NCBI GenBank assembly: GCA_019744775.1 | Contig: JAIETZ010000003.1 | Coordinates: 248,001 to 312,000 of the forward strand | Origin: Candidatus Obscuribacterales bacterium | GTDB lineage: Bacteria; Cyanobacteriota; Vampirovibrionia; Obscuribacterales; Obscuribacteraceae | Length of the DNA stretch: 64,000 nt | Direction of reading: 5' to 3' | Shown here: positions 1 through 64,000 of the stretch, piece after piece | How positions within the stretch are numbered: position 1 is the first letter of the stretch | How the letters are laid out: each line of letters begins with the position of its first letter | Notes under the pieces: model-generated | Databases searched by the model: none | What the model was told of the DNA's origin: nothing | What the model saw: the letters and a program-made list of their open reading frames with translations, nothing else | Made by a program: the position numbers and the translations under genes

Positions 1-2
1 CT

Positions 3-1247
3 GCTGCTGCCGAAATTACCCTAGCTAAAACTGAATACCTGCCGAATCTTGATGTGCTGGCTCAAGAGATATTCACCAGCCATAACATTGTCGCCGGCAC
101 AATCATTCCGCAGGTTTTGGATGTTATTCCAATTCAATCCGGAAGTGCATCAGGCAATACCGGAAAAGGTTATTTCTCATCTAACCAAGGTATAGGTGCG
201 TCATGGTTAGCTCTGGACTTTGGACTTCGTCGAGCAAACGTCAAATTAGCACATGCTGCAACCACGCAAGCAGAACAGAGTTTAAAATTGACGGAATTGG
301 ATGTTGCTTTTCAAGCTGCAGAAAGTTATCTCGATATGATTGCTGCCGAGCAAACAATTAGAGCAGCGCGTGCCACAGTCGATCGAATGAAAGCAAATGT
401 GTTGGCAATACACACGTATGTGGACAATGGTCTACGTCCTGGTGTTGATGCTTCAAGAGCCGACTATGAGCTTTCAGCAGCACGCATTGCGCTAATAGAT
501 GCAGAGCAAGCTACAGAATTGGCGCGCGTTGATTTGGCAGAAAAAATGGGAGTTGCAGGTACTTACGTCAATATCGATCCGGATCCAATTATTAGAGCGC
601 CGAGTCCAAAGTTTGATGCCAGACCGGTTGAGTTGAGCAAGCATCCGTTGGCGCTCTTGCGATCATCCGTTGTCACAACAGCCACAGCTAAAGTTAAGGT
701 GATTGATAAGACTTGGTATCCGCACCTTTGGTTGCATGGCAATTTCTGGGGTAGAGGTTCCAATGCTCCAGGCGGTGTCGGTACACCAATCGGTGGCGGC
801 ATATTACCGCAAGCAATGAATTACATGGTTGGTGCGTCTTTAAGTTTCCCAATTATGGATTACTTTGAAATTAAGGCTAAACGCAAAAACGCATTCAATG
901 AAGAGTTAGCGGAGAAAGCTAACTTCGATCTAGCGATGCAGATACTTGAGCAAAAGGATGCGCGTGCACGTGTGCTTCTAACAGAAGCAAGACGCGTAGC
1001 TGACGAAACACCTATTATGGTCAAAGCTGCTCGTGAAAACGCTGTGAAGACAGTTGAAAGATACAAAGTTGGATTGGCAAACATCGTAAACGTGTCGGAA
1101 GCAGAACGCATTCTGGCACGTGCTGAGGTCGATGATGCTCTTGCCCAGGTTCGAGTATGGAAAGCAATTCTGGCTACAGGATATGTACAAGGTGATTTGC
1201 GTCCGTTCTTGAAGATAGTTAGTGCAGCGGAGGGCAAATACCGGTGA
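3..1247 (+). CDS. TolC-family outer membrane efflux protein (5'-truncated by window edge)
   Basis: Probable outer-membrane channel of a tripartite RND pump. The frame is open from base 3, so the gene starts before the window; the visible part is 414 residues. The first in-frame GTG (54) is not the true start, because the upstream codons still read like the TolC family, with a LPNLDV stretch. Long amphipathic helices rich in Ala, Glu and Arg (for example around AAESYLDMIAAEQTIRAARA and near the C-terminus) fit the periplasmic helical barrel, with beta-strand segments between them. Its stop overlaps the GTG of the RND permease by four bases (GTGA), so the two are translationally coupled. Family assignment is firm; the substrate is unknown. 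Confidence 0.85.
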   Translation, partial: AAAEITLAKTEYLPNLDVLAQEIFTSHNIVAGTIIPQVLDVIPIQSGSASGNTGKGYFSSNQGIGASWLALDFGLRRANVKLAHAATTQAEQSLKLTELDVAFQAAESYLDMIAAEQTIRAARATVDRMKANVLAIHTYVDNGLRPGVDASRADYELSAARIALIDAEQATELARVDLAEKMGVAGTYVNIDPDPIIRAPSPKFDARPVELSKHPLALLRSSVVTTATAKVKVIDKTWYPHLWLHGNFWGRGSNAPGGVGTPIGGGILPQAMNYMVGASLSFPIMDYFEIKAKRKNAFNEELAEKANFDLAMQILEQKDARARVLLTEARRVADETPIMVKAARENAVKTVERYKVGLANIVNVSEAERILARAEVDDALAQVRVWKAILATGYVQGDLRPFLKIVSAAEGKYR

Positions 1248-4200
1248 ACCTCATTGGTGGATCGCTTAAACGACCAATAAGCGTTGTTGTTGCCGTAATA
1301 TCCATTGCGCTTGTAGCAGTCATGGCTTTGCGCTCAATGCGTCAGGACGTATTTCCTGATCTGAATATCCCAGCCATTTATGTTATCCAAGGTTATGGCG
1401 GCATGGCACCAGACCAGATGGAGGGTTACTTAACTTCAGTCTACGAACTGTTTTTTTTGTATGTGCCTGGTATTGAACACGTTGAATCTCAGTCAATTCA
1501 AAACGTAGCGCTTATCAAAATTTTCTTCCAGCCTGACACGGATATGGCTGAAGCTATGGCGATGGTTGTGGCGATGAGTAATAGGGCCACCAGTCTTATG
1601 CCTGATGGAACACTTAACCCCTTCGTGCTGCGCTTTGACGCGGGCACGTTGCCGGTAGGAGAGCTTGTGCTTTCTTCGCCAACAGAAACCGTAGAAAAAA
1701 TTCAGGATTTGGCTTATGTGCGAATTAGAACGCAATTAGCAACAGTGCCCGGTGCACAAGCACCACCTCCTTTTGGCGGCAACATTCGCTCCATTATTGT
1801 CAATGTGGATGCCGATAAGCTAAGGCGTTACAACATCTCTGGTAATGAAATTCTCAATGCCCTGGCCACAGGCAATAAAGTTATGCCGGCAGGTAATGTA
1901 AGAACTGGCGATTTGATGCGTATTGCTCCCGTAAATACTGACTTGCCTGATATTCACCAGCTTGACTATTTGCCTATACGTACAGGTGCTGGTCCACAAA
2001 TCTTTATTCGTGACGTTGGGGAAGTAATTGACTCATCGGATATTCTTGCCGGCTATGCTTTGTATAACGGCAAACGGACTGTTTACTTGCCGGTAGTTAA
2101 AAAGGCGGATGCATCCACGGTGTCCGTAGTTAATGCTGTGCGCGCTGCTTTGCCGACTATGCAAGCTGTTTTGCCGAAAGATGTCACTATCAGCTATGAG
2201 TTCGACCAATCAAAGTATGTAAGAGCAGCAATTGACGATGTTCTTTACGAAGGACTGATGGGCACTATCTTGCCCGGCTTAATGATCCTGCTTTTCTTGA
2301 GAGACTTAAGAGCAACGCTTATTGTTGTAACGACGATTCCATGTTCGCTGCTTGGTGCCTCCGTTGCGCTTTGGGCAACAGGGCAGACAATCAATATTCA
2401 GACGTTGAGTGGCTTAGCTTTGGCGATCGGTATTTTGGTGGACGAAGCAACGGTAAACATTGAGAACATTCACACGCACCTTGGGCGTGGCAAGCCGTTA
2501 AGTAGAGCCGTGCTTGATGCAGGTTCAGAAACCATGGTGCCCCGTTTGTTGGCCATGTTATCCGTGATTACTGTTTTCATTCCGTCCTTTTTCATGGTTG
2601 GTATTACCAAAAATCTTTTTGTGCCGCTTTCTCTAGCGGTAGGCTTTGCCATGTTCTGTTCGTTCCTTCTATCTAGCACATTGGTGCCCGTTATGGCTGT
2701 CTGGATTCTTAAGCACAAGAAGGAAGAAGACGAAGAGAAAGGATTAATGGCGAAAATAAGACACTCATTGGGTAGGTTAGTGGAAGCAGCTATGCCGGTC
2801 CGCCCTATCGTTATTGGTGTTTATTTGGCAGTTTGTCTGGTCATCATTGGCATCCTGTTTACTAATATCGGCCGCGAGATGTTTCCGCAGGGTGAAACAG
2901 AAGAATTTCGTATTCGAATTACAGCACCTACCGGTACACGCGTCGAAACGGTCGAACAAATTGTTACTAAGACAGTCGACATTGTGAAAAAGGAAGCCGG
3001 ACCTGGAGTTGTGGAAAAAACTTTGGGTTATGCAGGACAGCAACCACCACAGTTTGTTATTAGCTCAACCTATTTGTGGACATCCGGCCCGCATCAGGCG
3101 GTTATGGATTTCAAATTGGCCAAAGGTGCTCATATTGATATGGAGCCCTTTAAGGAAAGACTGCGTAAGCACTTTAAAGAACAGCTTCCTAGCGTACTCT
3201 TCTCATTTGAGCCTGGCGACATCGTTAACCAGGTAATGAATATCGGATCAACTACACCAATTGGTGTCATTGTTCGTGGTCACGATCTGACAGAAGATCG
3301 AATTTTTGCTGAGAAGATAATGCGCGAAATAAAGAAAATCCCTTACATCAGGGATTTGCAGTTTGCGCAGCCTCAAGAGTATCCGACGTGCGAAATCAAA
3401 ATTGATCGTGAGTTGGCTGGACAGTTGGGATTGACGCCAGTGGATATAGGCTATTCACTGCAGCCGGCATATTACTCTAGCCGCTATGTTCTTAAGAGTT
3501 TTTGGAAGGACAGAAACAGCGGTGTGTCCTACCAGATCCAGGTGCAGGTCCCGCAGGATCAAATTCAATCTAAGTCAGACATTGAAAATTTCCCGGCGAT
3601 GAACAATCCTAAATTGCAACATCCATTGATTGCTGATGTGGCAAAGGTTGTTTATGGTACCTGTATTGGCGAGTATGATCGCTACAACATGATGCGTATG
3701 GTCGGCTTAACGGCCAACATCTACGGTAAGGACATGGGTACCGTCGGCGACATGGTCAAGCAGGCTGTCGACCGCTGCGGCACTCCACCAAGAGGCGTAT
3801 ACGCCGACGTTAAAGGACAAATTCCAATTCTTAAGTCGACATTTGATCACTTATTTACCGGTTTGGCACTTGCGGTAGTTGTAGTTTTCTTGATGTTGAC
3901 CGGCTATTTTCAAGCACCAAGACTAGTGATTGTGGTTCTTTCAACAGCTCCAGCAATAATTGCCGGTATTTTGATGATGCTTACTATTACCGGAACAACA
4001 CTGAATGTGCAGTCATTCATGGGAGCGATCATGGCAATTGGGGTTGGAGTGTCCAATGCTATTTTGCTTGTTGTATTTGCCGAGAAGAATCGTTACGAAG
4101 GTATGCAAGTTGAGCAAGCGGCTATTGATGCTGCCGAAAAGCGCATGCGCCCTATTATGATGACGTCATTTGCTATGATTGCCGGTATGGTGCCGATGGC

Positions 4201-4363
4201 GCTAAGCGATAGCCAGGGAGCTTCTCTGGCGCGAGCAGTTATTGGTGGACTGGCTATGTCCACATTGACCGTGCTGACTATACTGCCGCTTTTCTTCGCG
4301 ACAATCCAAGCTAAGTTACCTCTTACATCTCCGTCCCTGCACCCTGACGATCGTGGTGAATAA
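1244..4363 (+). CDS. RND efflux transporter permease (AcrB/MMPL-like superfamily)
   Basis: Inner-membrane proton-driven pump of 1039 residues, the usual length for RND permeases. It has the N-terminal TM1, a large periplasmic loop, a six-helix block, a second periplasmic loop and a second helix block. The TM4 proton-relay motif reads GILVDEATVNIEN, with Asp400 and Glu401 where AcrB has two Asp. Start GTG at 1244 overlaps the preceding channel gene's stop; the adaptor gene follows at once. The gene order channel-permease-adaptor differs from the common adaptor-permease-channel order. Drug or lipid export is likely, but the substrate cannot be read from the sequence. Confidence 0.92.
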   Translation: MNLIGGSLKRPISVVVAVISIALVAVMALRSMRQDVFPDLNIPAIYVIQGYGGMAPDQMEGYLTSVYELFFLYVPGIEHVESQSIQNVALIKIFFQPDTDMAEAMAMVVAMSNRATSLMPDGTLNPFVLRFDAGTLPVGELVLSSPTETVEKIQDLAYVRIRTQLATVPGAQAPPPFGGNIRSIIVNVDADKLRRYNISGNEILNALATGNKVMPAGNVRTGDLMRIAPVNTDLPDIHQLDYLPIRTGAGPQIFIRDVGEVIDSSDILAGYALYNGKRTVYLPVVKKADASTVSVVNAVRAALPTMQAVLPKDVTISYEFDQSKYVRAAIDDVLYEGLMGTILPGLMILLFLRDLRATLIVVTTIPCSLLGASVALWATGQTINIQTLSGLALAIGILVDEATVNIENIHTHLGRGKPLSRAVLDAGSETMVPRLLAMLSVITVFIPSFFMVGITKNLFVPLSLAVGFAMFCSFLLSSTLVPVMAVWILKHKKEEDEEKGLMAKIRHSLGRLVEAAMPVRPIVIGVYLAVCLVIIGILFTNIGREMFPQGETEEFRIRITAPTGTRVETVEQIVTKTVDIVKKEAGPGVVEKTLGYAGQQPPQFVISSTYLWTSGPHQAVMDFKLAKGAHIDMEPFKERLRKHFKEQLPSVLFSFEPGDIVNQVMNIGSTTPIGVIVRGHDLTEDRIFAEKIMREIKKIPYIRDLQFAQPQEYPTCEIKIDRELAGQLGLTPVDIGYSLQPAYYSSRYVLKSFWKDRNSGVSYQIQVQVPQDQIQSKSDIENFPAMNNPKLQHPLIADVAKVVYGTCIGEYDRYNMMRMVGLTANIYGKDMGTVGDMVKQAVDRCGTPPRGVYADVKGQIPILKSTFDHLFTGLALAVVVVFLMLTGYFQAPRLVIVVLSTAPAIIAGILMMLTITGTTLNVQSFMGAIMAIGVGVSNAILLVVFAEKNRYEGMQVEQAAIDAAEKRMRPIMMTSFAMIAGMVPMALSDSQGASLARAVIGGLAMSTLTVLTILPLFFATIQAKLPLTSPSLHPDDRGE

Positions 4364-4364
4364 A

Positions 4365-5702
4365 ATGCCCAATTTCAAAATTCCAGACAAAGTAAAAGAG
4401 AAACCATTGCAATCAGGCGCTATTGCCGTTGCAGCTTTGATAGTGGCTTTTATGTTTTTTAAGTTTGGCGTTCCTGCCATTGAGAGTTTCTTCGTGCACA
4501 ACCAAAAGGAAGAAGCCCAAGGACCGGTTGATGTGCCTGCAGTAACCGTAATTTCACGAACGCTTGAGCGAGTCGATCAGTTGCCTGGTGAAATACATGC
4601 CTACCAAGACGTAGCTATTTTCCCGAAAGTGCCGGGCTTCATCAAATGGATAGGTGTCGACCGCGGCTCCATAGTTAAAAAAGGCGACTTGATGGTTGTT
4701 ATGTATGCGCCTGAATATTTGGCCAGGCGCAACGAAGCCTTATCGGCTTTTTCGCAAGCAAAGGCGCAATTACAAGAAGGCATTTCCCAATTGCAAAGCG
4801 CCCGCGCGGAATGGCGCCAAGCTAAAGCGCAGCTTCTGTCGGATGATTCAACTTACCAACGTGTAAAGGCTGCGTCTCTTGTGCCTGGTGTTGTGGCTAA
4901 CAACGATGTAATTGTTCTTGGTCAGACGGTAGATGTTGATCGCGAAAATGTAAAAACATGGGAGAGCAAGGTGCTCGCTGCTGAATCACAAGTTGACGCT
5001 CTCAAAGAAAATGTCAAAGTTGCTCAGCACGGTTTTGAAAACTACAAAGACTTCGCTGATTATTTAAACATCTATGCTCCTTTTGATGGCTATATCACCA
5101 AGCGTGACATGCATGTAGGCAGCTTCGTGGGACCGTTGGGTAATGGTGCTTATCCGGAAATAGTGAGAATCCAACAATTGGATTTATTGAGAATCGTCAC
5201 TCCTGTTCCTGAAATAAATACTGCCGGCGTTTTGCCGGGAGCAAAAGTTGAATTTACTGTCTCAACTTTCCCAGGTCGTCGTTTAGTTGGAACTGTAGCA
5301 AGGTTGGGTAATTACCTTGAGCAAAAGACAAGGACCATGCCTGTTGAGCTAAACTATTTCAACCCTGACTATAAAGTGCTTCCAGGAATGTTCTGTGAGG
5401 TATATTGGCCGACACGCAGACCAGAACCAACTTTGTTTGTACCTATTACATCGGTCGTATCAACGACGTTAGATACATTTATCTGCCGAATTAAGGGCAA
5501 TGATATTGAATGGGTGCCTGTAAAGAAAGGCGAAATCATGGGCGAATTTGTGGAAATATTTGGCGATGTTTACGCCGGAGAAGTTGTGGCGCAATACGGA
5601 AGCGACGAGCTGCGTCCTGGACAAAATGTAAAGCCGGTTTTAGTCGCACAAAAAGATGTTAAACGAACAGAGCGCCCAACGTATCACTTGCATGCACAAT
5701 AG
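4365..5702 (+). CDS. RND efflux periplasmic adaptor (membrane fusion protein)
   Basis: Adaptor linking the permease to the outer-membrane channel; about 445 residues from ATG 4365. In-frame GTG codons at 4353 and 4356 are alternatives, but ATG 4365 has GGTG six bases upstream and lies just after the permease stop (4361-4363). An N-terminal membrane anchor (IAVAALIVAFMFFKFGVPAI) is followed by a lipoyl half (PKVPGFIKWIGVDRGSIVKKG), an alpha-helical hairpin rich in Gln, Ala and Lys (about residues 95-205), the second lipoyl half (IYAPFDGYITKRDMHVGSFV) and beta-barrel and membrane-proximal domains. HlyD/AcrA-like. It closes the three-gene operon. Confidence 0.9.
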   Translation: MPNFKIPDKVKEKPLQSGAIAVAALIVAFMFFKFGVPAIESFFVHNQKEEAQGPVDVPAVTVISRTLERVDQLPGEIHAYQDVAIFPKVPGFIKWIGVDRGSIVKKGDLMVVMYAPEYLARRNEALSAFSQAKAQLQEGISQLQSARAEWRQAKAQLLSDDSTYQRVKAASLVPGVVANNDVIVLGQTVDVDRENVKTWESKVLAAESQVDALKENVKVAQHGFENYKDFADYLNIYAPFDGYITKRDMHVGSFVGPLGNGAYPEIVRIQQLDLLRIVTPVPEINTAGVLPGAKVEFTVSTFPGRRLVGTVARLGNYLEQKTRTMPVELNYFNPDYKVLPGMFCEVYWPTRRPEPTLFVPITSVVSTTLDTFICRIKGNDIEWVPVKKGEIMGEFVEIFGDVYAGEVVAQYGSDELRPGQNVKPVLVAQKDVKRTERPTYHLHAQ

Positions 5703-5732
5703 TGAAGTCGCCAGGATTCTTGAGTGGTTTGG

Positions 5733-5755
5733 GTAGGAGCGCATTGCATGCGCCC
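5733..5755 (+). repeat. REP-like palindromic repeat, copy 1
   Basis: A 23-base element: GTAGGA followed by GCGCAT-TGC-ATGCGC and CC. The GCGCAT/ATGCGC arms form a perfect stem with a three-base loop. The same 23-mer, with one substitution (GGA to GGG), occurs inverted at 29914-29936. It sits in the 66-base gap between two convergent genes, a typical position for REP-like repeats, and could also act as a bidirectional transcript end although no T-run follows. Confidence 0.6.
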
Positions 5756-5768
5756 TTGATACAGACAC

Positions 5769-7244
5769 TTATTGTGTGGGCGGGACCTGTACTTGCGCTT
5801 CTGAAAGTATGTTTGCTGCGCGAGCTTCCATTTGGTCCGCTTCTGAAGTCTTGTTCAGTTTACGCAGAACTTTTGCATAGTCATTTAAACACGCGGCCAA
5901 TAGCGGGCTTCTGGATCCCAGGGCTGCCTCGGTGCTTGTTTGTGCTTGTTTGTAATAACTCTCCGACTGGTCTAATTGATTCGCTCTGAAGTAGAGATAG
6001 CCGAGATTGTTCAAAATTTTAGCTGTTTCAAAATTATTGTTGCCGAACGATTTTTGGCTGGCGGCTAATGCTGACTTCAACACTTGCTCAGCTTGGCTGA
6101 AATTACCGAGTCCTTCGTAAGTGTTTGCCAAATCGTTTTGCAGTTTGAGGACGAGTAAATTGTTGCCGCCGTAAAGTCCTTGATATATCGAAAGTGCGCG
6201 CGTAAACAACGGCTCTGCTTCGGCGAATTTCCCTTGGCTTTTATAGAGCATGGCTAGATTGTTCAAATCCGCTGCAACGGCTGGATGATTAGGGCCAAGG
6301 CTTTTCTCATCAATTTCGATCAGCCGTTTATATAAAGGCTCCGAATCAACATAGCCACTTTGTCTGTAATAGACATCAGCTAATGTGCTGAACATGGGCG
6401 TTATTTGATAGTCGCGTAGACCAGATGTATGCGACTCACTCATGAGTTCCGGCGCTTCATTGGCTTGAGAAACAGTAGTTTTTTGGCTGGTCTCTTCGAT
6501 TTGAGTTTGCCAAGCCGATTCTGGAGTTGCCTTTTTTGGTTTTGTTGACTGGCTGGAAGAATTCAGCAGAATTTTTCTAGCTCTAGTTTCTAAAGCCTCC
6601 GCTTCTGAATCTCTCCCTAGTTGTCTAAGAAGGCTTGCATAATCATTCAAACATTTAGCTACATCCGGATTGTCTGATCCCAAAGAGCTTTCCAAAATAG
6701 CCAGAGCCTTTTTGAACGAATCTTCAGCATGAGTTAAGTCGCCCTGACGTGTTTTAGCGGTGGCTACTCTTTGTAGACTCTTGGCTGTGACAACATCCTT
6801 TGGTCCAAAATTCTTTTCGTTGATGGCAAATACTCGGTTGTATAAAGCCATTGCTTTGTTTTGATTGCCTTGTGATTCATAGGTTGAAGCCAAAGCAAGC
6901 ATTGTTGGAATTATTTTTGGGTTGTTTGCACCCAATGACCCTTCGAGGATATTTAGTGAGCGTGAATATAGCTTTTGCGCTTCTTCGCTTTTGCCGGTCA
7001 TTGAATAAACATTTGCCAGTCCATTTAAGGCAGATGATAAATCCAACGCTGAGGCATGTTGTTTTTCTGCTTGCGTCACTGCCTGTTGATATAAGTTCGA
7101 AGCCTGTGAATATAGTCCTTTATTCAAGGCGTTGCTTGCCTGATTTATTATCGAGGCGTTGTCATCGGCGGCCCAAGCATTGCCTGCCACAGTTGCTAGA
7201 TAGAGACTTATGGAAAGGGCGAGGATTTGTTTACACGCTGACAT
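5769..7244 (-). CDS. Secreted tetratricopeptide-repeat protein (kinesin-light-chain-like TPRs)
   Basis: A 491-residue protein with a Sec signal peptide (start MSACKQILALSISLYLATVA, cleavage after GNAWA). At least eight TPR units of about 42 residues follow, in two blocks separated by a Ser/Thr/Lys-rich linker (about residues 225-270). Repeats such as VAADLNNLAMLYKSQGKFAE and KILNNLGYLYFRANQLDQSE match the kinesin-light-chain type (TPR_10/TPR_12). It probably acts as a protein-protein scaffold in the periplasm or outside the cell; the partner is unknown. It is transcribed towards the RND operon and away from the glycosyltransferase gene. Confidence 0.85.
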   Translation of the reverse strand: MSACKQILALSISLYLATVAGNAWAADDNASIINQASNALNKGLYSQASNLYQQAVTQAEKQHASALDLSSALNGLANVYSMTGKSEEAQKLYSRSLNILEGSLGANNPKIIPTMLALASTYESQGNQNKAMALYNRVFAINEKNFGPKDVVTAKSLQRVATAKTRQGDLTHAEDSFKKALAILESSLGSDNPDVAKCLNDYASLLRQLGRDSEAEALETRARKILLNSSSQSTKPKKATPESAWQTQIEETSQKTTVSQANEAPELMSESHTSGLRDYQITPMFSTLADVYYRQSGYVDSEPLYKRLIEIDEKSLGPNHPAVAADLNNLAMLYKSQGKFAEAEPLFTRALSIYQGLYGGNNLLVLKLQNDLANTYEGLGNFSQAEQVLKSALAASQKSFGNNNFETAKILNNLGYLYFRANQLDQSESYYKQAQTSTEAALGSRSPLLAACLNDYAKVLRKLNKTSEADQMEARAANILSEAQVQVPPTQ

Positions 7245-7447
7245 GTGATTTATCTCAATTCTTGGTCTCGGGACACGCTCGATCTGCGCAAGCCGCGCGG
7301 GGACTATGTTAATGATACCCCAGCTAACCGAAGCATTAGGAAATCAAACTGTTGTAAAGCAGGATTAATGTAATGAGATCGCCAATTTGATTTGATTGGT
7401 GTGGAGTCTCAATTGATCCATCTTGTCAAGGCGGGCATAGAATAACC

Positions 7448-9127
7448 GTGAGCCTTTCGACGGCACCAGTTTTAGAGCAAACTTCCAAAATCAAAACAGC
7501 CTTTCCGCGCTGGTCTAATTTAGACTGGAGAATTTTTGCAGTTGTAGCAATTGGCGCGATACTTCTATTTTTTCCTGCGCTTGGTTTGATGCCGATTATG
7601 GATCCTTCTGATGGATATTATTCAGAAGGGGCTCGGGAAATGTTTGAGTCCGGCAATTATTTGGTTCCGCATTTAAACTATGTGCCCTGGTTTGAAAAAC
7701 CAATTTTGATTTACTGGCTAATTTCACTGAGCTACAAGATTTTTGGAGTTACTGAATTTGCCGCGCGCTTTCCTGCAGCATTGAGTGCAACTGCACTGAT
7801 TACTCTTTCTTATCCACTTAATCGCCAATACCTGCGCCGCCGTGCCGCACTTCTATCTACTCTGGTTTTGGCGTCATCTGCTCTTGTATTGCTCATAGGT
7901 CATATTGCTGTAACTGACATGCCTCTGTGCTTGCTGTTTTCTATGACAGTTGCTTGTTTGTTTTTGACCATTACCAAAAACATCGGTTGGACCAAATGGC
8001 TTGCCTATGTTGCTTTGGGTATTGCTGTCTTATGCAAAGGACCGATGGCCGGTGTTCTTGTATTTGTGTCTTTGTTTGCCTATATTGGCTTTACTTCGCG
8101 CAGTATCAGCGCTGCATGGCAATCAGTTAGAAAGCTACAGTTGATTTACGGTGCACTTATTGTTGCGGCAATTTCCTTGCCATGGTTTATCGCTGTGACA
8201 ATTGCCACGAATGGTGAGTTTTACCAAGAGTTCTTTATTAGGCAAAACATCGGACGTGCATTGGGCACCGTCAACCACCAAGCAGGACCTTTATATTATG
8301 TTCCTGTGTATTTGGGTGGCTTTTTCCCTTGGTCGATTTACTTGCTGGCGTTTATTCCGTCAATAATTGCAGCGGTGAAACGAGCACGTCTCAAATGTCG
8401 TGAAATGAGCATGCGCAGCCAATTGATTGTCCTAAGCGCCTTGATTGCCGCTTGGATGTATCCATTTTTTACTATAGTCTCGGCGAAGTTGACGACTTAC
8501 ATTTTGCCGATGTTTCCAGCTATGGCCATTTTGGTCGGCACATCGATGGACCTTGCTTTGCGTCGCAATAAAACAAAGTTGATGGCGGTAATTGCTGCTG
8601 CATTAACGGCTGTGATGGGTGTAGCTTCAATTGTTGCCCCAATGAAAGTTGGTGGCCTGCACGGATATGAAGCGGTCCTAGCCGCTGCTGGACTTTGTAT
8701 AACAATGGCATTCCTTACATGCACCGTTTTGTTTTTGCGCAAGCAAAACGCATTTGCTGTTTGGCAATTGTCCATATCCTCTGTAATCGTTGGTGCTGTG
8801 CTCGTGCCTCTAGGCTTGAATGTTGCTTACGATATGAAAATGGGCGACTATCATTCATTCGTACGCATGTTAAGCGACGCGCATATCGTGCCGGCTGTGT
8901 GTGGTCGAAAATCGCCATCAGCTAATTTCTATCTTCGCCAGCCTGTAACCATCATCGAGAAAAAGAAAGAATATATTTCTTACGTCAACAACAGCGACCC
9001 AACAAAGCCGTTATGGATAATCATGGCCCAAGACAGAATCCCGTATCTAACTGAAGCCAATCGCCCCGGACACGTTGTGGAAACCCGCGGTAGATGGTCA
9101 CTAGCTATTGTCGAGCCGGCTAAGTAA
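7448..9127 (+). CDS. ArnT/PMT-like membrane glycosyltransferase (GT83 type)
   Basis: A polytopic membrane enzyme of 559 residues, expected to move a sugar from a polyprenyl-phosphate donor to lipid A, lipid or protein on the outer face of the inner membrane. The first extracytoplasmic loop has the family signature: PIMDPSDGYYSEGAREM followed by WFEKPILIYWL and the FAARFPAALSA helix. In ArnT this loop carries the catalytic acidic residues and the E-K-P motif. About 11-12 hydrophobic helices and a C-terminal soluble segment follow. Start GTG at 7448. It stands alone in a 200-base divergent region. Donor and acceptor are not determinable. Confidence 0.85.
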   Translation: MSLSTAPVLEQTSKIKTAFPRWSNLDWRIFAVVAIGAILLFFPALGLMPIMDPSDGYYSEGAREMFESGNYLVPHLNYVPWFEKPILIYWLISLSYKIFGVTEFAARFPAALSATALITLSYPLNRQYLRRRAALLSTLVLASSALVLLIGHIAVTDMPLCLLFSMTVACLFLTITKNIGWTKWLAYVALGIAVLCKGPMAGVLVFVSLFAYIGFTSRSISAAWQSVRKLQLIYGALIVAAISLPWFIAVTIATNGEFYQEFFIRQNIGRALGTVNHQAGPLYYVPVYLGGFFPWSIYLLAFIPSIIAAVKRARLKCREMSMRSQLIVLSALIAAWMYPFFTIVSAKLTTYILPMFPAMAILVGTSMDLALRRNKTKLMAVIAAALTAVMGVASIVAPMKVGGLHGYEAVLAAAGLCITMAFLTCTVLFLRKQNAFAVWQLSISSVIVGAVLVPLGLNVAYDMKMGDYHSFVRMLSDAHIVPAVCGRKSPSANFYLRQPVTIIEKKKEYISYVNNSDPTKPLWIIMAQDRIPYLTEANRPGHVVETRGRWSLAIVEPAK

Positions 9128-9224
9128 GCGATTGCTCTACATTCAAACCTAGGGTAAACCCGCTTACAGAAATTCGTAAGTGGCCTGTCAATGGTACAAG
9201 CGAGTCTTGTATGAGGGGTGGGCC

Positions 9225-10133
9225 ATGAATCCTTTACGAAATATATTTCTGGGAATGTCTAGAATTCCCTTGCCGGTGATGTTGCTGGCCATTGTTGTTT
9301 TAGCAATAGGAGTGACGACGCTCATTGTGTCTTATGTGCATGAGCAGGAGACGAGGACAGCTGAGGCCATTAGAAAGGCTCAGCAGGCAGAGCAGGGTGA
9401 GCTCATTAGGGTTGTGAAAGCAGTAAAAGATATCCCCGAAGGTTCGGCAATTACATTTGAAGCTTTAGAAGAAAAGGAAATTCGTGGGCATTACGCGCAA
9501 GGTACATTAAACAACGCGTCTTTAGCTGTAGGTCGTACCGCAAAGTATCTAATTCCTGCCGGAAATCTTGTCAGCTTTGGTGATTTGGCTCCTGTTGATC
9601 AATTGATTGGAATAGAAGCACGATTGAAAGCAGGCTATCGCGCAGTAACGTTCCCCGTAGACTCCAGCTCTGGCGTCGCAGGTTTTGTTGCTCCAGGTAG
9701 TCGTGTTGATATTCTGGCTTCTGCTGGCTCTGGTCATGAGACAAGTACGGGTTGCATTTTGTCTGATGTTGAAGTGATTGCTGTTGGTGATACAACGGAA
9801 AGAGCAGCCAGCGGCACCACTTATCAGGGCAACACTATTACAGTCGCAGTCTCAACCGCAGACACCACCAAGCTCATAAAGGCGCAAATTGCTTCCGGTA
9901 AACTCTACATGGCGTTGAGAAATCAAAAAGATCATGCGCCTATTCGAGTAGTAGATGTAACGTCGTTGTATAAGCAACCGGTTGCCGAAATTAACGTGCC
10001 TGTAGTACCTCTTATTCCGCCGCCGCAAGAAAACCTAGTGCGGAATGCTGATGTGCAAACCCCGTCAAAGGATTATTCCGTTGAGATAATTTCTGGAACG
10101 CGCAAAGAAATTATGTCTGTGCCGGCTATTTAG
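9225..10133 (+). CDS. cpaB: Flp pilus assembly protein CpaB/RcpC-like
   Basis: About 302 residues from ATG 9225. This start is chosen over the upstream GTG 9180 because it is preceded by a purine-rich GAGGGGTG and places the membrane anchor (LPVMLLAIVVLAIGVTTLIV) at the N-terminus. A SAF domain follows (VVKAVKDIPEGSAITFEALE to YLIPAGNLVSFGDLAPV), then the CpaB/RcpC core (GYRAVTFPVDSSSGVAGFVAPGSRVDILA), a standard signature. The protein is thought to help assemble the Tad/Flp pilus outer-membrane secretin. No other Tad structural gene lies beside it; the only other candidate here is the prepilin peptidase at 28.2 kb. It converges with the UbiA-type gene, leaving one base between stops. Confidence 0.85.
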   Translation: MNPLRNIFLGMSRIPLPVMLLAIVVLAIGVTTLIVSYVHEQETRTAEAIRKAQQAEQGELIRVVKAVKDIPEGSAITFEALEEKEIRGHYAQGTLNNASLAVGRTAKYLIPAGNLVSFGDLAPVDQLIGIEARLKAGYRAVTFPVDSSSGVAGFVAPGSRVDILASAGSGHETSTGCILSDVEVIAVGDTTERAASGTTYQGNTITVAVSTADTTKLIKAQIASGKLYMALRNQKDHAPIRVVDVTSLYKQPVAEINVPVVPLIPPPQENLVRNADVQTPSKDYSVEIISGTRKEIMSVPAI

Positions 10134-10134
10134 T

Positions 10135-11160
10135 TTACAGGCTTAATTTCGGTTTGCCGGCCCACTCGACTGCTTTGTGACTATCGAGCATGTCGGATAG
10201 GTGCATTAGCCAGCTTGGTCCTTGATAAACTACCAGTGCGCAGGTAGCAACCCAGAGAATGATGGTTGCTTGGATGGCTTTGTCTTTGAAGAGTACTTCT
10301 TCAGGTGAGCCGGTAATAGTTGAATGTACAGAGAGGAATTTGTAACGCATCACGCCGTAAAGCACAAAAGGCACTGTTAGAAGCATTGCTTCACCGTGTG
10401 ATGATTGGAAACTGTAGAAAGCATAGGATGTCACGACGCTGGGGACGATAATGCTTTCTAAGCGATCTAAGAGTTCTTTGGAGTAAAGACCAAGACTTTT
10501 GCGATGCGCTAGTGATTTGTCACCGAGCACATTCAATTCTTGTCGTCTTTTTTCTAGAGCAAGGAACAATGCACCGAGCGATGTGCACAGAAGAAACCAT
10601 CCGGATGTCGGTACGCTTACAGCAACTGCACCGGCTACGGCGCGCAATACGAATCCGCCGGCGATGGCAAATACATCGAGAATGACTGTGTGCTTAAGCA
10701 TCAACGTATAGGACAAGCTCAAGGCGAAATAAGCAATTGTTACAACTGCAAGAGTTGGACGTACTAAAAAGCTGATGGTCACACCAGCTATGACAGCTAG
10801 CACACAAGCGACAAGTGCTACAGATGCCGGGAGTTTGCCGGAAGCAATAGGACGCTTGCACTTTGTGGGATGCAGGCGATCAGCTTCTGCATCAAGTACG
10901 TCATTTAGTAAGTAGACAGCGCCGGACACTAAACAAAATGCAGCAACGCAGGCAGTAGCTAAAGCGAATAAATGCGGCTCGTGTATGTGCATGGAAAAGA
11001 GAAGCGGAGCATATGCAACCAAATTCTTTGTCCATTGCTTCGGACGCATTGCTTTTACGATTAAGGGAAGCATTTCCATAGGTGACGCGGAACCATTGCT
11101 GTGGTTGTTTGACTCATGCTTTGGTTGCGTTGTCGGACTTGTTTCTTGTAGTGCCGGCAC
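10135..11160 (-). CDS. UbiA-family prenyltransferase, decaprenyl-phosphate phosphoribosyltransferase-like
   Basis: A 341-residue integral membrane enzyme. It has the RPKQWTKN motif at the first helix, the first Asp-rich motif NDVLDAEADRLHP followed by KRPIASG, and the second Asp motif DVFAIAGGFVLRAVAGA, then EKRRQEL. These match the DPPR synthase branch (mycobacterial Rv3806c type), which transfers phosphoribose from PRPP to polyprenyl phosphate. The product would be a polyprenyl-linked pentose for envelope glycan synthesis. The first 30 residues are a polar Thr/Ser/Asn tail, so an internal start (MEMLPLIVKAMRPK) is possible. Neither the epimerase nor the oxidase partner is adjacent, so the end product is inference. 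Confidence 0.8.
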   Translation of the reverse strand: MPALQETSPTTQPKHESNNHSNGSASPMEMLPLIVKAMRPKQWTKNLVAYAPLLFSMHIHEPHLFALATACVAAFCLVSGAVYLLNDVLDAEADRLHPTKCKRPIASGKLPASVALVACVLAVIAGVTISFLVRPTLAVVTIAYFALSLSYTLMLKHTVILDVFAIAGGFVLRAVAGAVAVSVPTSGWFLLCTSLGALFLALEKRRQELNVLGDKSLAHRKSLGLYSKELLDRLESIIVPSVVTSYAFYSFQSSHGEAMLLTVPFVLYGVMRYKFLSVHSTITGSPEEVLFKDKAIQATIILWVATCALVVYQGPSWLMHLSDMLDSHKAVEWAGKPKLSL

Positions 11161-11272
11161 AGGTGATTCTCGCGCTTGAAATGATTAGACGCAGTTAGCC
11201 AATGGATGCCATTATTAACTTTTTGCCAGGAGAATCCAGGCGTTTTAACCCAACGGACTATTTTAACACCCC

Positions 11273-12853
11273 TTACTGGAGTGTACCCAAGGCAGCCTCT
11301 ACCGTCTGTAAGAGACTTCCCGATGCAACTATCTTCTCAGCGGCATCAATGTCCAAGTGAATTTCTCGGTCTTCGCCTAAATGAGTTATTTTGCTGCGGA
11401 CATGTTTGTAGGCAGCATCAATACCTGGACCTGGTGAAAGGTCTTTGATTTTGTGATTGGCGTCAGCTCCATTTTTCAATCGGAAGTCTAAACCCTGTGT
11501 TGCGCACAAGAGTTCAATTGCCAGTACTTTAGTTGTGTTGCCTAGAATGTCGCGCGCTTTTCGCGAGCCGATGGTGCCCATGGATACGTGGTCTTCTTGA
11601 TTGGCCGATGTTGGAATCGAATCAACAGACGCCGGATGAGCTAGTGGTTTGTTTTCAGAGACCAGAGCCGCTGCTGTGTAGTGGGCAATCATAAAGCCGG
11701 AGTTTAAGCCGCCGAATTCTGTCAGAAATGCCGGTAGTCCATTTGATAGTGCCGAATTGACCAGGCGCTCCGTGCGTCTTTCCGAGATGTTGGCCAATTC
11801 CGCCAAAGCGATGGACATATAATCAAAGGGCAGAGCCAGTGGTTGTCCGTGGAAGTTGCCGCCGGACAATACATCGTCGCCAAACACTAGCGGATTATCT
11901 GTTGCTGAATTGATTTCAATTTCTAGAATTGAACGCACATGCGCAAACGCCTGACGCGAGGCGCCGTGCACTTGCGGCATGCAACGCAGCGAGTATGCAT
12001 CTTGAACCATTGCGCAATCCGTATGACTTTCAACAATGCCACTGTCTTTTAGAAGCCTGCGCAAGTTGGCTGCGGAAGCTAATTGTCCGGGAATTGGGCG
12101 AGCCTTGTGAATTCTTTCATCGAACGCTTTTGCCGAGCCTAATTGTGCCTCAAGTGACATGGCCCCAATAATGTCGGCCATTTTGGCCAGGCGCTCTGCT
12201 TGCAATAGCGTGAGAGAGCCGATGGCGGCCATTGCTTGAGTGCCGTTGGTCAATGCGAGTCCTTCTTTTGCTTCCAGTTCAACCGGTTGGAGTCCGGCCT
12301 TGGCTAATGCCTCGCTCGCGTCCATGATTTTGCCTTGATATTCCGCTTTGCCGTAGCCAATCAGCAAAAGACTTAAATGGGCAAGTGGGGCGAGGTCGCC
12401 GGAAGCGCCCAATGATCCCTTTTCCGGAATTAGTGGATGGACGCCTTTGTTTAAGCAATCCAGTAGAAGTTGAACGACAGACGGTCGAATACCGGAGAAG
12501 CCTTTCGCTAACGCGTTGGCGCGCAGAAGCATAATGACGCGCGTTATCCTAGTATCTAGATTGGCGCCGACTCCGGCTGCGTGGGAAAGAATGAGGTTCT
12601 TTTGTAAAACTTTGGAGTCAGCCGGATCTATATAGACGTCTTTGAATTTGCCAAAGCCAGTTGTGATGCCATAAACAGGTTTTCCACCGGCTAGTATCTT
12701 TTCCACCGTCGCACGGCTATCAGTTAGCTGCTTTAACGCTGCGTCGGAGAGTTTGACAGGTCGTCTAGCGTCTGCGACCGGTTCGAGGTCCTCCAGGCTA
12801 AGGCTGAATCCGTCGATTAATAAGGGGCTTGTTTTTACTTCTATTGCTGACAT
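11273..12853 (-). CDS. hutH: Histidine ammonia-lyase
   Basis: A 526-residue aromatic amino acid lyase, expected to deaminate L-histidine to trans-urocanate. The MIO cofactor triad Ala-Ser-Gly is at residues 150-152 inside GSLGASGDLAPLAHL. The catalytic-loop Tyr lies in YGITTGFGKF (Tyr61), with LTNGTQAM and FHGQPLALPFDYM further on. Start ATG at 12853. No hutU, hutI or hutG is next to it, so it is either a scattered pathway member or a related lyase; the tyrosine/phenylalanine ammonia-lyase specificity residues were not resolved. Assignment to the HAL/PAL family is certain, and histidine is the most likely substrate. Confidence 0.9.
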   Translation of the reverse strand: MSAIEVKTSPLLIDGFSLSLEDLEPVADARRPVKLSDAALKQLTDSRATVEKILAGGKPVYGITTGFGKFKDVYIDPADSKVLQKNLILSHAAGVGANLDTRITRVIMLLRANALAKGFSGIRPSVVQLLLDCLNKGVHPLIPEKGSLGASGDLAPLAHLSLLLIGYGKAEYQGKIMDASEALAKAGLQPVELEAKEGLALTNGTQAMAAIGSLTLLQAERLAKMADIIGAMSLEAQLGSAKAFDERIHKARPIPGQLASAANLRRLLKDSGIVESHTDCAMVQDAYSLRCMPQVHGASRQAFAHVRSILEIEINSATDNPLVFGDDVLSGGNFHGQPLALPFDYMSIALAELANISERRTERLVNSALSNGLPAFLTEFGGLNSGFMIAHYTAAALVSENKPLAHPASVDSIPTSANQEDHVSMGTIGSRKARDILGNTTKVLAIELLCATQGLDFRLKNGADANHKIKDLSPGPGIDAAYKHVRSKITHLGEDREIHLDIDAAEKIVASGSLLQTVEAALGTLQ

Positions 12854-13042
12854 GTCAATGGGTGGTGAGGGAATAACTGATAGTCTTGAATTTTAACTGA
12901 TGGAACAAAGGTCTTTTTATGTCGTCTATTTTTGGCAGTCTCCAGTGCTTTTTATCGGGTCAATTTCGGGGTTTTTACTAGGATTTACCGTGGTAAGATG
13001 GCTCTAGGGAACGGCTTCTTGGGCATTTAAAGGTCCACCTGG

Positions 13043-14569
13043 ATGAGTTTGCACCTGTTTCAATCACCACCAATGACAGCAAAAAAGACAACTAGACTTT
13101 TCGCTTTGCTAAGTTTGAGCCTGGCTTTGTCGTTTGGCTGTATCGCTTCCGCTAGCGACGATCCTAATATCGTCAAGTTGGAAAAACGCTTTTTTGAGCA
13201 TGACTATCCTAAGGATACGACTGAAGCCAGAATTGAACGTCTGGAAAAAATGGTCTTCGGCGAAGCAAAGACAGGACCAATACAGGAGCGACTGAACTCA
13301 TTGATGTCTGTTGTTCCTGCAGATAATAACGCCGCCGAACCGGCTAAGGCTAGCCCGACAACTGCTAAGCAGCCAAGTAATTATGATGCAACACGATCGG
13401 CCAGTGATGTGCCTACTGCAGACGTACAAGAATTTGATGACACGCCCGCACCAGCGGGCAACTATCCGGCGATTTCAGCAATTGAAACCAAATTGCTTGG
13501 GCGTGAGTACAATGATGAGCCTGCACGTAAAAGACTCGATCGTCTAGAGACGAAAGTTTTCGGCAAGCCTTCAGGTATAGATGACATGACAGAGCGCATG
13601 GATCGTCTAAAAATGAAGACAGGTGTTGATGTAGCTAAGCAAGCACCTACGGGATCCGATTGGGCTGATGATGATGATTTCTCATTCGATAATTTACACA
13701 GTGCGCCCAAACGCACATCACCGCCTCTGACTTACACGCCTCCGGCTAATGCCGATGGTACAAGTTTTAGTGGACGCAATGTGCGTCAAGATATGCAACG
13801 CGCTTTTGGTATGCCGAGTTCCGGAAATTCAATGGGCGCGATGCCGCAGTCGGCCCCGGATTACCGCAATCGTAATAATTATGGCTATCAAGCACCAAAT
13901 GCGGTGCCGGCTCAAGAAGCCGCTGGTGGACTTAACCAGCAAGTCACACAGTTGGAAAATTTGATTTTTGGTAAGAGTTATCCGAAAGATTCATTGCCTG
14001 CTCGAGTAAACAGACTTGAGCTGACTTTGTATCCACAACAACCGTTAGCTGTGACGACGCCATTGCCGGATAGAGTAAGAAGAATGCTAGGCACGGTGCC
14101 GGGAGCAGTTCCCAGCGCGACTGCTAATCGCGGTTATGCACCAAGTTACTCACAGCAACAACCAAGTTATTCACAAGATCCAAATCTTGCTGATGATCTA
14201 AGCGACATGGATAATTCCATGAGCTCTGATTTCCCCAAGCCGGCTCCACAATATCAAAAGCGTTCAAGCGGATTGTCCAAAATTATCAACTCGATTGGTT
14301 CGATGATGGGCAGTGGATACGGTGGCGGCTACACGACACAGAGTGGCACGCTAGTCACAGATCCGCAAACAGGACTCTTGTATGATCAGGCATCAGGCGT
14401 ACTAATCGACCCGTTAACCGGTGCTGTTGTTGGCCAACGTTATCCAGCTAATCCATCACCGAGTTATGGCGGTTTCAATAATGGGTTCAGCCCTTATGGT
14501 GGTGGCGGCATGATGGGTGGATCTGGACTTAGATTCGGTTTTGGCGGCATTGGTGGCATGTGGCCCTAA
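13043..14569 (+). CDS. Secreted protein with three LE/FG repeats, function unknown
   Basis: A 508-residue exported protein. A second ATG (13073) puts the signal sequence (MTAKKTTRLFALLSLSLALS) first and may be the real start. Three copies of a repeat of about 45 residues are visible: KLEKRFFEHDYPKDTTEAR then RIERLEKMVFG; AIETKLLGREYNDEPARKR then RLDRLETKVFG; and QLENLIFGKSYPKDSLPAR then RVNRLELTLYP. Pro/Ser/Gln-rich linkers join them, and the C-terminus is Gly/Met/Tyr-rich (from about residue 420), with a DPQTGLLYDQASGVLIDPLT strand pair. Probably envelope-associated. Its last ten bases overlap the downstream oxidoreductase gene. Confidence 0.75.
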   Translation: MSLHLFQSPPMTAKKTTRLFALLSLSLALSFGCIASASDDPNIVKLEKRFFEHDYPKDTTEARIERLEKMVFGEAKTGPIQERLNSLMSVVPADNNAAEPAKASPTTAKQPSNYDATRSASDVPTADVQEFDDTPAPAGNYPAISAIETKLLGREYNDEPARKRLDRLETKVFGKPSGIDDMTERMDRLKMKTGVDVAKQAPTGSDWADDDDFSFDNLHSAPKRTSPPLTYTPPANADGTSFSGRNVRQDMQRAFGMPSSGNSMGAMPQSAPDYRNRNNYGYQAPNAVPAQEAAGGLNQQVTQLENLIFGKSYPKDSLPARVNRLELTLYPQQPLAVTTPLPDRVRRMLGTVPGAVPSATANRGYAPSYSQQQPSYSQDPNLADDLSDMDNSMSSDFPKPAPQYQKRSSGLSKIINSIGSMMGSGYGGGYTTQSGTLVTDPQTGLLYDQASGVLIDPLTGAVVGQRYPANPSPSYGGFNNGFSPYGGGGMMGGSGLRFGFGGIGGMWP

Positions 14570-15465
14570 TACTTGTAACTGGTGGCACAGGCTTTGTGGG
14601 TAGTCGGGTAATCCCCGCACTGCTTGAAGAAGGCTATCAAGTTCGCATGATGTCTCGCGGCAATGTCGACTGGACCGACACAACAATGGCCGAATTAAAA
14701 CGCGCAGGAGTCGATGTCATCGTTGGCGATGTCAGAGACCCGCGCAAACTTTTAGAAGCCGTCGACGGCGCCAAGGTAATCATCAATCTCATTGGCATAA
14801 CTCAACAAACTGCAGACACTACTTTTGAGGACATCCACGTCGAAGCTCTTAAAGGACTTATAGAAGTCGGACAAAAATATGGTGTCGAAAGATTTATTCA
14901 TGTAAGTTGTCTCGGCGCATCACAGTATTCAGAAAACGCCTGCTTTAAAACGAAGGCGCAAGGTGAAGAAATCGTCAAAGCCAGCAACTTCATCTGGACA
15001 ATTCTTAGACCATCTTTGACTTTCGCGGAAGACAGTATTTTCCTAAACAGATTAGTCAACATAGTGAAAGCCTCGCCGGTAATCCCTGTTGTAGATAGCG
15101 GATTAAATAGGTTGGCACCAATTTCCGTAGATGATGTCGCCGACTGCATCGTGCAAAGCATCTACAACAAACATACCGCTGAACAAACCTATGATCTCGT
15201 CGGACCTAACTCCTACAGCATCTCCGAATTCCTGCAACTCATTGCCCAAGCCAAAGGCAAGAACAAACCCGTCCTTCATGTTCCCTCATCAATGGTCAAA
15301 GCCTTAGGCAATTTAGTAACCAAAGTTAAACCCGACAACCCCCTAAACGATGATCTTGTCAACCTCCTAAAAGCCGACTCCGTGGGCGACAAAGACGCCA
15401 TGCTCGCCACCTTCGCCGTAAAGTGGAAAACGTTTGAAGAATGTCTAACCAGCTTAGAAGACTAG
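14560..15465 (+). CDS. NAD(P)-binding epimerase/NDUFA9-like oxidoreductase
   Basis: A 301-residue short-chain dehydrogenase-type (extended/atypical SDR) protein. The N-terminal dinucleotide-binding motif is VTGGTGFVGSRV, with GDVRDP and a VSCLGA strand; the sequence resembles the NDUFA9/YbjT group (INLIGITQQTADTTFEDIHV, FKTKAQGEEIVKAS, TILRPSLTF). The classical YxxxK pair is not evident, as usual in atypical SDRs. GTG start at 14560 overlaps the end of the repeat-protein gene, so translation is probably coupled. Possible roles are respiratory complex I accessory-like function or quinone/lipid metabolism; the substrate is unknown. Confidence 0.82.
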   Translation: MALILVTGGTGFVGSRVIPALLEEGYQVRMMSRGNVDWTDTTMAELKRAGVDVIVGDVRDPRKLLEAVDGAKVIINLIGITQQTADTTFEDIHVEALKGLIEVGQKYGVERFIHVSCLGASQYSENACFKTKAQGEEIVKASNFIWTILRPSLTFAEDSIFLNRLVNIVKASPVIPVVDSGLNRLAPISVDDVADCIVQSIYNKHTAEQTYDLVGPNSYSISEFLQLIAQAKGKNKPVLHVPSSMVKALGNLVTKVKPDNPLNDDLVNLLKADSVGDKDAMLATFAVKWKTFEECLTSLED

Positions 15466-15471
15466 CTGGTT
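15447..15471 (+). other. Inverted repeat over the 3' end of the oxidoreductase gene
   Basis: Perfect eight-base arms AACCAGCT (15447-15454) and AGCTGGTT (15464-15471) with a nine-base loop; the stop codon lies within the element. A transcript-end hairpin is possible, but no T-run follows, so it is not called as an intrinsic terminator. Confidence 0.4.
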
Positions 15472-15599
15472 GTCAACGAGTGCTAAAATTACCCTGAAGC
15501 GAAGCAAGCGCGGCGATTGAGCCGTGCGCCCGCGGAGCAAACTACGGATGCTGGCTAGCAAGCGAAAGTCGAGCTGGCAGCGAGACTGGAGCTTTACAT

Positions 15600-15944
15600 A
15601 TGATCCGACCAAACAAACCCATCCAACTACTCGAATGGGGCCAAGGCACCAACACATTGAATCAAGTGTGGACAGTATGCGGCAAAGGACGTATCGCATC
15701 GATCAAGCAAGTTGATTGCATCACCACGATGGTCATCGACATCGAGGGTGGCTTCGACAAAAAGAATTTGAACGACAACTCCATAAAGTTGACTCAACAA
15801 GGCGAAGGAATGGCAGCGCACTCTGAAGATTGGGGCGAAGTAGGCTTCGGTATTTTAAAGTCGGTTGAATCGCAATCGGGTAAGCGCCAAGTGACTGTTG
15901 AAATCAAAGTTGCTGCAAAAGTCGGCAAAGCTCATCCAGACTAA
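15600..15944 (+). CDS. Hypothetical protein, 114 residues
   Basis: I do not recognise this protein. ATG 15600 has a good GGAG (15588-15591) eight bases upstream, and the next gene starts directly after its stop, so it is likely real. The product is soluble with no signal peptide. It is mostly beta-strand-like, with alternating hydrophobic residues (WTVCGKGRIASIKQVDCITT, MVIDIEGGF) and a C-terminal basic strand (KRQVTVEIKVAAKVGKAHPD). The upstream 120 bases are GC-rich and resemble the intergenic sequence at 35.6 kb. Confidence 0.55.
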   Translation: MIRPNKPIQLLEWGQGTNTLNQVWTVCGKGRIASIKQVDCITTMVIDIEGGFDKKNLNDNSIKLTQQGEGMAAHSEDWGEVGFGILKSVESQSGKRQVTVEIKVAAKVGKAHPD

Positions 15945-15945
15945 G

Positions 15946-16566
15946 TTGCATAAAAAGACAAAAATTACTTGGGCTCTCATCGTATTGGGACTGATAGCAG
16001 CAGTCGCAGTTCCTTTGTTGCGTAAGCCGTTTTCTCCGCCTCGTGAGAGGTCGCGTTTTTGCATTACTGAATCGACTCTATCTTGTGATAGAGAAGATTG
16101 GGTTAAAACAGAACCTGGTGTGTGGCAAGCTCTTGCGCCTAACGGCGTAAGTCGTATTTATAAATTTGTCCGACGGGAAACAGGGGTTCTATCAAACGGC
16201 ACAGTTGTTAAATGCGACGATGCAACGGTTTATATCCCGGACGAGGGAGAAGAAGGAACGTTGCGTTTTATGCAAGGCAGTGACTGGTTTGATTACACTG
16301 GTACTGTCAGAGCCCCGAGTCAAATTGAAAGCATCTATGAAGATGGTGCCAGACTATTGGCGGCTAGAGACACAGAGGGAGCAATCACAAAATTTGATGA
16401 TTGCATCAAGCAAGATCCAAGATTTGTTGCTGCTTATTTGCTTCGCGGCATTGCCTACAACCAGCTCGGACAAAAGGATAAAGCCAAAGTCGACTGCGCC
16501 ACAGCAGACGAATTAGCAGCCGACTGCAAGTATGCTCAGGAATTGCGTCAAAAGATTGGCTCTTAG
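15946..16566 (+). CDS. Membrane-anchored TPR-containing protein
   Basis: About 206 residues from TTG 15946, immediately after the stop of the preceding gene; the upstream TTG at 15898 would overlap that gene by 47 bases and is less likely. A short basic N-terminus (HKKTKITW) and a membrane helix (ALIVLGLIAAVAVPLL) are followed by a Cys-containing extracytoplasmic region (CITESTLSCDREDW) and one to two C-terminal TPR units (DGARLLAARDTEGAITKFDD, AAYLLRGIAYNQLGQKDKAK). Probably inner-membrane anchored with periplasmic repeats. Role unknown. It converges on lnt with overlapping stops. Confidence 0.65.
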   Translation: MHKKTKITWALIVLGLIAAVAVPLLRKPFSPPRERSRFCITESTLSCDREDWVKTEPGVWQALAPNGVSRIYKFVRRETGVLSNGTVVKCDDATVYIPDEGEEGTLRFMQGSDWFDYTGTVRAPSQIESIYEDGARLLAARDTEGAITKFDDCIKQDPRFVAAYLLRGIAYNQLGQKDKAKVDCATADELAADCKYAQELRQKIGS

Positions 16567-18161
16567 CGGAACCAAGAAGCAAACGGCGTCATGTCGTGAA
16601 TAAATGCGATGTTGCCTGTAAGCACGGCGCTTTGTTCCATCGGTGTTTTCTTCTCGATTTTTCCTAGCGGATCGATAATTGCTGACGGTCCTGTATTGGC
16701 AGCCATCACAAGATAACGCTTAGTTTCAATTGCGCGTACGGTGGCAAAGGCGAGCATCTGATCGCCAATCATTGAATTGTGGAACCACGTGAGGTCGCAG
16801 AGATTAACAATGACGGTACCACCTGAGCGAACAGATTCGGCGGTAATCTCCGGCGAAATGGCTTCAAAGCAAATATTTGGTGCAATCAGTCCTGATGGCA
16901 TGTAGAACATGACCGGACGTTTTCCTGGTGTGAGTCCGCGTCCTGCCGGTGTGGAGGTTAATTTGCGCAACACATCCGGCAAGTAGTTTGCAATGTCGGG
17001 CGTGTACTCACCAAATGGCACAAGGAAGCGCTTGTGGTAAATGCTGTCGAGAACAGTGCCGTCTTTGGTGATGCCGAAAGCGGAATTGTACGGATGCTTG
17101 CGTTTGTCGGAATCCAGTCCGCCGAGAATAATGTCGATGCCGCGTTCGTGAGCTAGATGAGCTAAGAATTGCTTGGTGCGCTGATCTTCTTTTAGATAGG
17201 TAGGCAATGCATTTTCGTGAAGCACGGCCAATCCTTTTGGACAGGCGGCAACCAGCTTGCCATATTTGCTCAAGAGTTGTTCAAAACTGAATCGGGGCTT
17301 TGGTCTAAGCATTTCAATGCCGATGTTTGGTTGCAGCAGTGAAACCGTCAAAGATGGAGCATCACGGTCGACTGGACCTTCTGCCAATCTTGTTTGTCCC
17401 CAGATATAAATGTTGGCCACGACAAGTGAAATCATCAGGAGGTTGATCATCGCCAGGGGAAAACTGGGCACGGCAAACGATTGCCATTTTTGTTTATTGA
17501 ACAGTGTGGCGATCAAGCCGGCAATTGTTACGTTGACGGCAACGATGAGAAATCCAATACCAATGCCGCCAATAAGACTGGCGCTCTGCATAAGCGGTAG
17601 TTGGCGATATTGCGAGTATTCGAGCATCGACCAGGGTACACCCAGAAAGTCCGGATGATTGCCAATCTTGTTATGGATTAAAACCCAAAGAAGCGGCAAT
17701 ACCAACAATGCAGGCAGGCGCCATTTACCATCGATGGAACGCGGGATGATACCGCCAGTCAGAGGTAGCATTTTTAGAAGCAAGGCGAATAGAGCTGTGA
17801 TAAGTCCCTGGTGGCATGAGACGACAGCCCAAATAACTGCCGACATTATCAGGCTCTGCCAGTCGTCAAAACCCATCCAACGCAAAGGATGCAGGTGAAG
17901 GTACCAATTCAAATAGACGAGGTTATAGGCAAGACCAAAACAAAAACCCCGAATGAATGCCTGCAGGAAATTCGGCGATTGCGCGACAAGTAAAAACAGT
18001 GGCACTAGCCCGAACCAGGCTAAGTACCACTGTTCAATACCAGGAGCTGAAAGTCCAAGTAAGGCACCGGATAGTATGGTGACTGCAGCGGTAAACCATA
18101 CACGCGCACCAGTAGCAGAAACCGACTTTTCAGTCTTAGCTTTGGCTTTATCTGCCACCAC
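16563..18161 (-). CDS. lnt: Apolipoprotein N-acyltransferase
   Basis: A 532-residue enzyme that adds the third acyl chain to the N-terminal Cys of lipoproteins on the periplasmic side of the inner membrane. Six to eight hydrophobic helices precede a nitrilase-type domain. The expected Glu-Lys-Cys triad is visible: Glu316 in VLHENALP, Lys377 in YHKRFLVPFGEYTP and Cys431 in APNICFEAISPE; spacings are close to those of E. coli Lnt (E267, K335, C387). A short C-terminal helix closes the protein. Its presence implies triacylated lipoproteins and therefore an outer membrane. recA lies 60 bases downstream of the lnt start on the same strand. Confidence 0.93.
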   Translation of the reverse strand: MVADKAKAKTEKSVSATGARVWFTAAVTILSGALLGLSAPGIEQWYLAWFGLVPLFLLVAQSPNFLQAFIRGFCFGLAYNLVYLNWYLHLHPLRWMGFDDWQSLIMSAVIWAVVSCHQGLITALFALLLKMLPLTGGIIPRSIDGKWRLPALLVLPLLWVLIHNKIGNHPDFLGVPWSMLEYSQYRQLPLMQSASLIGGIGIGFLIVAVNVTIAGLIATLFNKQKWQSFAVPSFPLAMINLLMISLVVANIYIWGQTRLAEGPVDRDAPSLTVSLLQPNIGIEMLRPKPRFSFEQLLSKYGKLVAACPKGLAVLHENALPTYLKEDQRTKQFLAHLAHERGIDIILGGLDSDKRKHPYNSAFGITKDGTVLDSIYHKRFLVPFGEYTPDIANYLPDVLRKLTSTPAGRGLTPGKRPVMFYMPSGLIAPNICFEAISPEITAESVRSGGTVIVNLCDLTWFHNSMIGDQMLAFATVRAIETKRYLVMAANTGPSAIIDPLGKIEKKTPMEQSAVLTGNIAFIHDMTPFASWFR

Positions 18162-18222
18162 GGCTCCGGATTTTTCTAGGATCCCTATTTAGTAGATATG
18201 GAATCGATGTACTAGAAAGACC

Positions 18223-19305
18223 TTATACCTTGCCTTGAGATTTCGCAAGCTCTGCTTTTACTTTAGTTTGTATTTCTGCCAACAACTTAGGATTTGCTTC
18301 CAAATATTGGCGAGCGGTATCACGACCCTGTCCGATGCGCTCCTCGTTGTAGCTGAACCAGGTGCCTGACTTTTTCACAATGTCAAGCTCGGCAGCCATA
18401 TCGAGCACGCAACCGGCAGTGTTGATGCCTTGTCCATAGATGATGTCGAATTCTGCAATTTTGAATGGTGGTGCTACTTTGTTCTTAACGACCTTAACCT
18501 TAACGCGGTTGCCGAATTCGGAACCATCCTTCTTAAGGGTTTCAATCTTACGGATGTCCAAACGAACTGAAGCATAGAACTTCAGGGCGTTGCCACCTGT
18601 GGTTGTTTCCGGGTTTCCGTACATGACACCAATTTTTTGTCTTAATTGGTTAATGAAGATGACGATGGTTTTGGTTTTGGCAACGACACCTGTCAGCTTT
18701 CTCAAAGCTTGGCTCATTAAACGAGCTTGCAAGCCAGGCAACGAGTCACCCATGTCGCCTTCAATTTCCGCTTTTGGAACAAGAGCGGCAACGGAGTCAA
18801 CGATAACCAGATCAACAGCGCCGGAGCGGACTAATTGCTCAGTAATTTCCAGAGCTTGTTCACCTGTGTCCGGCTGAGAGATCAACAGTTCTTCAACGTT
18901 GACGCCAAGCTTGCGGGCATATTCAGGATCCATTGCGTGTTCAGCATCGACGATGGCCGCGATACCACCCAATTTTTGCACTTCGGCAGCAACGTGCTGA
19001 GCCAGTGTGGTTTTACCGGATGATTCCGGACCATAAATTTCAATTACGCGACCGCGTGGCAATCCGCCAACACCGAGGGCAACATCAAGCGAGAGGGCGC
19101 CTGTTGGTACCACCTCAATTTGTCCCTGGCGGGAATCGCCCAGGCACATAATGGAGCCGTCACCAAATTGCTTCTTAATGGAATCAAGAGCCAGACCAAG
19201 CGCTTTCTTGCGGTCGGCTGAACCCTCGCCGGACTCCGATTTGGATTTTGAATTCTTATCCACTGCTGCTTCCTTGGTTGCTTTTTCTTTTGTTGCGAAT
19301 GCCAT
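18223..19305 (-). CDS. recA: Recombinase RecA
   Basis: A 360-residue homologous-recombination and SOS co-protease ATPase. Walker A is GPESSGKT (residues 92-99), followed by [17 protein letters not shown], the Walker B-like [21 protein letters not shown] and the L2 region [21 protein letters not shown]. The N-terminus carries about 30 extra Lys/Ser/Glu-rich residues before the core, and the C-terminus lacks the long acidic tail seen in E. coli. The start is supported by AGGAGA nine bases upstream. A hairpin and a GTTC/GAAC dyad lie within 62 bases upstream of the start, where SOS-type control would be expected. Confidence 0.97.
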
Positions 19306-19329
19306 TGCTCTTCTCCTAAGTTGGTGGGT

Positions 19330-19347
19330 AATGCCGCCGCCGGCATT
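19330..19347 (-). promoter_or_regulatory. Hairpin in the recA leader
   Basis: Perfect seven-base arms AATGCCG (19330-19336) and CGGCATT (19341-19347) separated by CCGC. It lies about 25 bases upstream of the recA start codon, beside the ribosome-binding site, so it could affect recA translation or be part of an operator. Function inferred only from position. Confidence 0.4.
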
Positions 19348-19354
19348 AACAAGG

Positions 19355-19367
19355 GTTCGACAAGAAC
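19355..19367 (-). promoter_or_regulatory. GTTC-N5-GAAC dyad upstream of recA (possible SOS operator)
   Basis: Inverted half-sites GTTC (19355-19358) and GAAC (19364-19367) with a five-base spacer. LexA boxes in Gram-positives and cyanobacteria are built from GAAC/GTTC half-sites but normally as GAAC-N4-GTTC, the opposite orientation. This is therefore only a candidate operator. No lexA gene lies in the window. Confidence 0.3.
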
Positions 19368-19539
19368 AATAGGCGCGTACGCCGACTGTCTCATCTTACT
19401 TCCAGGGTCCCCACCCTATATTCCAAAAAGAATTATAGCGGTTTGTTCAAAAGGTGGGAATTAAAAGTAGCAGCCCTGTCGTTTGTATATGCGGTACTAC
19501 CTGTGGTGGGTTTCAATAGCCCGGCCAGGGGTATAAAAA

Positions 19540-19554
19540 TGTTGCTAGGCAACA
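19540..19554 (+). promoter_or_regulatory. Palindrome upstream of the Crp/Fnr-family gene
   Basis: Perfect six-base arms TGTTGC and GCAACA around TAG, about 85 bases before the regulator's start codon. Crp/Fnr-family proteins bind dyads of this size, and NtcA sites have GTA-N8-TAC half-sites, which this does not match. It may be an autoregulatory operator; evidence is symmetry and position only. Confidence 0.3.
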
Positions 19555-19638
19555 AATTCGCACTTATCAGCCGTTCTTTTATATAGACGGTCAAGAGGGT
19601 CAAAAAGTTCAAATACTGGCAACTGAATTTATCTTTCT

Positions 19639-20334
19639 ATGAAACAGCCACCAAAACCACCAGCCATGAAACAGAGCGATCTATTTGATTCGTTCAATCC
19701 ACTTGAGATGAACAAAATCGTCGGCATGGCTGGGGAGATTGAACTTCCCAAGCACCAGATCCTTTTTGCTGCTGGGGACAAAACCCAGGCTATCTACTTT
19801 ATAGAGAAGGGCCGCGTGCGTCTGTCACGTGAAGTGGACAATGGCAAGGAAATTCTTTTAGCTTTATTTGGTGCTGGCGACATGATCGCTGATGCCATAT
19901 GGGAATCCGGCTATCACGAGTGCACAGCCGAAACGCTTGAAGACTCAAAATTCTATGAGATTGGCGAGGAGGTCTTCCAAGAACTCTTGCGCACCAATCC
20001 TGAATTCGCTGGGCGCATTATTCAAATAGCCGGCTCAAGACTTAAGCAAGCCGAAGCTCGGATGGAAGATCTCGTCTTTCGCCAAGTGCCCGGCCGGGTT
20101 GCCCGTCTACTAATTACTTTGTCGGAGTCTTATGGCAAGGTGACAACCAACGGAATTCGGGTGGACTTTCGCCTCACCCACCAAGACATTGCCGACTTAG
20201 TGGGCTCGTCGAGAGTTACTGTCACCCAGGTACTCAATAAGTTCAAAACTAGCGGTTGGATAGATATTGAAGGCAAGCGGGTGACTATTCACAACAGTGA
20301 AGCTCTTGAAGACCTGGTAAATCACTTTCCTTAG
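19639..20334 (+). CDS. Crp/Fnr-family transcriptional regulator
   Basis: A 231-residue regulator with an N-terminal cyclic-nucleotide-binding-type beta-barrel (LPKHQILFAAGDKTQAIYFI, EKGRVRLSREVDNGKEI, FGAGDMI), a long dimerisation helix, and a C-terminal winged helix (LTHQDIADLVGSSRVTVTQV) with the recognition helix SSRVTVTQVLNKFK. The effector pocket does not show the canonical cAMP Arg-Ser pair, and no Fnr Cys cluster is present, so the ligand is unknown. The general pattern resembles cyanobacterial NtcA. An in-frame ATG at 19666 is an alternative start. It is divergent from recA and followed by tRNA-Arg. Confidence 0.88.
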   Translation: MKQPPKPPAMKQSDLFDSFNPLEMNKIVGMAGEIELPKHQILFAAGDKTQAIYFIEKGRVRLSREVDNGKEILLALFGAGDMIADAIWESGYHECTAETLEDSKFYEIGEEVFQELLRTNPEFAGRIIQIAGSRLKQAEARMEDLVFRQVPGRVARLLITLSESYGKVTTNGIRVDFRLTHQDIADLVGSSRVTVTQVLNKFKTSGWIDIEGKRVTIHNSEALEDLVNHFP

Positions 20335-20376
20335 TCAAAGTGAGCCACAATAAAGGGTCTTATGACAACCAGGCGA

Positions 20377-20382
20377 TATAAT
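20377..20382 (+). promoter_or_regulatory. -10 element of the tRNA-Arg promoter
   Basis: A perfect TATAAT, 10 bases before the tRNA's first base, fits sigma-70 transcription starting at about 20389. No good TTGACA-like -35 element exists at the standard spacing, so the promoter call rests on the -10 match and position. Confidence 0.5.
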
Positions 20383-20390
20383 TAAACGCT

Positions 20391-20466
<76 letters not shown>

Positions 20467-20492
20467 ATTATTTTTGCCATGGAAATTTTGCT

Positions 20493-23400
20493 GTGACCAA
20501 TGCAAAAACTCTAGCCCAGGTCGAGCTTATTGTCGGACCATATAGATCCGGCAAGACAGAACTTGTTCTCAAAGAGTTGGTTGAGTTCAGTCGCACAAAG
20601 CCATTGATGAATTCGCTCATCATGGTGCCGTCGGCTCGTTATCGCTCATTATTGAGTCAGCGGATTAAAGAGCAGCTAGCGCAATTTGCGGCGAATTCGG
20701 AAAAAGTATCAGGAATATTCGGGCTAAATATTCTGCCGTTTTACCAAGTCTGCCAAATGGTGCTTTCGCTTTCAGGTGAGGTCACGCATCTAATTCCAGA
20801 TAAGTTGCGTGCGCGAGTGATTTCGCTTGTTGTTGATGACCTCGTAGCACAAAAGAAATTGCCGATACTTGAACCTATAGCTGGATTTGTCGGTACATCG
20901 CCGGCATTGTTGGAGCTAGTCGATGCTTTTGAACGAGCGGGAATTTCATCTGCTGATGTGAAAGGACGTTTGTCGAAAGCGCCTCCGTCGCCGTACCATA
21001 ATGAACTTTCGCTTGTTTATGATGGTTATTGGAAAAAGCTTGACCAGTTAGGTCTTCTGGATCAAAGACGCTTGGCGTTTCAAGCGTGTGAGGTTTTGCA
21101 ATCCAAAAAGATTTCCGGATTGAATTTAGACTGGCTTATCTGTGACGGATTTGACCGGATAAGCGGATTGCAAGCAAAAGTAATTGAAGGTTTGTCAGCG
21201 CACGCTACAAAGACGTGCTTGCTTTTCGACTTCGAACCGGAGCAAGAATCGCAGTTGAAGCAGTATCAGTGGAAAGAGCGTGGATACATTGACCTCGTCA
21301 ACGTGCTTAAGCCAAAGATGCGTTCGACCAGTGCAATACAAGGTGTTAAAAGAACCGAGGAAGTATTTAGCGGATTAGATCGCTTCGTCGAAATTCAAGA
21401 AATCGCTCGGCGGGCTAAACAGCTAATTGTCGATGGCAGGCGTCCAAGTGACATTCTGGTTACAGCTCGTCAAATAGGGCCGTACAAGGCGGCCGTGATT
21501 GCGGCATTTCGCAACTTCGGCATTCCGTATTTTATGGATGAAAGCATAGCGCTTGTCGAATTGCCGCTAATTCAATTCCTCATGCGTTTGATGAAGCTAG
21601 CCAGTAGCGACTTCAAGCGTTTTGATGTCGTTGCGTGCTTGCGCAGCCCGTTTTTTGCCGGTGATCGAATTGGTATAAGCAAAGAGCTTGTTTCTGAAAT
21701 TGATTCGATAACACTGACAAAGCAGCTTGTTTCCGGGAAAGAGCGCTGGCTTAAAGCATTTGCTGACAAGCCGGAGTATGCGCAGAAAGTGCAAGGTCTT
21801 TTTGACGCTGTTATGCCGCCGGTAGAAAAACGCTCAATTACCGAGCACTGCATTTGGTTGGAAAATCTAATTGACCATCTCCTGGTAATAACCAAGGAAG
21901 ATGATCTCGCTCAGCAGTTGTTTAAGGGCTACGACCGTCGGGCTATGCTAGAAGTGCGCAATACGATTGCATTGCTTATTCAGGAAGAAAGAATTTTCGA
22001 TTTGCCGAAAGTTTCTTACGAGACTTTCATCAAGTCATTTGAAAAGCTTATTGAGGACAGTAATTTCCGCAGCCAGCCGGAACACCCTGATTGCGTGACG
22101 ATTTGTTCGGCAGAACTTGCACCCAACAAGTCCTTTGAAGCGGTATTTATTGCAGGACTTGTTGAAGGACAGTTTCCGCAGCGCTCAGGAGCCAGTGGAT
22201 TTGCCGGCGGCGATGAGTTAGCCGCTTGGGCCAAATTGGGAATTGAGATAGACAATCCAAGATCGCATCCGACTTATGAATGGGCACTATTTCGTGCACA
22301 AATAGATAGAGCAAAGTCCTTTGTCAGTTTGTCTTATCCTCACTATGAATTATCCGGTCAAGAGTGTGTGCCTTCTTTCTTTCTGCAGAGTGTTGAAAAG
22401 AAAGCCAAGGTATTTGTCGCCCCATATCAAAACTCCCTAACTAACCCTGCATCTGCTGTTGATGCAATCAATGGCTGGCACTGGCGTCATGAGGGACTGG
22501 AGAGCGACTTTGCAAGTGTACCTGCAATAAATAAACTAGAGACGAATTTGTCCGGGCGTATTGGCTTGTCGCAGATGCGCATATTAGGAGGTAATGAAAG
22601 TCTCTACAACGGCTGGCTGGTTGATCCGGTGAAAGCTGGTGTCTTGAAAATTGATATGCCTGAGCACTTTAGCGCCAGCAGGCTCAATGATTATGGTAGA
22701 TGCCCATTTCGCTATTGGGTATCACATGTATTGAATTTAGAGCCACGTATTGAGCCGGAAGCAGGTTTGTCACCGAAGCTATTGGGTAATCTCCACCACT
22801 ACATTCTAGAGACATTTTTCAAAAAGCTGGCGACTAACAAGATAGATTTCTATTTGGCGCCTAAGGAAAACATTGCTGAACTGCTGGATGAGGCAATCAA
22901 GTCTGGTTGGTCCTGGATTGAAAGACGAGAAGAATTTTTGCCAGGTAAGTTCTGGAAGTACGAACAAGAAGATATTGCGTTTCGTTTGCGTAGACTAATT
23001 GCTCGTGAGCGTGAGCGCGGCATCGCTGATAAGGACCAGTTTGCGCCGTATATGTTTGAAGCGTCTTTCGGACGAGACAATTCGCCGATGTTGGAACTTT
23101 CAGGAAAGGACAAAGTGTCCATCCGTGGTCAGGTTGATCGTATCGATGTGACAGGTGCGTCCGGAGCACAGAAAGTCAGGCTAATTGACTACAAGACTTC
23201 CAGTCAGGCTATTTCAAAGGCAGATGCAAGCCAAGGCAGAAATATGCAATTGCCGTTGTACGCACTGGCGGTTGAGCGAGCAATTATGCCCGGTAGTCAT
23301 GTCTCTAAGGCAATGTACGTCAGCATCAATTCAGGAGAAGTCGTTGGTACGCTGGACTTTGATGAGCCTGGCACTGATGAAGATTCAAATCTTCTACAAC

Positions 23401-23558
23401 TCACGGAAGAGTATGTGCAAACATATGTGAAAAACATGCGCAGTGGCGACTTTCGCGTTATGCCTAACGGCGAACATGTCTGTAAGAGTTGCATCCACAA
23501 AAAATCTTGCCGGATAAGCGAACTGATGGAAGTGGAGGCAGCCGATGAGTCTGACTAG
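20493..23558 (+). CDS. addB: AddB-like helicase/exonuclease subunit
   Basis: A 1021-residue partner of AddA in the RecBCD-equivalent double-strand-break resection complex. The inactivated-helicase half starts with a Walker A (GPYRSGKT, about residues 14-21). The C-terminal half has an AddB-type nuclease: FSASRLNDYGRCPFRYW, then the catalytic strand VRLIDYKTSS, and a Cys cluster CKSCIHKKSC (Cys997, 1000, 1006). Together with the Cys of CPFRYW this gives the four ligands of the AddB iron-sulphur cluster. GTG start. Its last 14 bases overlap addA. Family assignment is secure. Confidence 0.88.
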   Translation: MTNAKTLAQVELIVGPYRSGKTELVLKELVEFSRTKPLMNSLIMVPSARYRSLLSQRIKEQLAQFAANSEKVSGIFGLNILPFYQVCQMVLSLSGEVTHLIPDKLRARVISLVVDDLVAQKKLPILEPIAGFVGTSPALLELVDAFERAGISSADVKGRLSKAPPSPYHNELSLVYDGYWKKLDQLGLLDQRRLAFQACEVLQSKKISGLNLDWLICDGFDRISGLQAKVIEGLSAHATKTCLLFDFEPEQESQLKQYQWKERGYIDLVNVLKPKMRSTSAIQGVKRTEEVFSGLDRFVEIQEIARRAKQLIVDGRRPSDILVTARQIGPYKAAVIAAFRNFGIPYFMDESIALVELPLIQFLMRLMKLASSDFKRFDVVACLRSPFFAGDRIGISKELVSEIDSITLTKQLVSGKERWLKAFADKPEYAQKVQGLFDAVMPPVEKRSITEHCIWLENLIDHLLVITKEDDLAQQLFKGYDRRAMLEVRNTIALLIQEERIFDLPKVSYETFIKSFEKLIEDSNFRSQPEHPDCVTICSAELAPNKSFEAVFIAGLVEGQFPQRSGASGFAGGDELAAWAKLGIEIDNPRSHPTYEWALFRAQIDRAKSFVSLSYPHYELSGQECVPSFFLQSVEKKAKVFVAPYQNSLTNPASAVDAINGWHWRHEGLESDFASVPAINKLETNLSGRIGLSQMRILGGNESLYNGWLVDPVKAGVLKIDMPEHFSASRLNDYGRCPFRYWVSHVLNLEPRIEPEAGLSPKLLGNLHHYILETFFKKLATNKIDFYLAPKENIAELLDEAIKSGWSWIERREEFLPGKFWKYEQEDIAFRLRRLIARERERGIADKDQFAPYMFEASFGRDNSPMLELSGKDKVSIRGQVDRIDVTGASGAQKVRLIDYKTSSQAISKADASQGRNMQLPLYALAVERAIMPGSHVSKAMYVSINSGEVVGTLDFDEPGTDEDSNLLQLTEEYVQTYVKNMRSGDFRVMPNGEHVCKSCIHKKSCRISELMEVEAADESD

Positions 23559-26500
23559 CGAACAGCAGTTGGCTGTCGAAGCCATTGACAAAAATGTGCT
23601 TGTTTCCGCTGGTGCAGGCTCCGGTAAAACGCACGTACTTGTTGAGCGCTTTCTAGAGATACTGCGCAAAAACAGCAGGCTGTCTGTCGGAAATATTATT
23701 GCCGTAACCTACACTCATAAGGCTGCTGATGAAATGCGCAGTCGCTTGAAAGAGCGGATGGAGTCGCTGAGCAAGGGCGAAGAAGCTAGGCGCTGGCAAG
23801 AGTGTCTGGCTGAACTTGATGGAGCCAAAATAGGCACTATTCACTCCCTCTGCCAGTCTATACTGAAGTCTTTTCCGGAAGAAGCGATTGTTGATCCGGC
23901 ATTTTCTGTTTTGGATGAAATGGAGGGCGCCGAGCTTCTCAATGAGTGCTTGGAGGAAGTCCTTTACGAATCGGTGAGCGCCAGTCCCGAAATACACGAC
24001 TTTCTCACCGCGTATCCGGTAGATGCTGTACGCAAGTGGCTTGAATCGCTTGTCAAATCACCAATTACTTTCTTTGAAGCACGTGAAAAGCTTGGCAAAT
24101 TCGAGGATCAAGACTTTGCGAAAGTATTTGCTGATGTAGCGGCACAGGTTAAAGAGCGTGTTGTAAGGGACATTTGCGCTGATAAGCGGTTCGGACATGT
24201 GCTTGCCGAACTAGCTCCGTCATTTGCAGACGATGCTAACAAATTGGAGCAACATCGCCGTAATATCGTAAATTTGGCGTCTAAAGTTTTAGCCGATGGT
24301 TCGTTTGACGAACGATTCCAATGTCTGAGAGAAATCAAGGCAATTTCGGTTCGCACATCAGGTGGTAATGGCGAAGATGCCAAAGCATTGCGTCAGGTGA
24401 TTAGCCGGCTGAAAGACATCAATAAAGCGTATTTGCCTGAGTTTTCTGACAGCTTAAATGAAGCGGATGCCCAAGCTATTGCCAGCATTAAGGCATTGAT
24501 CTATTTGGCTGACAAAGTACTGGATAGTTTCAATGAGAAGAAGCTGGCGCATCAAAAGTTGGATTTCAATGATCAAATCATGCTTGTTTATAAGTTGCTT
24601 TCCAACAAGGCGAGTCGCGCGCGCAAGCATTACAATCAGATAATTGCTGCAATACTCATAGATGAATTTCAAGATACTAATGCCATTCAGGCAGAGATAC
24701 TGGAGTCGCTTTTGGGTCCGCAAGCACGCCTGTTTTTGATTGGCGATGATAAGCAGTCAATTTATAAATTCCAGGGCGCAGAAGTCGAGACATTCAACCG
24801 TTGGCGGAAACGTATTGTCGATAAGAATGCCGATGGACTACTTGTCGAACTAAACAAATCATTTCGCAGCCATCCGGAAATTGTTGCCTTTGTCAATTAT
24901 GTATTTGCAGGACTGCTTGATGATAGCGTAATAGACTATCGAGCTAGATTCCAGTCGCTTAGTCCCAATCGTACAGACGCTGCGCAGTCACCGCGCGTGG
25001 AACTTGTCGCATTTGATGGAAGTGATGAAGAAGGTAGTCGGAAAAACCTGAGCGTGCGTCTCACGGAAGCAGATGCCGTTGCTTGCTGGATTGAAGAAAA
25101 AATCAAGAAGCAGGCTGTAGTCTTTGAAAAGGCAACCTCTACAACGCGACCAATTGCCTACGGTGATTTTGCCGTGCTTGTGCAAGCTAGAAAAGACTTT
25201 GTGTACATCGAGCAAGCTTTAGCTAGTCACAACATTCCTTACATAACGATTGCTGGAAGTGGATTGTTGTATGCGCAGGAAGTTTACGATATTGAATCCG
25301 CGCTTGCCTTTTTGTGGTGCCCGGAAGACAGCCATGCTTTGATGACCATACTGCGCTCGCCACTAGTTGGCTTAAGTGATGATGTCATTCAAAAACTGAT
25401 GATGGCGGCAAAGGACAGTCAATCCCTGTGGCATTATCTGAAATCAGCGACAGTAGAAGATGTCAGACCAGCCGTAGATATGCTCAACTCGTGGTTGAAG
25501 CATGCGTCTGCGGAGTCTGTGGGCAGGCTGGTTCAGACAATTATTGCCGACAGCAATTATGAGACGATTTTGCTCGCACTGCCAAACGGTAAGCAACGCT
25601 CTCGCAATATTTGGAAATTCCAGCAGCTGTCTTTCGATCACAACCATATGCCTATCGGTGAATTCTTGCAGGCGTTACAAAGCATGCGTGAACTGGCGGT
25701 ACGGCAATCTGCTGCACCGCTAGACATGGGCGATTCAGTCAAGCTTATGACTATCCACGCCTCTAAGGGATTAGAATTCCCTGCTGTAATTCTTCCGGTG
25801 TTGGATGGCAAGGCAATTAGCAATTCACCTAAGCTAATTTTCCACAGACAATTTGGCATGGCTTTCAATTGCGCGCGTTCTAAAACCGATGAAGTGCCGT
25901 CCCTGTATGCGGCAGCTAATCACATGGAACGCGACATGCAGATAGCCGAAAAGAAACGGCTATTCTATGTGGCTGCCACTAGAGCCCGCGACTATTTGTC
26001 ATTGTTTATCGAATACGATGGCGGAGATAGAGCTTCCTTTGCCGACTGGATGACTTCGATTGTCGACATCGGTGCCATTGATGCTGATGTCGGTATTGAA
26101 ACAAAGACGTTGGACAAAAACTGCTCAATTCAATTGCGTCGAGTGGACAGCGAAGCTTTAACCATTTGGCAGGAAAGTGTATTTGAATCAACAACTGGCG
26201 ACAAGTTACAAGTTGAGTCCAGTGTATCTTTCAATGAGAACATGATTGAACCTGTTTCTGTGGTGCTAACTGAGCCGACGGTTGACTGGCAATTGCTTGG
26301 TCGAATAACGTCAGCGACAGATGCGCCCGTGATTGCGCCAACAGTTTTAGGGCAATTCTTCCATCTGATCATGCAGCGCTGGCAGCCGGGTTGGAAGAAA
26401 GTGCCGGAAAAAGTTTTGAATGAGTTGGCACATCACAAAGAAGTCCGCGCGATTCATGCTGAGCAAAGAAAAGCACTAATAGCTGAGGCTGAAAAGCTTG

Positions 26501-26829
26501 TTGAAACATTTGTCGCCAGCGAGCTTCACACTATTCTTAATTCGTCCGTACGGACTTTCCGTGAAATCCCGTATCTGATCTCAGCGCGGGAAGGTCGCCC
26601 TGATTTGTTGTTGGAAGACAGCAACGGACAATGGCGAATCATCGACTTTAAGGTGAATAAGGCTGAATTCTTGGAGTTGGACAAAGAGCAGTTAAGGAAA
26701 TATCGCAAGCAAGTCCTAGGGTATCTGGAAGACATCGAGACACTTACCGGCATTCGCGCAAATGCATTTCTCTACTTTGCCAGAGAAGGAAGATTAGAGC
26801 CTGTAGCCTTGGAGCCAAGCATGGTCTAG
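23545..26829 (+). CDS. addA: AddA-like UvrD-family helicase-nuclease
   Basis: 1094 residues; the motor and nuclease subunit for double-strand-break end processing. Superfamily 1 motifs appear in order: Q-motif LTSEQQLAVEA, motif I AGAGSGKT (22-29), motif II DEFQDTN, motif III GDDKQSIYKFQGAE, motif IV KSFRSHPEIV, motif V TIHASKGLEFPAVI and motif VI RLFYVAATRARDYLSL. The C-terminal RecB-type nuclease has RPDLLLED, WRIIDFKV and YRKQVLGYL. Translationally coupled to addB by overlap. The stop lies five bases from the convergent HicB-like gene. With recA at 18.2 kb, the window holds core recombination functions. Confidence 0.92.
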   Translation: MSLTSEQQLAVEAIDKNVLVSAGAGSGKTHVLVERFLEILRKNSRLSVGNIIAVTYTHKAADEMRSRLKERMESLSKGEEARRWQECLAELDGAKIGTIHSLCQSILKSFPEEAIVDPAFSVLDEMEGAELLNECLEEVLYESVSASPEIHDFLTAYPVDAVRKWLESLVKSPITFFEAREKLGKFEDQDFAKVFADVAAQVKERVVRDICADKRFGHVLAELAPSFADDANKLEQHRRNIVNLASKVLADGSFDERFQCLREIKAISVRTSGGNGEDAKALRQVISRLKDINKAYLPEFSDSLNEADAQAIASIKALIYLADKVLDSFNEKKLAHQKLDFNDQIMLVYKLLSNKASRARKHYNQIIAAILIDEFQDTNAIQAEILESLLGPQARLFLIGDDKQSIYKFQGAEVETFNRWRKRIVDKNADGLLVELNKSFRSHPEIVAFVNYVFAGLLDDSVIDYRARFQSLSPNRTDAAQSPRVELVAFDGSDEEGSRKNLSVRLTEADAVACWIEEKIKKQAVVFEKATSTTRPIAYGDFAVLVQARKDFVYIEQALASHNIPYITIAGSGLLYAQEVYDIESALAFLWCPEDSHALMTILRSPLVGLSDDVIQKLMMAAKDSQSLWHYLKSATVEDVRPAVDMLNSWLKHASAESVGRLVQTIIADSNYETILLALPNGKQRSRNIWKFQQLSFDHNHMPIGEFLQALQSMRELAVRQSAAPLDMGDSVKLMTIHASKGLEFPAVILPVLDGKAISNSPKLIFHRQFGMAFNCARSKTDEVPSLYAAANHMERDMQIAEKKRLFYVAATRARDYLSLFIEYDGGDRASFADWMTSIVDIGAIDADVGIETKTLDKNCSIQLRRVDSEALTIWQESVFESTTGDKLQVESSVSFNENMIEPVSVVLTEPTVDWQLLGRITSATDAPVIAPTVLGQFFHLIMQRWQPGWKKVPEKVLNELAHHKEVRAIHAEQRKALIAEAEKLVETFVASELHTILNSSVRTFREIPYLISAREGRPDLLLEDSNGQWRIIDFKVNKAEFLELDKEQLRKYRKQVLGYLEDIETLTGIRANAFLYFAREGRLEPVALEPSMV

Positions 26830-26833
26830 CCTT

Positions 26834-27346
26834 TTAGGCAGTTCGCGATTTGGCTCTGGAAGATTTTTTTCGTTGTCTTTTATTCGTATCGAAATTTACA
26901 CTTTTTAGAAGTTGTTTCGCCTGAGATTCCGTCAACGTAACGCTTGCCGTAAGCAACTTCTCTTGCAACGGTTCTTGGTCTAGTTTTGCTTTGGAGGTTT
27001 CCATGGATGCTTGGTAAAATGCGTACAAAAAATCAAGTAGTTCGCCTTGGGAGCAACCAAAATCGCTCACTAATCCCTTGATGCCTTTTCTCGTTTTGGG
27101 AAGTACGTCAGTATTTAGTGCAAGCCGTCCTTTCGACGGTCTCCCTGGTTTATCATATTCCGCCATGGTGCCTTCCAGGTAAGCTTCGTAGGCATCATCT
27201 AGCAAATTGGAGAATAGTCGATGTGCTTCTTCTTCTGTTTCTCCAATTCCTGAACAGCCATCCAGTAGTGGAGATTCAACTATGTATTCGTCATACTCAC
27301 TGCTCAAATAGCACACGGCTGTTCGGGCTATTAATTGCTTATTCAT
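26834..27346 (-). CDS. HicB-like antitoxin with C-terminal extension
   Basis: 170 residues. The N-terminal part resembles the partial RNase-H fold of HicB antitoxins (YDEYIVESPLLDGCSGIG, then TEEEAHRLFSNLLDDAYEAY). The remainder is longer than in classical HicB: GRPSKGRLALNTDVLPKTRK, GCSQGELLDFL, and a Lys/Arg-rich tail (TNKRQRKKSSRAKSRTA) probably involved in DNA binding. It overlaps the upstream small gene by four bases, the usual compact toxin-antitoxin arrangement. The HicB-like reading is moderately supported; whether the pair is toxic is unknown. Confidence 0.6.
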   Translation of the reverse strand: MNKQLIARTAVCYLSSEYDEYIVESPLLDGCSGIGETEEEAHRLFSNLLDDAYEAYLEGTMAEYDKPGRPSKGRLALNTDVLPKTRKGIKGLVSDFGCSQGELLDFLYAFYQASMETSKAKLDQEPLQEKLLTASVTLTESQAKQLLKSVNFDTNKRQRKKSSRAKSRTA

Positions 27347-27567
27347 TTTGATTTTTCCTGTTCGCGCTTTGCCTTGATCTTTTTCAAAAACACATCTAGA
27401 TAAAACGATTTTACGTACCGACCTTTAACAGTGGCGAAGCTGCATATCCATCTACCGTCTTGCAAATCGATAATGTCACATTCTTTAGTTCGTTTGCGAA
27501 TCATGCAGTGCCAAGTCTTAATGAGGGCTTCAAAGTTGCGAAGACTTATAGGGGATTTCCCTCCCAT
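27343..27567 (-). CDS. Small basic protein, candidate HicA-type toxin
   Basis: 74 residues from ATG 27567. The upstream in-frame ATG (27573) sits on the GGAGG ribosome-binding site, whereas 27567 has GGAGG six bases upstream, so 27567 is preferred. The sequence is basic, with a conserved-looking core (KECDIIDLQDGRWICSFATV, then KGRYVKSFYLDVFL) and a Lys-rich tail. Size, charge and four-base overlap with the HicB-like gene suggest a toxin partner, but the typical HicA GSH catalytic-His motif is not seen. A small unknown protein is the alternative. Confidence 0.5.
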   Translation of the reverse strand: MGGKSPISLRNFEALIKTWHCMIRKRTKECDIIDLQDGRWICSFATVKGRYVKSFYLDVFLKKIKAKREQEKSK

Positions 27568-27753
27568 AAGCATCCTCCGACTGTGATATTTTCATAATAA
27601 TACAAGGCAGAAGAAAGAGCAATATGTGGCAGAACTATTAATGAACCCAGTTTGAGAAGCAGCGCCTTTGGGTATATAGAATCAAGTCATATTCACATTT
27701 CTACTGAACTGGCCAGGTGGGCAGGAATAATTCCTCCAGTGTCAGGATGAAAT

Positions 27754-28164
27754 ATGAGAACGAAAGAACTTAAATGCTTTTGGCGAACACCAGTTTCGCA
27801 CGTTAAATCTCTAGACCTAGTCTCTTGTAGCATGACGTCGTCGCTTGAAGTCACCGTATTGGAAATGAGGGACTCAGAGCCGTTTGGCAAAGATGTGATT
27901 TCCTATCGGTTCATGTGGCGAAACTTGAACGTCTTCGCTTATCGTGTGATTAATGAAGAACAAACACACCCTGGTCAGGACAACCTTATACCTGACGACG
28001 TGAGTAGTTGGACATACGAAATAGGTGGCTCAAAATGGATTGCCGAATCGAATCGAGCTGATGGTGGACAAGAATTAGCTGATTTGCGTCACTTCGTCAT
28101 TCTTACACGTGACTATAAGGTGGAGGTGCTGTCGGACAAAGCGCCCGGTTGCGAAATCATCTGA
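27754..28164 (+). CDS. Hypothetical protein, 136 residues
   Basis: I do not recognise this protein. ATG 27754 is preceded by AGGATGAAAT, a weak to fair ribosome-binding site. It is soluble, with three Cys in the N-terminal half, alternating strand-like segments (SSLEVTVLEM, YRFMWRNLNVFAYRVIN) and a C-terminal strand (HFVILTRDYKVEVLS). No signal peptide or membrane segment. It sits between the HicAB-like pair and the prepilin peptidase, and its stop is four bases from the convergent peptidase gene. It may belong to the accessory pair. Confidence 0.5.
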   Translation: MRTKELKCFWRTPVSHVKSLDLVSCSMTSSLEVTVLEMRDSEPFGKDVISYRFMWRNLNVFAYRVINEEQTHPGQDNLIPDDVSSWTYEIGGSKWIAESNRADGGQELADLRHFVILTRDYKVEVLSDKAPGCEII

Positions 28165-28168
28165 ACTC

Positions 28169-28726
28169 TTATCCAAAGAATTTCGGCAAGTATTGGTCAA
28201 GTAATACAGCGCAGATAACTCCGGCGAAGATAGCAGGTCCGAGGGGCATGTACGATTTGCGCATTTGTTGGATGCGGGCTAAGTCTTCGGCGGTGATTTG
28301 GTGAGCTGCGCCTTGTCCGATTATTTGCATGAAGATTTTGTGCCAGGGTACAGCAATTGCAACGCGGCCTATTCCGAATATTCCGTAGAAGATGCAGAAG
28401 TAGAAAAAGACATAGAGGGCTGGTTTGGGTCCGAGAAATGCTCCGGTTGCGGCCATTAGCTTGATGTCGCCGAAGCCTTTTCGGTTTTTGGAGTCTGCTT
28501 GTGGTAGCAGAAGAATGGGCATTGCCATAAGTAATGCGCCGGCAAACCAACCGCCGACGGCCATTAGAGCGCCGGAAATGCCTGATTGGTAAAAGTGCAG
28601 GGCAATAGCAACAGCTGCAGCAGGAAATGTGAGGACGTTGTAGATTTTTCGGGTTTTTAAATCTGTGACTGTGCCGATGGCAACAACCAACAAAGCTAAA
28701 AGTTGTGCCAGCGTTGGCGTGGGCAT
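28169..28726 (-). CDS. Prepilin peptidase, A24/TadV type
   Basis: A 185-residue membrane aspartic protease that removes leader peptides from type IV or Flp prepilins. Two catalytic Asp are visible: Asp in GTVTDLKTRKIYN after the first helix, and Asp in RKGFGDIKLM (the GxGD motif). The short form, without the N-methylase Cys domain, is typical of TadV/CpaA. About five to six hydrophobic helices. It lies 12 bases downstream of ridA on the same strand. CpaB at 9.2 kb suggests a Tad-type pilus whose genes are dispersed in this genome. Confidence 0.9.
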   Translation of the reverse strand: MPTPTLAQLLALLVVAIGTVTDLKTRKIYNVLTFPAAAVAIALHFYQSGISGALMAVGGWFAGALLMAMPILLLPQADSKNRKGFGDIKLMAATGAFLGPKPALYVFFYFCIFYGIFGIGRVAIAVPWHKIFMQIIGQGAAHQITAEDLARIQQMRKSYMPLGPAIFAGVICAVLLDQYLPKFFG

Positions 28727-28738
28727 GCAAGTCCTCTA

Positions 28739-29119
28739 CTAGTTAGCTAACGCGATGGCGTCAATTTCAACGGCGACATTTTTCGGCAGACCGGCAGCTT
28801 GAATGGTGGCACGTGCCGGTTTTGTTTCGGTGAAATATTCGGCGTAAGTCTGATTCATCTCGTCGAAGTCTTTCATGTCTTTGAGATAGACGGTTGTTTT
28901 GACGACTTTGGAAAGATCGGAGCCGGAGGCTTTAAGAATTGCCGATAAATTGGCAATTACTTGCTTGACTTGAGTTGCTATGCTGCCAGAAATTAATTGT
29001 CCGCTTGCTGGGTCTAAAGGAATTTGTCCGGATACAAAAACCATACCGTTGGCTTTAATTGCTTGTGAGTAGGGGCCAATCGCCTTTGGAGCTGATTCGG
29101 TTGAAACTAGTTGCAACAT
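28739..29119 (-). CDS. ridA: RidA-family enamine/imine deaminase
   Basis: 126 residues; hydrolyses reactive 2-aminoacrylate-type enamines released by PLP enzymes, forming trimers in the cytosol. The family signature is clear: AIGPYSQAIKANGMVFVSGQ, the KTTVYLKDMKDF strand and the substrate-binding Arg in KPARATIQAAGLPKN, ending VEIDAIAL. Length matches the family. It is probably first in a two-gene transcript with the prepilin peptidase, an unrelated function. Confidence 0.95.
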   Translation of the reverse strand: MLQLVSTESAPKAIGPYSQAIKANGMVFVSGQIPLDPASGQLISGSIATQVKQVIANLSAILKASGSDLSKVVKTTVYLKDMKDFDEMNQTYAEYFTETKPARATIQAAGLPKNVAVEIDAIALAN

Positions 29120-29186
29120 GCTCTTTCCTTGTCGTTAAAGTTGAATGAAATCACATTATAATGGCTCATACGAAAAGGAGCTGGCG

Positions 29187-29903
29187 ATGAAAATTATTGG
29201 TCTGACATTAGCGTTATCTCTTGGCTTCACTGTTGGTTTTAATACAGCAGTATGTGCAGCCGATCAAGGTCCATCACAAACCACCGGCATTTTTAGAGAT
29301 TTAGAAAATGTTGTTGACGGTGCTTTTAAGAGTGCCGATCGCGCGATAAATCATTTGCATCGGAAACTAATTGCTGACTCAAGCTCGACAACATCAATTT
29401 CTTCGGAAGGAACGCTTAGAAACGTTCGCGACTTGGCTCATAGATTAATGCGTGAGGCAATGTACTTGATCGATGACTGTGAGCAGCGTGACATGGTTGT
29501 AACAGGCGAGCCAATGCTTATTCAGCCGCAAGATGTTTATCGCAATGACAAGCGCGCAGTTGGTTGGGCTCAGGAGGCTTTTGATTTGGGAGCGCCGGAA
29601 GCGCCGCGCAAGAAGTGGGTAGATGCGGATATGGCTCATTTAAAGCAATTGATTGATCTTCTCAAGGCAGACATGGGTAATACCCCTAAGGATGATCAGC
29701 AAGCTGCAGTTGATGCATCGTGGGCAAATGCAAATGCTATTGCCAAAGAAATTGAAGACCACTACAACAAGCTTGTTGATATAACGAGCGGATCCAAACT
29801 CGACAATTTTGCCATCGGCAAAGAAGCACTAGGAATTTACGACGCGTCAAAGCGGCTGGAGAAGCCTTGGACGGAAGTTCTTCGCAACGTAAAGTCGAAG
29901 TAA
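29187..29903 (+). CDS. Secreted hypothetical protein
   Basis: About 238 residues from ATG 29187. This start has AAGGAG eight bases upstream and puts the signal peptide (MKIIGLTLALSLGFTVGFNT, cleavage near CAADQ) at the N-terminus; the in-frame ATG at 29145 is rejected. The mature part is helical and charged, with segments such as NVRDLAHRLMREAMYLIDD and ADMAHLKQLIDLLKADMG. No recognised domain. Probably periplasmic. Followed by a REP-like palindrome. Confidence 0.65.
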   Translation: MKIIGLTLALSLGFTVGFNTAVCAADQGPSQTTGIFRDLENVVDGAFKSADRAINHLHRKLIADSSSTTSISSEGTLRNVRDLAHRLMREAMYLIDDCEQRDMVVTGEPMLIQPQDVYRNDKRAVGWAQEAFDLGAPEAPRKKWVDADMAHLKQLIDLLKADMGNTPKDDQQAAVDASWANANAIAKEIEDHYNKLVDITSGSKLDNFAIGKEALGIYDASKRLEKPWTEVLRNVKSK

Positions 29904-29913
29904 CTCAGAATAC

Positions 29914-29936
29914 GGGCGCATGCAATGCGCCCCTAC
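29914..29936 (-). repeat. REP-like palindromic repeat, copy 2
   Basis: GGGCGCAT-GCA-ATGCGCCC followed by CTAC. The eight-base arms are perfect. It is the inverted equivalent of the element at 5733-5755, differing at one base. It lies ten bases after the stop of the secreted-protein gene, in the space before a convergent gene. Confidence 0.6.
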
Positions 29937-30012
29937 GCCGTACCGATACAAAAGGGACCGATACGAAATGCGGGTATGAAAAGACCGGCAGGACGGCGTG
30001 AGATTCTTCATG

Positions 30013-30558
30013 TTACTGAGGATGTCCCCAGGCTGATGGTAGATCACTTTTGTGATCCGTCGTCATGTCGCCGTCGAAGGTATTGCCCTTGTCGAGGTAA
30101 TTAAAGTCGTTGTATGGCGGTGGACCTGTTGTGCCCTCATCCCCATATTTCTTGTCGTCCATATCTGCTCTGATAAAACCATCCAATCTGGTTGGTGGCA
30201 GTTTGTATCCAAAGCGAGTTTGGTACATCAAGTTCAAATTTGTACGGGCTTCCATTCCGCCTTTGCGGGGTGCCGAGTTGGCTGCACCACTATTCTGTCC
30301 ACCGCCTCTGGCTGAATCACCGGGAAGATTTGGTCCACCAGGTGTGTCGGGGCCTTGGTTTCTGGTGTAATAAGTTTGTCCTATTCCAGCATCTGCGCGC
30401 CCACTAGATGAGTCGTAGGTTGCTTGGTGGTCTGTTTTTTGCGTGTCGTGCATGCCACCACCGCCGGAACCACCCCAATCAAGTTGCGCATTGGCCGGTA
30501 CCATCGAAAGAAATGATAGTGTGCTGAATGAGGCTATTAGTAAAGTTGCTTTGAGCAT
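30013..30558 (-). CDS. Secreted Gly/Asp-rich hypothetical protein A
   Basis: About 181 residues from ATG 30558 (a GTG nine codons upstream is possible). Signal peptide starts MLKATLLIASFSTLSFLSMV, with cleavage after ANA. The mature region is low in hydrophobics and rich in Gly, Asp, Pro and Tyr, with GGSGGGGMHDTQKTDHQATY, a PGGPNLPGDSARGGG stretch and an RTNLNLMYQTRFGYKLPPTR segment. Unknown family. It lies 37 bases downstream of a second small secreted protein of similar style, so the two are likely co-transcribed and perhaps paralogous. Confidence 0.55.
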   Translation of the reverse strand: MLKATLLIASFSTLSFLSMVPANAQLDWGGSGGGGMHDTQKTDHQATYDSSSGRADAGIGQTYYTRNQGPDTPGGPNLPGDSARGGGQNSGAANSAPRKGGMEARTNLNLMYQTRFGYKLPPTRLDGFIRADMDDKKYGDEGTTGPPPYNDFNYLDKGNTFDGDMTTDHKSDLPSAWGHPQ

Positions 30559-30595
30559 GTTTGTAATTTGTCCTGTTGTTGCCACTGCCGCCGAA

Positions 30596-31030
30596 TTATT
30601 TGCCTAGATCAATGTCGACACTGCCTGTGCCTACTGGTGGCAAGTTGGCTCCTTGTTTGCCGCCGCCGCCGATGCTGCTGCCACCACCACCTGCAGAGTA
30701 GGCGCCTTGGTAATTTTTCTGTTCGCCGGCTTTGAATCCGAAATTGTATTTGTTAGATGGTATTGGTTTGTCGCTTACGCTCTCTTTGGCCAAGCATGGC
30801 GTTTCTGTCTCAGGAAGCATTGGTGCGTTGTAATCAGTGACACCTTGTGTGTCGGTTCTATAAGAACGCCCGGGAGGTGCCATCATATTGCCTGGTGACG
30901 GTTGGTATTCGATGTCTCTCCAGGGATGTGTTTCTTCGCTGTCGTGAGGACCGCCTTGAGCAAAGGCTGCTCCGCACGAAATTACTGTGCTAAAGGCTAG
31001 GAGAAGAGCAAAATGCTGATGCTTGTGCAT
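30596..31030 (-). CDS. Secreted Gly-rich hypothetical protein B
   Basis: About 144 residues from ATG 31030, which places the signal peptide (start MHKHQHFALLLAFSTVISC, cleavage after AFA) first; the upstream ATG at 31072 would add 14 residues. The mature part has Pro/Gly-rich low-complexity sequence (NMMAPPGRSYRTDTQGVTDY, SAGGGGSSIGGGGKQG) and a NYQGAYSAG motif. A KYNFGFKAGEQ segment is loosely similar to RFGYKLPPT in the next gene. Unknown function; probably exported to the periplasm or surface. Confidence 0.55.
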   Translation of the reverse strand: MHKHQHFALLLAFSTVISCGAAFAQGGPHDSEETHPWRDIEYQPSPGNMMAPPGRSYRTDTQGVTDYNAPMLPETETPCLAKESVSDKPIPSNKYNFGFKAGEQKNYQGAYSAGGGGSSIGGGGKQGANLPPVGTGSVDIDLGK

Positions 31031-31161
31031 GGGTGCCTGCCAATTGTTGTGAACGTAGTAAAGAAAACTCAAAGAAAGTGGGCAAATTCAGCCTAAGCTG
31101 GCAGAATACTACTCCTGAAAACACCACTTGTCAATAGGCAGTATAAGACGGAAGGTTAATT

Positions 31162-32127
31162 GTGGCGCTATACCTCGGCATTGAATCCAGTTGTGACGAA
31201 ACCGCTTGCGCACTCGTAGAAGACGGACGAGTGGTAAAAGGCAGTTGCATGCTCTCGCAAACGAGCATCCATGAGACTTTTGGCGGTGTGGTACCAGAAG
31301 TTGCGGCGCGCCAGCATCTAGAGGCGATAAATGTCGTCATTGAAAAAACCCTGTCGGAATCAGGCGTTAAGCCATCTCAATTGACTGCTATTGCAGGAAC
31401 AGCAGGGCCAGGGCTTGTTGGCACGCTGCTGGTAGGATTTTCCGCTGCGAAAGCTTTGAGTTGGGCTTGGGATAAGCCTCTTATTGCAGTCGATCACTTA
31501 ATGGCTCATATTTGCGCTAATTACATCGACACAGACTTGGAGCCACCTTTTATAGCGCTGTTAGTCAGTGGCGGTCACACGCAAATCATTCACTTTACCG
31601 ACTACAAAAATGGGCGCATCATAGGGCAAACTCGCGATGATGCAGCCGGCGAAGCGTATGACAAAGTTGCGCGCCTAATAGGACTAGGTTATCCAGGTGG
31701 GCCGGCAATAGATAAGCTCTCTGTGCAGGGTGACAAGAACGCCTTCAAATTTCCGGAAGGGCAAGTGCCAGGCTATGACTTTAGTTTCAGTGGTCTGAAG
31801 ACTGCTGTTTTGCGAGTGGTGGAAAAGCTGCCGAAACCATTACCTACTGCTGATTTGGCAGCCTCATTCCAAGACGCGGTAGTTCGGGTTTTGGTTAAGA
31901 AGACACTACTAGCTCAGAAAGAGCTTGGAGCGCCAACAATAGTTTTGGCTGGTGGGGTAGCCGCTAATAAGGAATTGCGGGCTCGAATCAATGAGCAATC
32001 GCCAGTGCCTGTTTATTGCCCTCCTTTGTCCCTCTGCACCGACAATGCGGTAATGGTCGCCTCGGCTGCCCATTTTTGCGGTGAGGAAGCAACATTAGGG
32101 ACCAGCGTCTATTCCCGGCAGACCTAA
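31162..32127 (+). CDS. tsaD: tRNA N6-adenosine threonylcarbamoyltransferase
   Basis: A 321-residue universal enzyme that forms t6A37 in ANN-decoding tRNAs together with TsaB, TsaC and TsaE. The ASKHA-fold signature is clear: GIESSCDETACALV, the SQTSIHETFGGVVPEVAARQ segment, the metal-binding HLMAH motif (His112, His116), GGHTQIIHF, DDAAGEAYDKVARLIGLGYP and FSFSGLKTAV. Slightly short at the C-terminus but complete. GTG start at 31162. No TsaB or TsaE gene is adjacent. Confidence 0.96.
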   Translation: MALYLGIESSCDETACALVEDGRVVKGSCMLSQTSIHETFGGVVPEVAARQHLEAINVVIEKTLSESGVKPSQLTAIAGTAGPGLVGTLLVGFSAAKALSWAWDKPLIAVDHLMAHICANYIDTDLEPPFIALLVSGGHTQIIHFTDYKNGRIIGQTRDDAAGEAYDKVARLIGLGYPGGPAIDKLSVQGDKNAFKFPEGQVPGYDFSFSGLKTAVLRVVEKLPKPLPTADLAASFQDAVVRVLVKKTLLAQKELGAPTIVLAGGVAANKELRARINEQSPVPVYCPPLSLCTDNAVMVASAAHFCGEEATLGTSVYSRQT

Positions 32128-32380
32128 TAGATCCAATTTTGAAATTAAATAGTTAACCGGTAGGCTAAATATTCAACTCAGGGCTTGTAAGCCTGGCTAT
32201 ACCAAGGTCTACACCCAAATGGGTTACAGGTGATTGCCATATTTATATAGCGATTCCCCTATATGTCGGCTCGGAGTCCTTCCCTGAGCCATATCTGCGT
32301 GTTACGATGCCCACGCAATATTTTCTTAACAACTGGCGGTTTTGCAAAACCCAAGGCTGTTAAAAGGCTGCCTGGTACAC

Positions 32381-32728
32381 ATGACTTTTGAAGATAAGAT
32401 AATCACCTGCCGCGACTGCCAAGGAACATTCGTGTTTTCTGCAGGGGAGCAACAATTTTTTAGTACGAAGGGTTTAGTAAACGAGCCGAAAAGGTGCCCC
32501 AACTGCCGGTTGGTGATGCGCTTGCAGCGTAGCGGTGAAGACACCAGCCGTGCTGTCGAGGTGAATTGCGCTGAATGCGGCATAGCTACGAAGGTCCCAT
32601 TCCAGCCAAAAGGGTATAGACCCGTTTACTGCACCTACTGCTTCCAAAATAAGAAGCTTGAGGCTCCGCCTGAAGAAACGGAAGAGAGCTCGCTGCCCGA
32701 GGGGGGCATGCAAGTAATCACAGTCTGA
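32381..32728 (+). CDS. Zinc-ribbon protein with two CxxC pairs
   Basis: About 115 residues from ATG 32381 (a TTG at 32342 would add 13 residues). Two zinc-binding modules: CRDCQGTFVFSAGEQQFF followed by PKRCPNC, and NCAECGIATKVPFQP followed by PVYCTYCF. Small CxxC-x-CxxC zinc-ribbon proteins like this are common in cyanobacterial-lineage, Chloroflexi and CPR genomes and are assumed to bind nucleic acid. The C-terminus is acidic. The 253-base upstream gap holds AT-rich sequence and a short GGCTT/AAGCC inverted repeat (32182-32193), but no recognised riboswitch. Confidence 0.75.
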   Translation: MTFEDKIITCRDCQGTFVFSAGEQQFFSTKGLVNEPKRCPNCRLVMRLQRSGEDTSRAVEVNCAECGIATKVPFQPKGYRPVYCTYCFQNKKLEAPPEETEESSLPEGGMQVITV

Positions 32729-32856
32729 TCAGTAGTTTATGTAAAGCATATGATGCACAGGAGATTGCCGACTTCCATAGTCGGTAATCTCGTTTATGAT
32801 GGGATTTAGAACGCCTTGAAGGGAGATGCCCCATTCACAAGGTAGAGTTGGAGTCC

Positions 32857-33660
32857 ATGATTTTATGCGCAGCGCTCAGGCAAAGCTGGGCGAACTGTGA
32901 CTCGCCTGGCGTGCTCGTTTCAGTGCGCCAGCTCTATGAGCTTTTCCCGGATTTGATGCCGACGATAACAGAAGAGAGCAATAATCGCATCGGTGACTAT
33001 TACCAACTCTTATCAGTCACGCCTGATAAGACCAACCAACAAATAGTCTCGTCTTACATGCGGCGTGCACGTAAAAAGCTCATCGCCAGCCGCAAGCAGG
33101 GCAAAGCGCCTCCGGAAAAAGAAGAGTATTGGCGCTTGTTGGATGCCGGCTTCGTTTTGAGAATGGCACGGCTGCGCCTCAGTCATGATTTGATGGGTGC
33201 CTATCAATGGCTTGTCAGTGAAGGTGTGCTCAAGGGAGATGGCACCTGGGATTTAACTGATTCGTTTAAGAAGAGTCAGCAGAGTACGCAAACATTGCCG
33301 AAGATCGACATTGTTATTCCTGAGCCGAAGCCTGTTCAAGATAAGCAAAAACTACCGCGAATCATCGAGCTTCTCCAAATTTCGCAAATCATCGGTACCG
33401 AAGAAGTCAGAGCAATGGAAGCACAGATGGCATTAGCACCGGAAGTTTCCGTCGAACGCTTAGTGCTTGACTCGGGCTACGTGACACGTCAGGAGATGAA
33501 TTCGCTGAAGTTAGCGGAAATGCTTTTAGATGAGGGCAAAATAAATATTGCCCAGTTTCAAGTTGCCATGTATGACGAGCGTGCTTCCGGAATCCGCATG
33601 GCAGAGTCGTTACAAGCCAGAGGATGGCTTGCCATCGATGTTACGCCGCAAGGCCAATAA
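32857..33660 (+). CDS. Degenerate J-domain-like protein with C-terminal helical domain
   Basis: About 267 residues from ATG 32857 (an alternative TTG lies at 32848). The central part resembles a DnaJ domain: DYYQLLSVTPDKTNQQIVSS, then YMRRARKKLIASRK and EYWRLLDAGFVLRMARLRLS. The HPD tripeptide that activates Hsp70 is absent. After a Pro/Lys linker, a C-terminal domain (VRAMEAQMALAPEVSVERLV, SGYVTRQEMNSLKLAEMLLD, GKINIAQFQVAMYDE) is reminiscent of the GspE/MshE N-terminal region. Probably a regulatory adaptor; function unknown. Confidence 0.55.
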   Translation: MILCAALRQSWANCDSPGVLVSVRQLYELFPDLMPTITEESNNRIGDYYQLLSVTPDKTNQQIVSSYMRRARKKLIASRKQGKAPPEKEEYWRLLDAGFVLRMARLRLSHDLMGAYQWLVSEGVLKGDGTWDLTDSFKKSQQSTQTLPKIDIVIPEPKPVQDKQKLPRIIELLQISQIIGTEEVRAMEAQMALAPEVSVERLVLDSGYVTRQEMNSLKLAEMLLDEGKINIAQFQVAMYDERASGIRMAESLQARGWLAIDVTPQGQ

Positions 33661-33745
33661 GCTGAAAACCTGGATAGAACCGCATTCAGGCTGTATGATT
33701 TAACTTCATAAAGTTGGTGAGCCCTTGCAAGGAGCGATGGTCAGG

Positions 33746-35212
33746 ATGTCAAACGCGATCAAATTTGGAACGGACGGCTGGCGTGCCGTAATTGCTGAGG
33801 ACTTTACCTTTGCCAATGTTGAGCGAACAGTCTACGCAATTGGTATGTATATCAAGCAGACATATCACAAAGATCCGGCAAGCCGTAATCTGCCTGCTCT
33901 CATCGGCTACGACACTCGCTTTTTAGCTGACGAATTTGCCAAGCGCGCTGCACGCGTATTGATGACTATGGGTATTCCAGTTAAGTTGGCCAACCGTGAT
34001 GTGCCGACTCCAGTTATTGCTTACGCTGCATCAATTGAACCAACTGTAGGTGCGCTGCAATTTACAGCAAGTCATAACCCACCGCAATATTGTGGTATCA
34101 AATACATTCCGCATTTTGGCGGACCGGCTACAAACGAAACAACTAACCAGATAGTTTCTTTACTCAATGAAATTCCGGATGATTTTGTGGCTAAGCAAGC
34201 AAATTGCGAAACATTTGATCCAATGCCTGGTTATCTCAAGGCAATTACACAAAAGATTGATTCTAAGAAAATTGGTTCGTCCGGATTGAAGATTGCTTAT
34301 GATGCACTCTACAGTACAAGCCGTGGTTATCTGGACAAGATACTTGCTGATACAGGGCTGACACTCAATGTCTTGCACAACTGGCGTGATCCATTGTTTG
34401 GTGGTGGCATGCCTGAGCCAAAACCGGAATGTTTGACTGAGCTAATTGCTACAGTCAAAGAAAAGAAACTCTCAGTCGGATTGGCAACAGACGGTGATGC
34501 CGATAGATTTGGTGTCATTGATGACAAAGGCAATTACTTGTCGCCGAATATGTTGCTTGCTTTGTTGACCCGTCACTTGGTCAAGAACAAAGGACAAAAA
34601 GGCATCATTGTACGCACGGTTGCGACAACACATTTGCTCGATAACTTGGCCAAACAGTACGGTTTGGAAATTGTTGAAACACCAGTTGGCTTCAAATACA
34701 TTGGCGAAATCATGCGCCAGAAAGAAGTGCTCATCGGTGGTGAAGAATCAGGTGGTGTTTCCATCAAGGGGCACATTCCAGAAAAAGATGGCATTCTCGG
34801 TAATTTGCTGTTGATTGAATTGATGGCTTACGAAGGCAAGCCGCTTTCAGAAATCTGGGCGGATTTGATCAATGAAGCTGGTGTCACATTCATCGGACGT
34901 CGTCGCGATTTGCATTTAACAATGCCGATTCAACGTGGATTGATGGAGAGACTAATTGCGGAACCATTCAAAACAGTTGGTGCTGAAAAGGTCGCTAAAG
35001 TCGGCAATGCTGATGGTTTGAAATTCTACTTTGATGATTCGAATTGGCTACTTGTTCGCCCATCGGGTACTGAGCCGCTAATTCGTCTCTACTTCGAAGG
35101 CACTGACGAAAAACGAGTGGATGCCGCAGTAGATGCTTTCATCAAGCAGGTAGATGAAATCGTTGCCCAGCTTGAGTCAGGCTCTGGAGTCAAAGTAAAG
35201 GTCAACGCCTAG
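33746..35212 (+). CDS. Phosphoglucomutase/phosphomannomutase family protein
   Basis: 488 residues from ATG 33746, which gives the family's usual N-terminus (MSNAIKFGTDGWRAVIAEDF). ATG 33737 and TTG 33725 are in-frame alternatives, and AAGGAG lies just upstream of 33737. All four alpha-D-phosphohexomutase motifs are present: phosphoserine loop FTASHNPPQYCGIKY (Ser109), metal loop ATDGDADRFGVID, sugar loop GGEESGGVSIKGHIPEKDG and phosphate loop RPSGTEPLIRLYFEG. Interconverts hexose 1- and 6-phosphates for glycogen and envelope sugars. Glc versus Man specificity cannot be decided. Confidence 0.92.
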   Translation: MSNAIKFGTDGWRAVIAEDFTFANVERTVYAIGMYIKQTYHKDPASRNLPALIGYDTRFLADEFAKRAARVLMTMGIPVKLANRDVPTPVIAYAASIEPTVGALQFTASHNPPQYCGIKYIPHFGGPATNETTNQIVSLLNEIPDDFVAKQANCETFDPMPGYLKAITQKIDSKKIGSSGLKIAYDALYSTSRGYLDKILADTGLTLNVLHNWRDPLFGGGMPEPKPECLTELIATVKEKKLSVGLATDGDADRFGVIDDKGNYLSPNMLLALLTRHLVKNKGQKGIIVRTVATTHLLDNLAKQYGLEIVETPVGFKYIGEIMRQKEVLIGGEESGGVSIKGHIPEKDGILGNLLLIELMAYEGKPLSEIWADLINEAGVTFIGRRRDLHLTMPIQRGLMERLIAEPFKTVGAEKVAKVGNADGLKFYFDDSNWLLVRPSGTEPLIRLYFEGTDEKRVDAAVDAFIKQVDEIVAQLESGSGVKVKVNA

Positions 35213-35263
35213 ACATTGGCTGTCAGGAGATGTTAAGATGCCCGCCTGTCGGTGGGTCAGATA

Positions 35264-35554
35264 ATGCCGCAATTAAGCAAAAGAAGAGCCCTCAAAGAGT
35301 TCCTCATCATGATCGTTACGATAGTGGCGATCTACCAAGCCTTTAGGTCCATTGCCGGTAGCGTGGAGCGCCAATTCCTGCTCCACCAGGAGTCCATAGC
35401 CCTCAAAGCCGGGCAAACGCAGGCTGAGGAAGTTAATAAAGAGCTACGGGACGGTCTAGCTAACTATAGGTCCGACAAAGGCATCGAACGCTTAGCTCGC
35501 GAAAGATTAAATCTGGCAGGTCCAGATGAAATCGTCGTCCGCATCGGCAAATAG
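35264..35554 (+). CDS. FtsB/DivIC-like septum formation initiator
   Basis: 96 residues from ATG 35264, preferred over GTG 35252 because GGTGGG lies about eight bases upstream. A basic N-terminus (PQLSKRRALKE) precedes a single membrane helix (FLIMIVTIVAIYQAF), a coiled coil (LLHQESIALKAGQTQAEEVN) and the end motif KGIERLARERLNLAGPDEIV, which is typical of FtsB/DivIC divisome proteins. Expected to sit in the inner membrane with FtsL and FtsQ. Follows the phosphohexomutase by 50 bases; an unrelated operon neighbour. Confidence 0.8.
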   Translation: MPQLSKRRALKEFLIMIVTIVAIYQAFRSIAGSVERQFLLHQESIALKAGQTQAEEVNKELRDGLANYRSDKGIERLARERLNLAGPDEIVVRIGK

Positions 35555-35560
35555 ATTAAA

Positions 35561-35601
35561 TAGCTCGTCCGGAGGCCCTTTGGGCCACTGACAGCGAGCT
35601 A
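35561..35601 (+). other. Nested inverted repeat after the FtsB-like gene
   Basis: Outer arms TAGCTCG (35561-35567) and CGAGCTA (35595-35601) enclose an inner hairpin GGCCC-TTT-GGGCC (35574-35586). No T-run follows, so this is not a standard terminator. It begins a GC-rich 140-base intergenic stretch rich in AGCGAAG/GCAGCGA words, partly similar to 15495-15600. Confidence 0.45.
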
Positions 35602-35725
35602 CAGCGTGAACGAAGCGTCGCGAGGAGCGATGCGCAGTGAAGCGTGGAATGCCGGATGGCAGCGAAGGTTTAGGCGCAGCCGAAACCGGAGCGCTACAAA
35701 GGAATTTAGGAGATTGTCGTACGAA

Positions 35726-35959
35726 TTAGCGGACGATAGCTCTCGATAGCCAGAACGAGCGCACTTGCCTATATGAGTTAAGCAATTGCGTTTTGATTAC
35801 TGCTGTATTTGGTGCTACGAAAACTCTAGGAGCCGTTGTCGGCGCCGTTGCTGGTCCTAATACAAGAGGACCACTAGCAAAACTGGATGTGGCAAACAAA
35901 GTCAAACCAAACACCCCGGCTAATGCCCCTGCTGCTAAAAGGCGTTTATATTGAATCAT
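35726..35959 (-). CDS. Small secreted protein, 77 residues
   Basis: ATG 35959 has a GGAGG eight bases upstream. A signal peptide starts MIQYKRLLAAGALAGVFGL, with cleavage near SSFA. The mature part of about 48 residues is Pro/Ala/Thr-rich (ATAPTTAPRVFVAPN), then a basic aromatic end (YRQVRSFWLSRAIV). No recognised family. Too short and generic for a functional call, but the start region and export signal support a real gene. Confidence 0.6.
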   Translation of the reverse strand: MIQYKRLLAAGALAGVFGLTLFATSSFASGPLVLGPATAPTTAPRVFVAPNTAVIKTQLLNSYRQVRSFWLSRAIVR

Positions 35960-36148
35960 GGATAACCTCCGAACTTCCTTTCTAGAAGGACTATGGAAAT
36001 AACCTGCGACTGATAATGACGCATTCGTGTGTAGTAAACCTTGACTTCATAATAACACGGTAGTCAAGGTTCCGGAAGGTGGGGGAAACACTGGTTTCTT
36101 GGGCATTTAGCTCGTATATGCTCAAATATAAGAGATAGGAGCGCCACA

Positions 36149-37183
36149 GTGTCTTTCGACGTCTTTTTAATTCTTGTCTGTTCGATTTTGGGGCTTCTAG
36201 CTCACGGCTCAAGACGCGTGCCATGGTTGGAATGGCTTTTGCGCGTTGTTATCTTTGGTTTCTTTATTTACGATGCACTCACTGGTATGGCCGGTGAGCT
36301 TTTCGGAAATCAAAGTCCCTGGCAATTGGGAGTGTGGAAAGTTTTGGCGGTCGCCACCCTGGCACTTCTATTTATCAATGTTCGTAAGTGCGTGTCGGTT
36401 GTCTTCAGTGTGACTGAACGCATTGTTTCCGGACAAGCGTTTTTGGCTTTGTACAAAAAGGCAAGTGCTGCCGAAGCATTTCTTGCCGAGAGAATTTTTG
36501 TTCCTAACTCAATTCCGCATATGGTGGCATTCTTCATTTTTATAAATGCCGTGGCATTCATGCTTGGCGGGATTGATCCAAATTCAGGCAAGATGCCCAT
36601 GTTGCCCGTGCCTTTGCCGGTACCAATGGATCAACTATTTACCTACAACGGATTTGGTCTGGTGTTAGTTTCTGCTTGTGGTGTCGGAATACTTGTCGCT
36701 CGCAAACTAAAGGAAGTTGCCGCCCGACTCGCCTGGGCAAAGCCAACGTGGGCGCAAGTAGGAATAGGTGTCGGACTTATTGTATTTGCTTTCAGCTATG
36801 ACTATGTTTGGTCGTTATTTACGCACCAAATGGCAGGTGATCTGGGCGGAAAGCTTTCCAACTACAATGCCGGTACATTTACTGCTGGCGGTGGCTTCGG
36901 CTCATCTATTATCTTGGCGCTGGCTGTAGCACTTTGTGCAGGCATTGGTGAAGAGACGCTGATACGCGGTGCGTTGCAACCGGTATTTGGTATTTTGCCG
37001 GCGGCCATATTGCATGGACTCCTGCACGGTCAATTCAGCCATGCGCCGCTCTTCATGGTACAAGTCGCCGGTTGGTCGACTTGTATGGGGATAGCGAAGC
37101 GCTACACAAATACGACAACGACTATAATTGGACACGCCGGTTTCAATTTGGCGACAACATTCTTGTTTGCGTTTAATCCGTAA
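36149..37183 (+). CDS. CPBP-family intramembrane metalloprotease
   Basis: A 344-residue polytopic membrane protein. The CPBP (CaaX protease/bacteriocin-processing, Abi) motifs lie in the C-terminal third: GIGEETLIRG (motif EExxxR), HGLLHGQFSH and HAGFNLATTF (HxxxN). GTG start at 36149 with AGGAG eight bases before. The N-terminal 200 residues add several hydrophobic helices beyond the core domain. Members can act as prenyl-protein-type proteases or immunity-type proteins; the substrate here is unknown. An AraC/GyrI-type regulator follows 66 bases downstream. Confidence 0.88.
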   Translation: MSFDVFLILVCSILGLLAHGSRRVPWLEWLLRVVIFGFFIYDALTGMAGELFGNQSPWQLGVWKVLAVATLALLFINVRKCVSVVFSVTERIVSGQAFLALYKKASAAEAFLAERIFVPNSIPHMVAFFIFINAVAFMLGGIDPNSGKMPMLPVPLPVPMDQLFTYNGFGLVLVSACGVGILVARKLKEVAARLAWAKPTWAQVGIGVGLIVFAFSYDYVWSLFTHQMAGDLGGKLSNYNAGTFTAGGGFGSSIILALAVALCAGIGEETLIRGALQPVFGILPAAILHGLLHGQFSHAPLFMVQVAGWSTCMGIAKRYTNTTTTIIGHAGFNLATTFLFAFNP

Positions 37184-37249
37184 TTGTAAGATCGCAAGAA
37201 ATATCAAAACGCATAAGGTTCCATTGGCTAGACTTGGTTTGTTGGTTAT

Positions 37250-38119
37250 ATGGACTACGTTGAAAGAATTCAAGCAGCAATAGACTTTATCGAAGAACGT
37301 CTCTGGCAAGACGTAAATCCAGCGGATGTTTGCTGTGCAATTGGATTTTCTGAATACCACTTTCACAGAGTATTTCAAGGAATGCTCGGTGAATCGGTGG
37401 CGGCCTACATGCGCAAGAGACGCTTGTCGGAGGCAGCAAAGCAATTGCGAAGCTCTTCAACGGCAATACTGGACATTGCGCTTACGAGTCAATTTGATTC
37501 GCAGGAGTCTTTCACTCGAGCATTTAAGAAGATGTTTGGTGTCAGTCCCAATCAATTTAGGAAAAACGGAGACACGGCTTCCAGCTATTTGAAGAAAAGG
37601 ACAAATATAGACATGATTGAGCATTTGCAAAAGGGTATTCATTTGGAGCCCGTATACAAGGAATTTGAAGGGGCGCTCGTAGTGGGCATGGCTAGTGGAT
37701 TTGCCGAGGGTCAACACAAGGAGATTGGGCAACTTTGGGATAGATTCAACGCGAGGCAGGGTGAGATCAAAAATGTGAAACCGGGTTGCGCATTTGGCAT
37801 TTGTATGTCCTCGCATCCGACTGTTGAGAAGAAATCAGGACAGACTTTTGTGTACATGTCTGGGTTGCCGGTAAATAGTGCGGAGTCTTTTCCTAGTGGA
37901 ATGATCAGCTGTGAGATTCCGGCGCGCAAGTACGCCGTCTTTACCCACAAGGGATCTTTGGACACGTTGCCGCACACGGTCAACTATATTTGGGGCACGT
38001 GGGTCCCGAAAAATATCAAGGCGTATCAGCACACAGATGCGATAGATTTCGAGCTATACGACGACCGTTTCGACCCGAAGACACTCTCTGGTGAATTTGA
38101 TATTTACATTCCGGTGTAA
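37250..38119 (+). CDS. AraC-family regulator with GyrI-like effector domain
   Basis: 289 residues. An N-terminal double helix-turn-helix of the AraC type (ERIQAAIDFIEERLWQDV, then VCCAIGFSEYHFHRVFQGML, and FDSQESFTRAFKKMFGVSPN) is joined to a C-terminal GyrI-like (SOUL/AraC_E_bind) ligand-binding domain ending FELYDDRFDPKTLSGEFDIY. Such fusions (Rob, SoxS-like, BmrR-type effector domains) often sense hydrophobic or cationic compounds and control efflux. Target genes are unknown. The stop is three bases from the convergent metE-core-like gene. Confidence 0.9.
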   Translation: MDYVERIQAAIDFIEERLWQDVNPADVCCAIGFSEYHFHRVFQGMLGESVAAYMRKRRLSEAAKQLRSSSTAILDIALTSQFDSQESFTRAFKKMFGVSPNQFRKNGDTASSYLKKRTNIDMIEHLQKGIHLEPVYKEFEGALVVGMASGFAEGQHKEIGQLWDRFNARQGEIKNVKPGCAFGICMSSHPTVEKKSGQTFVYMSGLPVNSAESFPSGMISCEIPARKYAVFTHKGSLDTLPHTVNYIWGTWVPKNIKAYQHTDAIDFELYDDRFDPKTLSGEFDIYIPV

Positions 38120-38122
38120 ATA

Positions 38123-39187
38123 TTACTTCGTAGCCGCTAGTTGCATTCCGAATATTTTGGCGCCTTCTTTGAGTGCTTGGAGTTTACGGAATGCAATTTC
38201 GCGGGGTAGGTGATTCAAGCCGCAGTCAGGCGATAGCCAGAGTCGGTCTATGTCGATTGACTTGCTTATCTTTTCGATCAACTTCGCGATCTTCTCTGGT
38301 GACTCGACTTCGTGATTCTGAACGTCGATAACACCGAGTCCCAGAATGCGGTCTTTGGGGAATTCCTTAAGCAACACCGGATCTTCTCCCAGAGACGTAA
38401 ATGTCATCAGAATGATGTCCACATCACATTGCTCAAGTACAGGAATAATTGACTTGAATTCAGCTGGGAAAATGCGCAGCCCTTTGCGAGCGTTAGGATC
38501 TTGATTGTAATTCCCCTGGCAGACGTGCAGCGCTTTCTTGGCTCGCTTCACGCCAGAGAAGCAGGTATTGATAGCTTCAATCGCCCACTTTTGATCTTGA
38601 GCAGCGAACCAAATAACAGGCTCATCCAATTGAATAAAATCGCAACCAGCATTATCCAGAGCTGTGAATTCACGGTTGATGACTTTTGCCATGTCCTTGG
38701 CTAGAGCTTCCGTGTTCTTGTAATGCTCGTCCCAGGAAATGCAAGCAAACATATGTGGGCCGGTCATAGCGATCTTAACTTGCTTGTCTGTATTCGCTCT
38801 TAAGATGGATAACTCATCCAAAAGCCCTAGTGAAGTTGGTTTGAGAGGACCTGTTACGATAGGTGATGGAAATGAAGCTTCAGGAGCAATAGGTGTCAGT
38901 CCCGATTTAGCTCTATGCTCGCCGGAGAATCCTGTTATCTTGTCGGCGAAGTAATTGATCATCGCATTAGGAGGACCATAGCAATTGTCACTGCGACGGA
39001 ATAATTCACCATCACTTATTACATCTATGCCGGCATTTACTTGATCGCAAATAGCAGACTGCACAGCCGCTACCTTGGCGTCTTGAAAAGCTTCTTTGCT
39101 CAGCGTGCCTTTGACTACAGCTTCTTGCAAAACCGGATACCAGTCAGGCACGGTATAGGAGCCAATCACAGTTGTAATTAGAGACAT
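38123..39187 (-). CDS. MetE-C-terminal-domain-like methyltransferase (core methionine synthase-like)
   Basis: A 354-residue single-domain homologue of the catalytic half of cobalamin-independent methionine synthase. Zinc-site residues are visible as His221-Val-Cys223 (ALHVCQGNY) and Cys322 (LSPDCGLN), and the substrate Asp in FIQLDEPVIW. Aligned by eye to E. coli MetE, the zinc-ligand Glu665 (ITIETSRS) falls on Thr262 (LMTFTSLG), so one ligand appears replaced. The lack of the N-terminal folate domain means the methyl donor may be a corrinoid protein or another thiol carrier rather than methyl-folate. Upstream gap unremarkable. Confidence 0.82.
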   Translation of the reverse strand: MSLITTVIGSYTVPDWYPVLQEAVVKGTLSKEAFQDAKVAAVQSAICDQVNAGIDVISDGELFRRSDNCYGPPNAMINYFADKITGFSGEHRAKSGLTPIAPEASFPSPIVTGPLKPTSLGLLDELSILRANTDKQVKIAMTGPHMFACISWDEHYKNTEALAKDMAKVINREFTALDNAGCDFIQLDEPVIWFAAQDQKWAIEAINTCFSGVKRAKKALHVCQGNYNQDPNARKGLRIFPAEFKSIIPVLEQCDVDIILMTFTSLGEDPVLLKEFPKDRILGLGVIDVQNHEVESPEKIAKLIEKISKSIDIDRLWLSPDCGLNHLPREIAFRKLQALKEGAKIFGMQLAATK

Positions 39188-39241
39188 ATTCCCTCGTCAA
39201 ATATGGGACGACAGAAGCGAATATATCACAGTGGCAACAGG

Positions 39242-39751
39242 TTATGAGCGGGTTTGGTTGGATGATTTGCCGGGGAATTGTGCCTTGGCGTCATAGACAA
39301 ATAACGATGCTAATTTGTCCCAGAAATCTCCACCTAAAATGAACAGACTTACAACGAACAAGACATCTGCTCCAATATTGATGTAAAGCCGATACGGCGA
39401 ATCATCAGGCATTAGGTGAGGTGTATAAGCCATCACGTACGTTGGTATGAGGGGCAAGAGAAACAGCACAAGGCCAATGACGTAGCGTTGTTTGCTGACA
39501 GGTCCGGTTGGTTTCATTCGATGTAAGGCCGCGCGTATCTTGCCAGTGATGAATTCAAAGGCCTCTTTGCCGAGCAAGGCAACGGCAAGTAGGATGAAAA
39601 CTTCCGGACCACCAAGCGTTAGCAATCCAATAATTGTGCTTTTGATTGCTATGTGCAAATCTAATTGCGCGACCCAAAATCCAAGCAAAGGCATTACCAC
39701 TGACAAAATCAGGAAGGTAATTCCTAAGTAGAATTTGACTTGCTTTAGCAA
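39242..39751 (-). CDS. Small membrane protein of the transporter-suffix-domain type
   Basis: 169 residues with four predicted membrane helices: FYLGITFLILSVVMPLLGFW, TIIGLLTLGGPEVFILLAVA, VIGLVLFLLPLIPTYVMAY and INIGADVLFVVSLFILGG. The TLGGPEVFILLAVALLGKEA segment matches the transporter suffix domain found as a free protein or at the end of transporters. Function unproven. It lies 17 bases downstream of the three-AAA protease gene on the same strand and is likely co-transcribed with it. Confidence 0.75.
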   Translation of the reverse strand: MLKQVKFYLGITFLILSVVMPLLGFWVAQLDLHIAIKSTIIGLLTLGGPEVFILLAVALLGKEAFEFITGKIRAALHRMKPTGPVSKQRYVIGLVLFLLPLIPTYVMAYTPHLMPDDSPYRLYINIGADVLFVVSLFILGGDFWDKLASLFVYDAKAQFPGKSSNQTRS

Positions 39752-39768
39752 AATCAGCCTTTCAAAAG

Positions 39769-42700
39769 CTAGCTGCGCTGTGGCATTTCCGGTGGTGGTT
39801 GATCGTTGTTGGTTGAGCCACCAGGAGCCGGTTCATGCTCGCCAATAGCTTGGAGATTAATTACTGGTGGTGTGCCCACACGCTTGCGCATGGCCATTTC
39901 GTCTATCTCGTGCTGAATGTCGGCAGGTGTCCTATTAGGCTCGAGAATTTTCGCCAGGTCGGCATAGTAGAGAGTCTCTTTCTCTACCAGTACTTGAGCA
40001 AGACGATCTACTTCGGTGCGATAGCTCTGGAGCAAGCCTTCGACGTTTTTCATGCAAGTGTCAATGATGTCCTTAATTTCAGTTTCAATTTGACGCTCGG
40101 TGTCAGGTGATGAATGGTATTTGCCACCGCGAGTAAAGGCTTCATCAGTGTTGAATTTGAAGCTGCCCATACCCCAATGTCTTACCATGCTGCTGGCAAT
40201 TTCTGCTGCTACGCGAATGTCTTCGGAAACACCAGAGCCTGTGGTTTCGAGGAACATTTTTTCGGCTACCGTGCTGCCGAGGGAAATTTCTATTTGAACC
40301 AAATAGTCTTCCTTCATCCATTTGCGATAGTCTTCTTTGCCCACGTACCAGATATAACCAAGTGCGCTGCCACTCGGCACAATAGTGACGACTTGTATGC
40401 GGCTACGTCTGTTGCGGAAGTAGGCAACGACCGCGTGACCGGCTTCGTGGTAGGCGGTTGCGCGCAATTCGTCTAAGAGAATTTCGCGGCTGTAGGACAT
40501 GCCGAAGCTTGTTCGCTGGATGGCGGTGATCAAGTCTTTTTGTGAGACTTTTGATCTGCCATGGCGAATTGCTGAAAGTCCTGCCTCATTGACCACATTG
40601 GCGATGTCGGCGCCTGTTTTCCAGACGGTCATACGGGCCAATTCTCTTGGTAGAACCGTCTCGTCAACACCAATCTTCTTGAGATAGTAGTTGAACATCG
40701 CTTCTCTGCCTTCGAGATCCGGCGGCGGCACTTCGATACGTCTGTCAAAGCGACCTGGACGAAGTAGAGCTGCATCGAGCATGTCAGGCTTGTTGGTTGC
40801 ACCAATCGTCAGCACTTTGTGTTTGCCGAAGCCATCTAGTTCCACCAAGAACTGGTTAAGAGTCTTATTGGAGTCCTGTACGGCGCCGCCGCCAAGATCG
40901 ATGCCACGCTTACCACCCAATGCATCTATTTCATCAATAAAGACAATTGCCGGTTTGCCGCTGCGACGAGCTTGCTCATATACAGCACGTACGCGGTTGG
41001 CTCCGACGCCTGCCCACATTGACTGGAAGTCTCCACCTGACAGCGCATAGAAAGGAACGCCGGCTTCGTTGGCAATTGCCTTAGCCAGCATTGTCTTGCC
41101 TGTTCCTGGCTGACCGAATAGAAGAACCCCTTTAGGTGCTTTGAGTCCAGTGTTGGAAATCTTCTCAGCGTTCTTTAGTAGAGCAACTACTTCAGCGGCT
41201 TCTGATTTGGCTTCTTCCATTCCTTTGATGTCATCGAGTCTGACATCAATATCAGGAACGCGCGCAAGGTTCATGCCGTAAGTATTCAGCTTGTGACCAG
41301 CTGTTACCGAAATACGGTCAACAGCTGCTTCTAAGTCCACTTCTTCAACGTGCTTCTTGCCATGGCGAACAGCAATGATTGCGCCTTCGTTGACAGCAGC
41401 TGCGATATCAGCTCCTGAGAAGTTGGTTGTCTGTTTTGCTAACTTCTCTAGGTCAGGTTCAGAAGCCAGCTTGATGCTCTTCAAGTATTTTGCAAAGATT
41501 TTCTTGCGGGCTTCCGAGTCCGGCAGTCCAATGTAGGCTTTGCGGTCGAAGCGACCTGAGCGCATAAAGGCTGGATCAAGACTTTGCTCAGTATTAGTTG
41601 CGCCAATTGTAATGACGTTGCTGCGGCCCAGCCCATCTAGTTCAATGAGCAGTTGGTTGAGTGCGCCTGTTCGGTTGTTGCCCGTTTCCGACATGGTGCC
41701 GCCGATTGCGTCTATCTCGTCGATAAATACAATTGCAGCTGGACTCTTGCGGGCTTGTGCGTATAAGGCGCGAATTCGTCCTGCGCCCTCGCCGGCAAAT
41801 GCGCTTTGGAAGTAGCTTGCGGAAAGTCCGTAGAATGGAACGCCTGCTTCATTGGCAATTGCTTTGGCGAGCATTGTTTTGCCAACACCGGGTGGTCCGA
41901 TGAAGAGCAATCCTTTAGGAACCTTGGCGCCAATCTTGCGCAAGTCATCTCCGTGGCGTAGGAAGTCGACAATTTCAGAAACGTCTTGTTTAACTTCATC
42001 GACGCCAATTACGTCATCAAGACGAATTGATGCGTCAGCATTACCGAGTTCTACACCGGAAACGAGGGTTCTTTCCAAACCGACTGAAATTCGATCGAGA
42101 GCGTTTTCAATTGTTTCTTGAGTGACTTTTCCTGGTCCACCAGGGCGTCGCGCCAGCAATGCTGCTTCGTTGATGACGTTGGCGATTTCAGCTGGTGAAT
42201 AGTTGGTTGTTAGTTTTGCTAATTCATCCAGATCAATATTTACGTCGCTGGAGACTTTGTCCAAGTAATAACGGAACAGATCTTTGCGTTCTTCCGGATT
42301 GGGCGACTGGAAGTAGATACGTCTGTCCATACGACCAGCACGCATAAGGGCTGGATCAAGAATGCCGTCGTTGTTAGTCGCACCGATAACGAGAATGTTG
42401 GATGCCTGGAAGCCGTCCATTTCGGTGAGCAGAGTATTCAACGTCATGTTCATGTCTGCTTGTCCGCCGAAGCCTTTGTCACCTTGACGGCGGGCTCCCA
42501 TGGAATCAATTTCGTCAATGAACAAAATCGCTTTTTCATATTTGCGCAATTTGCGGAAGAGTGTTTTTAGTTTCAAAACACCAAGACCCATAATCAAGCC
42601 GCTTAGTGATGAACCTTCCACTACATAGAATGGAATACCAACTTCGTTAGCAATGGCGCGGGCAAAAAGTGTTTTACCAACACCGGGAGGTCCTACAAAG

Positions 42701-43116
42701 AGAATGCCTTTAGGAACTTCAGCACCCGATTCGGAATAGTGTTTGGGGTTGGCAATAATGTCGATAACTTCGCGAATCTCAACTTTTGCCTGATCGTTGC
42801 CGATAAGCTCTGAAAGTTTGGTCGGAGCTTTTGGATTAATTGTTGGCTTCTTAAAGAGGAAAGGAAATACCCTTAGCCAAAATCCTTTTGGTGCTTTCGA
42901 GTCAGCTCTTGGTGGCAGCGGGAAAATTATGGAGATAAGTAAGTAGTACTGGATGAGGATAACCAGCGCGCCGAAGATGGCGCTGGCGATGACCGAGACT
43001 ACCGAGTACTTCAGCAGCGCGGGAAATGACGTAAACGGATTCCAGTATGGCGAGCTGAATAGTAAGACCAGCGTCCATACAATTAGTAGAGTCCATTTTG
43101 CCCACGGTTTCAACAT
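39769..43116 (-). CDS. Membrane-bound FtsH-like protease with three tandem AAA+ modules
   Basis: 1115 residues. Two N-terminal hydrophobic segments (about 7-24 and 36-66) have almost no periplasmic domain between them. Three full AAA+ modules follow. Walker A: GPPGVGKT (142-149), GPPGVGKT (407-414), GQPGTGKT (668-675). Walker B: ILFIDEID (197-204), IVFIDEID (462-469), IVFIDEID (724-731). Each keeps an SRH with Arg fingers (MRAGRMDRR, MRSGRFDRK, LRPGRFDRR). The end is an M41 metalloprotease: HEAGH (890-894) with likely third zinc ligand Asp966 in SEDIRVAAEIA. Typical FtsH has one AAA module and about 610-650 residues. A Pro-rich tail ends the protein. Confidence 0.93.
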   Translation of the reverse strand: MLKPWAKWTLLIVWTLVLLFSSPYWNPFTSFPALLKYSVVSVIASAIFGALVILIQYYLLISIIFPLPPRADSKAPKGFWLRVFPFLFKKPTINPKAPTKLSELIGNDQAKVEIREVIDIIANPKHYSESGAEVPKGILFVGPPGVGKTLFARAIANEVGIPFYVVEGSSLSGLIMGLGVLKLKTLFRKLRKYEKAILFIDEIDSMGARRQGDKGFGGQADMNMTLNTLLTEMDGFQASNILVIGATNNDGILDPALMRAGRMDRRIYFQSPNPEERKDLFRYYLDKVSSDVNIDLDELAKLTTNYSPAEIANVINEAALLARRPGGPGKVTQETIENALDRISVGLERTLVSGVELGNADASIRLDDVIGVDEVKQDVSEIVDFLRHGDDLRKIGAKVPKGLLFIGPPGVGKTMLAKAIANEAGVPFYGLSASYFQSAFAGEGAGRIRALYAQARKSPAAIVFIDEIDAIGGTMSETGNNRTGALNQLLIELDGLGRSNVITIGATNTEQSLDPAFMRSGRFDRKAYIGLPDSEARKKIFAKYLKSIKLASEPDLEKLAKQTTNFSGADIAAAVNEGAIIAVRHGKKHVEEVDLEAAVDRISVTAGHKLNTYGMNLARVPDIDVRLDDIKGMEEAKSEAAEVVALLKNAEKISNTGLKAPKGVLLFGQPGTGKTMLAKAIANEAGVPFYALSGGDFQSMWAGVGANRVRAVYEQARRSGKPAIVFIDEIDALGGKRGIDLGGGAVQDSNKTLNQFLVELDGFGKHKVLTIGATNKPDMLDAALLRPGRFDRRIEVPPPDLEGREAMFNYYLKKIGVDETVLPRELARMTVWKTGADIANVVNEAGLSAIRHGRSKVSQKDLITAIQRTSFGMSYSREILLDELRATAYHEAGHAVVAYFRNRRSRIQVVTIVPSGSALGYIWYVGKEDYRKWMKEDYLVQIEISLGSTVAEKMFLETTGSGVSEDIRVAAEIASSMVRHWGMGSFKFNTDEAFTRGGKYHSSPDTERQIETEIKDIIDTCMKNVEGLLQSYRTEVDRLAQVLVEKETLYYADLAKILEPNRTPADIQHEIDEMAMRKRVGTPPVINLQAIGEHEPAPGGSTNNDQPPPEMPQRS

Positions 43117-43131
43117 GGTGTTTATCCTCGA

Positions 43132-43395
43132 TTAGTTATTTGCGCCAAGGGGAAACTCGGCTGTTCTTTCGTTGCTCTTCTCATCTATCTTGGTCATGTA
43201 GCCGACACCTCTTGCGGTGTCAGCAATATGAATTTCAGGGATGTTGCCTTCGGCTCTTTCCATGCCCAAGCCGCTTTCCTTAACGTGTCCAATACCCACC
43301 GGCATCGGATACGGTGGCGGCTGATCCGGAATCAGGCTGAACAGCAAACAGCTCAGCACAAGCATTGCAAAGAAACTAACAACAAAAGCCTTCAT
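43132..43395 (-). CDS. Small exported or membrane-anchored protein
   Basis: 87 residues; the hydrophobic start (MKAFVVSFFAMLVLSCLLFS) is a signal anchor or uncleaved signal peptide. A Pro-rich stretch (IPDQPPPYPMPVG) and a hydrophilic C-terminal half follow. No recognised family and no strong ribosome-binding site. It lies 15 bases upstream of the triple-AAA protease gene and is probably its operon leader gene, perhaps a partner. Confidence 0.55.
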   Translation of the reverse strand: MKAFVVSFFAMLVLSCLLFSLIPDQPPPYPMPVGIGHVKESGLGMERAEGNIPEIHIADTARGVGYMTKIDEKSNERTAEFPLGANN

Positions 43396-43496
43396 GGATC
43401 ACATTGTAGCTAGGAAGAATCCCGGATAGCAAATGGTATTTCCCTGGAATTTTCTAGGGAAAAGGACCTTTTTCTAGTTGTACCCAAGAAAGAGAC

Positions 43497-43946
43497 TTAA
43501 AGAACGCGGTTAATTTGCTCGGCGAGAGTTTCTTTTGAGGTGACACCACTTACGATGGTGACCATTTTGCCGTCTTTGAAGAGCATCAGAGTGGGGACGC
43601 CGTTCACATTAAACTTGCCGGCCAACTCCGGCTCAGCATCAATATCAACCTTGACGGTTTTTATCTGCTCTTCGAACTCTTTAGCAATCTCATTAACCAC
43701 TGGTTTCATTCGCTTGCAAGGATCACACCAGGTTGCCCAAAACTCGACCAGAACAGGCTTTTCAGACTGGAGCACGTCACTGTCGAAGCTTGCTTGAGTG
43801 ACCGCCGGCACAAGGTCCGCATCTCTACTAGCAGCCGCGCTTTGTTGCAAAGATTCCGGCACATGCGAAACTGCCGGCCCATGAGAGCCGTTAATGATCG
43901 CCCCGATCACGAGGCAGGCGAAGAAAGCTATGAGAGCATCGCGCAT
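43497..43946 (-). CDS. Membrane-anchored thioredoxin-like protein
   Basis: 149 residues; an N-terminal signal anchor (start MRDALIAFFACLVIGAIING) and a Ser/Ala-rich linker, then a thioredoxin fold with active-site WCDPCKR in the strand VLVEFWATWCDPCKRMKPVV, the cis-Pro GVPTLMLFKDG and a C-terminal helix. WCDPC is a variant of the WCGPC centre. It likely faces the periplasm and acts in disulfide exchange. A second, soluble thioredoxin lies 84 bases upstream on the same strand. Confidence 0.88.
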   Translation of the reverse strand: MRDALIAFFACLVIGAIINGSHGPAVSHVPESLQQSAAASRDADLVPAVTQASFDSDVLQSEKPVLVEFWATWCDPCKRMKPVVNEIAKEFEEQIKTVKVDIDAEPELAGKFNVNGVPTLMLFKDGKMVTIVSGVTSKETLAEQINRVL

Positions 43947-44030
43947 TGATTACCTTGTTTTGACTCCATCATATATCAAAAGGCGGTCCGTTATTTACAA
44001 CGGGCCGCCCTCAATTTTGAATTCGTTAAA

Positions 44031-44357
44031 TTAGCCGACGTGCTTGTTGATAGCAGTAGCCAAAGTGGATTTCGGTACTGCGCCAACGATTTGCTCGACT
44101 ACCTGACCACTCTTAAAGAGGTAGAGGCTTGGAATTCCTCTGATGGTATAGGCTTGAGCCGTCTTCGGATTCTCGTCGGTGTTCAACTTGACGACCTTGA
44201 GGCGTCCGTCAAATTCCTTAGCCAGATCTTCGACTACTGGAGCGACAGCCTTACATGGTCCGCACCAGGGAGCCCAGAAGTCAACAAGTACTGGAAGGGG
44301 GTCTTTCAGAACCTCATTCTCAAAATCGTTATCATTTACGTTCGACACATGGGTCAT
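44031..44357 (-). CDS. trxA: Thioredoxin
   Basis: 108 residues, typical thioredoxin length. Active site WCGPCKA in VDFWAPWCGPCKAVAPVVED and cis-Pro in RGIPSLYLFKSGQ. No signal peptide, so cytosolic. The start is supported by GGGAGG about ten bases upstream. Functions as a general dithiol reductant. It precedes the membrane-anchored thioredoxin on the same strand, making a tandem redox pair next to the triple-AAA protease cluster. Confidence 0.95.
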   Translation of the reverse strand: MTHVSNVNDNDFENEVLKDPLPVLVDFWAPWCGPCKAVAPVVEDLAKEFDGRLKVVKLNTDENPKTAQAYTIRGIPSLYLFKSGQVVEQIVGAVPKSTLATAINKHVG

Positions 44358-44548
44358 TGGATAAGGACCTCCCTAAATCTCTGGGGTTTTGACAACCCGG
44401 ACACTCGATCTCGAATTATAGATACCATTACATAATGACATAGAAATGCTCGTTTTGTTTTAATCCCAATCTAATTGCCTATTTTTAGTCTAAATCTTGG
44501 AATCGAATATAGCATCGGCAATAATTGACTGTAGGGGAGGCAGAAGAA

Positions 44549-46000
44549 ATGTTCAGGCAACTTTCTAATTGGCTGTCCCGCAGTCTTGCAAACCAGCTTC
44601 TATTTACTTACTTGCTGGTACTAACAATCGCCCTAATGGCCGTTAGCGTATGGGCATTGGTCATTCTGAAATCCGAATCGATATCCGATTTGCGTAACGC
44701 CTTACAGGTTGAAGCTGTAAATCTAGGTCTGGAAATTGACAATGACCTGGCACTTGATTCGCCGGAAGCAACTGCGCGTATCCAATCGGCTACCGACAGA
44801 CATGCCGGTAAACTCAACGCCTGGGTGACTGTTGTGGACAGTGGTGGTCATGTTATGGCCGAGTCGGGAATGCGTCCTTCAAGATCCAAAGAAAGTATTT
44901 CCGACCAACCAGAAATCAATGATGCGCTCGCCGGTATCGCTGCCATTTATACACGCAGCTCGCACCTGACGAAAACCGACTGGTTATTTGTTGCCTATCC
45001 GGTGCGCTCGATGGGTGAAACAGCAGGAGTCATTCGTGTTGGTGTGCCATTGACTGAAATCAATCAGCGATTGCACCAAGATTTGATTGTATTTTTGGAA
45101 ATTATTCTGGCAACTCTTGTTGTGACGGTCTTAATCAGTCGTTGGTTGGCCAAGCGAGTGACAAAACCAATTCGCGATATGAGTCAAACGGCTAGTCAAA
45201 TTGCTGAAGAGGGTGACATATCAGAATTTGTGCCGGTGTTGCGCAAAGACGAAATTGGAGAATTGGCTAACTCATTCAACCAAATGATTAGTCGCCTGCG
45301 AGAGCAAGAAAGATTACGTCAGGAATTCATCGCTAATGCGAGTCATGAATTGAAAACTCCGACCATGGCAATTAGCTCCGTTGTGGAAGCATTGCAGGCT
45401 GGTGCTGTTAACGATCCAAAATTGAGAAGCGAGTTTCTACATTCATTGGAAAAACTTGTTGATCGGCAATCAAATCTATTGAAAGATCTTCTCGACATTA
45501 CACGCCTCGATGCGTCCGTTAGGGCTGACTGGCATGAAGACGTAAATATCTCGTCGATCATTAATGATGCCCTTGAACAAGTGCGTGTGCAGGCAGAAAA
45601 GAAAGAAATCGTATTGTCGAATTTGTCCAAAATAGATGGAATGATGGTGTCAGGCAACAGCATTCAATTGCAGAGAGCAATCTTGAATCTCCTGCACAAC
45701 GCTGTCAGCTATACGCCTGTTGGTGGATCAGTATCGGTCGAAACAAGCACCGATGGTAAAAGCGAAATTGCTGTAGTCGTGAAAGACACTGGTCCCGGAA
45801 TCGAAATCGGTGACTTGCCCCATATCTTCGAGCGCTTCTATCGCGCCGACAAGTCCCGTACTCGTGCAGCCGGAGGCACCGGTCTTGGCTTGGCGATCAC
45901 CAAAGAAATCATCGTGCGCCACAAGGGCTCAGTTGATGTTGAATCAACTGTCGGCGAAGGGTCTACATTCACCATCCGCCTTCCATTGTCGCGCCACTAA
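44549..46000 (+). CDS. Sensor histidine kinase (HAMP-HisKA-HATPase), orphan
   Basis: About 483 residues from ATG 44549, which has GGGGAGG eight bases upstream; the TTG at 44525 is rejected. Order: membrane helix (about 18-40), extracytoplasmic sensor region (45-175), second helix (about 178-198), HAMP (RVTKPIRDMSQTASQIAEEG), HisKA with phosphoacceptor His266 in ANASHELKTPT, and an ATPase domain with NLLHNAVSY, DTGPGIE, HIFERFYR and GGTGLGLAI. The sensor may be a double-CACHE or 4HB type. No response regulator is adjacent; a small CxxC protein follows ten bases after the stop. Confidence 0.93.
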   Translation: MFRQLSNWLSRSLANQLLFTYLLVLTIALMAVSVWALVILKSESISDLRNALQVEAVNLGLEIDNDLALDSPEATARIQSATDRHAGKLNAWVTVVDSGGHVMAESGMRPSRSKESISDQPEINDALAGIAAIYTRSSHLTKTDWLFVAYPVRSMGETAGVIRVGVPLTEINQRLHQDLIVFLEIILATLVVTVLISRWLAKRVTKPIRDMSQTASQIAEEGDISEFVPVLRKDEIGELANSFNQMISRLREQERLRQEFIANASHELKTPTMAISSVVEALQAGAVNDPKLRSEFLHSLEKLVDRQSNLLKDLLDITRLDASVRADWHEDVNISSIINDALEQVRVQAEKKEIVLSNLSKIDGMMVSGNSIQLQRAILNLLHNAVSYTPVGGSVSVETSTDGKSEIAVVVKDTGPGIEIGDLPHIFERFYRADKSRTRAAGGTGLGLAITKEIIVRHKGSVDVESTVGEGSTFTIRLPLSRH

Positions 46001-46010
46001 GGAGCATCTG

Positions 46011-46256
46011 ATGACTGACAAATCATGGATGCAGAAGTTGACCGGACTTTTTGGCGCCTCAAAACCAGATGCAACCGAATCCACGGAAGAAGTAGTTGAA
46101 AATCCATGCTGCAATGGCGTAGTGCACATCGCATTTCGTGGAGTAAGCGATGAGCGAATGTATATCTCATATTCGCGTAAATGGCCCGAGGTCAAATTCT
46201 TTCGCCCCAGAGGGCTAAGAGTATTCTGTGCGGACTGTCGCCGGAGATTGCTGTAG
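46011..46256 (+). CDS. Small CxxC protein downstream of the histidine kinase
   Basis: 81 residues from ATG 46011, with AAGGAG six bases upstream and overlapping the kinase stop region. This is the real start of a longer open frame whose 5' part lies inside the kinase gene. The product is small and soluble with a Cys pair in the middle (NPCCNGV) and FCADCRRRLL at the end. It may be a metal-binding or redox element. Its tight coupling to the kinase gene suggests a role in the same signalling step, but this is inference. Confidence 0.65.
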   Translation: MTDKSWMQKLTGLFGASKPDATESTEEVVENPCCNGVVHIAFRGVSDERMYISYSRKWPEVKFFRPRGLRVFCADCRRRLL

Positions 46257-46300
46257 TGGTTTGATTTTATAGAGTTATTTGAGAGTGAGGAGTAATGCAA

Positions 46301-47203
46301 ATGTTATTTAATAGTGCCCACAAACTTCATTTTTCAGGTTCGTTGTTATTGTTGGCACTTATCACGTGTCCCGTGGCAACGGCACAAATGTCACAAGCCA
46401 AGTTCAATGAGGCAGCACGACTGTATGCTGAAGCAGGGCAGGCATTTAATGCTGGTAATAACACTCGAGCTTCTGAACTGTGTGACAAGGGGGTATTACT
46501 AGTAGCAGGACAGAACCCCCAGCTTCTACAGGGGTTTTATTCCACACGTGCTCAAATCTTCTCAAGACAAGGCAAGTATGATTTGGCTGAGAAAGCGGCG
46601 CAACTGGCGGTTCAATTTGCCACGCAGGTTGACGGCAAGGGACCATCTTACGGACTGGCACTTATGGTGAAAGCAAAAGTGTTAGTTGAGTGTGCACGAT
46701 TTGCAGCTGCTGAGCCACTGGCTACAGAGAGCGCAAGTATTATGGAACATACCGTTTACCGCAAAAAGGACGCATCCTACGGGCGGGATTACGTTGATGC
46801 TTTGACTGAGCAGATGATGTCGTTAGCGGGACAAGGGAAGGAAAAAGAAACCGTAGCAGTACTTAGGCAGCTACTTCCTCTCCGAGGAAAGCCTGATCCG
46901 GGAGATTTTGAGTTGTACATGGCCCTAGCTAGTGCTTCTGCACAAACGGGAGATTTGTACTACAAAGTCGGCAAGCTAAGTCAGGCTGAGACGCTATATA
47001 AACGATCTATTGCGCTTTATAACGAGTGGAATACAAAATCAAAAAACAACAATATTGGTACAACTCACGTCTTACCTTATGACAGCATCGTATTGGGGAT
47101 GAAACATCTGAGCGAGATTTACATCAAGTCCGGACGAACTAAAGAAGCAGCAGATCTCAATAAAGATCTAGATTTTTGGACTGCGATGAAACGTGGAATG
47201 TAG
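46301..47203 (+). CDS. Secreted TPR-repeat protein
   Basis: About 300 residues; ATG 46301 has GGAG eight bases upstream (ATG 46295 is too close to it). Signal peptide: basic start LFNSAHKLHF, hydrophobic SGSLLLLALITC, cleavage after ATA. Repeated TPR units follow (KFNEAARLYAEAGQAFNAGN, KYDLAEKAAQLAVQFATQVD, TGDLYYKVGKLSQAETLYKR and one near MKHLSEIYIKSGRTKEAADL). Probably periplasmic scaffolding, like the protein at 5.8 kb. It marks the left side of the accessory island. Confidence 0.75.
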   Translation: MLFNSAHKLHFSGSLLLLALITCPVATAQMSQAKFNEAARLYAEAGQAFNAGNNTRASELCDKGVLLVAGQNPQLLQGFYSTRAQIFSRQGKYDLAEKAAQLAVQFATQVDGKGPSYGLALMVKAKVLVECARFAAAEPLATESASIMEHTVYRKKDASYGRDYVDALTEQMMSLAGQGKEKETVAVLRQLLPLRGKPDPGDFELYMALASASAQTGDLYYKVGKLSQAETLYKRSIALYNEWNTKSKNNNIGTTHVLPYDSIVLGMKHLSEIYIKSGRTKEAADLNKDLDFWTAMKRGM

Positions 47204-47252
47204 AGAGAGTTTCCGTTAGGATTTAATGTCCCAACTTGCTGAGGAAAGGCGT

Positions 47253-47277
47253 TTGAGGTCACAATTTGTGACCTCAA
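47253..47277 (+). repeat. ORF6N-locus palindrome, copy 1
   Basis: A 25-base perfect palindrome: arm TTGAGGTCACAA, central T, arm TTGTGACCTCAA. It lies 50 bases after the TPR gene stop and 67 bases upstream of the promoter of the ORF6N gene. Relative to copies 3 and 4 it carries A-to-G in the left arm and the matching T-to-C in the right arm, so the dyad is preserved by paired changes. Confidence 0.9.
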
Positions 47278-47343
47278 GTTCTATGTTTTGGCTCGTCTTA
47301 TTGCTAGCTTCAGGTATTCTCAATCACTGGAGAAACCGATACG

Positions 47344-47372
47344 TTGACAGTGTATTATAAGTGTATTACACT
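47344..47372 (+). promoter_or_regulatory. Sigma-70-type promoter of the ORF6N gene
   Basis: Perfect -35 TTGACA (47344-47349), 17-base spacer, -10 TACACT (47367-47372). It predicts a transcript start near 47379, so palindrome copy 2 (47414-47438) lies in the 5' leader between promoter and ribosome-binding site. Confidence 0.55.
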
Positions 47373-47413
47373 CGAGCTATGGATTAGTGGATAGTTGAGG
47401 CTCCTCTGTCGCT

Positions 47414-47438
47414 TTGAGATCACAGTTTGTGATCTCAA
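47414..47438 (+). repeat. ORF6N-locus palindrome, copy 2 (in the 5' leader)
   Basis: Arms TTGAGATCACA and TGTGATCTCAA (11 bases each, perfect) around GTT, 25 bases in total. It ends eight bases before the GGAGG (47447-47451) of the ORF6N gene. The position is ideal for an operator or for an mRNA hairpin controlling ribosome access. Confidence 0.88.
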
Positions 47439-47456
47439 GATTAGTTGGAGGTTTAA

Positions 47457-47999
47457 GTGACGACTGACACTCCTGCACAATATGTAGATTCACTGACGTC
47501 TCGCATTCACCTTGTGCGTGGTCAGAAAGTTATGCTTGATGCTGATTTGGCCGAGCTTTACGGCATTTCGACAAGAATTTTTAATCAAGGTGTAAAACGG
47601 AACAGAAGTCGCTTTCCGGTTGACTTCATGTTTCAGCTTACGGTCGAAGAATATGAAAACTTGAGATCACAATTTGTGATCTCAAGTTCCAGATGGGGCG
47701 GTCGACGGTATACTCCTTTGGCGTTTACCGAACACGGCGCAATAATGGCAGCAACGATCTTAAATTCTCAGAAGGCGATGGAGATGAGCGTTTTTATTGT
47801 CCGTGCCTTTGTACAACTTCGGGAGATAATTTCTGCTCATAGTGAGCTAACCGACAAATTACAACAACTAGAAAGCAAAGTATCTGGACACGATCAATCG
47901 ATTGCCGATTTATTTGAGGCAATTCGTCAATTGATGATGCCGCCATCCTCAAAAAAGCGTTTTGTTGGATTTCGCACGGGCGTTGATGGTGAGTCATGA
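47457..47999 (+). CDS. ORF6N-domain DNA-binding protein
   Basis: 180 residues from GTG 47457, with GGAGG five bases upstream. The ORF6N core is unmistakable: RIHLVRGQKVMLDADLAELY, GVKRNRSRFPVDFMFQLTVE, LRSQFVISS, GGRRYTPLAFTEHGAIM and AATILNSQKAMEMSVFIVRA, then a coiled coil (ELTDKLQQLESKVSGHDQSI). ORF6N/KilA-N proteins are phage-type DNA-binding regulators. The codons for residues 68-77 are themselves palindrome copy 3. Two more copies lie upstream and one downstream, suggesting it regulates, or is recognised by, that element. Start of a probable operon with the next gene. Confidence 0.88.
   Translation: MTTDTPAQYVDSLTSRIHLVRGQKVMLDADLAELYGISTRIFNQGVKRNRSRFPVDFMFQLTVEEYENLRSQFVISSSRWGGRRYTPLAFTEHGAIMAATILNSQKAMEMSVFIVRAFVQLREIISAHSELTDKLQQLESKVSGHDQSIADLFEAIRQLMMPPSSKKRFVGFRTGVDGES
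47658..47688 (+). repeat. ORF6N-locus palindrome, copy 3 (inside the ORF6N coding sequence)
   Basis: A 31-base perfect palindrome with 15-base arms (AACTTGAGATCACAA and TTGTGATCTCAAGTT) around a central T. It lies in frame and encodes residues 68-77 of the ORF6N protein (N-LRSQFVISS). It shares 25 of 25 core bases with copy 4. Confidence 0.93.
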
Positions 48000-48033
48000 T
48001 CAAATTCAATTCAGCACGATAGGACAAACAATA

Positions 48034-48429
48034 ATGCCTAAACTTACAGACAAACAATTACAACAGCGAAAGCTAGAGATGGCTGCTAGGTCACGCGCTG
48101 CTGTGGCTAAGAAGGAATTAGTCCAGTTCCGTTTAGAGGCTGACCAGATTGTGAAGCTGTTTGAAATCGCAGCGAAGAACGAAATCCACATGGGTACTAT
48201 GCTGCGCCAGTGGGTCAACGAGCGGATAGCTTATGAAGAAACGGGTTCAGGCACTAGCCTATATACGGACAAACAAGAAAACAGAGGCTCATCTGCCGGA
48301 TTTGTTGTGAAGGAACCTACAACTGAACAACTTTATATTAACAATAAACTGGAGCGTGGAATCAATTTGTTAGAGCAGCGCATCGCCAAACTAGAGGAGA
48401 AATCAAGAAACAAGAAGACCAAAACTTGA
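48034..48429 (+). CDS. Hypothetical basic protein downstream of the ORF6N gene
   Basis: 131 residues from ATG 48034, with AGGA nine bases upstream; the 47962 start would overlap the ORF6N gene. A Gln/Arg/Lys-rich N-terminus (TDKQLQQRKLEMAARSRAAV) leads into a short strand and two helices (ELVQFRLEADQIVKLFEIAA, then IHMGTMLRQWVNERI) that resemble a ribbon-helix-helix DNA-binding fold. The C-terminal part is a coiled coil (LERGINLLEQRIAKLEEKS). Its TGA stop (48427-48429) lies inside palindrome copy 4. Possible co-regulator of the ORF6N system. Confidence 0.65.
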   Translation: MPKLTDKQLQQRKLEMAARSRAAVAKKELVQFRLEADQIVKLFEIAAKNEIHMGTMLRQWVNERIAYEETGSGTSLYTDKQENRGSSAGFVVKEPTTEQLYINNKLERGINLLEQRIAKLEEKSRNKKTKT

Positions 48430-48456
48430 GATCACAATTTGTGATCTCAAGTTTTG
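48420..48456 (+). repeat. ORF6N-locus palindrome, copy 4
   Basis: The longest copy: a 37-base perfect palindrome, 18-base arms around a central T, core identical to copy 3. It spans the stop codon of the preceding gene and ends 27 bases upstream of the -35 element of the next promoter, so it could end transcription of the ORF6N operon or act as an operator for the toxin-antitoxin pair. Confidence 0.93.
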
Positions 48457-48482
48457 TAAGCCCAGTTGAGGCTTTTGATGGT

Positions 48483-48510
48483 TTGACCTTTATTTTGTGG
48501 GTGCTAAAGT
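48483..48510 (+). promoter_or_regulatory. Promoter of the PIN toxin-antitoxin pair
   Basis: -35 TTGACC (48483-48488), 16-base spacer, -10 TAAAGT (48505-48510). Four of six bases match at -10, five of six at -35. The predicted start near 48517 leaves only a very short leader before the antitoxin start. Confidence 0.45.
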
Positions 48511-48530
48511 AACTATATGAGGATATGACA

Positions 48531-48764
48531 ATGGCTCAATCTAAACCCGAAGATATTAATCTCGATCAAGTACTAAAGCTCGTAGAGCAGCTTTCGCCCG
48601 AAGACCAGAGCGAACTACGTCGTAAGCTGGACGATTCTTGGTCCAAGCGTTGGTCGGCTCTGGTTCAGCGGATAGAAAAAAGAGCCAAGGATTATCCACC
48701 ATTGTCCGATGAAGAAATCTTGGCGGAAGTGAAAGCAGCTAGAGAAGCGCGTAAGGGTGCTTAG
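48531..48764 (+). CDS. Probable antitoxin of a PIN-domain pair
   Basis: 77 residues from ATG 48531, with GAGG about eight bases upstream (ATG 48525 lies too near it). Acidic N-terminus and helical core (LDQVLKLVEQLSPEDQSELR) with a charged C-terminus (SDEEILAEVKAAREARKG), which looks like the short flexible segment that blocks PIN active sites. It overlaps the PIN gene by eight bases. The family of antitoxin is not named with confidence. Confidence 0.6.
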   Translation: MAQSKPEDINLDQVLKLVEQLSPEDQSELRRKLDDSWSKRWSALVQRIEKRAKDYPPLSDEEILAEVKAAREARKGA

Positions 48765-49167
48765 AGTCGTAATCGATACTAATGTTTGGATCAGTGGACT
48801 CATTAAGTCTGGTCCGCCTGCCAAGATCGTTTCTCTTTTTGCCGCAGGTGTATTTAGGGTTTGTTGTTCAAAGGAAACAATGGATGAACTGGCAGTGGTT
48901 CTTAAACGCCCCAAATTAGCAGATCGTATTGACCTGCTCGATGCCGAACTATTAATTGACTTACTCAATTCCAGCGCACTCCTAGTAAATACTGAAACCG
49001 TTCAGTCGATTGTTAGAGATCCAAAGGATCAGATTTACCTTGCTTGTTCCGATGCAGCAAATGCAGACGTTCTTGTGACTGGCGACAAAGACTTGTTAGT
49101 GCTTAACAGCTACGGACGGACGCGTATAATGGCACCAGCAGAGTTTTGTTCGCTGTTTGCTGAGTGA
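48757..49167 (+). CDS. PIN-domain toxin (putative TA nuclease)
   Basis: 136 residues from GTG 48757. The PIN nuclease signature starts at VVIDTNVWISGLI (first acidic Asp), then ETMDELAVVLKRPKL (Glu), DPKDQIYLACSDAANADVLV and VTGDKDLL (Asp). This matches the putative-PIN toxin family of the VapC/RelE-adjacent type with Mg-dependent RNase activity. It is translated from a start inside the antitoxin gene, the usual arrangement. The module and the ORF6N locus make an accessory island. Confidence 0.85.
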   Translation: MLRVVIDTNVWISGLIKSGPPAKIVSLFAAGVFRVCCSKETMDELAVVLKRPKLADRIDLLDAELLIDLLNSSALLVNTETVQSIVRDPKDQIYLACSDAANADVLVTGDKDLLVLNSYGRTRIMAPAEFCSLFAE

Positions 49168-49361
49168 TGGATTTAGAGTCCCAAAAGAACGTGCGCTCTC
49201 AAATTTGTAGTGCATAATTCCGGTGCTGCCGTAGATGCCGATTGGTTGACCTGCTTTAACTTCTTGTCCGGTGGTCACGGGACGGCTAAGTATCTTCCTC
49301 ACTGTGCCTATCTTAAATACGTTTGAAACGCCAAAAAGTTCAAAGACGTCACGTTAAATCG
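49096..49361 (-). pseudogene. Remnant of an M23-type peptidase domain
   Basis: A minus-strand frame holds a decayed M23 endopeptidase segment: TTGQEVKAGQPIGIYGSTG followed by MHYKFESARSFGTLNP. Intact proteins read VKxGQxIGxxGxTG...HLHFE and are preceded by a metal-binding HxxxD region. Here the residues between GSTG and the His are lost, a TAA lies in frame at the domain's N-terminal side, and no start context or upstream domain remains. Likely a deletion remnant at the edge of the accessory island. Confidence 0.45.
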
Positions 49362-49389
49362 CGACGGATTTTACTAATTAATATTGCAC

Positions 49390-50466
49390 TCAAATTTTCG
49401 AGCGGCGTTTACTGGTTTGCAGCAAAGCATCGAATTCGTTTGCTGGATAGCGAGTTGACTTCGTTATGGTCTGAAGGGAGTTGAAAAACTCGTCTCTAAA
49501 TTTCAGCGCTAGCTGCCCATACTGCTCTATGGCAGAGGCAACTGGTGGAGGCACATCATTTGATTTTGTTCTGTCGCTGAGTAAGGACTGCAATTTTAAG
49601 TGCCAGTTCTCCTGTCCATAGAATTTGGTAACTATGCAGTGAATCATGCTTGCAATGCTGGCGCAGCGGTCATAGTTTTGATGCTTGTTCAGGAATAGGA
49701 GTTCGTCGTTTGCTAACTCGAATTCAGCTGATGAAGCGAGACCAAAATCGGTAAAGTACAGGCGATTGCCATCCGTGAGTATGTTGTTGAAATGAGCGTC
49801 AAAGTGAACAAATGAATGTCTGTTGAGAAAATCCGTTGTCTCAACAAGCTGATTGTCGACAAATGAAATTGCCTCATCGGCGTCAATATCGAGTTGATGT
49901 TGTAGCCACTGCGATAATGTGGACGGAATGTATTCCAAGAATAGTACTAGATGTGCTGAAGCATCGCGAATGCCTTCTAGCCTATTTCGTATGGCTGATG
50001 AATTATCCCAATATTGAACATCTGCATCTATATCTTCAACTGCTTTGCCAATATTTTTAGTGGGAAGGCAAGGCAAAATACGCCAATGATAGAGAATTGG
50101 GAAGTTCGCACATTGGTCAGACAAGACCCAATTTGTCGTCATTATGTGGGCGGCAAGATCACGCCAAGCTCCAAATCCTGTTGATCCGACGCCATATTGA
50201 TAGTAGAGCGGTAATTCAAAAATATTGGCGGTAGACTTAAAGTGCTTAGGCTGTCTTTCTAAGTCCGTCAATGGGAGTTTTTTGACAAAGATGGGAGCAT
50301 CATCCACTCTAAGCAAAGCTGAACTACCACCATAACCACAATGGAGTGGCTTTGCTTGCTCAATCAGAAGAGTGAGTGTGTCGTCACTTTGGACAGAAAG
50401 CTGCTTTGAAAGTTGGTTATACGTACCTATTCGATTATTCAATTGGCCGCCTGGGAAAGTCTCCAC
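49390..50466 (-). CDS. Protein-kinase-like / phosphotransferase-fold protein
   Basis: 358 residues with a protein-kinase/APH-type catalytic core: Gly-rich LHCGYGGSSALLRV, Lys strand IFVKKLPLTD, catalytic loop VHFDAHFNNIL (HxDxxxxN) and metal motif TDFGLAS (DFG-like). The hinge reads LVLFLEYIPSTLSQWLQ. It may phosphorylate a small molecule or protein. The last base of its start codon region overlaps the downstream end of the metallophosphoesterase gene by 28 bases, so the two are translated together. Specificity unknown. Confidence 0.75.
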   Translation of the reverse strand: METFPGGQLNNRIGTYNQLSKQLSVQSDDTLTLLIEQAKPLHCGYGGSSALLRVDDAPIFVKKLPLTDLERQPKHFKSTANIFELPLYYQYGVGSTGFGAWRDLAAHIMTTNWVLSDQCANFPILYHWRILPCLPTKNIGKAVEDIDADVQYWDNSSAIRNRLEGIRDASAHLVLFLEYIPSTLSQWLQHQLDIDADEAISFVDNQLVETTDFLNRHSFVHFDAHFNNILTDGNRLYFTDFGLASSAEFELANDELLFLNKHQNYDRCASIASMIHCIVTKFYGQENWHLKLQSLLSDRTKSNDVPPPVASAIEQYGQLALKFRDEFFNSLQTITKSTRYPANEFDALLQTSKRRSKI

Positions 50467-51407
50467 TGTTCATCGCCAGTGATATCTATTAGCGTTACTT
50501 CTGGTCGACATAAAAATCTCACGCGCGGTGCCCAAGAGCCTTCCAGTCCTACGCCTCGAGTTACGCTGAGCCAGGTATCGTTCACGTGATACATACCTGC
50601 TTCAAATTGTTTTCCGGTCGGGGAACGAGTAATTATTGCTCCGTAGAAAGGCAAGCGTACTTGTCCACCATGTGTATGACCAGTACACAGGAGATCGATA
50701 TTGTATTTGCTGAGCGACTCTGCCGCGCAGGGGTAGTGATAGACGTAAATGTTGTAATTGTCTTTGGATAACTTGTTTAAATTTGCTGTCCCCAATGATT
50801 CCCGATCTACGGGAACGCCAGTGACGCAAATGGACATGCCATGCAAATTTAGCTTTTCGATTTGTCCCTTTAGATTCTTTACTTTGGTCTTTCCGAGAAT
50901 ATCCATGTTCGGCCACTGCCGGCTGTCGTGATTTCCCAGTCCAACGAAGGTTGGTGCGATGGTGGACAGCTCTTGCATGCACTTTCTAAATATAGGCAAA
51001 CCCTCGCGACAATTTATGCAGTCACCGGAGAATACAATAATGTCCGGATGAAGTGATTTTATCGTTGGATAAAGTCGGGGTTCAAGTCTTGGTTGGGAGT
51101 CACAATGCAAATCGGAAATATGGACTATGCGTAGAGATGGTCTGTCGGGGTTAGCGGCAAATTTTTTCGAGTAAATTGTCGATCTAGTGACTTCAAGGTC
51201 ATATGGTTCGACGAAGACCCCGTAGCTAACGCAAGCGATTATGGCAATTCCAACTAAGACTCCTAGGATATCCAGTGGATCGACTTTTCTTTTTGTACGT
51301 ATCGATTTGATTGTTCGCCAAACAGCTCTAAGCGCCCAGAGTGAAATCACAACAAGGACTGCCACAAAAAGGACCAAAACGAAGAGTTCTGAAATCAGCG
51401 GATTCAT
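50439..51407 (-). CDS. Membrane-anchored metallophosphoesterase
   Basis: 322 residues. Two N-terminal hydrophobic helices (VLVLFVAVLVVISLWALRAV, then ILGVLVGIAIIACVSYG) precede a calcineurin-type core: HISDLHCD, VFSGDCIN, GLGNHDSRQW, YHYPCAAES and CTGHTHGGQVRLP, the dimetal ligands of the YkuE/LpxH-like group. It may act on lipid-linked or nucleotide substrates at the membrane. Expressed with the kinase-like gene through a 28-base overlap. The pair may do opposing phospho-transfer reactions, which is inference. Confidence 0.88.
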   Translation of the reverse strand: MNPLISELFVLVLFVAVLVVISLWALRAVWRTIKSIRTKRKVDPLDILGVLVGIAIIACVSYGVFVEPYDLEVTRSTIYSKKFAANPDRPSLRIVHISDLHCDSQPRLEPRLYPTIKSLHPDIIVFSGDCINCREGLPIFRKCMQELSTIAPTFVGLGNHDSRQWPNMDILGKTKVKNLKGQIEKLNLHGMSICVTGVPVDRESLGTANLNKLSKDNYNIYVYHYPCAAESLSKYNIDLLCTGHTHGGQVRLPFYGAIITRSPTGKQFEAGMYHVNDTWLSVTRGVGLEGSWAPRVRFLCRPEVTLIDITGDEQWRLSQAAN

Positions 51408-51446
51408 GGCAAATTGTTCCCCTCTGCAGGGATTATGTCCTTCGTC

Positions 51447-52331
51447 CTACGCCTGTTCGTCTAACGCTTGACGCAAGAAGCCGGCGGATTTGTTGATGAG
51501 GGTTTCAGCTTGTTGTCTGCCCAGCTTGCGCTTGACCATGAGGATGGCTGTTTTAGCGTTGTAGTGGGAGGCGACAAGAGCGCCTTCAGCGATGTGACGT
51601 GGCACATCGGCTAGGCTGCTGATGATCATCAAGGCGCGTTCGCGCAATTTCTCGTTGGTTGGTTTTAAATCAACCATCAAGTTTTCGTAGACTTTGCCGA
51701 GGCGGACCATGGAGCAGGTGGAGATGAGGTTCAAGATCATCTTTTGTGCTGTTCCGGCTTTCATTCTGGTTGAGCCGGTCAATGCTTCTGGTCCGACTGG
51801 AGCGACAATGGCAACGTCGGCAATTGATTCCAATTCGGAATTCGGGTTGTTAACAACAGCAATTACCTTTGCTCCCAATTCGCGAGCTTTGTCGCAAGCG
51901 CCTTGGACATAAGGTGTTCTGCCGCTGGCTGTTATTCCGACGACTACATCTTTGTCGGTTATGTTAGCGGCGGTGGCGTCGGCTATGCCGGATGTTTTGG
52001 AATCCTCGGCATTTTCAAAAGCTTGGAACATTGCTTCTTTGCCGCCGGCAATGTAGGCAGTGACGATATTGGGGTCAATGCCAAATGTCGGAGGACATTC
52101 TGAGGCGTCGAGCACGCCGAGTCTGCCGCTTGTTCCGGCGCCGAAGTAAATGAGGCGGCCGCCTGCGCGCAATCCGTCGACAATGAGGTCAACTGCGCGG
52201 GCGATGTCCGGTATCACTTTGTTGACTGCTTGAGCAACCAAGAGATCTTCGCTTTGAATACGCGACACTAAGTCCAGCGTATCGAGCACATCCAAATCCA
52301 TTGTTTTTGGATTGCGCTCCTCAGTGAGCAT
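51447..52331 (-). CDS. murQ: N-acetylmuramic acid 6-phosphate etherase
   Basis: 294 residues from ATG 52331, which gives the family start (MLTEERNPKTMDLDVLDTLD). The longer in-frame start at 52415 would overlap the dihydropyrimidinase gene by 74 bases. SIS-domain sugar-phosphate site: GGRLIYFGAGTSGRLGVLDA followed by SECPPTFG. The enzyme cleaves the lactyl ether of MurNAc-6-P in cell-wall recycling. Neither murK nor anmK is nearby. It follows the dihydropyrimidinase gene by 10 bases, an unusual pairing. Confidence 0.92.
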   Translation of the reverse strand: MLTEERNPKTMDLDVLDTLDLVSRIQSEDLLVAQAVNKVIPDIARAVDLIVDGLRAGGRLIYFGAGTSGRLGVLDASECPPTFGIDPNIVTAYIAGGKEAMFQAFENAEDSKTSGIADATAANITDKDVVVGITASGRTPYVQGACDKARELGAKVIAVVNNPNSELESIADVAIVAPVGPEALTGSTRMKAGTAQKMILNLISTCSMVRLGKVYENLMVDLKPTNEKLRERALMIISSLADVPRHIAEGALVASHYNAKTAILMVKRKLGRQQAETLINKSAGFLRQALDEQA

Positions 52332-52341
52332 TTTATTGAAC

Positions 52342-53817
52342 TCAAACGTGTAACTTGATTTCACTGAGCCTCCTAGCTTCCCTTGGTTCGCGGTCGATGA
52401 TGCTGAATTTGCCATCTTGTTGTGCCTTTATTGGTCCTAAATCTACGGTGGAGCGTTTCAAGTATTGACCGTCACCGGCTTTGCCTGTGTATTTGCCGTT
52501 TTCTATTACGACCTTACCACGAGACAAGACGGTTTCGGGAACGCCTGTAACTTCCATTCCTTCATAACAGTTGTAATCCACATTCATGTGGTGATGTTCT
52601 GCGCTTATGGTCATCTTCTTGTCTGGGTCGAAGATAACGATATCGGCGTCAGATCCCGGAGCAATTGTGCCCTTGCGCGGGAAGAGACCGAATATCTTCG
52701 CTGCAGACGTTGAAGTGATTTCCACGAAGCGGTTTAGATTGATTCTTCCCTGGACAACACCACCATTGAAGACGAGACTCATGCGGTTTTCAACGCCTGG
52801 TCCGCCGTTTGGTATTTTGCTGAAGTCATCTTTGCCCAGGTGTTTTTGATCTTTGAAGCAAAAGGGGCAGTGGTCTGTGGAGACTGTTTGCAGATCATTC
52901 ATGCGCAAACCAGTCCAAAGTTCTTCTTGATTCCACTTTTCGCGAAGTGCTGGCGTCATTACGTACTTGGCGCCTTCAAAGTTTTCTTTCTCGTAATAGC
53001 TGTAATCGAGGAAGAGATATTGCGGGCATGTCTCAGCAAATGCTGGAATGCCTTCATCGCGAGCTTCTTTGACTTTTTTCAGCGCGTCGTAGCAGCTCAA
53101 GTGCACGATGTATACAGGTGACTCGGCCATTTCTGCTAGAGCAATTGCGCGGTTAACACCTTCAGCTTCTGCTTTAGTTGGGCGAGTAAGCGCGTGATAT
53201 TTCGGTGCCGTGTAGCCTTTTCTCAGAGCATGGCGAACAATTTCATTGATGACGATACCGTTTTCGGCATGCATACAAATAAGTCCGCCGCGACTTCCTG
53301 CGACAGACATTGCGCGAAAAATAGTAGCGTCGTCAGCAAGCAATACGCCCGGATAAGCCATAAATAGTTTGAAGCTTGTTACACCTTCGCGGTCAATCAT
53401 CTGCTTCATTTCGGGAATGTGATCGTCGGTGAAGTCGGTGACAATCATGTGGAAGCCATAGTCGATTGCTGTCTTGCCGTCAGCTTTTTTGTGCCAGATG
53501 TCTAAAGCTTCAAGAATTGCTTGACCTTTGTTTTGAATGGCAAAGTCAATGATGGTTGTGGTGCCGCCGTGGGCTGCTGCGCGTGTGCCGGTTTCAAAAT
53601 CATCGGCAGATGTAGTGCCGCCGAATGGCATGTCCATGTGAGTGTGGGCGTCAATGCCGCCAGGAATTACCAGCTTGCCTTTTGCGTCGATTGTTTTGTC
53701 GGCTTCCATATTTAAGTTGGTGCCGATGGCGACTATCTTTTCGCCGTCAATAAAGACGTCGGCGTAGTAATCATCGACTGCTGTAATAATGCGCCCGTTT
53801 GTGATCAAAGTTTTCAT
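52342..53817 (-). CDS. Dihydropyrimidinase / D-hydantoinase
   Basis: About 491 residues from ATG 53817 (MKTLITNGRIITA), with AGGTG nine bases upstream; GTG 53829 and ATG 53826 are alternatives. Amidohydrolase metal motifs: DAHTHMD (two His), the carboxylated Lys in TSFKLFMAYPG, His in MHAENG, HLSCYDA and Asp in STDHCPF. It opens the dihydrouracil/dihydrothymine ring in pyrimidine breakdown, or hydrolyses hydantoins. No partner beta-ureidopropionase or dehydrogenase is adjacent. The coupled murQ suggests shared regulation only. Confidence 0.9.
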   Translation of the reverse strand: MKTLITNGRIITAVDDYYADVFIDGEKIVAIGTNLNMEADKTIDAKGKLVIPGGIDAHTHMDMPFGGTTSADDFETGTRAAAHGGTTTIIDFAIQNKGQAILEALDIWHKKADGKTAIDYGFHMIVTDFTDDHIPEMKQMIDREGVTSFKLFMAYPGVLLADDATIFRAMSVAGSRGGLICMHAENGIVINEIVRHALRKGYTAPKYHALTRPTKAEAEGVNRAIALAEMAESPVYIVHLSCYDALKKVKEARDEGIPAFAETCPQYLFLDYSYYEKENFEGAKYVMTPALREKWNQEELWTGLRMNDLQTVSTDHCPFCFKDQKHLGKDDFSKIPNGGPGVENRMSLVFNGGVVQGRINLNRFVEITSTSAAKIFGLFPRKGTIAPGSDADIVIFDPDKKMTISAEHHHMNVDYNCYEGMEVTGVPETVLSRGKVVIENGKYTGKAGDGQYLKRSTVDLGPIKAQQDGKFSIIDREPREARRLSEIKLHV

Positions 53818-54017
53818 GGCATTCATCACCTTTTACGCAAGGCATTGGAGCGGCTTGAAAAGCCAGAGGTAATGTTAACCCAGAAGGAGATAGCTAAAAA
53901 CACCATTTTGCTTATCTCTTCAATAATCGCAATGAAACAGAACGATAGACAAAGCCGAAGATGCCAATAGGTGGCTGTTTGACAAAAGCAAGAGATCAAA
54001 AATTTAAGCTAAACCGG

Positions 54018-54572
54018 CTAGGGTGCCCACATTGCAGCACCGACCAAACACATGCAGAAGAAAATCCAAATCGCTAGAAAGATTTTCTTGCGAGACCTTA
54101 TTTGGTCTCGATATTTTGTGCCTATGTAGCTGGCGAGAAAGGCAACCGTTGCGTTGCGCAGAGTTCTGCCGACAAACACGCTGGCAAAGATTGCTAGTGG
54201 AGAATAACTTGACCTGCTGGCTTCGAAGACAAACGCCTTAAGTGGAATTAGGCTAAATGGTTGCAGAAGGAAGGACAGGTATCCCAAATCGTTGAGCGTA
54301 CGAATAACGCGCTCTATTTTTGGCGGGCTGACCAGCGAAATTTTCTGCAGCAGGTAGTAGCCGGCCGCTGGGTCAGTCTTTGCCAAAAAGAATGGGATGA
54401 GTGAACCCGTGAGGGTTCCGACAATACAGACGGCGACAAGTTTGAGCCAGCTTTGAGGATACTTTGCCGCCAGAGGAGCTAGAAGCACGTCAGGCAAAAC
54501 GAAGAAAAATGACCCCTCGGCAAATACCCAAAGAAATAGTGACAAACTTGTAAGGATGCTTGGAGGATTCAA
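54018..54572 (-). CDS. DedA/VTT-type small membrane protein
   Basis: 184 residues with about five hydrophobic helices. The pattern FFFVLPDVLLAPLAAKYPQS, TGSLIPFFLAK, QPFSLIPLKAFVFEASRSSY and FVGRTLRNATVAFLASYIG fits the YqaA/DedA (VTT) family of membrane proteins linked to lipid scrambling or undecaprenyl-phosphate transport. Smaller than E. coli DedA but similar to YqaA. Probably independent of its neighbours; dnaG is divergent upstream. Confidence 0.75.
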   Translation of the reverse strand: MNPPSILTSLSLFLWVFAEGSFFFVLPDVLLAPLAAKYPQSWLKLVAVCIVGTLTGSLIPFFLAKTDPAAGYYLLQKISLVSPPKIERVIRTLNDLGYLSFLLQPFSLIPLKAFVFEASRSSYSPLAIFASVFVGRTLRNATVAFLASYIGTKYRDQIRSRKKIFLAIWIFFCMCLVGAAMWAP

Positions 54573-54714
54573 TTCGAAACAGCTCTGCGAAACGACTGAA
54601 TTTTAACCCGTCAGAAGCCAAGATCTGTTATAAACTCGATGAATCAGATTGGTTGATCCCGGGCGTTACCTCATGGGATCTCCAGCAGTCTCGTATTGAG
54701 CAAGGGGTCGGTTT

Positions 54715-56649
54715 TTGAAGAGCATAACTTCAGAAGTAATAGCCGAAGTTAGAGGCCGGGCAAGTATCCTGGAAGTTGTCTCTGACACCGTTGCGCTCAA
54801 ACGGGCTGGAAAACATTACAAAGGACTTTGTCCGTTTCACAACGAGAAGACACCGTCGTTTACGGTCAACCCTGAGCGCGGGATTTTCAAATGTTTTGGT
54901 TGCGGCGAAGGTGGAGACGTTTTTGCCTTTGTGCAAAAAGCCCATCGCGTTGATTTTATTGACTCAGTAAAGAATTTGGCTGAACGCTATGGCGTTCAAT
55001 TGGTTGAATCACAAGAGCAACGCCAAGAGCATGATCGTCGTAGTTTGATGCTGATGCTTTATCAACAAGCATCAGAGTTTTACATGCGCATGTTGCAAGA
55101 CGAGAAGCAGGGTGCCATTGCCCGGGAATATCTAAAGCGCCGCGGAATACCGGAAGAAATTATTCAAGAATTTCGACTAGGTTATGCTCCCAATACCTGG
55201 GACAGTTTGATTCAGTATTTGACCAGCGCCAACAAAGTTAGTCCGGCAACGTTAGCGGAAGCTGGACTTGTTCGTCACAAGGAAGATACTAATTCTTACT
55301 ACGACCTTTTTCGCCATCGCTTGATGGTGCCGATTACTGACGATCAAGGTCGAGTAATTGCTTTTGGTGGCAGAACATTTGTTGAAGGCGAAATCAAGTA
55401 CATCAACTCGCCGGAGTCACCAATTTATACAAAGGGACAACATCTCTACGGATTGAATGTAGCCAAAGATCATATCCGTCAGAAAGACTCGGTAATTGTC
55501 GTCGAAGGTTATTTCGACGCCATTGCCTTGCATCAATTCGGATTCAAAAACTCCGTCGCTACTTTGGGTACGGCATTGACCGAACGTCAAGCAAAGTTGC
55601 TGGTCAGACATACCGACTCTAAGCGAGTTTACTTATCATTTGATGCAGACGCTGCCGGACAAAAAGCAGCGGAGCGAGGAATTGAAACGCTTAATCAAGT
55701 AGCTGAAGGCATAGGCATCCAGTTGCGAGTTATCCGCGTACCTGGTGGCAAAGATCCCGATGAGTGCCTGCGTGCTCCGGCACCCGATGGTGGCGCCGAA
55801 GCATTTGAGGCGGCGATTCAAAATGCGCCACTGCTAACCGACTATCAATTGGAAAGAGCTGTTGCTGATTGCAATTTGGCAACACATACGGGCCGTATCG
55901 AAGCATCAAAATTGTTGGTGCCAATTCTTTCGGCAATCAAGAATTCAGTTGCTCGCGGTGAATACATTCGTCAATGGGCTGTCAGGTTGAACATTCGCGA
56001 AGAAGAATTGCTTTCTGACGTCAGCCAATATCGCCGGCAATCAGGAATAGCCAGGGCTCAAATGCCATCCAGGCAGGCGTTGCCCCGACATAAGGCATTG
56101 CCGTCCGGTTGTTTTGAAGCTGAGCGTCAGTTATTGGCTTTGTACATGACCGGTGAAGATGATCAGCGTCGGGTGGCAGGAATTTTGGCCGATGACAATA
56201 TGGTTGATCCGGTTCACCAAAGAGTTAAGGAAGCCATTGAGAAGGTGATGGTCGAAACTCAAGATATTGATGATTTGCAGTCAAAGCTGATGGATGAGTT
56301 GGTAACCGACCAGGATGGTTTAAAAACAGTTGTCGACTTAATCCTCAAGGCTGAGGAGTTGAAAGAGCAGAACTTCGCTGTTGACGTTATTCTGAAAGAT
56401 GGCAGGGCTAGAATTCTCAAGGAAAAGGTTACCCAAGAGAAGAATCGGTTGCGCGGACTTTTGAATTCATCTACTTCGGATGATGAACAAAAGCAAATAC
56501 AGAGTAAAATAGGTGGATTGATGGAGGTGGAGGCGATTCTTTTGCCTAAAGCACAAACTGATTCGGATCTGTCAGAGATTAAGATGAAAGTGGATAGACT
56601 TCTAGGCAAGGAGCCCCAAGTACTTCAGGTGGAGAGTAGTAGCCTGTGA
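54715..56649 (+). CDS. dnaG: DNA primase
   Basis: 644 residues from TTG 54715, with AAGGGG eight bases upstream. CHC2 zinc motif: [13 protein letters not shown] then [15 protein letters not shown]. The central primase core includes RFRLGYAP-like [33 protein letters not shown] and [13 protein letters not shown] (DxD). The C-terminal helical domain, about 200 residues, is the helicase-binding part. It makes RNA primers for chromosome replication. Its stop overlaps the rpoD start by four bases. Confidence 0.96.
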
Positions 56650-57722
56650 CTAAAGGTAAAGACAAAGAAGACACGTTTATCCAACGGCTAGACAAGATGG
56701 AAGAGGTTGGCAAGCGTCGTAATCGTGCCGACTTAACGGATTTCTTGACCGGTGGCGACGAAGTCTTGGGTGGCGAAGACATATCGGGTTTGTCCGAGGT
56801 CGAAGAACCAGTTTTCATTGAAGAAGACGAAGAAAGAGTTACCGAAAACCCGGCTGAATTTGAGGAAGAAGCATCCAAAGGACTTACTTCAGATGATCCG
56901 GTACGCATGTATTTGCGTGAAATCGGGCGAATTCCTCTTTTGACTGCTGACCAAGAAATTGAATTGGCTCGTCGAATTGAGGAAGGCGGAGCAGATGGTG
57001 CAATTGCTAAACGTAAATTGGTGCAAGCCAACTTGCGTTTGGTTGTTTCAATCGCCAAAAAATATGTTGGTCGCGGCATGCTTTTCTTGGATTTGATCCA
57101 GGAAGGCAATTTGGGTCTTATCCGTGCGGCAGAGAAGTTTGATCACGAGCGTGGTTACAAGTTCAGCACCTACGCAACATGGTGGATTAGACAAGCGATT
57201 ACACGCGCTATCGCCGACCAGGCTCGCACGATTCGTATACCTGTGCACATGGTTGAGACCATCAATAAACTGAAAAAAGTTACTCGTAAGCTTGCTCAAG
57301 ATAAAGGTCGCAAACCAAGCGAAGAAGAAATTGCTCTGGCAATGGAAATATCCATTGTTAAACTGCGCGAGATCATCAAAGTTGCCCAAGAGCCAATTTC
57401 TTTGGAAACTCCAGTCGGCAAAGAAGAAGACAGCCGTCTTGGTGATTTCATTGAAGATCGCCAGGCTGAAACTCCAGCATCGTCTGTCACCCAAGAATTG
57501 TTGCGTGAAGATCTGGTTGAAGTTATGGCTGGGTTGTCACCGCGCGAAAGAGACGTCTTGCGTCTGCGCTTCGGACTTGATGACGGCAGAACAAGAACTC
57601 TGGAAGAGGTCGGTCAGCTATTTGGTGTAACTCGAGAACGTATACGTCAGATTGAAGCCAAGGCCTTGCGTAAGCTGCGCCACCCAAATCGCAGCCGTCG
57701 CCTTCGCGAATATATCGAGTAG
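56646..57722 (+). CDS. rpoD: Primary sigma factor RpoD/SigA
   Basis: 358 residues from GTG 56646, overlapping dnaG by GTGA. A divergent acidic N-terminus replaces a full region 1.1, followed by region 1.2 ([20 protein letters not shown]), regions 2.1-2.4 ([54 protein letters not shown]), region 3 and region 4.2 ([20 protein letters not shown]). Recognises -35/-10 promoters; the TTGACA and TATAAT elements in this window fit it. dnaG-rpoD order is the common bacterial macromolecular-synthesis operon without rpsU. Confidence 0.96.
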
Positions 57723-57732
57723 AAATACCGTC

Positions 57733-58026
57733 TTATTCTTCTAAATCCGAAATGTCCAGCTCTTCAGCAGAGCGGCGAATTTCTTCGGTTATTTCGTAGA
57801 GCGAAGCTGCGTCTTGTGCTGAGACTGCGCCGGTGGGCACAGTGAGTACCTCGACAGTAAGTGCACGCCTGCCTAACTCTATATGTACTTTGTCTTGTGG
57901 CTTAAGCTCCAGTGCCGGTTTGGCTGGCCGGTCATTTACGAAGACCCGACCCTGGTCGCAAGCCATTTGAGCCACCGTGCGGCGTTTTATTAAACGGGAG
58001 ACTTTGAGCCATTTATCTAAGCGCAT
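57733..58026 (-). CDS. S4-domain RNA-binding protein (RqcP/Hsp15-like)
   Basis: 97 residues. The S4 fold covers the N-terminal half: MRLDKWLKVSRLIKRRTVAQ, then ACDQGRVFVNDRPAKPALEL and KVHIELGRRALTVEVL. Proteins of this size and position act in ribosome-associated quality control or heat-shock ribosome rescue. The C-terminus is acidic. It converges with rpoD, leaving ten bases between stops. Confidence 0.85.
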   Translation of the reverse strand: MRLDKWLKVSRLIKRRTVAQMACDQGRVFVNDRPAKPALELKPQDKVHIELGRRALTVEVLTVPTGAVSAQDAASLYEITEEIRRSAEELDISDLEE

Positions 58027-58153
58027 AGCGGTTCATTTTATAGCAATACATTAAATATGATACGAGTTCTCGATATTAGCCAATTAAATTGGTAAGAGTT
58101 AGACTAGAAGTGCCTAGACTTGTAGAACTGGTTGGGTAGGGGTATCACGTCCA

Positions 58154-59551
58154 ATGTTTAAGACATACAAGCAGGCAATTTTCATCTGTGCCGGTCTCAT
58201 TGTGTTGGCAGTGATGTCCTGGGTTATTGCCGCTTTTAGTTTGCAGAGCAATCAGGAAGCAGAACAAAAGAGCGATGAAAAAACGGAGAATTTCATCGAA
58301 GTAAGCAATGATGTTGCCAATGAGATTGCCATCCGAAATGAACCGATAGACCAGCGAAAGGTGTCCCTAACCTTGCGCATTACCGGTCAAATTAGACCGG
58401 AAGTGGGCAAAGAGGTTGATATTAATTCACGGTTTAGTGGGCGGGTAATCAAGGTGCCCGTAGCTCTTGGTCAAAAGGTAAGTCCTGGCGAAGTCCTCGC
58501 CACTATCGACAGCCGCGAGATTGGTGATTTGCAGGCGGAGCTTATTGAGGCAAGGTCGAAGTTGGAAATTGCCCGGGCGCACGAGCGGCGCGAACAACAA
58601 ATTTACGAAGAACAACTGCAGCGGCCGGCAGCGTTGATCCACGCTAAAGCTGAATTCAACCAAGCAAACACAAAGTTGGAATTGTCTGAGTCGGAATATC
58701 GCAGACAGGAGCAACTGCACCAAGAGAAGATTGCTTCGACAAAGGAATTCTTGCGCTCTAAGGCTGGTTATGAAAACGCCAAGGCGGACTTCTCGCAAGC
58801 CCAACAGAGTCTTCAACGCGAGGAGCACTTGTTTGCAAACCGGGCGATGATGAGACGAGATGTTGATGTCGCCAAAGCTGAGACAAAACGGGCTGACCAG
58901 CATTTGAGTACGTTGAAGCAACGACTGGTTTTTTTAGGTGTGCCGCAGAGCATGGTTGAAGACGTAATTCGACAAGGCAAAATACAGGTACTTGTACCTT
59001 TAATATCACCGGCAAATGGTGTCGTAACCAATATAGATGTTGCTGTTGGTGAAGTTCTAAGTCCAGAGAAAGTAGCTTTCACAGTCACCAATCTTAGTTC
59101 TGTAGTTGTTGCGGCAGATTTGCCGGAAATTGATTTGGCTAGAGTGAAAATGGATAGTCCGGTTCGGGTAAAGATTTCCAGCTATCCCAATGAAATTTTC
59201 CATGGCACCATTAATTACATAAGCCAAGTAGTTGATCCAGAAACACGCACGGTAAAGATTCGAGTCACGTTGCCAAATGAAAGCAACCGGCTGAAATCAA
59301 ATATGTTCGCTGTAATTGATATTGATGGGGACTCGGCTGACATGTTGGCTTGTCCGAAGTCGGCAATTCAAGAACGCGACGGCAATAAGGTTGTCTATGT
59401 AGCTGTCGATGGTGGCTATCAAGAAAGAGCAATAAAGACCGGCAGGGAAAGCGAGACATATGTTGAAGTGTTGTCGGGTCTGGCTCCTGGTGAAAAGGTT
59501 GCTACACAGGGAAGTTTGATGCTTAAAACCGAGCTGACTTACAGGCACTAA
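58154..59551 (+). CDS. RND periplasmic adaptor of a heavy-metal efflux operon (CzcB/CusB-like)
   Basis: 465 residues. Membrane anchor (FICAGLIVLAVMSWVIAAFS), then a lipoyl/hairpin architecture: INSRFSGRVIKVPVALGQKV, a long coiled coil (AELIEARSKLEIARAHERRE and following, about 125-260), second lipoyl half (LISPANGVVTNIDVAVGEVL), and barrel and membrane-proximal domains ending GLAPGEKVATQGSLMLKTEL. It belongs to the HlyD/CzcB group. It precedes two HME-type permeases, so it likely links them to an outer-membrane channel lying outside the window. Confidence 0.88.
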   Translation: MFKTYKQAIFICAGLIVLAVMSWVIAAFSLQSNQEAEQKSDEKTENFIEVSNDVANEIAIRNEPIDQRKVSLTLRITGQIRPEVGKEVDINSRFSGRVIKVPVALGQKVSPGEVLATIDSREIGDLQAELIEARSKLEIARAHERREQQIYEEQLQRPAALIHAKAEFNQANTKLELSESEYRRQEQLHQEKIASTKEFLRSKAGYENAKADFSQAQQSLQREEHLFANRAMMRRDVDVAKAETKRADQHLSTLKQRLVFLGVPQSMVEDVIRQGKIQVLVPLISPANGVVTNIDVAVGEVLSPEKVAFTVTNLSSVVVAADLPEIDLARVKMDSPVRVKISSYPNEIFHGTINYISQVVDPETRTVKIRVTLPNESNRLKSNMFAVIDIDGDSADMLACPKSAIQERDGNKVVYVAVDGGYQERAIKTGRESETYVEVLSGLAPGEKVATQGSLMLKTELTYRH

Positions 59552-59577
59552 GTTTTGAATTTTGGTGTTAGGAAAAC

Positions 59578-62500
59578 ATGCTGGACAAAATAATCACATT
59601 TGCCCTGACTCAGAGATTACTGATTGCCTTTGCTATGCTCTGTTTGATTTGTGCAGGTATCTGGGCTGTTTACCAAATTCCTGTTGACTCCTTTCCCGAT
59701 GTTAGCAACGTCCAGGTTCAGGTGATAACGGAACCAGAACGCATGGCGACGGAAGAGGTGGAGACGCTTGTAACCTTTCCTCTTGAGACATCGCTCAATG
59801 GCTTGCCGAAAATCAAACAGATCCGCTCGAATTCCAGCTTCGGTTTGTCTGTTGTTACAGCCATATTTGAAGATGATGCCGATGTGTATTTCTGCCGTCA
59901 GCTAGTTTATGAACGCATCAATCAGATGAACTTCAATTTGCCGGAAGGCGAAATACGCCCGGTTTTGGGACCAGTGTTGACTAGCTTTAGTAATGTATTT
60001 ATGTACTACCTAAAGTCGGATCGTTACGATTTGACCGATTTGCGCACCATGCAAGATTGGCTGGTTGCTAGAAGACTGAGAGCCGTCAGGGGCGTAGGGA
60101 ATGTTGTCTCTTATGGTGGATACGTAAAGCAATATCAGGTAATTGTTTCGCCGAATAAACTACGCGGTTATGGACTAACGGTAGCAGATGTCATTCATGC
60201 ATTGGCTGAAAACAATGCTAACGCCGGCGGTAACTTCATTGAGCAAGGCGGCGAAGAAATAATTATTCGTGGGTTGGGTCGAATTCAAAAGGAAGCCGAT
60301 ATCGGCACTATCGTTTTGAAATCTGTAGGCGGCACACCGGTCAAAATATCCAACGTTGCTGAGATTGTGGTGGGGTCGGCATTCCGTCGTGGATCCGCAT
60401 CTATGGATGGGAAAGGCGAAGTAGTTACAGGCATCGTTCAGACTCGCAAGGGCGCAAATACCAAGGCTTCGGTTGAAGCTATTCGCAAAGAAATAGCCCA
60501 CATTCAAAAAGACTTGCCGGAAGGTGTAGAAATAGTCCCATATTATGACCAGTCACACCTTGTAAATCAGACCATCGAGACCGTAAAAGAGATTCTGATT
60601 TTTAGTAGCGGACTCGTTGTCATTGTATTGATGGCAATGCTGATGCACATTCGCAGTGCAATTATTGTTTGTGCAATCATTCCGTTATCGTTGCTATTTA
60701 GCTTCATTATGATGAAGTTCACCGGCTTGTCAGCCAACCTTATGACTCTGGGAGCCGTGGACTTTGGTGTGATTGTTGATTCCGGCGTGGTGATGGTGGA
60801 GAACATCTATCGACATTTAGCTGAAGCCAGCCACCATCAACCAGGCAAGAAATTAGACACATGGAAAATTATTTTGGAAGGAGCCAAGGAAGTAGGCAGA
60901 CCAATCTTCTTTGCTATCGGCATAATTATTTCAGTTTATATTCCACTATTTACGCTTGAAGGCGTGGAAGGAAAGATGTTCCATCCACTTGCGCTTTCCT
61001 TTATTTATGCCATTTCCGGTGCTTTGATTGTGTCTCTGACAATTATTCCTGTCTTGTGTTTCTGGGCAATGAAAAAGCCTTTGGTTGAACGTGAGAGCCC
61101 AGTGCTGACTTTTGCCAAGCGTCATTACACGCCAATCTTAAAGGCTGCATTGAATAACCCGCAAAAGACAATGGGCATTTCTGTACTGGTGCTCGTTGCC
61201 AGTCTGTTGCTGGTACCGCTCTTGGGTTCTGAATTCGTGCCAACATTGGACGAAGGACCAATTCTACTTAGAACCAAATTGTCTGCCAGCGTCTCGCATA
61301 CCGAATCGCGTCGAATTGCTGCTATTGTCGAGAAGATGATCAAGAATTTTCCTGAGGTCACGGAGGTCGTTTCTCGAATTGGTCGATCTGGAATGGGATC
61401 CGATCTTGATGGTGTGGACAACGCGGATGTATCTGTTGGTCTTAAGCCGAAATCAGAGTGGAAGACAGCGCACACCAAAGAAGAACTAGTCAACAAAATG
61501 GCGGCACAGCTGGACAAGATACCGGGACTTGTATATAGCTTCTCGCAGCCAATTGCGGACATGATTGATGATTTGATTGCCGGCATCAAGGCTGACTTGG
61601 GCATCAAGATATTCGGTGATGATATTTACACTATCGACAGCCTGGCCGGTAAAGTGCAAAGAGTCGTCTCAAGTGTTAAAGGTGCTGCTGATATGCAGCG
61701 AGAACATATTCTTGGTCTGCCTCAACTTAATATCAAAATCAAGCGGGAAGAAATTGCTAGGCATGGCATCAACGTGTCTGACATTCAAACTATTATCGAG
61801 ACAGCGATTGCCGGTGAAGTCGTGACACAAGTCGTTGAAGGAACAAAGAGATTTGGCTTGTTGGTGCGCTTCCCTTATGACTATCGCGAAAACATGGAAG
61901 ACATTCAGAATATTTTGGTTACGACTCCTGACGGCGGTAAGATTCCGCTCAAGCAGTTAGCTGATTTCGAATTGGATCGTGGTTTGGTAATGCTTAATCG
62001 CGAGGACGGACAGCGCAGAACGGCTGTGCTGGCAAATGTGCGCGGACGAGATTTGGGAAGCTTTGTTGCTGAGGCGCAGGCAAAGGTTAATAAGGAAATT
62101 CAATTGCCCAAGGGATATCACATCGAGTGGGGTGGACAGTTTGAAAATCAACAACGAGCTATGGCTCGTTTGTGCATTGTTGTTCCGGTTGTGCTTTTGC
62201 TCATCTTCATTCTTCTGTTTGTAACTTTCAACTCTCTGAAGAATGCGGGACTGATTATGCTTGTTGTGCCATTTTCCCTCATTGGTGGCATTCTTGCGCT
62301 CTTTATTACTCGTCAGGTCTTGTCTGTGCCGGCTGTTATTGGATTCATTGCCCTCTTTGGTGTCGCCGTGCAAAATGGTGTGATCTTAGTTAGCTATATT
62401 ATGCAATTGCAGAAACATGGTTATCCGGTGCAAGAAGCGGTATTGGATGGCGCTCATGTTCGATTGCGGCCCGTGTTAATGACTGCTCTCGTGGCTATTA

Positions 62501-62661
62501 TGGGATTGGTTCCCAAAGTTCTATCTAGCGGTACAGGCGCCGAAATCCAAAGACCATTGGCGACGGTAGTGCTTGGTGGATTGATATCAGCTACGATTTT
62601 GACATTGGTTGTTCTGCCGGCCCTGTATGAGCTCTTTAATCAGCCAGAAGAAGAACGTTAA
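59578..62661 (+). CDS. Heavy-metal RND efflux permease 1 (CusA/CzcA-like)
   Basis: 1027 residues, full length. HME signature in TM4: TLGAVDFGVIVDSGVVMVEN, with Asp395, Asp401 and Glu408 (compare CusA Asp405/Glu412). The first periplasmic loop contains IPVDSFPDVSNVQVQVITEP and MATEEVETLVTFPLETSLNG, both standard for CzcA/CusA. The second membrane block has QNGVILVSYIMQLQKHGYPV. Expected to export divalent or monovalent metal ions driven by proton influx. Its stop overlaps the next permease start (TAATG). Confidence 0.92.
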   Translation: MLDKIITFALTQRLLIAFAMLCLICAGIWAVYQIPVDSFPDVSNVQVQVITEPERMATEEVETLVTFPLETSLNGLPKIKQIRSNSSFGLSVVTAIFEDDADVYFCRQLVYERINQMNFNLPEGEIRPVLGPVLTSFSNVFMYYLKSDRYDLTDLRTMQDWLVARRLRAVRGVGNVVSYGGYVKQYQVIVSPNKLRGYGLTVADVIHALAENNANAGGNFIEQGGEEIIIRGLGRIQKEADIGTIVLKSVGGTPVKISNVAEIVVGSAFRRGSASMDGKGEVVTGIVQTRKGANTKASVEAIRKEIAHIQKDLPEGVEIVPYYDQSHLVNQTIETVKEILIFSSGLVVIVLMAMLMHIRSAIIVCAIIPLSLLFSFIMMKFTGLSANLMTLGAVDFGVIVDSGVVMVENIYRHLAEASHHQPGKKLDTWKIILEGAKEVGRPIFFAIGIIISVYIPLFTLEGVEGKMFHPLALSFIYAISGALIVSLTIIPVLCFWAMKKPLVERESPVLTFAKRHYTPILKAALNNPQKTMGISVLVLVASLLLVPLLGSEFVPTLDEGPILLRTKLSASVSHTESRRIAAIVEKMIKNFPEVTEVVSRIGRSGMGSDLDGVDNADVSVGLKPKSEWKTAHTKEELVNKMAAQLDKIPGLVYSFSQPIADMIDDLIAGIKADLGIKIFGDDIYTIDSLAGKVQRVVSSVKGAADMQREHILGLPQLNIKIKREEIARHGINVSDIQTIIETAIAGEVVTQVVEGTKRFGLLVRFPYDYRENMEDIQNILVTTPDGGKIPLKQLADFELDRGLVMLNREDGQRRTAVLANVRGRDLGSFVAEAQAKVNKEIQLPKGYHIEWGGQFENQQRAMARLCIVVPVVLLLIFILLFVTFNSLKNAGLIMLVVPFSLIGGILALFITRQVLSVPAVIGFIALFGVAVQNGVILVSYIMQLQKHGYPVQEAVLDGAHVRLRPVLMTALVAIMGLVPKVLSSGTGAEIQRPLATVVLGGLISATILTLVVLPALYELFNQPEEER

Positions 62662-64000
62662 TGCAAAATTTGGTTGCTAGTTTTATCGGAACAGCGCTAA
62701 AGGGCAAATACCTTACTCTGGGTTGTGTTGCTTTACTTGTAATTGCTGGTGTAATTGCTTGGAGAATGCTGCCTATTGAGGCTTATCCGGAGTTGGCTAA
62801 TCCTCAAGTTAGGGTGATCACTATAGTCCCTGGAAAAGGTGCCGAAGAAGTCGAACGCTTAATTACAGTGCCGCTGGAAAAGGAAATGAATGGCATTCCA
62901 GGACAGACTGCTTTGAGATCTTTATCTTTATATGGTTTGTCTGTAGTAATTTCAACATTTAGCGATAACTCCCAGACAGCGCTCGCTCGGCAGCAGGTTC
63001 TTGAACGGATTCATCAGGCTGACTTGCCGGATGGTATAGAGCCTCACTTGGAGCCGGATGTTGGCTCGCTAAGGGAAATCTATCGCTACTATTTATCCAG
63101 TCCCTACTACTCTGCTATGGGTTTGCGTTCGATTCAACAATGGGACTTAGAAAAGCTTTTTCGGCAAATCCCGGGAGTTATTGGTGTTGTTAGTGAAGGT
63201 GGGCAAACCAAGACTTTTCAAATTAACGTAGATCCATATAGGTTACGAGCATTCAATGTAAGTTTGGAGCAAGTATTTATTGCTGTAGAAAAATCCAATG
63301 ACAGCACGGGTGGCGGATTCATCGAACGAAATGGAAATGCTCTCATCGTACGTGAATTGGGACTTTTAAAAAATGAGGACGACATAGGGAATGTCGTAAT
63401 TAGGACAAACGCCGAGGGAGTTCCTACACGCGTAAAGGATGTGGCTTCCGTAACAATTGGACCTATGGTACGTCGTGGGCAAGTTGGGAAAGACTATGAC
63501 GATGAGATTGTAGAAGGCATATTGTTGCTTCGAAGAGGCGAGAATCCTACCCAGGTGTTGAAGTCCGTGAAAGAGCATTTGCCGGAAGTTATTGCGAGGC
63601 TGCCGGCCGGCGTCAAGCTAGTGCCTTTGTATGACCGCGATATTCTGATGAAGCAGACGCTAGCTACAGTTGGTTTCAATATTTTTGCCGGTATTACTCT
63701 CGTTGTTATTTTGTTGGCAGTATTTCTCGTTGATGTACGGTCTGCTCTTATCACGGCTTGTGTCATTCCAATTTCTATGCTCATAGCTTTTATTTGCTTG
63801 ACTCTTTTGGGAGTGCCGGCAAATTTATTAAGTCTTGGCGCAATTGATTTCGGTATCTTAGTTGATAGCTCTGTAGTGATGACCGAAAACATTGTTAGAC
63901 GTTTGTCTAAAGAAGGACGTGATATGAACGTTCAAGAGCGCCTATATCTCTTGGCTGAGTCTGCTCGTGAGGTAGGAGGACCAATTATTTTCGGTATTGT
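62661..64000 (+). CDS. Heavy-metal RND efflux permease 2 (CusA/CzcA-like), 3'-truncated
   Basis: ATG 62661 shares a base with the preceding stop. The frame stays open to the window end, giving about 446 residues, so the gene continues outside. Hallmarks: YPELANPQVRVITIVPGKGA, EEVERLITVPLEKEMNGIPG and the TM4 motif GAIDFGILVDSSVVMTENIV with the same Asp/Asp/Glu pattern. It is only modestly similar to permease 1, so two different HME permeases share one adaptor gene. They may form a heteromeric pump or handle different metals. Confidence 0.88.
   Translation, partial: MQNLVASFIGTALKGKYLTLGCVALLVIAGVIAWRMLPIEAYPELANPQVRVITIVPGKGAEEVERLITVPLEKEMNGIPGQTALRSLSLYGLSVVISTFSDNSQTALARQQVLERIHQADLPDGIEPHLEPDVGSLREIYRYYLSSPYYSAMGLRSIQQWDLEKLFRQIPGVIGVVSEGGQTKTFQINVDPYRLRAFNVSLEQVFIAVEKSNDSTGGGFIERNGNALIVRELGLLKNEDDIGNVVIRTNAEGVPTRVKDVASVTIGPMVRRGQVGKDYDDEIVEGILLLRRGENPTQVLKSVKEHLPEVIARLPAGVKLVPLYDRDILMKQTLATVGFNIFAGITLVVILLAVFLVDVRSALITACVIPISMLIAFICLTLLGVPANLLSLGAIDFGILVDSSVVMTENIVRRLSKEGRDMNVQERLYLLAESAREVGGPIIFGI

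Follow-up and report, generated by a model that had tools for sequence, protein, structure and literature searches.

Operators inside genes are already known. In the lac and gal operons the intragenic site that a repressor recognises is placed within a structural gene, frequently with a second site close to the promoter, and the repressor is that of another gene. Rickettsia palindromic elements are longer stretches of palindromic DNA inside the open reading frames of many unrelated genes. The palindrome described here belongs to the ORF6N domain (PF10543), which together with Bro-N (PF02498) and KilA-N is found in phage antirepressor-type proteins. Like the Rickettsia elements, it is palindromic DNA inside open reading frames; unlike them, it is about 25 bp long, sits at a single place within a single family and is matched to the encoded protein. 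In contrast to the lac and gal sites, it lies in the codons of the regulator's own putative DNA-binding domain, occurs throughout the family and coevolves with the predicted recognition helix. No family known to us holds the regulator's target in the codons of the regulator's own domain throughout, and no literature connecting ORF6N with such an in-gene palindrome was found in a search that left subscription papers and preprints outside.

The window, the whole stretch of 64,000 nt analysed here, encodes one protein of this family, which scores 113.7 bits against the PF10543 profile (curated cut-off 27.8). Four copies of a palindrome are present in the window (Table 1), where 0 were expected from 100 shuffles. 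No further copy with up to two mismatches was found by a search of the whole 4.1-Mb genome, and all four copies lie within 1.2 kb of the single ORF6N gene. The initial annotation had drawn attention to copy 2, with a range (47414-47451) that covers the palindrome plus the ribosome-binding site. The spacings claimed there were confirmed from the sequence: TACACT is followed after 41 nt by copy 2, and copy 2 after 8 nt by GGAGG.

Table 1. Features of the ORF6N locus (positions in the window).
Feature	Position	Strand	Basis and remarks
Copy 1, upstream palindrome TTGAGGTCACAATTTGTGACCTCAA	47253..47277	.	TPR-gene stop about 50 nt before; one arm base changed in G327
Putative sigma-70-like promoter, TTGACA-17-TACACT	47344..47372	+	Sequence (-35 TTGACA 47344-47349, 17-nt spacer, -10 TACACT 47367-47372); 29-nt block identical in G327
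Copy 2, leader palindrome TTGAGATCACAGTTTGTGATCTCAA	47414..47438	.	Two 11-nt arms, 3-nt centre; likely external operator
Ribosome-binding site GGAGG	47447..47451	+	Sequence
ORF6N gene, 180 aa, GTG start	47457..47999	+	Pfam PF10543, E 5e-33; sole one in the genome (genome search)
Helix 2 codons, residues 39-48 (TRIFNQGVKR)	47571..47600	+	Probable recognition helix; AF2 model, mutual information, hold-out
Copy 3, in-gene palindrome encoding LRSQFVIS in the wing loop	47661..47685	.	Putative family-wide self operator
Gene 2, encoding a small protein without family assignment (possibly ribbon-helix-helix)	48034..48429	+	Neighbours ORF6N in G327 too
Copy 4	48426..48450	.	Within a perfect 37-nt palindrome (48420-48456); overlaps the gene 2 stop codon

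The nearest homologues of the locus include L007, from a Candidatus Obscuribacterales MAG of the same family group. The same-genus genome G327 retains copies 1-4 and the promoter block. Its copy 2 is identical apart from the bases beside the centre, and all 25 nt of its copy 3 are unchanged, including third codon positions, next to codons that have diverged. Gene 2 also stands beside ORF6N at loci L276 (2790-3182) and L277 (2316-2744); in G328 it is divergent from ORF6N, with a palindrome between them. Directly after copy 4, the window holds a 79-aa ORF and then a gene for a PIN-domain protein (48525-49167), resembling a toxin-antitoxin pair. G327 differs across the matching stretch and has a further palindrome there instead.

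Copy 3 has counterparts throughout the family. Among 109 loci spread over many phyla, almost every ORF6N gene carries a palindrome at the homologous place, with differing sequence. In a set of 233 ORF6N genes, again of many phyla, 212 form at least eight of nine pairs at this place of the domain (137 form all nine), and symmetry is weaker in the other 21. This count enlarges a first set of 162 distinct genes by 72 further genes. In the first set, scored at positions 2-10, nine pairs were present in 103 genes and eight in 46; codon-preserving synonymous shuffles of the same genes reached 9/9 in 0.11% and 8/9 in 1.5% of cases (1.6% together). The core GGTCRCAAWTTGYGACC is read in two frames, as LRSQ[IF][VA]TS in 184 genes and as EVV[AT]NCDHL in 28. 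LRSQIVTS and EVVTNCDHL both come from this DNA core, at an identical place in the domain, and only these frames keep the TCACA/TGTGA form of the core free of stops. Because of the two reading frames and the shuffle rates, it is the nucleic acid that is kept and not the peptide; conservation at the peptide level is ruled out as the cause. Chance is ruled out as well, since the pattern occurs in 4.2% of control windows versus 63 of 71 ORF6N loci, and the shuffles yielded 0 copies. Symmetric sites near the promoter or within the gene are present above chance, as an operator would require. Among 292 surveyed genomes of the window's phylum, 19 show the pattern, and 16 of these have ORF6N; the matches in the other three are without the family centre. 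Tandem palindromes, some of them imperfect, were observed inside the ORF6N loop of L021, L023, L027, L069, L079 and L091. L027 has one in each reading-frame form, and such tandems are possible intermediates of frame switching.

The bases of the palindrome vary in pairs across ORF6N genes. Mutual information was computed for palindrome positions against the protein columns that are not part of the loop. For position 4 it points to column 42 (z 49, 0.90 nats) and column 39 (z 36), for position 5 again to columns 42 and 39 (z 19 and 11), and for both position 7 and position 8 to column 38 (z 30 and 14), whereas the median z over protein columns is about 0 to 1. Profile columns 38, 39 and 42 lie in helix 2 and correspond to R40, I41 and Q44 of the window protein. 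A code could be read from these pairs: Q42 with a residue other than R at 39 goes with CA, R39 plus E42 with CG, R39 plus Q42 with TG, R42 mostly with GC, and K42 with TC; K38 goes with G at position 7. The prediction rule was fixed before being applied to new genes, which came from genomes in the same class as G307 (a Bacteroidetes MAG), from the phylum to which G304 belongs and from genomes related to that of the window. Predictions were right for position 4 in 59 of 60 genes, for positions 5 and 4 together in 56 of 60 and for position 7 in 56 of 63 (10,000 permutations: mean 16, maximum 29). The code is valid in both reading frames. In a phylogeny from which helix and loop were left out, position 4 has changed 73 times or more; supported independent pairs went 11.6 the same way and 0 the opposite way, and C versus R/K agreed in 9 of 9. 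The site thus follows the probable DNA-reading residues of the encoded protein. Paralogues with different codes in one genome each fit their own palindrome, with four types in G419, and are predicted to use different, mutually orthogonal sites. In the window, the free copies match the code of the window protein at positions 4 and 5, and copy 2 matches its predicted site. From the covariation with the helix and the rule-based prediction in new genes, ORF6N proteins most likely bind their own palindrome directly. Template-switch mutation could instead perfect a quasi-palindrome and keep its arms symmetric with no binding protein involved, which agrees with the retention of symmetry even at variable positions. 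This explanation is extremely unlikely, as conservation of the core sequence extends over both frames and protein residues predict the bases out of sample.

In the AlphaFold model of the window protein (mean pLDDT 82), the covarying R40, I41 and Q44 sit on helix 39-48, and the residues encoded by the palindrome (69-77) form a mostly low-confidence loop between strands 58-60 and 88-90. Weak fold matches were obtained to Ski/Dachshund, to the Mbp1 DNA-binding domain and to RacA/MerR-type winged helices (Z at most 6.6), and helix 2 falls within the part aligned to the RacA and MerR-type winged-helix chains. The likeness of residues 9-117 to MerR/RacA and Mbp1/APSES proteins (Z about 3-5) is too weak to support membership; no sequence match to either group was found, and a sequence search of solved structures returned coiled coils and helical bundles only. 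Two long C-terminal helices in the model suggest that ORF6N dimerises through them.

The initial annotation offered an RNA switch as a second model, in which hairpins of the leader and coding region, or pairing between leader and coding arms, control ORF6N translation. In its favour, the leader folds as stated (-35.7 kcal/mol, z -3.3) with the ribosome-binding site partly paired, and copies 2 and 3 are nearly alike and complementary to each other, so that their arms could pair. However, such hairpins would favour G·U, and among the non-Watson-Crick cells of 168 distinct palindromes 43 are A·C or C·A and only 10 are G·U or U·G. The pattern expected of an RNA switch, with G·U tolerated in the pairing and a structured leader shared among relatives, is not borne out. 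Moreover, the palindrome covaries with a protein helix, most ORF6N genes have no leader copy, and leader and in-gene copies can differ, as in L007. An RNA switch is not supported and is very unlikely, although the leader hairpin may affect translation in the window gene alone. The DNA operator, the other model of the initial annotation, is strongly supported, but its main copy is the in-gene copy 3 and not copy 2: only about one tenth of ORF6N genes have a leader copy of this kind.

Where free copies exist, many of the flanking palindromes are found near the start codon, 228-312 nt ahead of the centre of the in-gene copy, and in several genomes a leader copy stands directly before the start codon. 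In the window, copies 2 and 3 are 247 bp (23.5 turns) apart, a spacing that does not favour looping between them. The specificity of the nearest gene is fitted by 38 of 76 flanking palindromes, a count that includes chance palindromes. In multi-copy genomes leader copies often fit a specificity other than that of their own gene. Clusters of palindromes of several specificities were observed before ORF6N genes in L235, L247, L257 and L258, most of them in multi-copy genomes. Such off-specificity copies need cross-regulation, remnants of lost genes or another role; they may reflect cross-regulation, lost genes (a remnant of a lost ORF6N gene is seen in L257) or copying of the in-gene site, as in L037, where a free copy has flanking bases in common with the in-gene copy. 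At the distant free sites of L011, L025, L032 and L037, no hidden ORF6N genes were found, only short matches centred on the palindrome.

The L037 copy is also what would be expected if the palindrome were mobile or self-copying, a small insertion element for which the ORF6N loop is a safe home. The tandem palindromes within the loop fit this as well. Two palindromes beyond copies 1-4 are present in G327, one of them a 30-nt insertion relative to the window. This palindrome (L276, around 1978), directly past the TPR gene stop, is missing from the window and is a recent gain or loss. A mobile element does not predict covariation with helix residues or near-restriction to genomes with ORF6N, and we regard it as very unlikely to account for the pattern; spread by copying can be compatible with operator function.

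Taken as an operator, the palindrome would act as follows. An ORF6N dimer would bind the in-gene palindrome, which is part of the codons for the inter-strand loop; the window protein would also bind leader copy 2, between promoter and ribosome-binding site, as well as copies 1 and 4, and binding would hold back ORF6N's own transcription. Repression rather than activation is suggested by the position of the sites. We consider it probable, on the basis of sequence comparison, that ORF6N is a dimeric, winged-helix-like protein that binds the palindrome of its own gene, and that the window protein binds copies 1-4 and restrains its own transcription. Each ORF6N gene thus appears to encode a DNA-binding protein plus the site which that protein recognises. 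With the putative operator inside its open reading frame, the gene would take its own regulation along on moving between genomes.

Bro-N was picked as a negative control, and the same feature appeared. Like ORF6N genes, Bro-N genes (L279-L387) have an in-gene palindrome at a fixed place, for example AGTTGTCCGAAAAAATCGGACAACT or AAACCGTGACGAATTGTCACGGTTT. Eight or nine pairs are formed in 60 of 92 genes (4% in shuffles), and covariation of the palindrome is mainly with residues 37-44. In L285 the Bro-N protein has a weak match, far below the cut-off, between its residues 136-222 and the DNA damage response protein DdrC (NCBIfam).

ORF6N and Bro-N likely represent one architecture, in which a gene carries the target of its protein in the codons of the DNA-binding domain. 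Genes of this kind would be portable, orthogonal and co-diversifying self-regulating units with a code readable from the sequence. They could silence incoming copies of the same specificity, as phage immunity groups do. A DNA target and a recognition code are hereby predicted for a large, widespread and little-characterised domain family. If this reading is true, bacteria of different phyla have kept an operator within the codons of the regulator itself, even in two frames, a protein loop yields to the needs of DNA, and the family supplies many natural, orthogonal pairs of protein and site.
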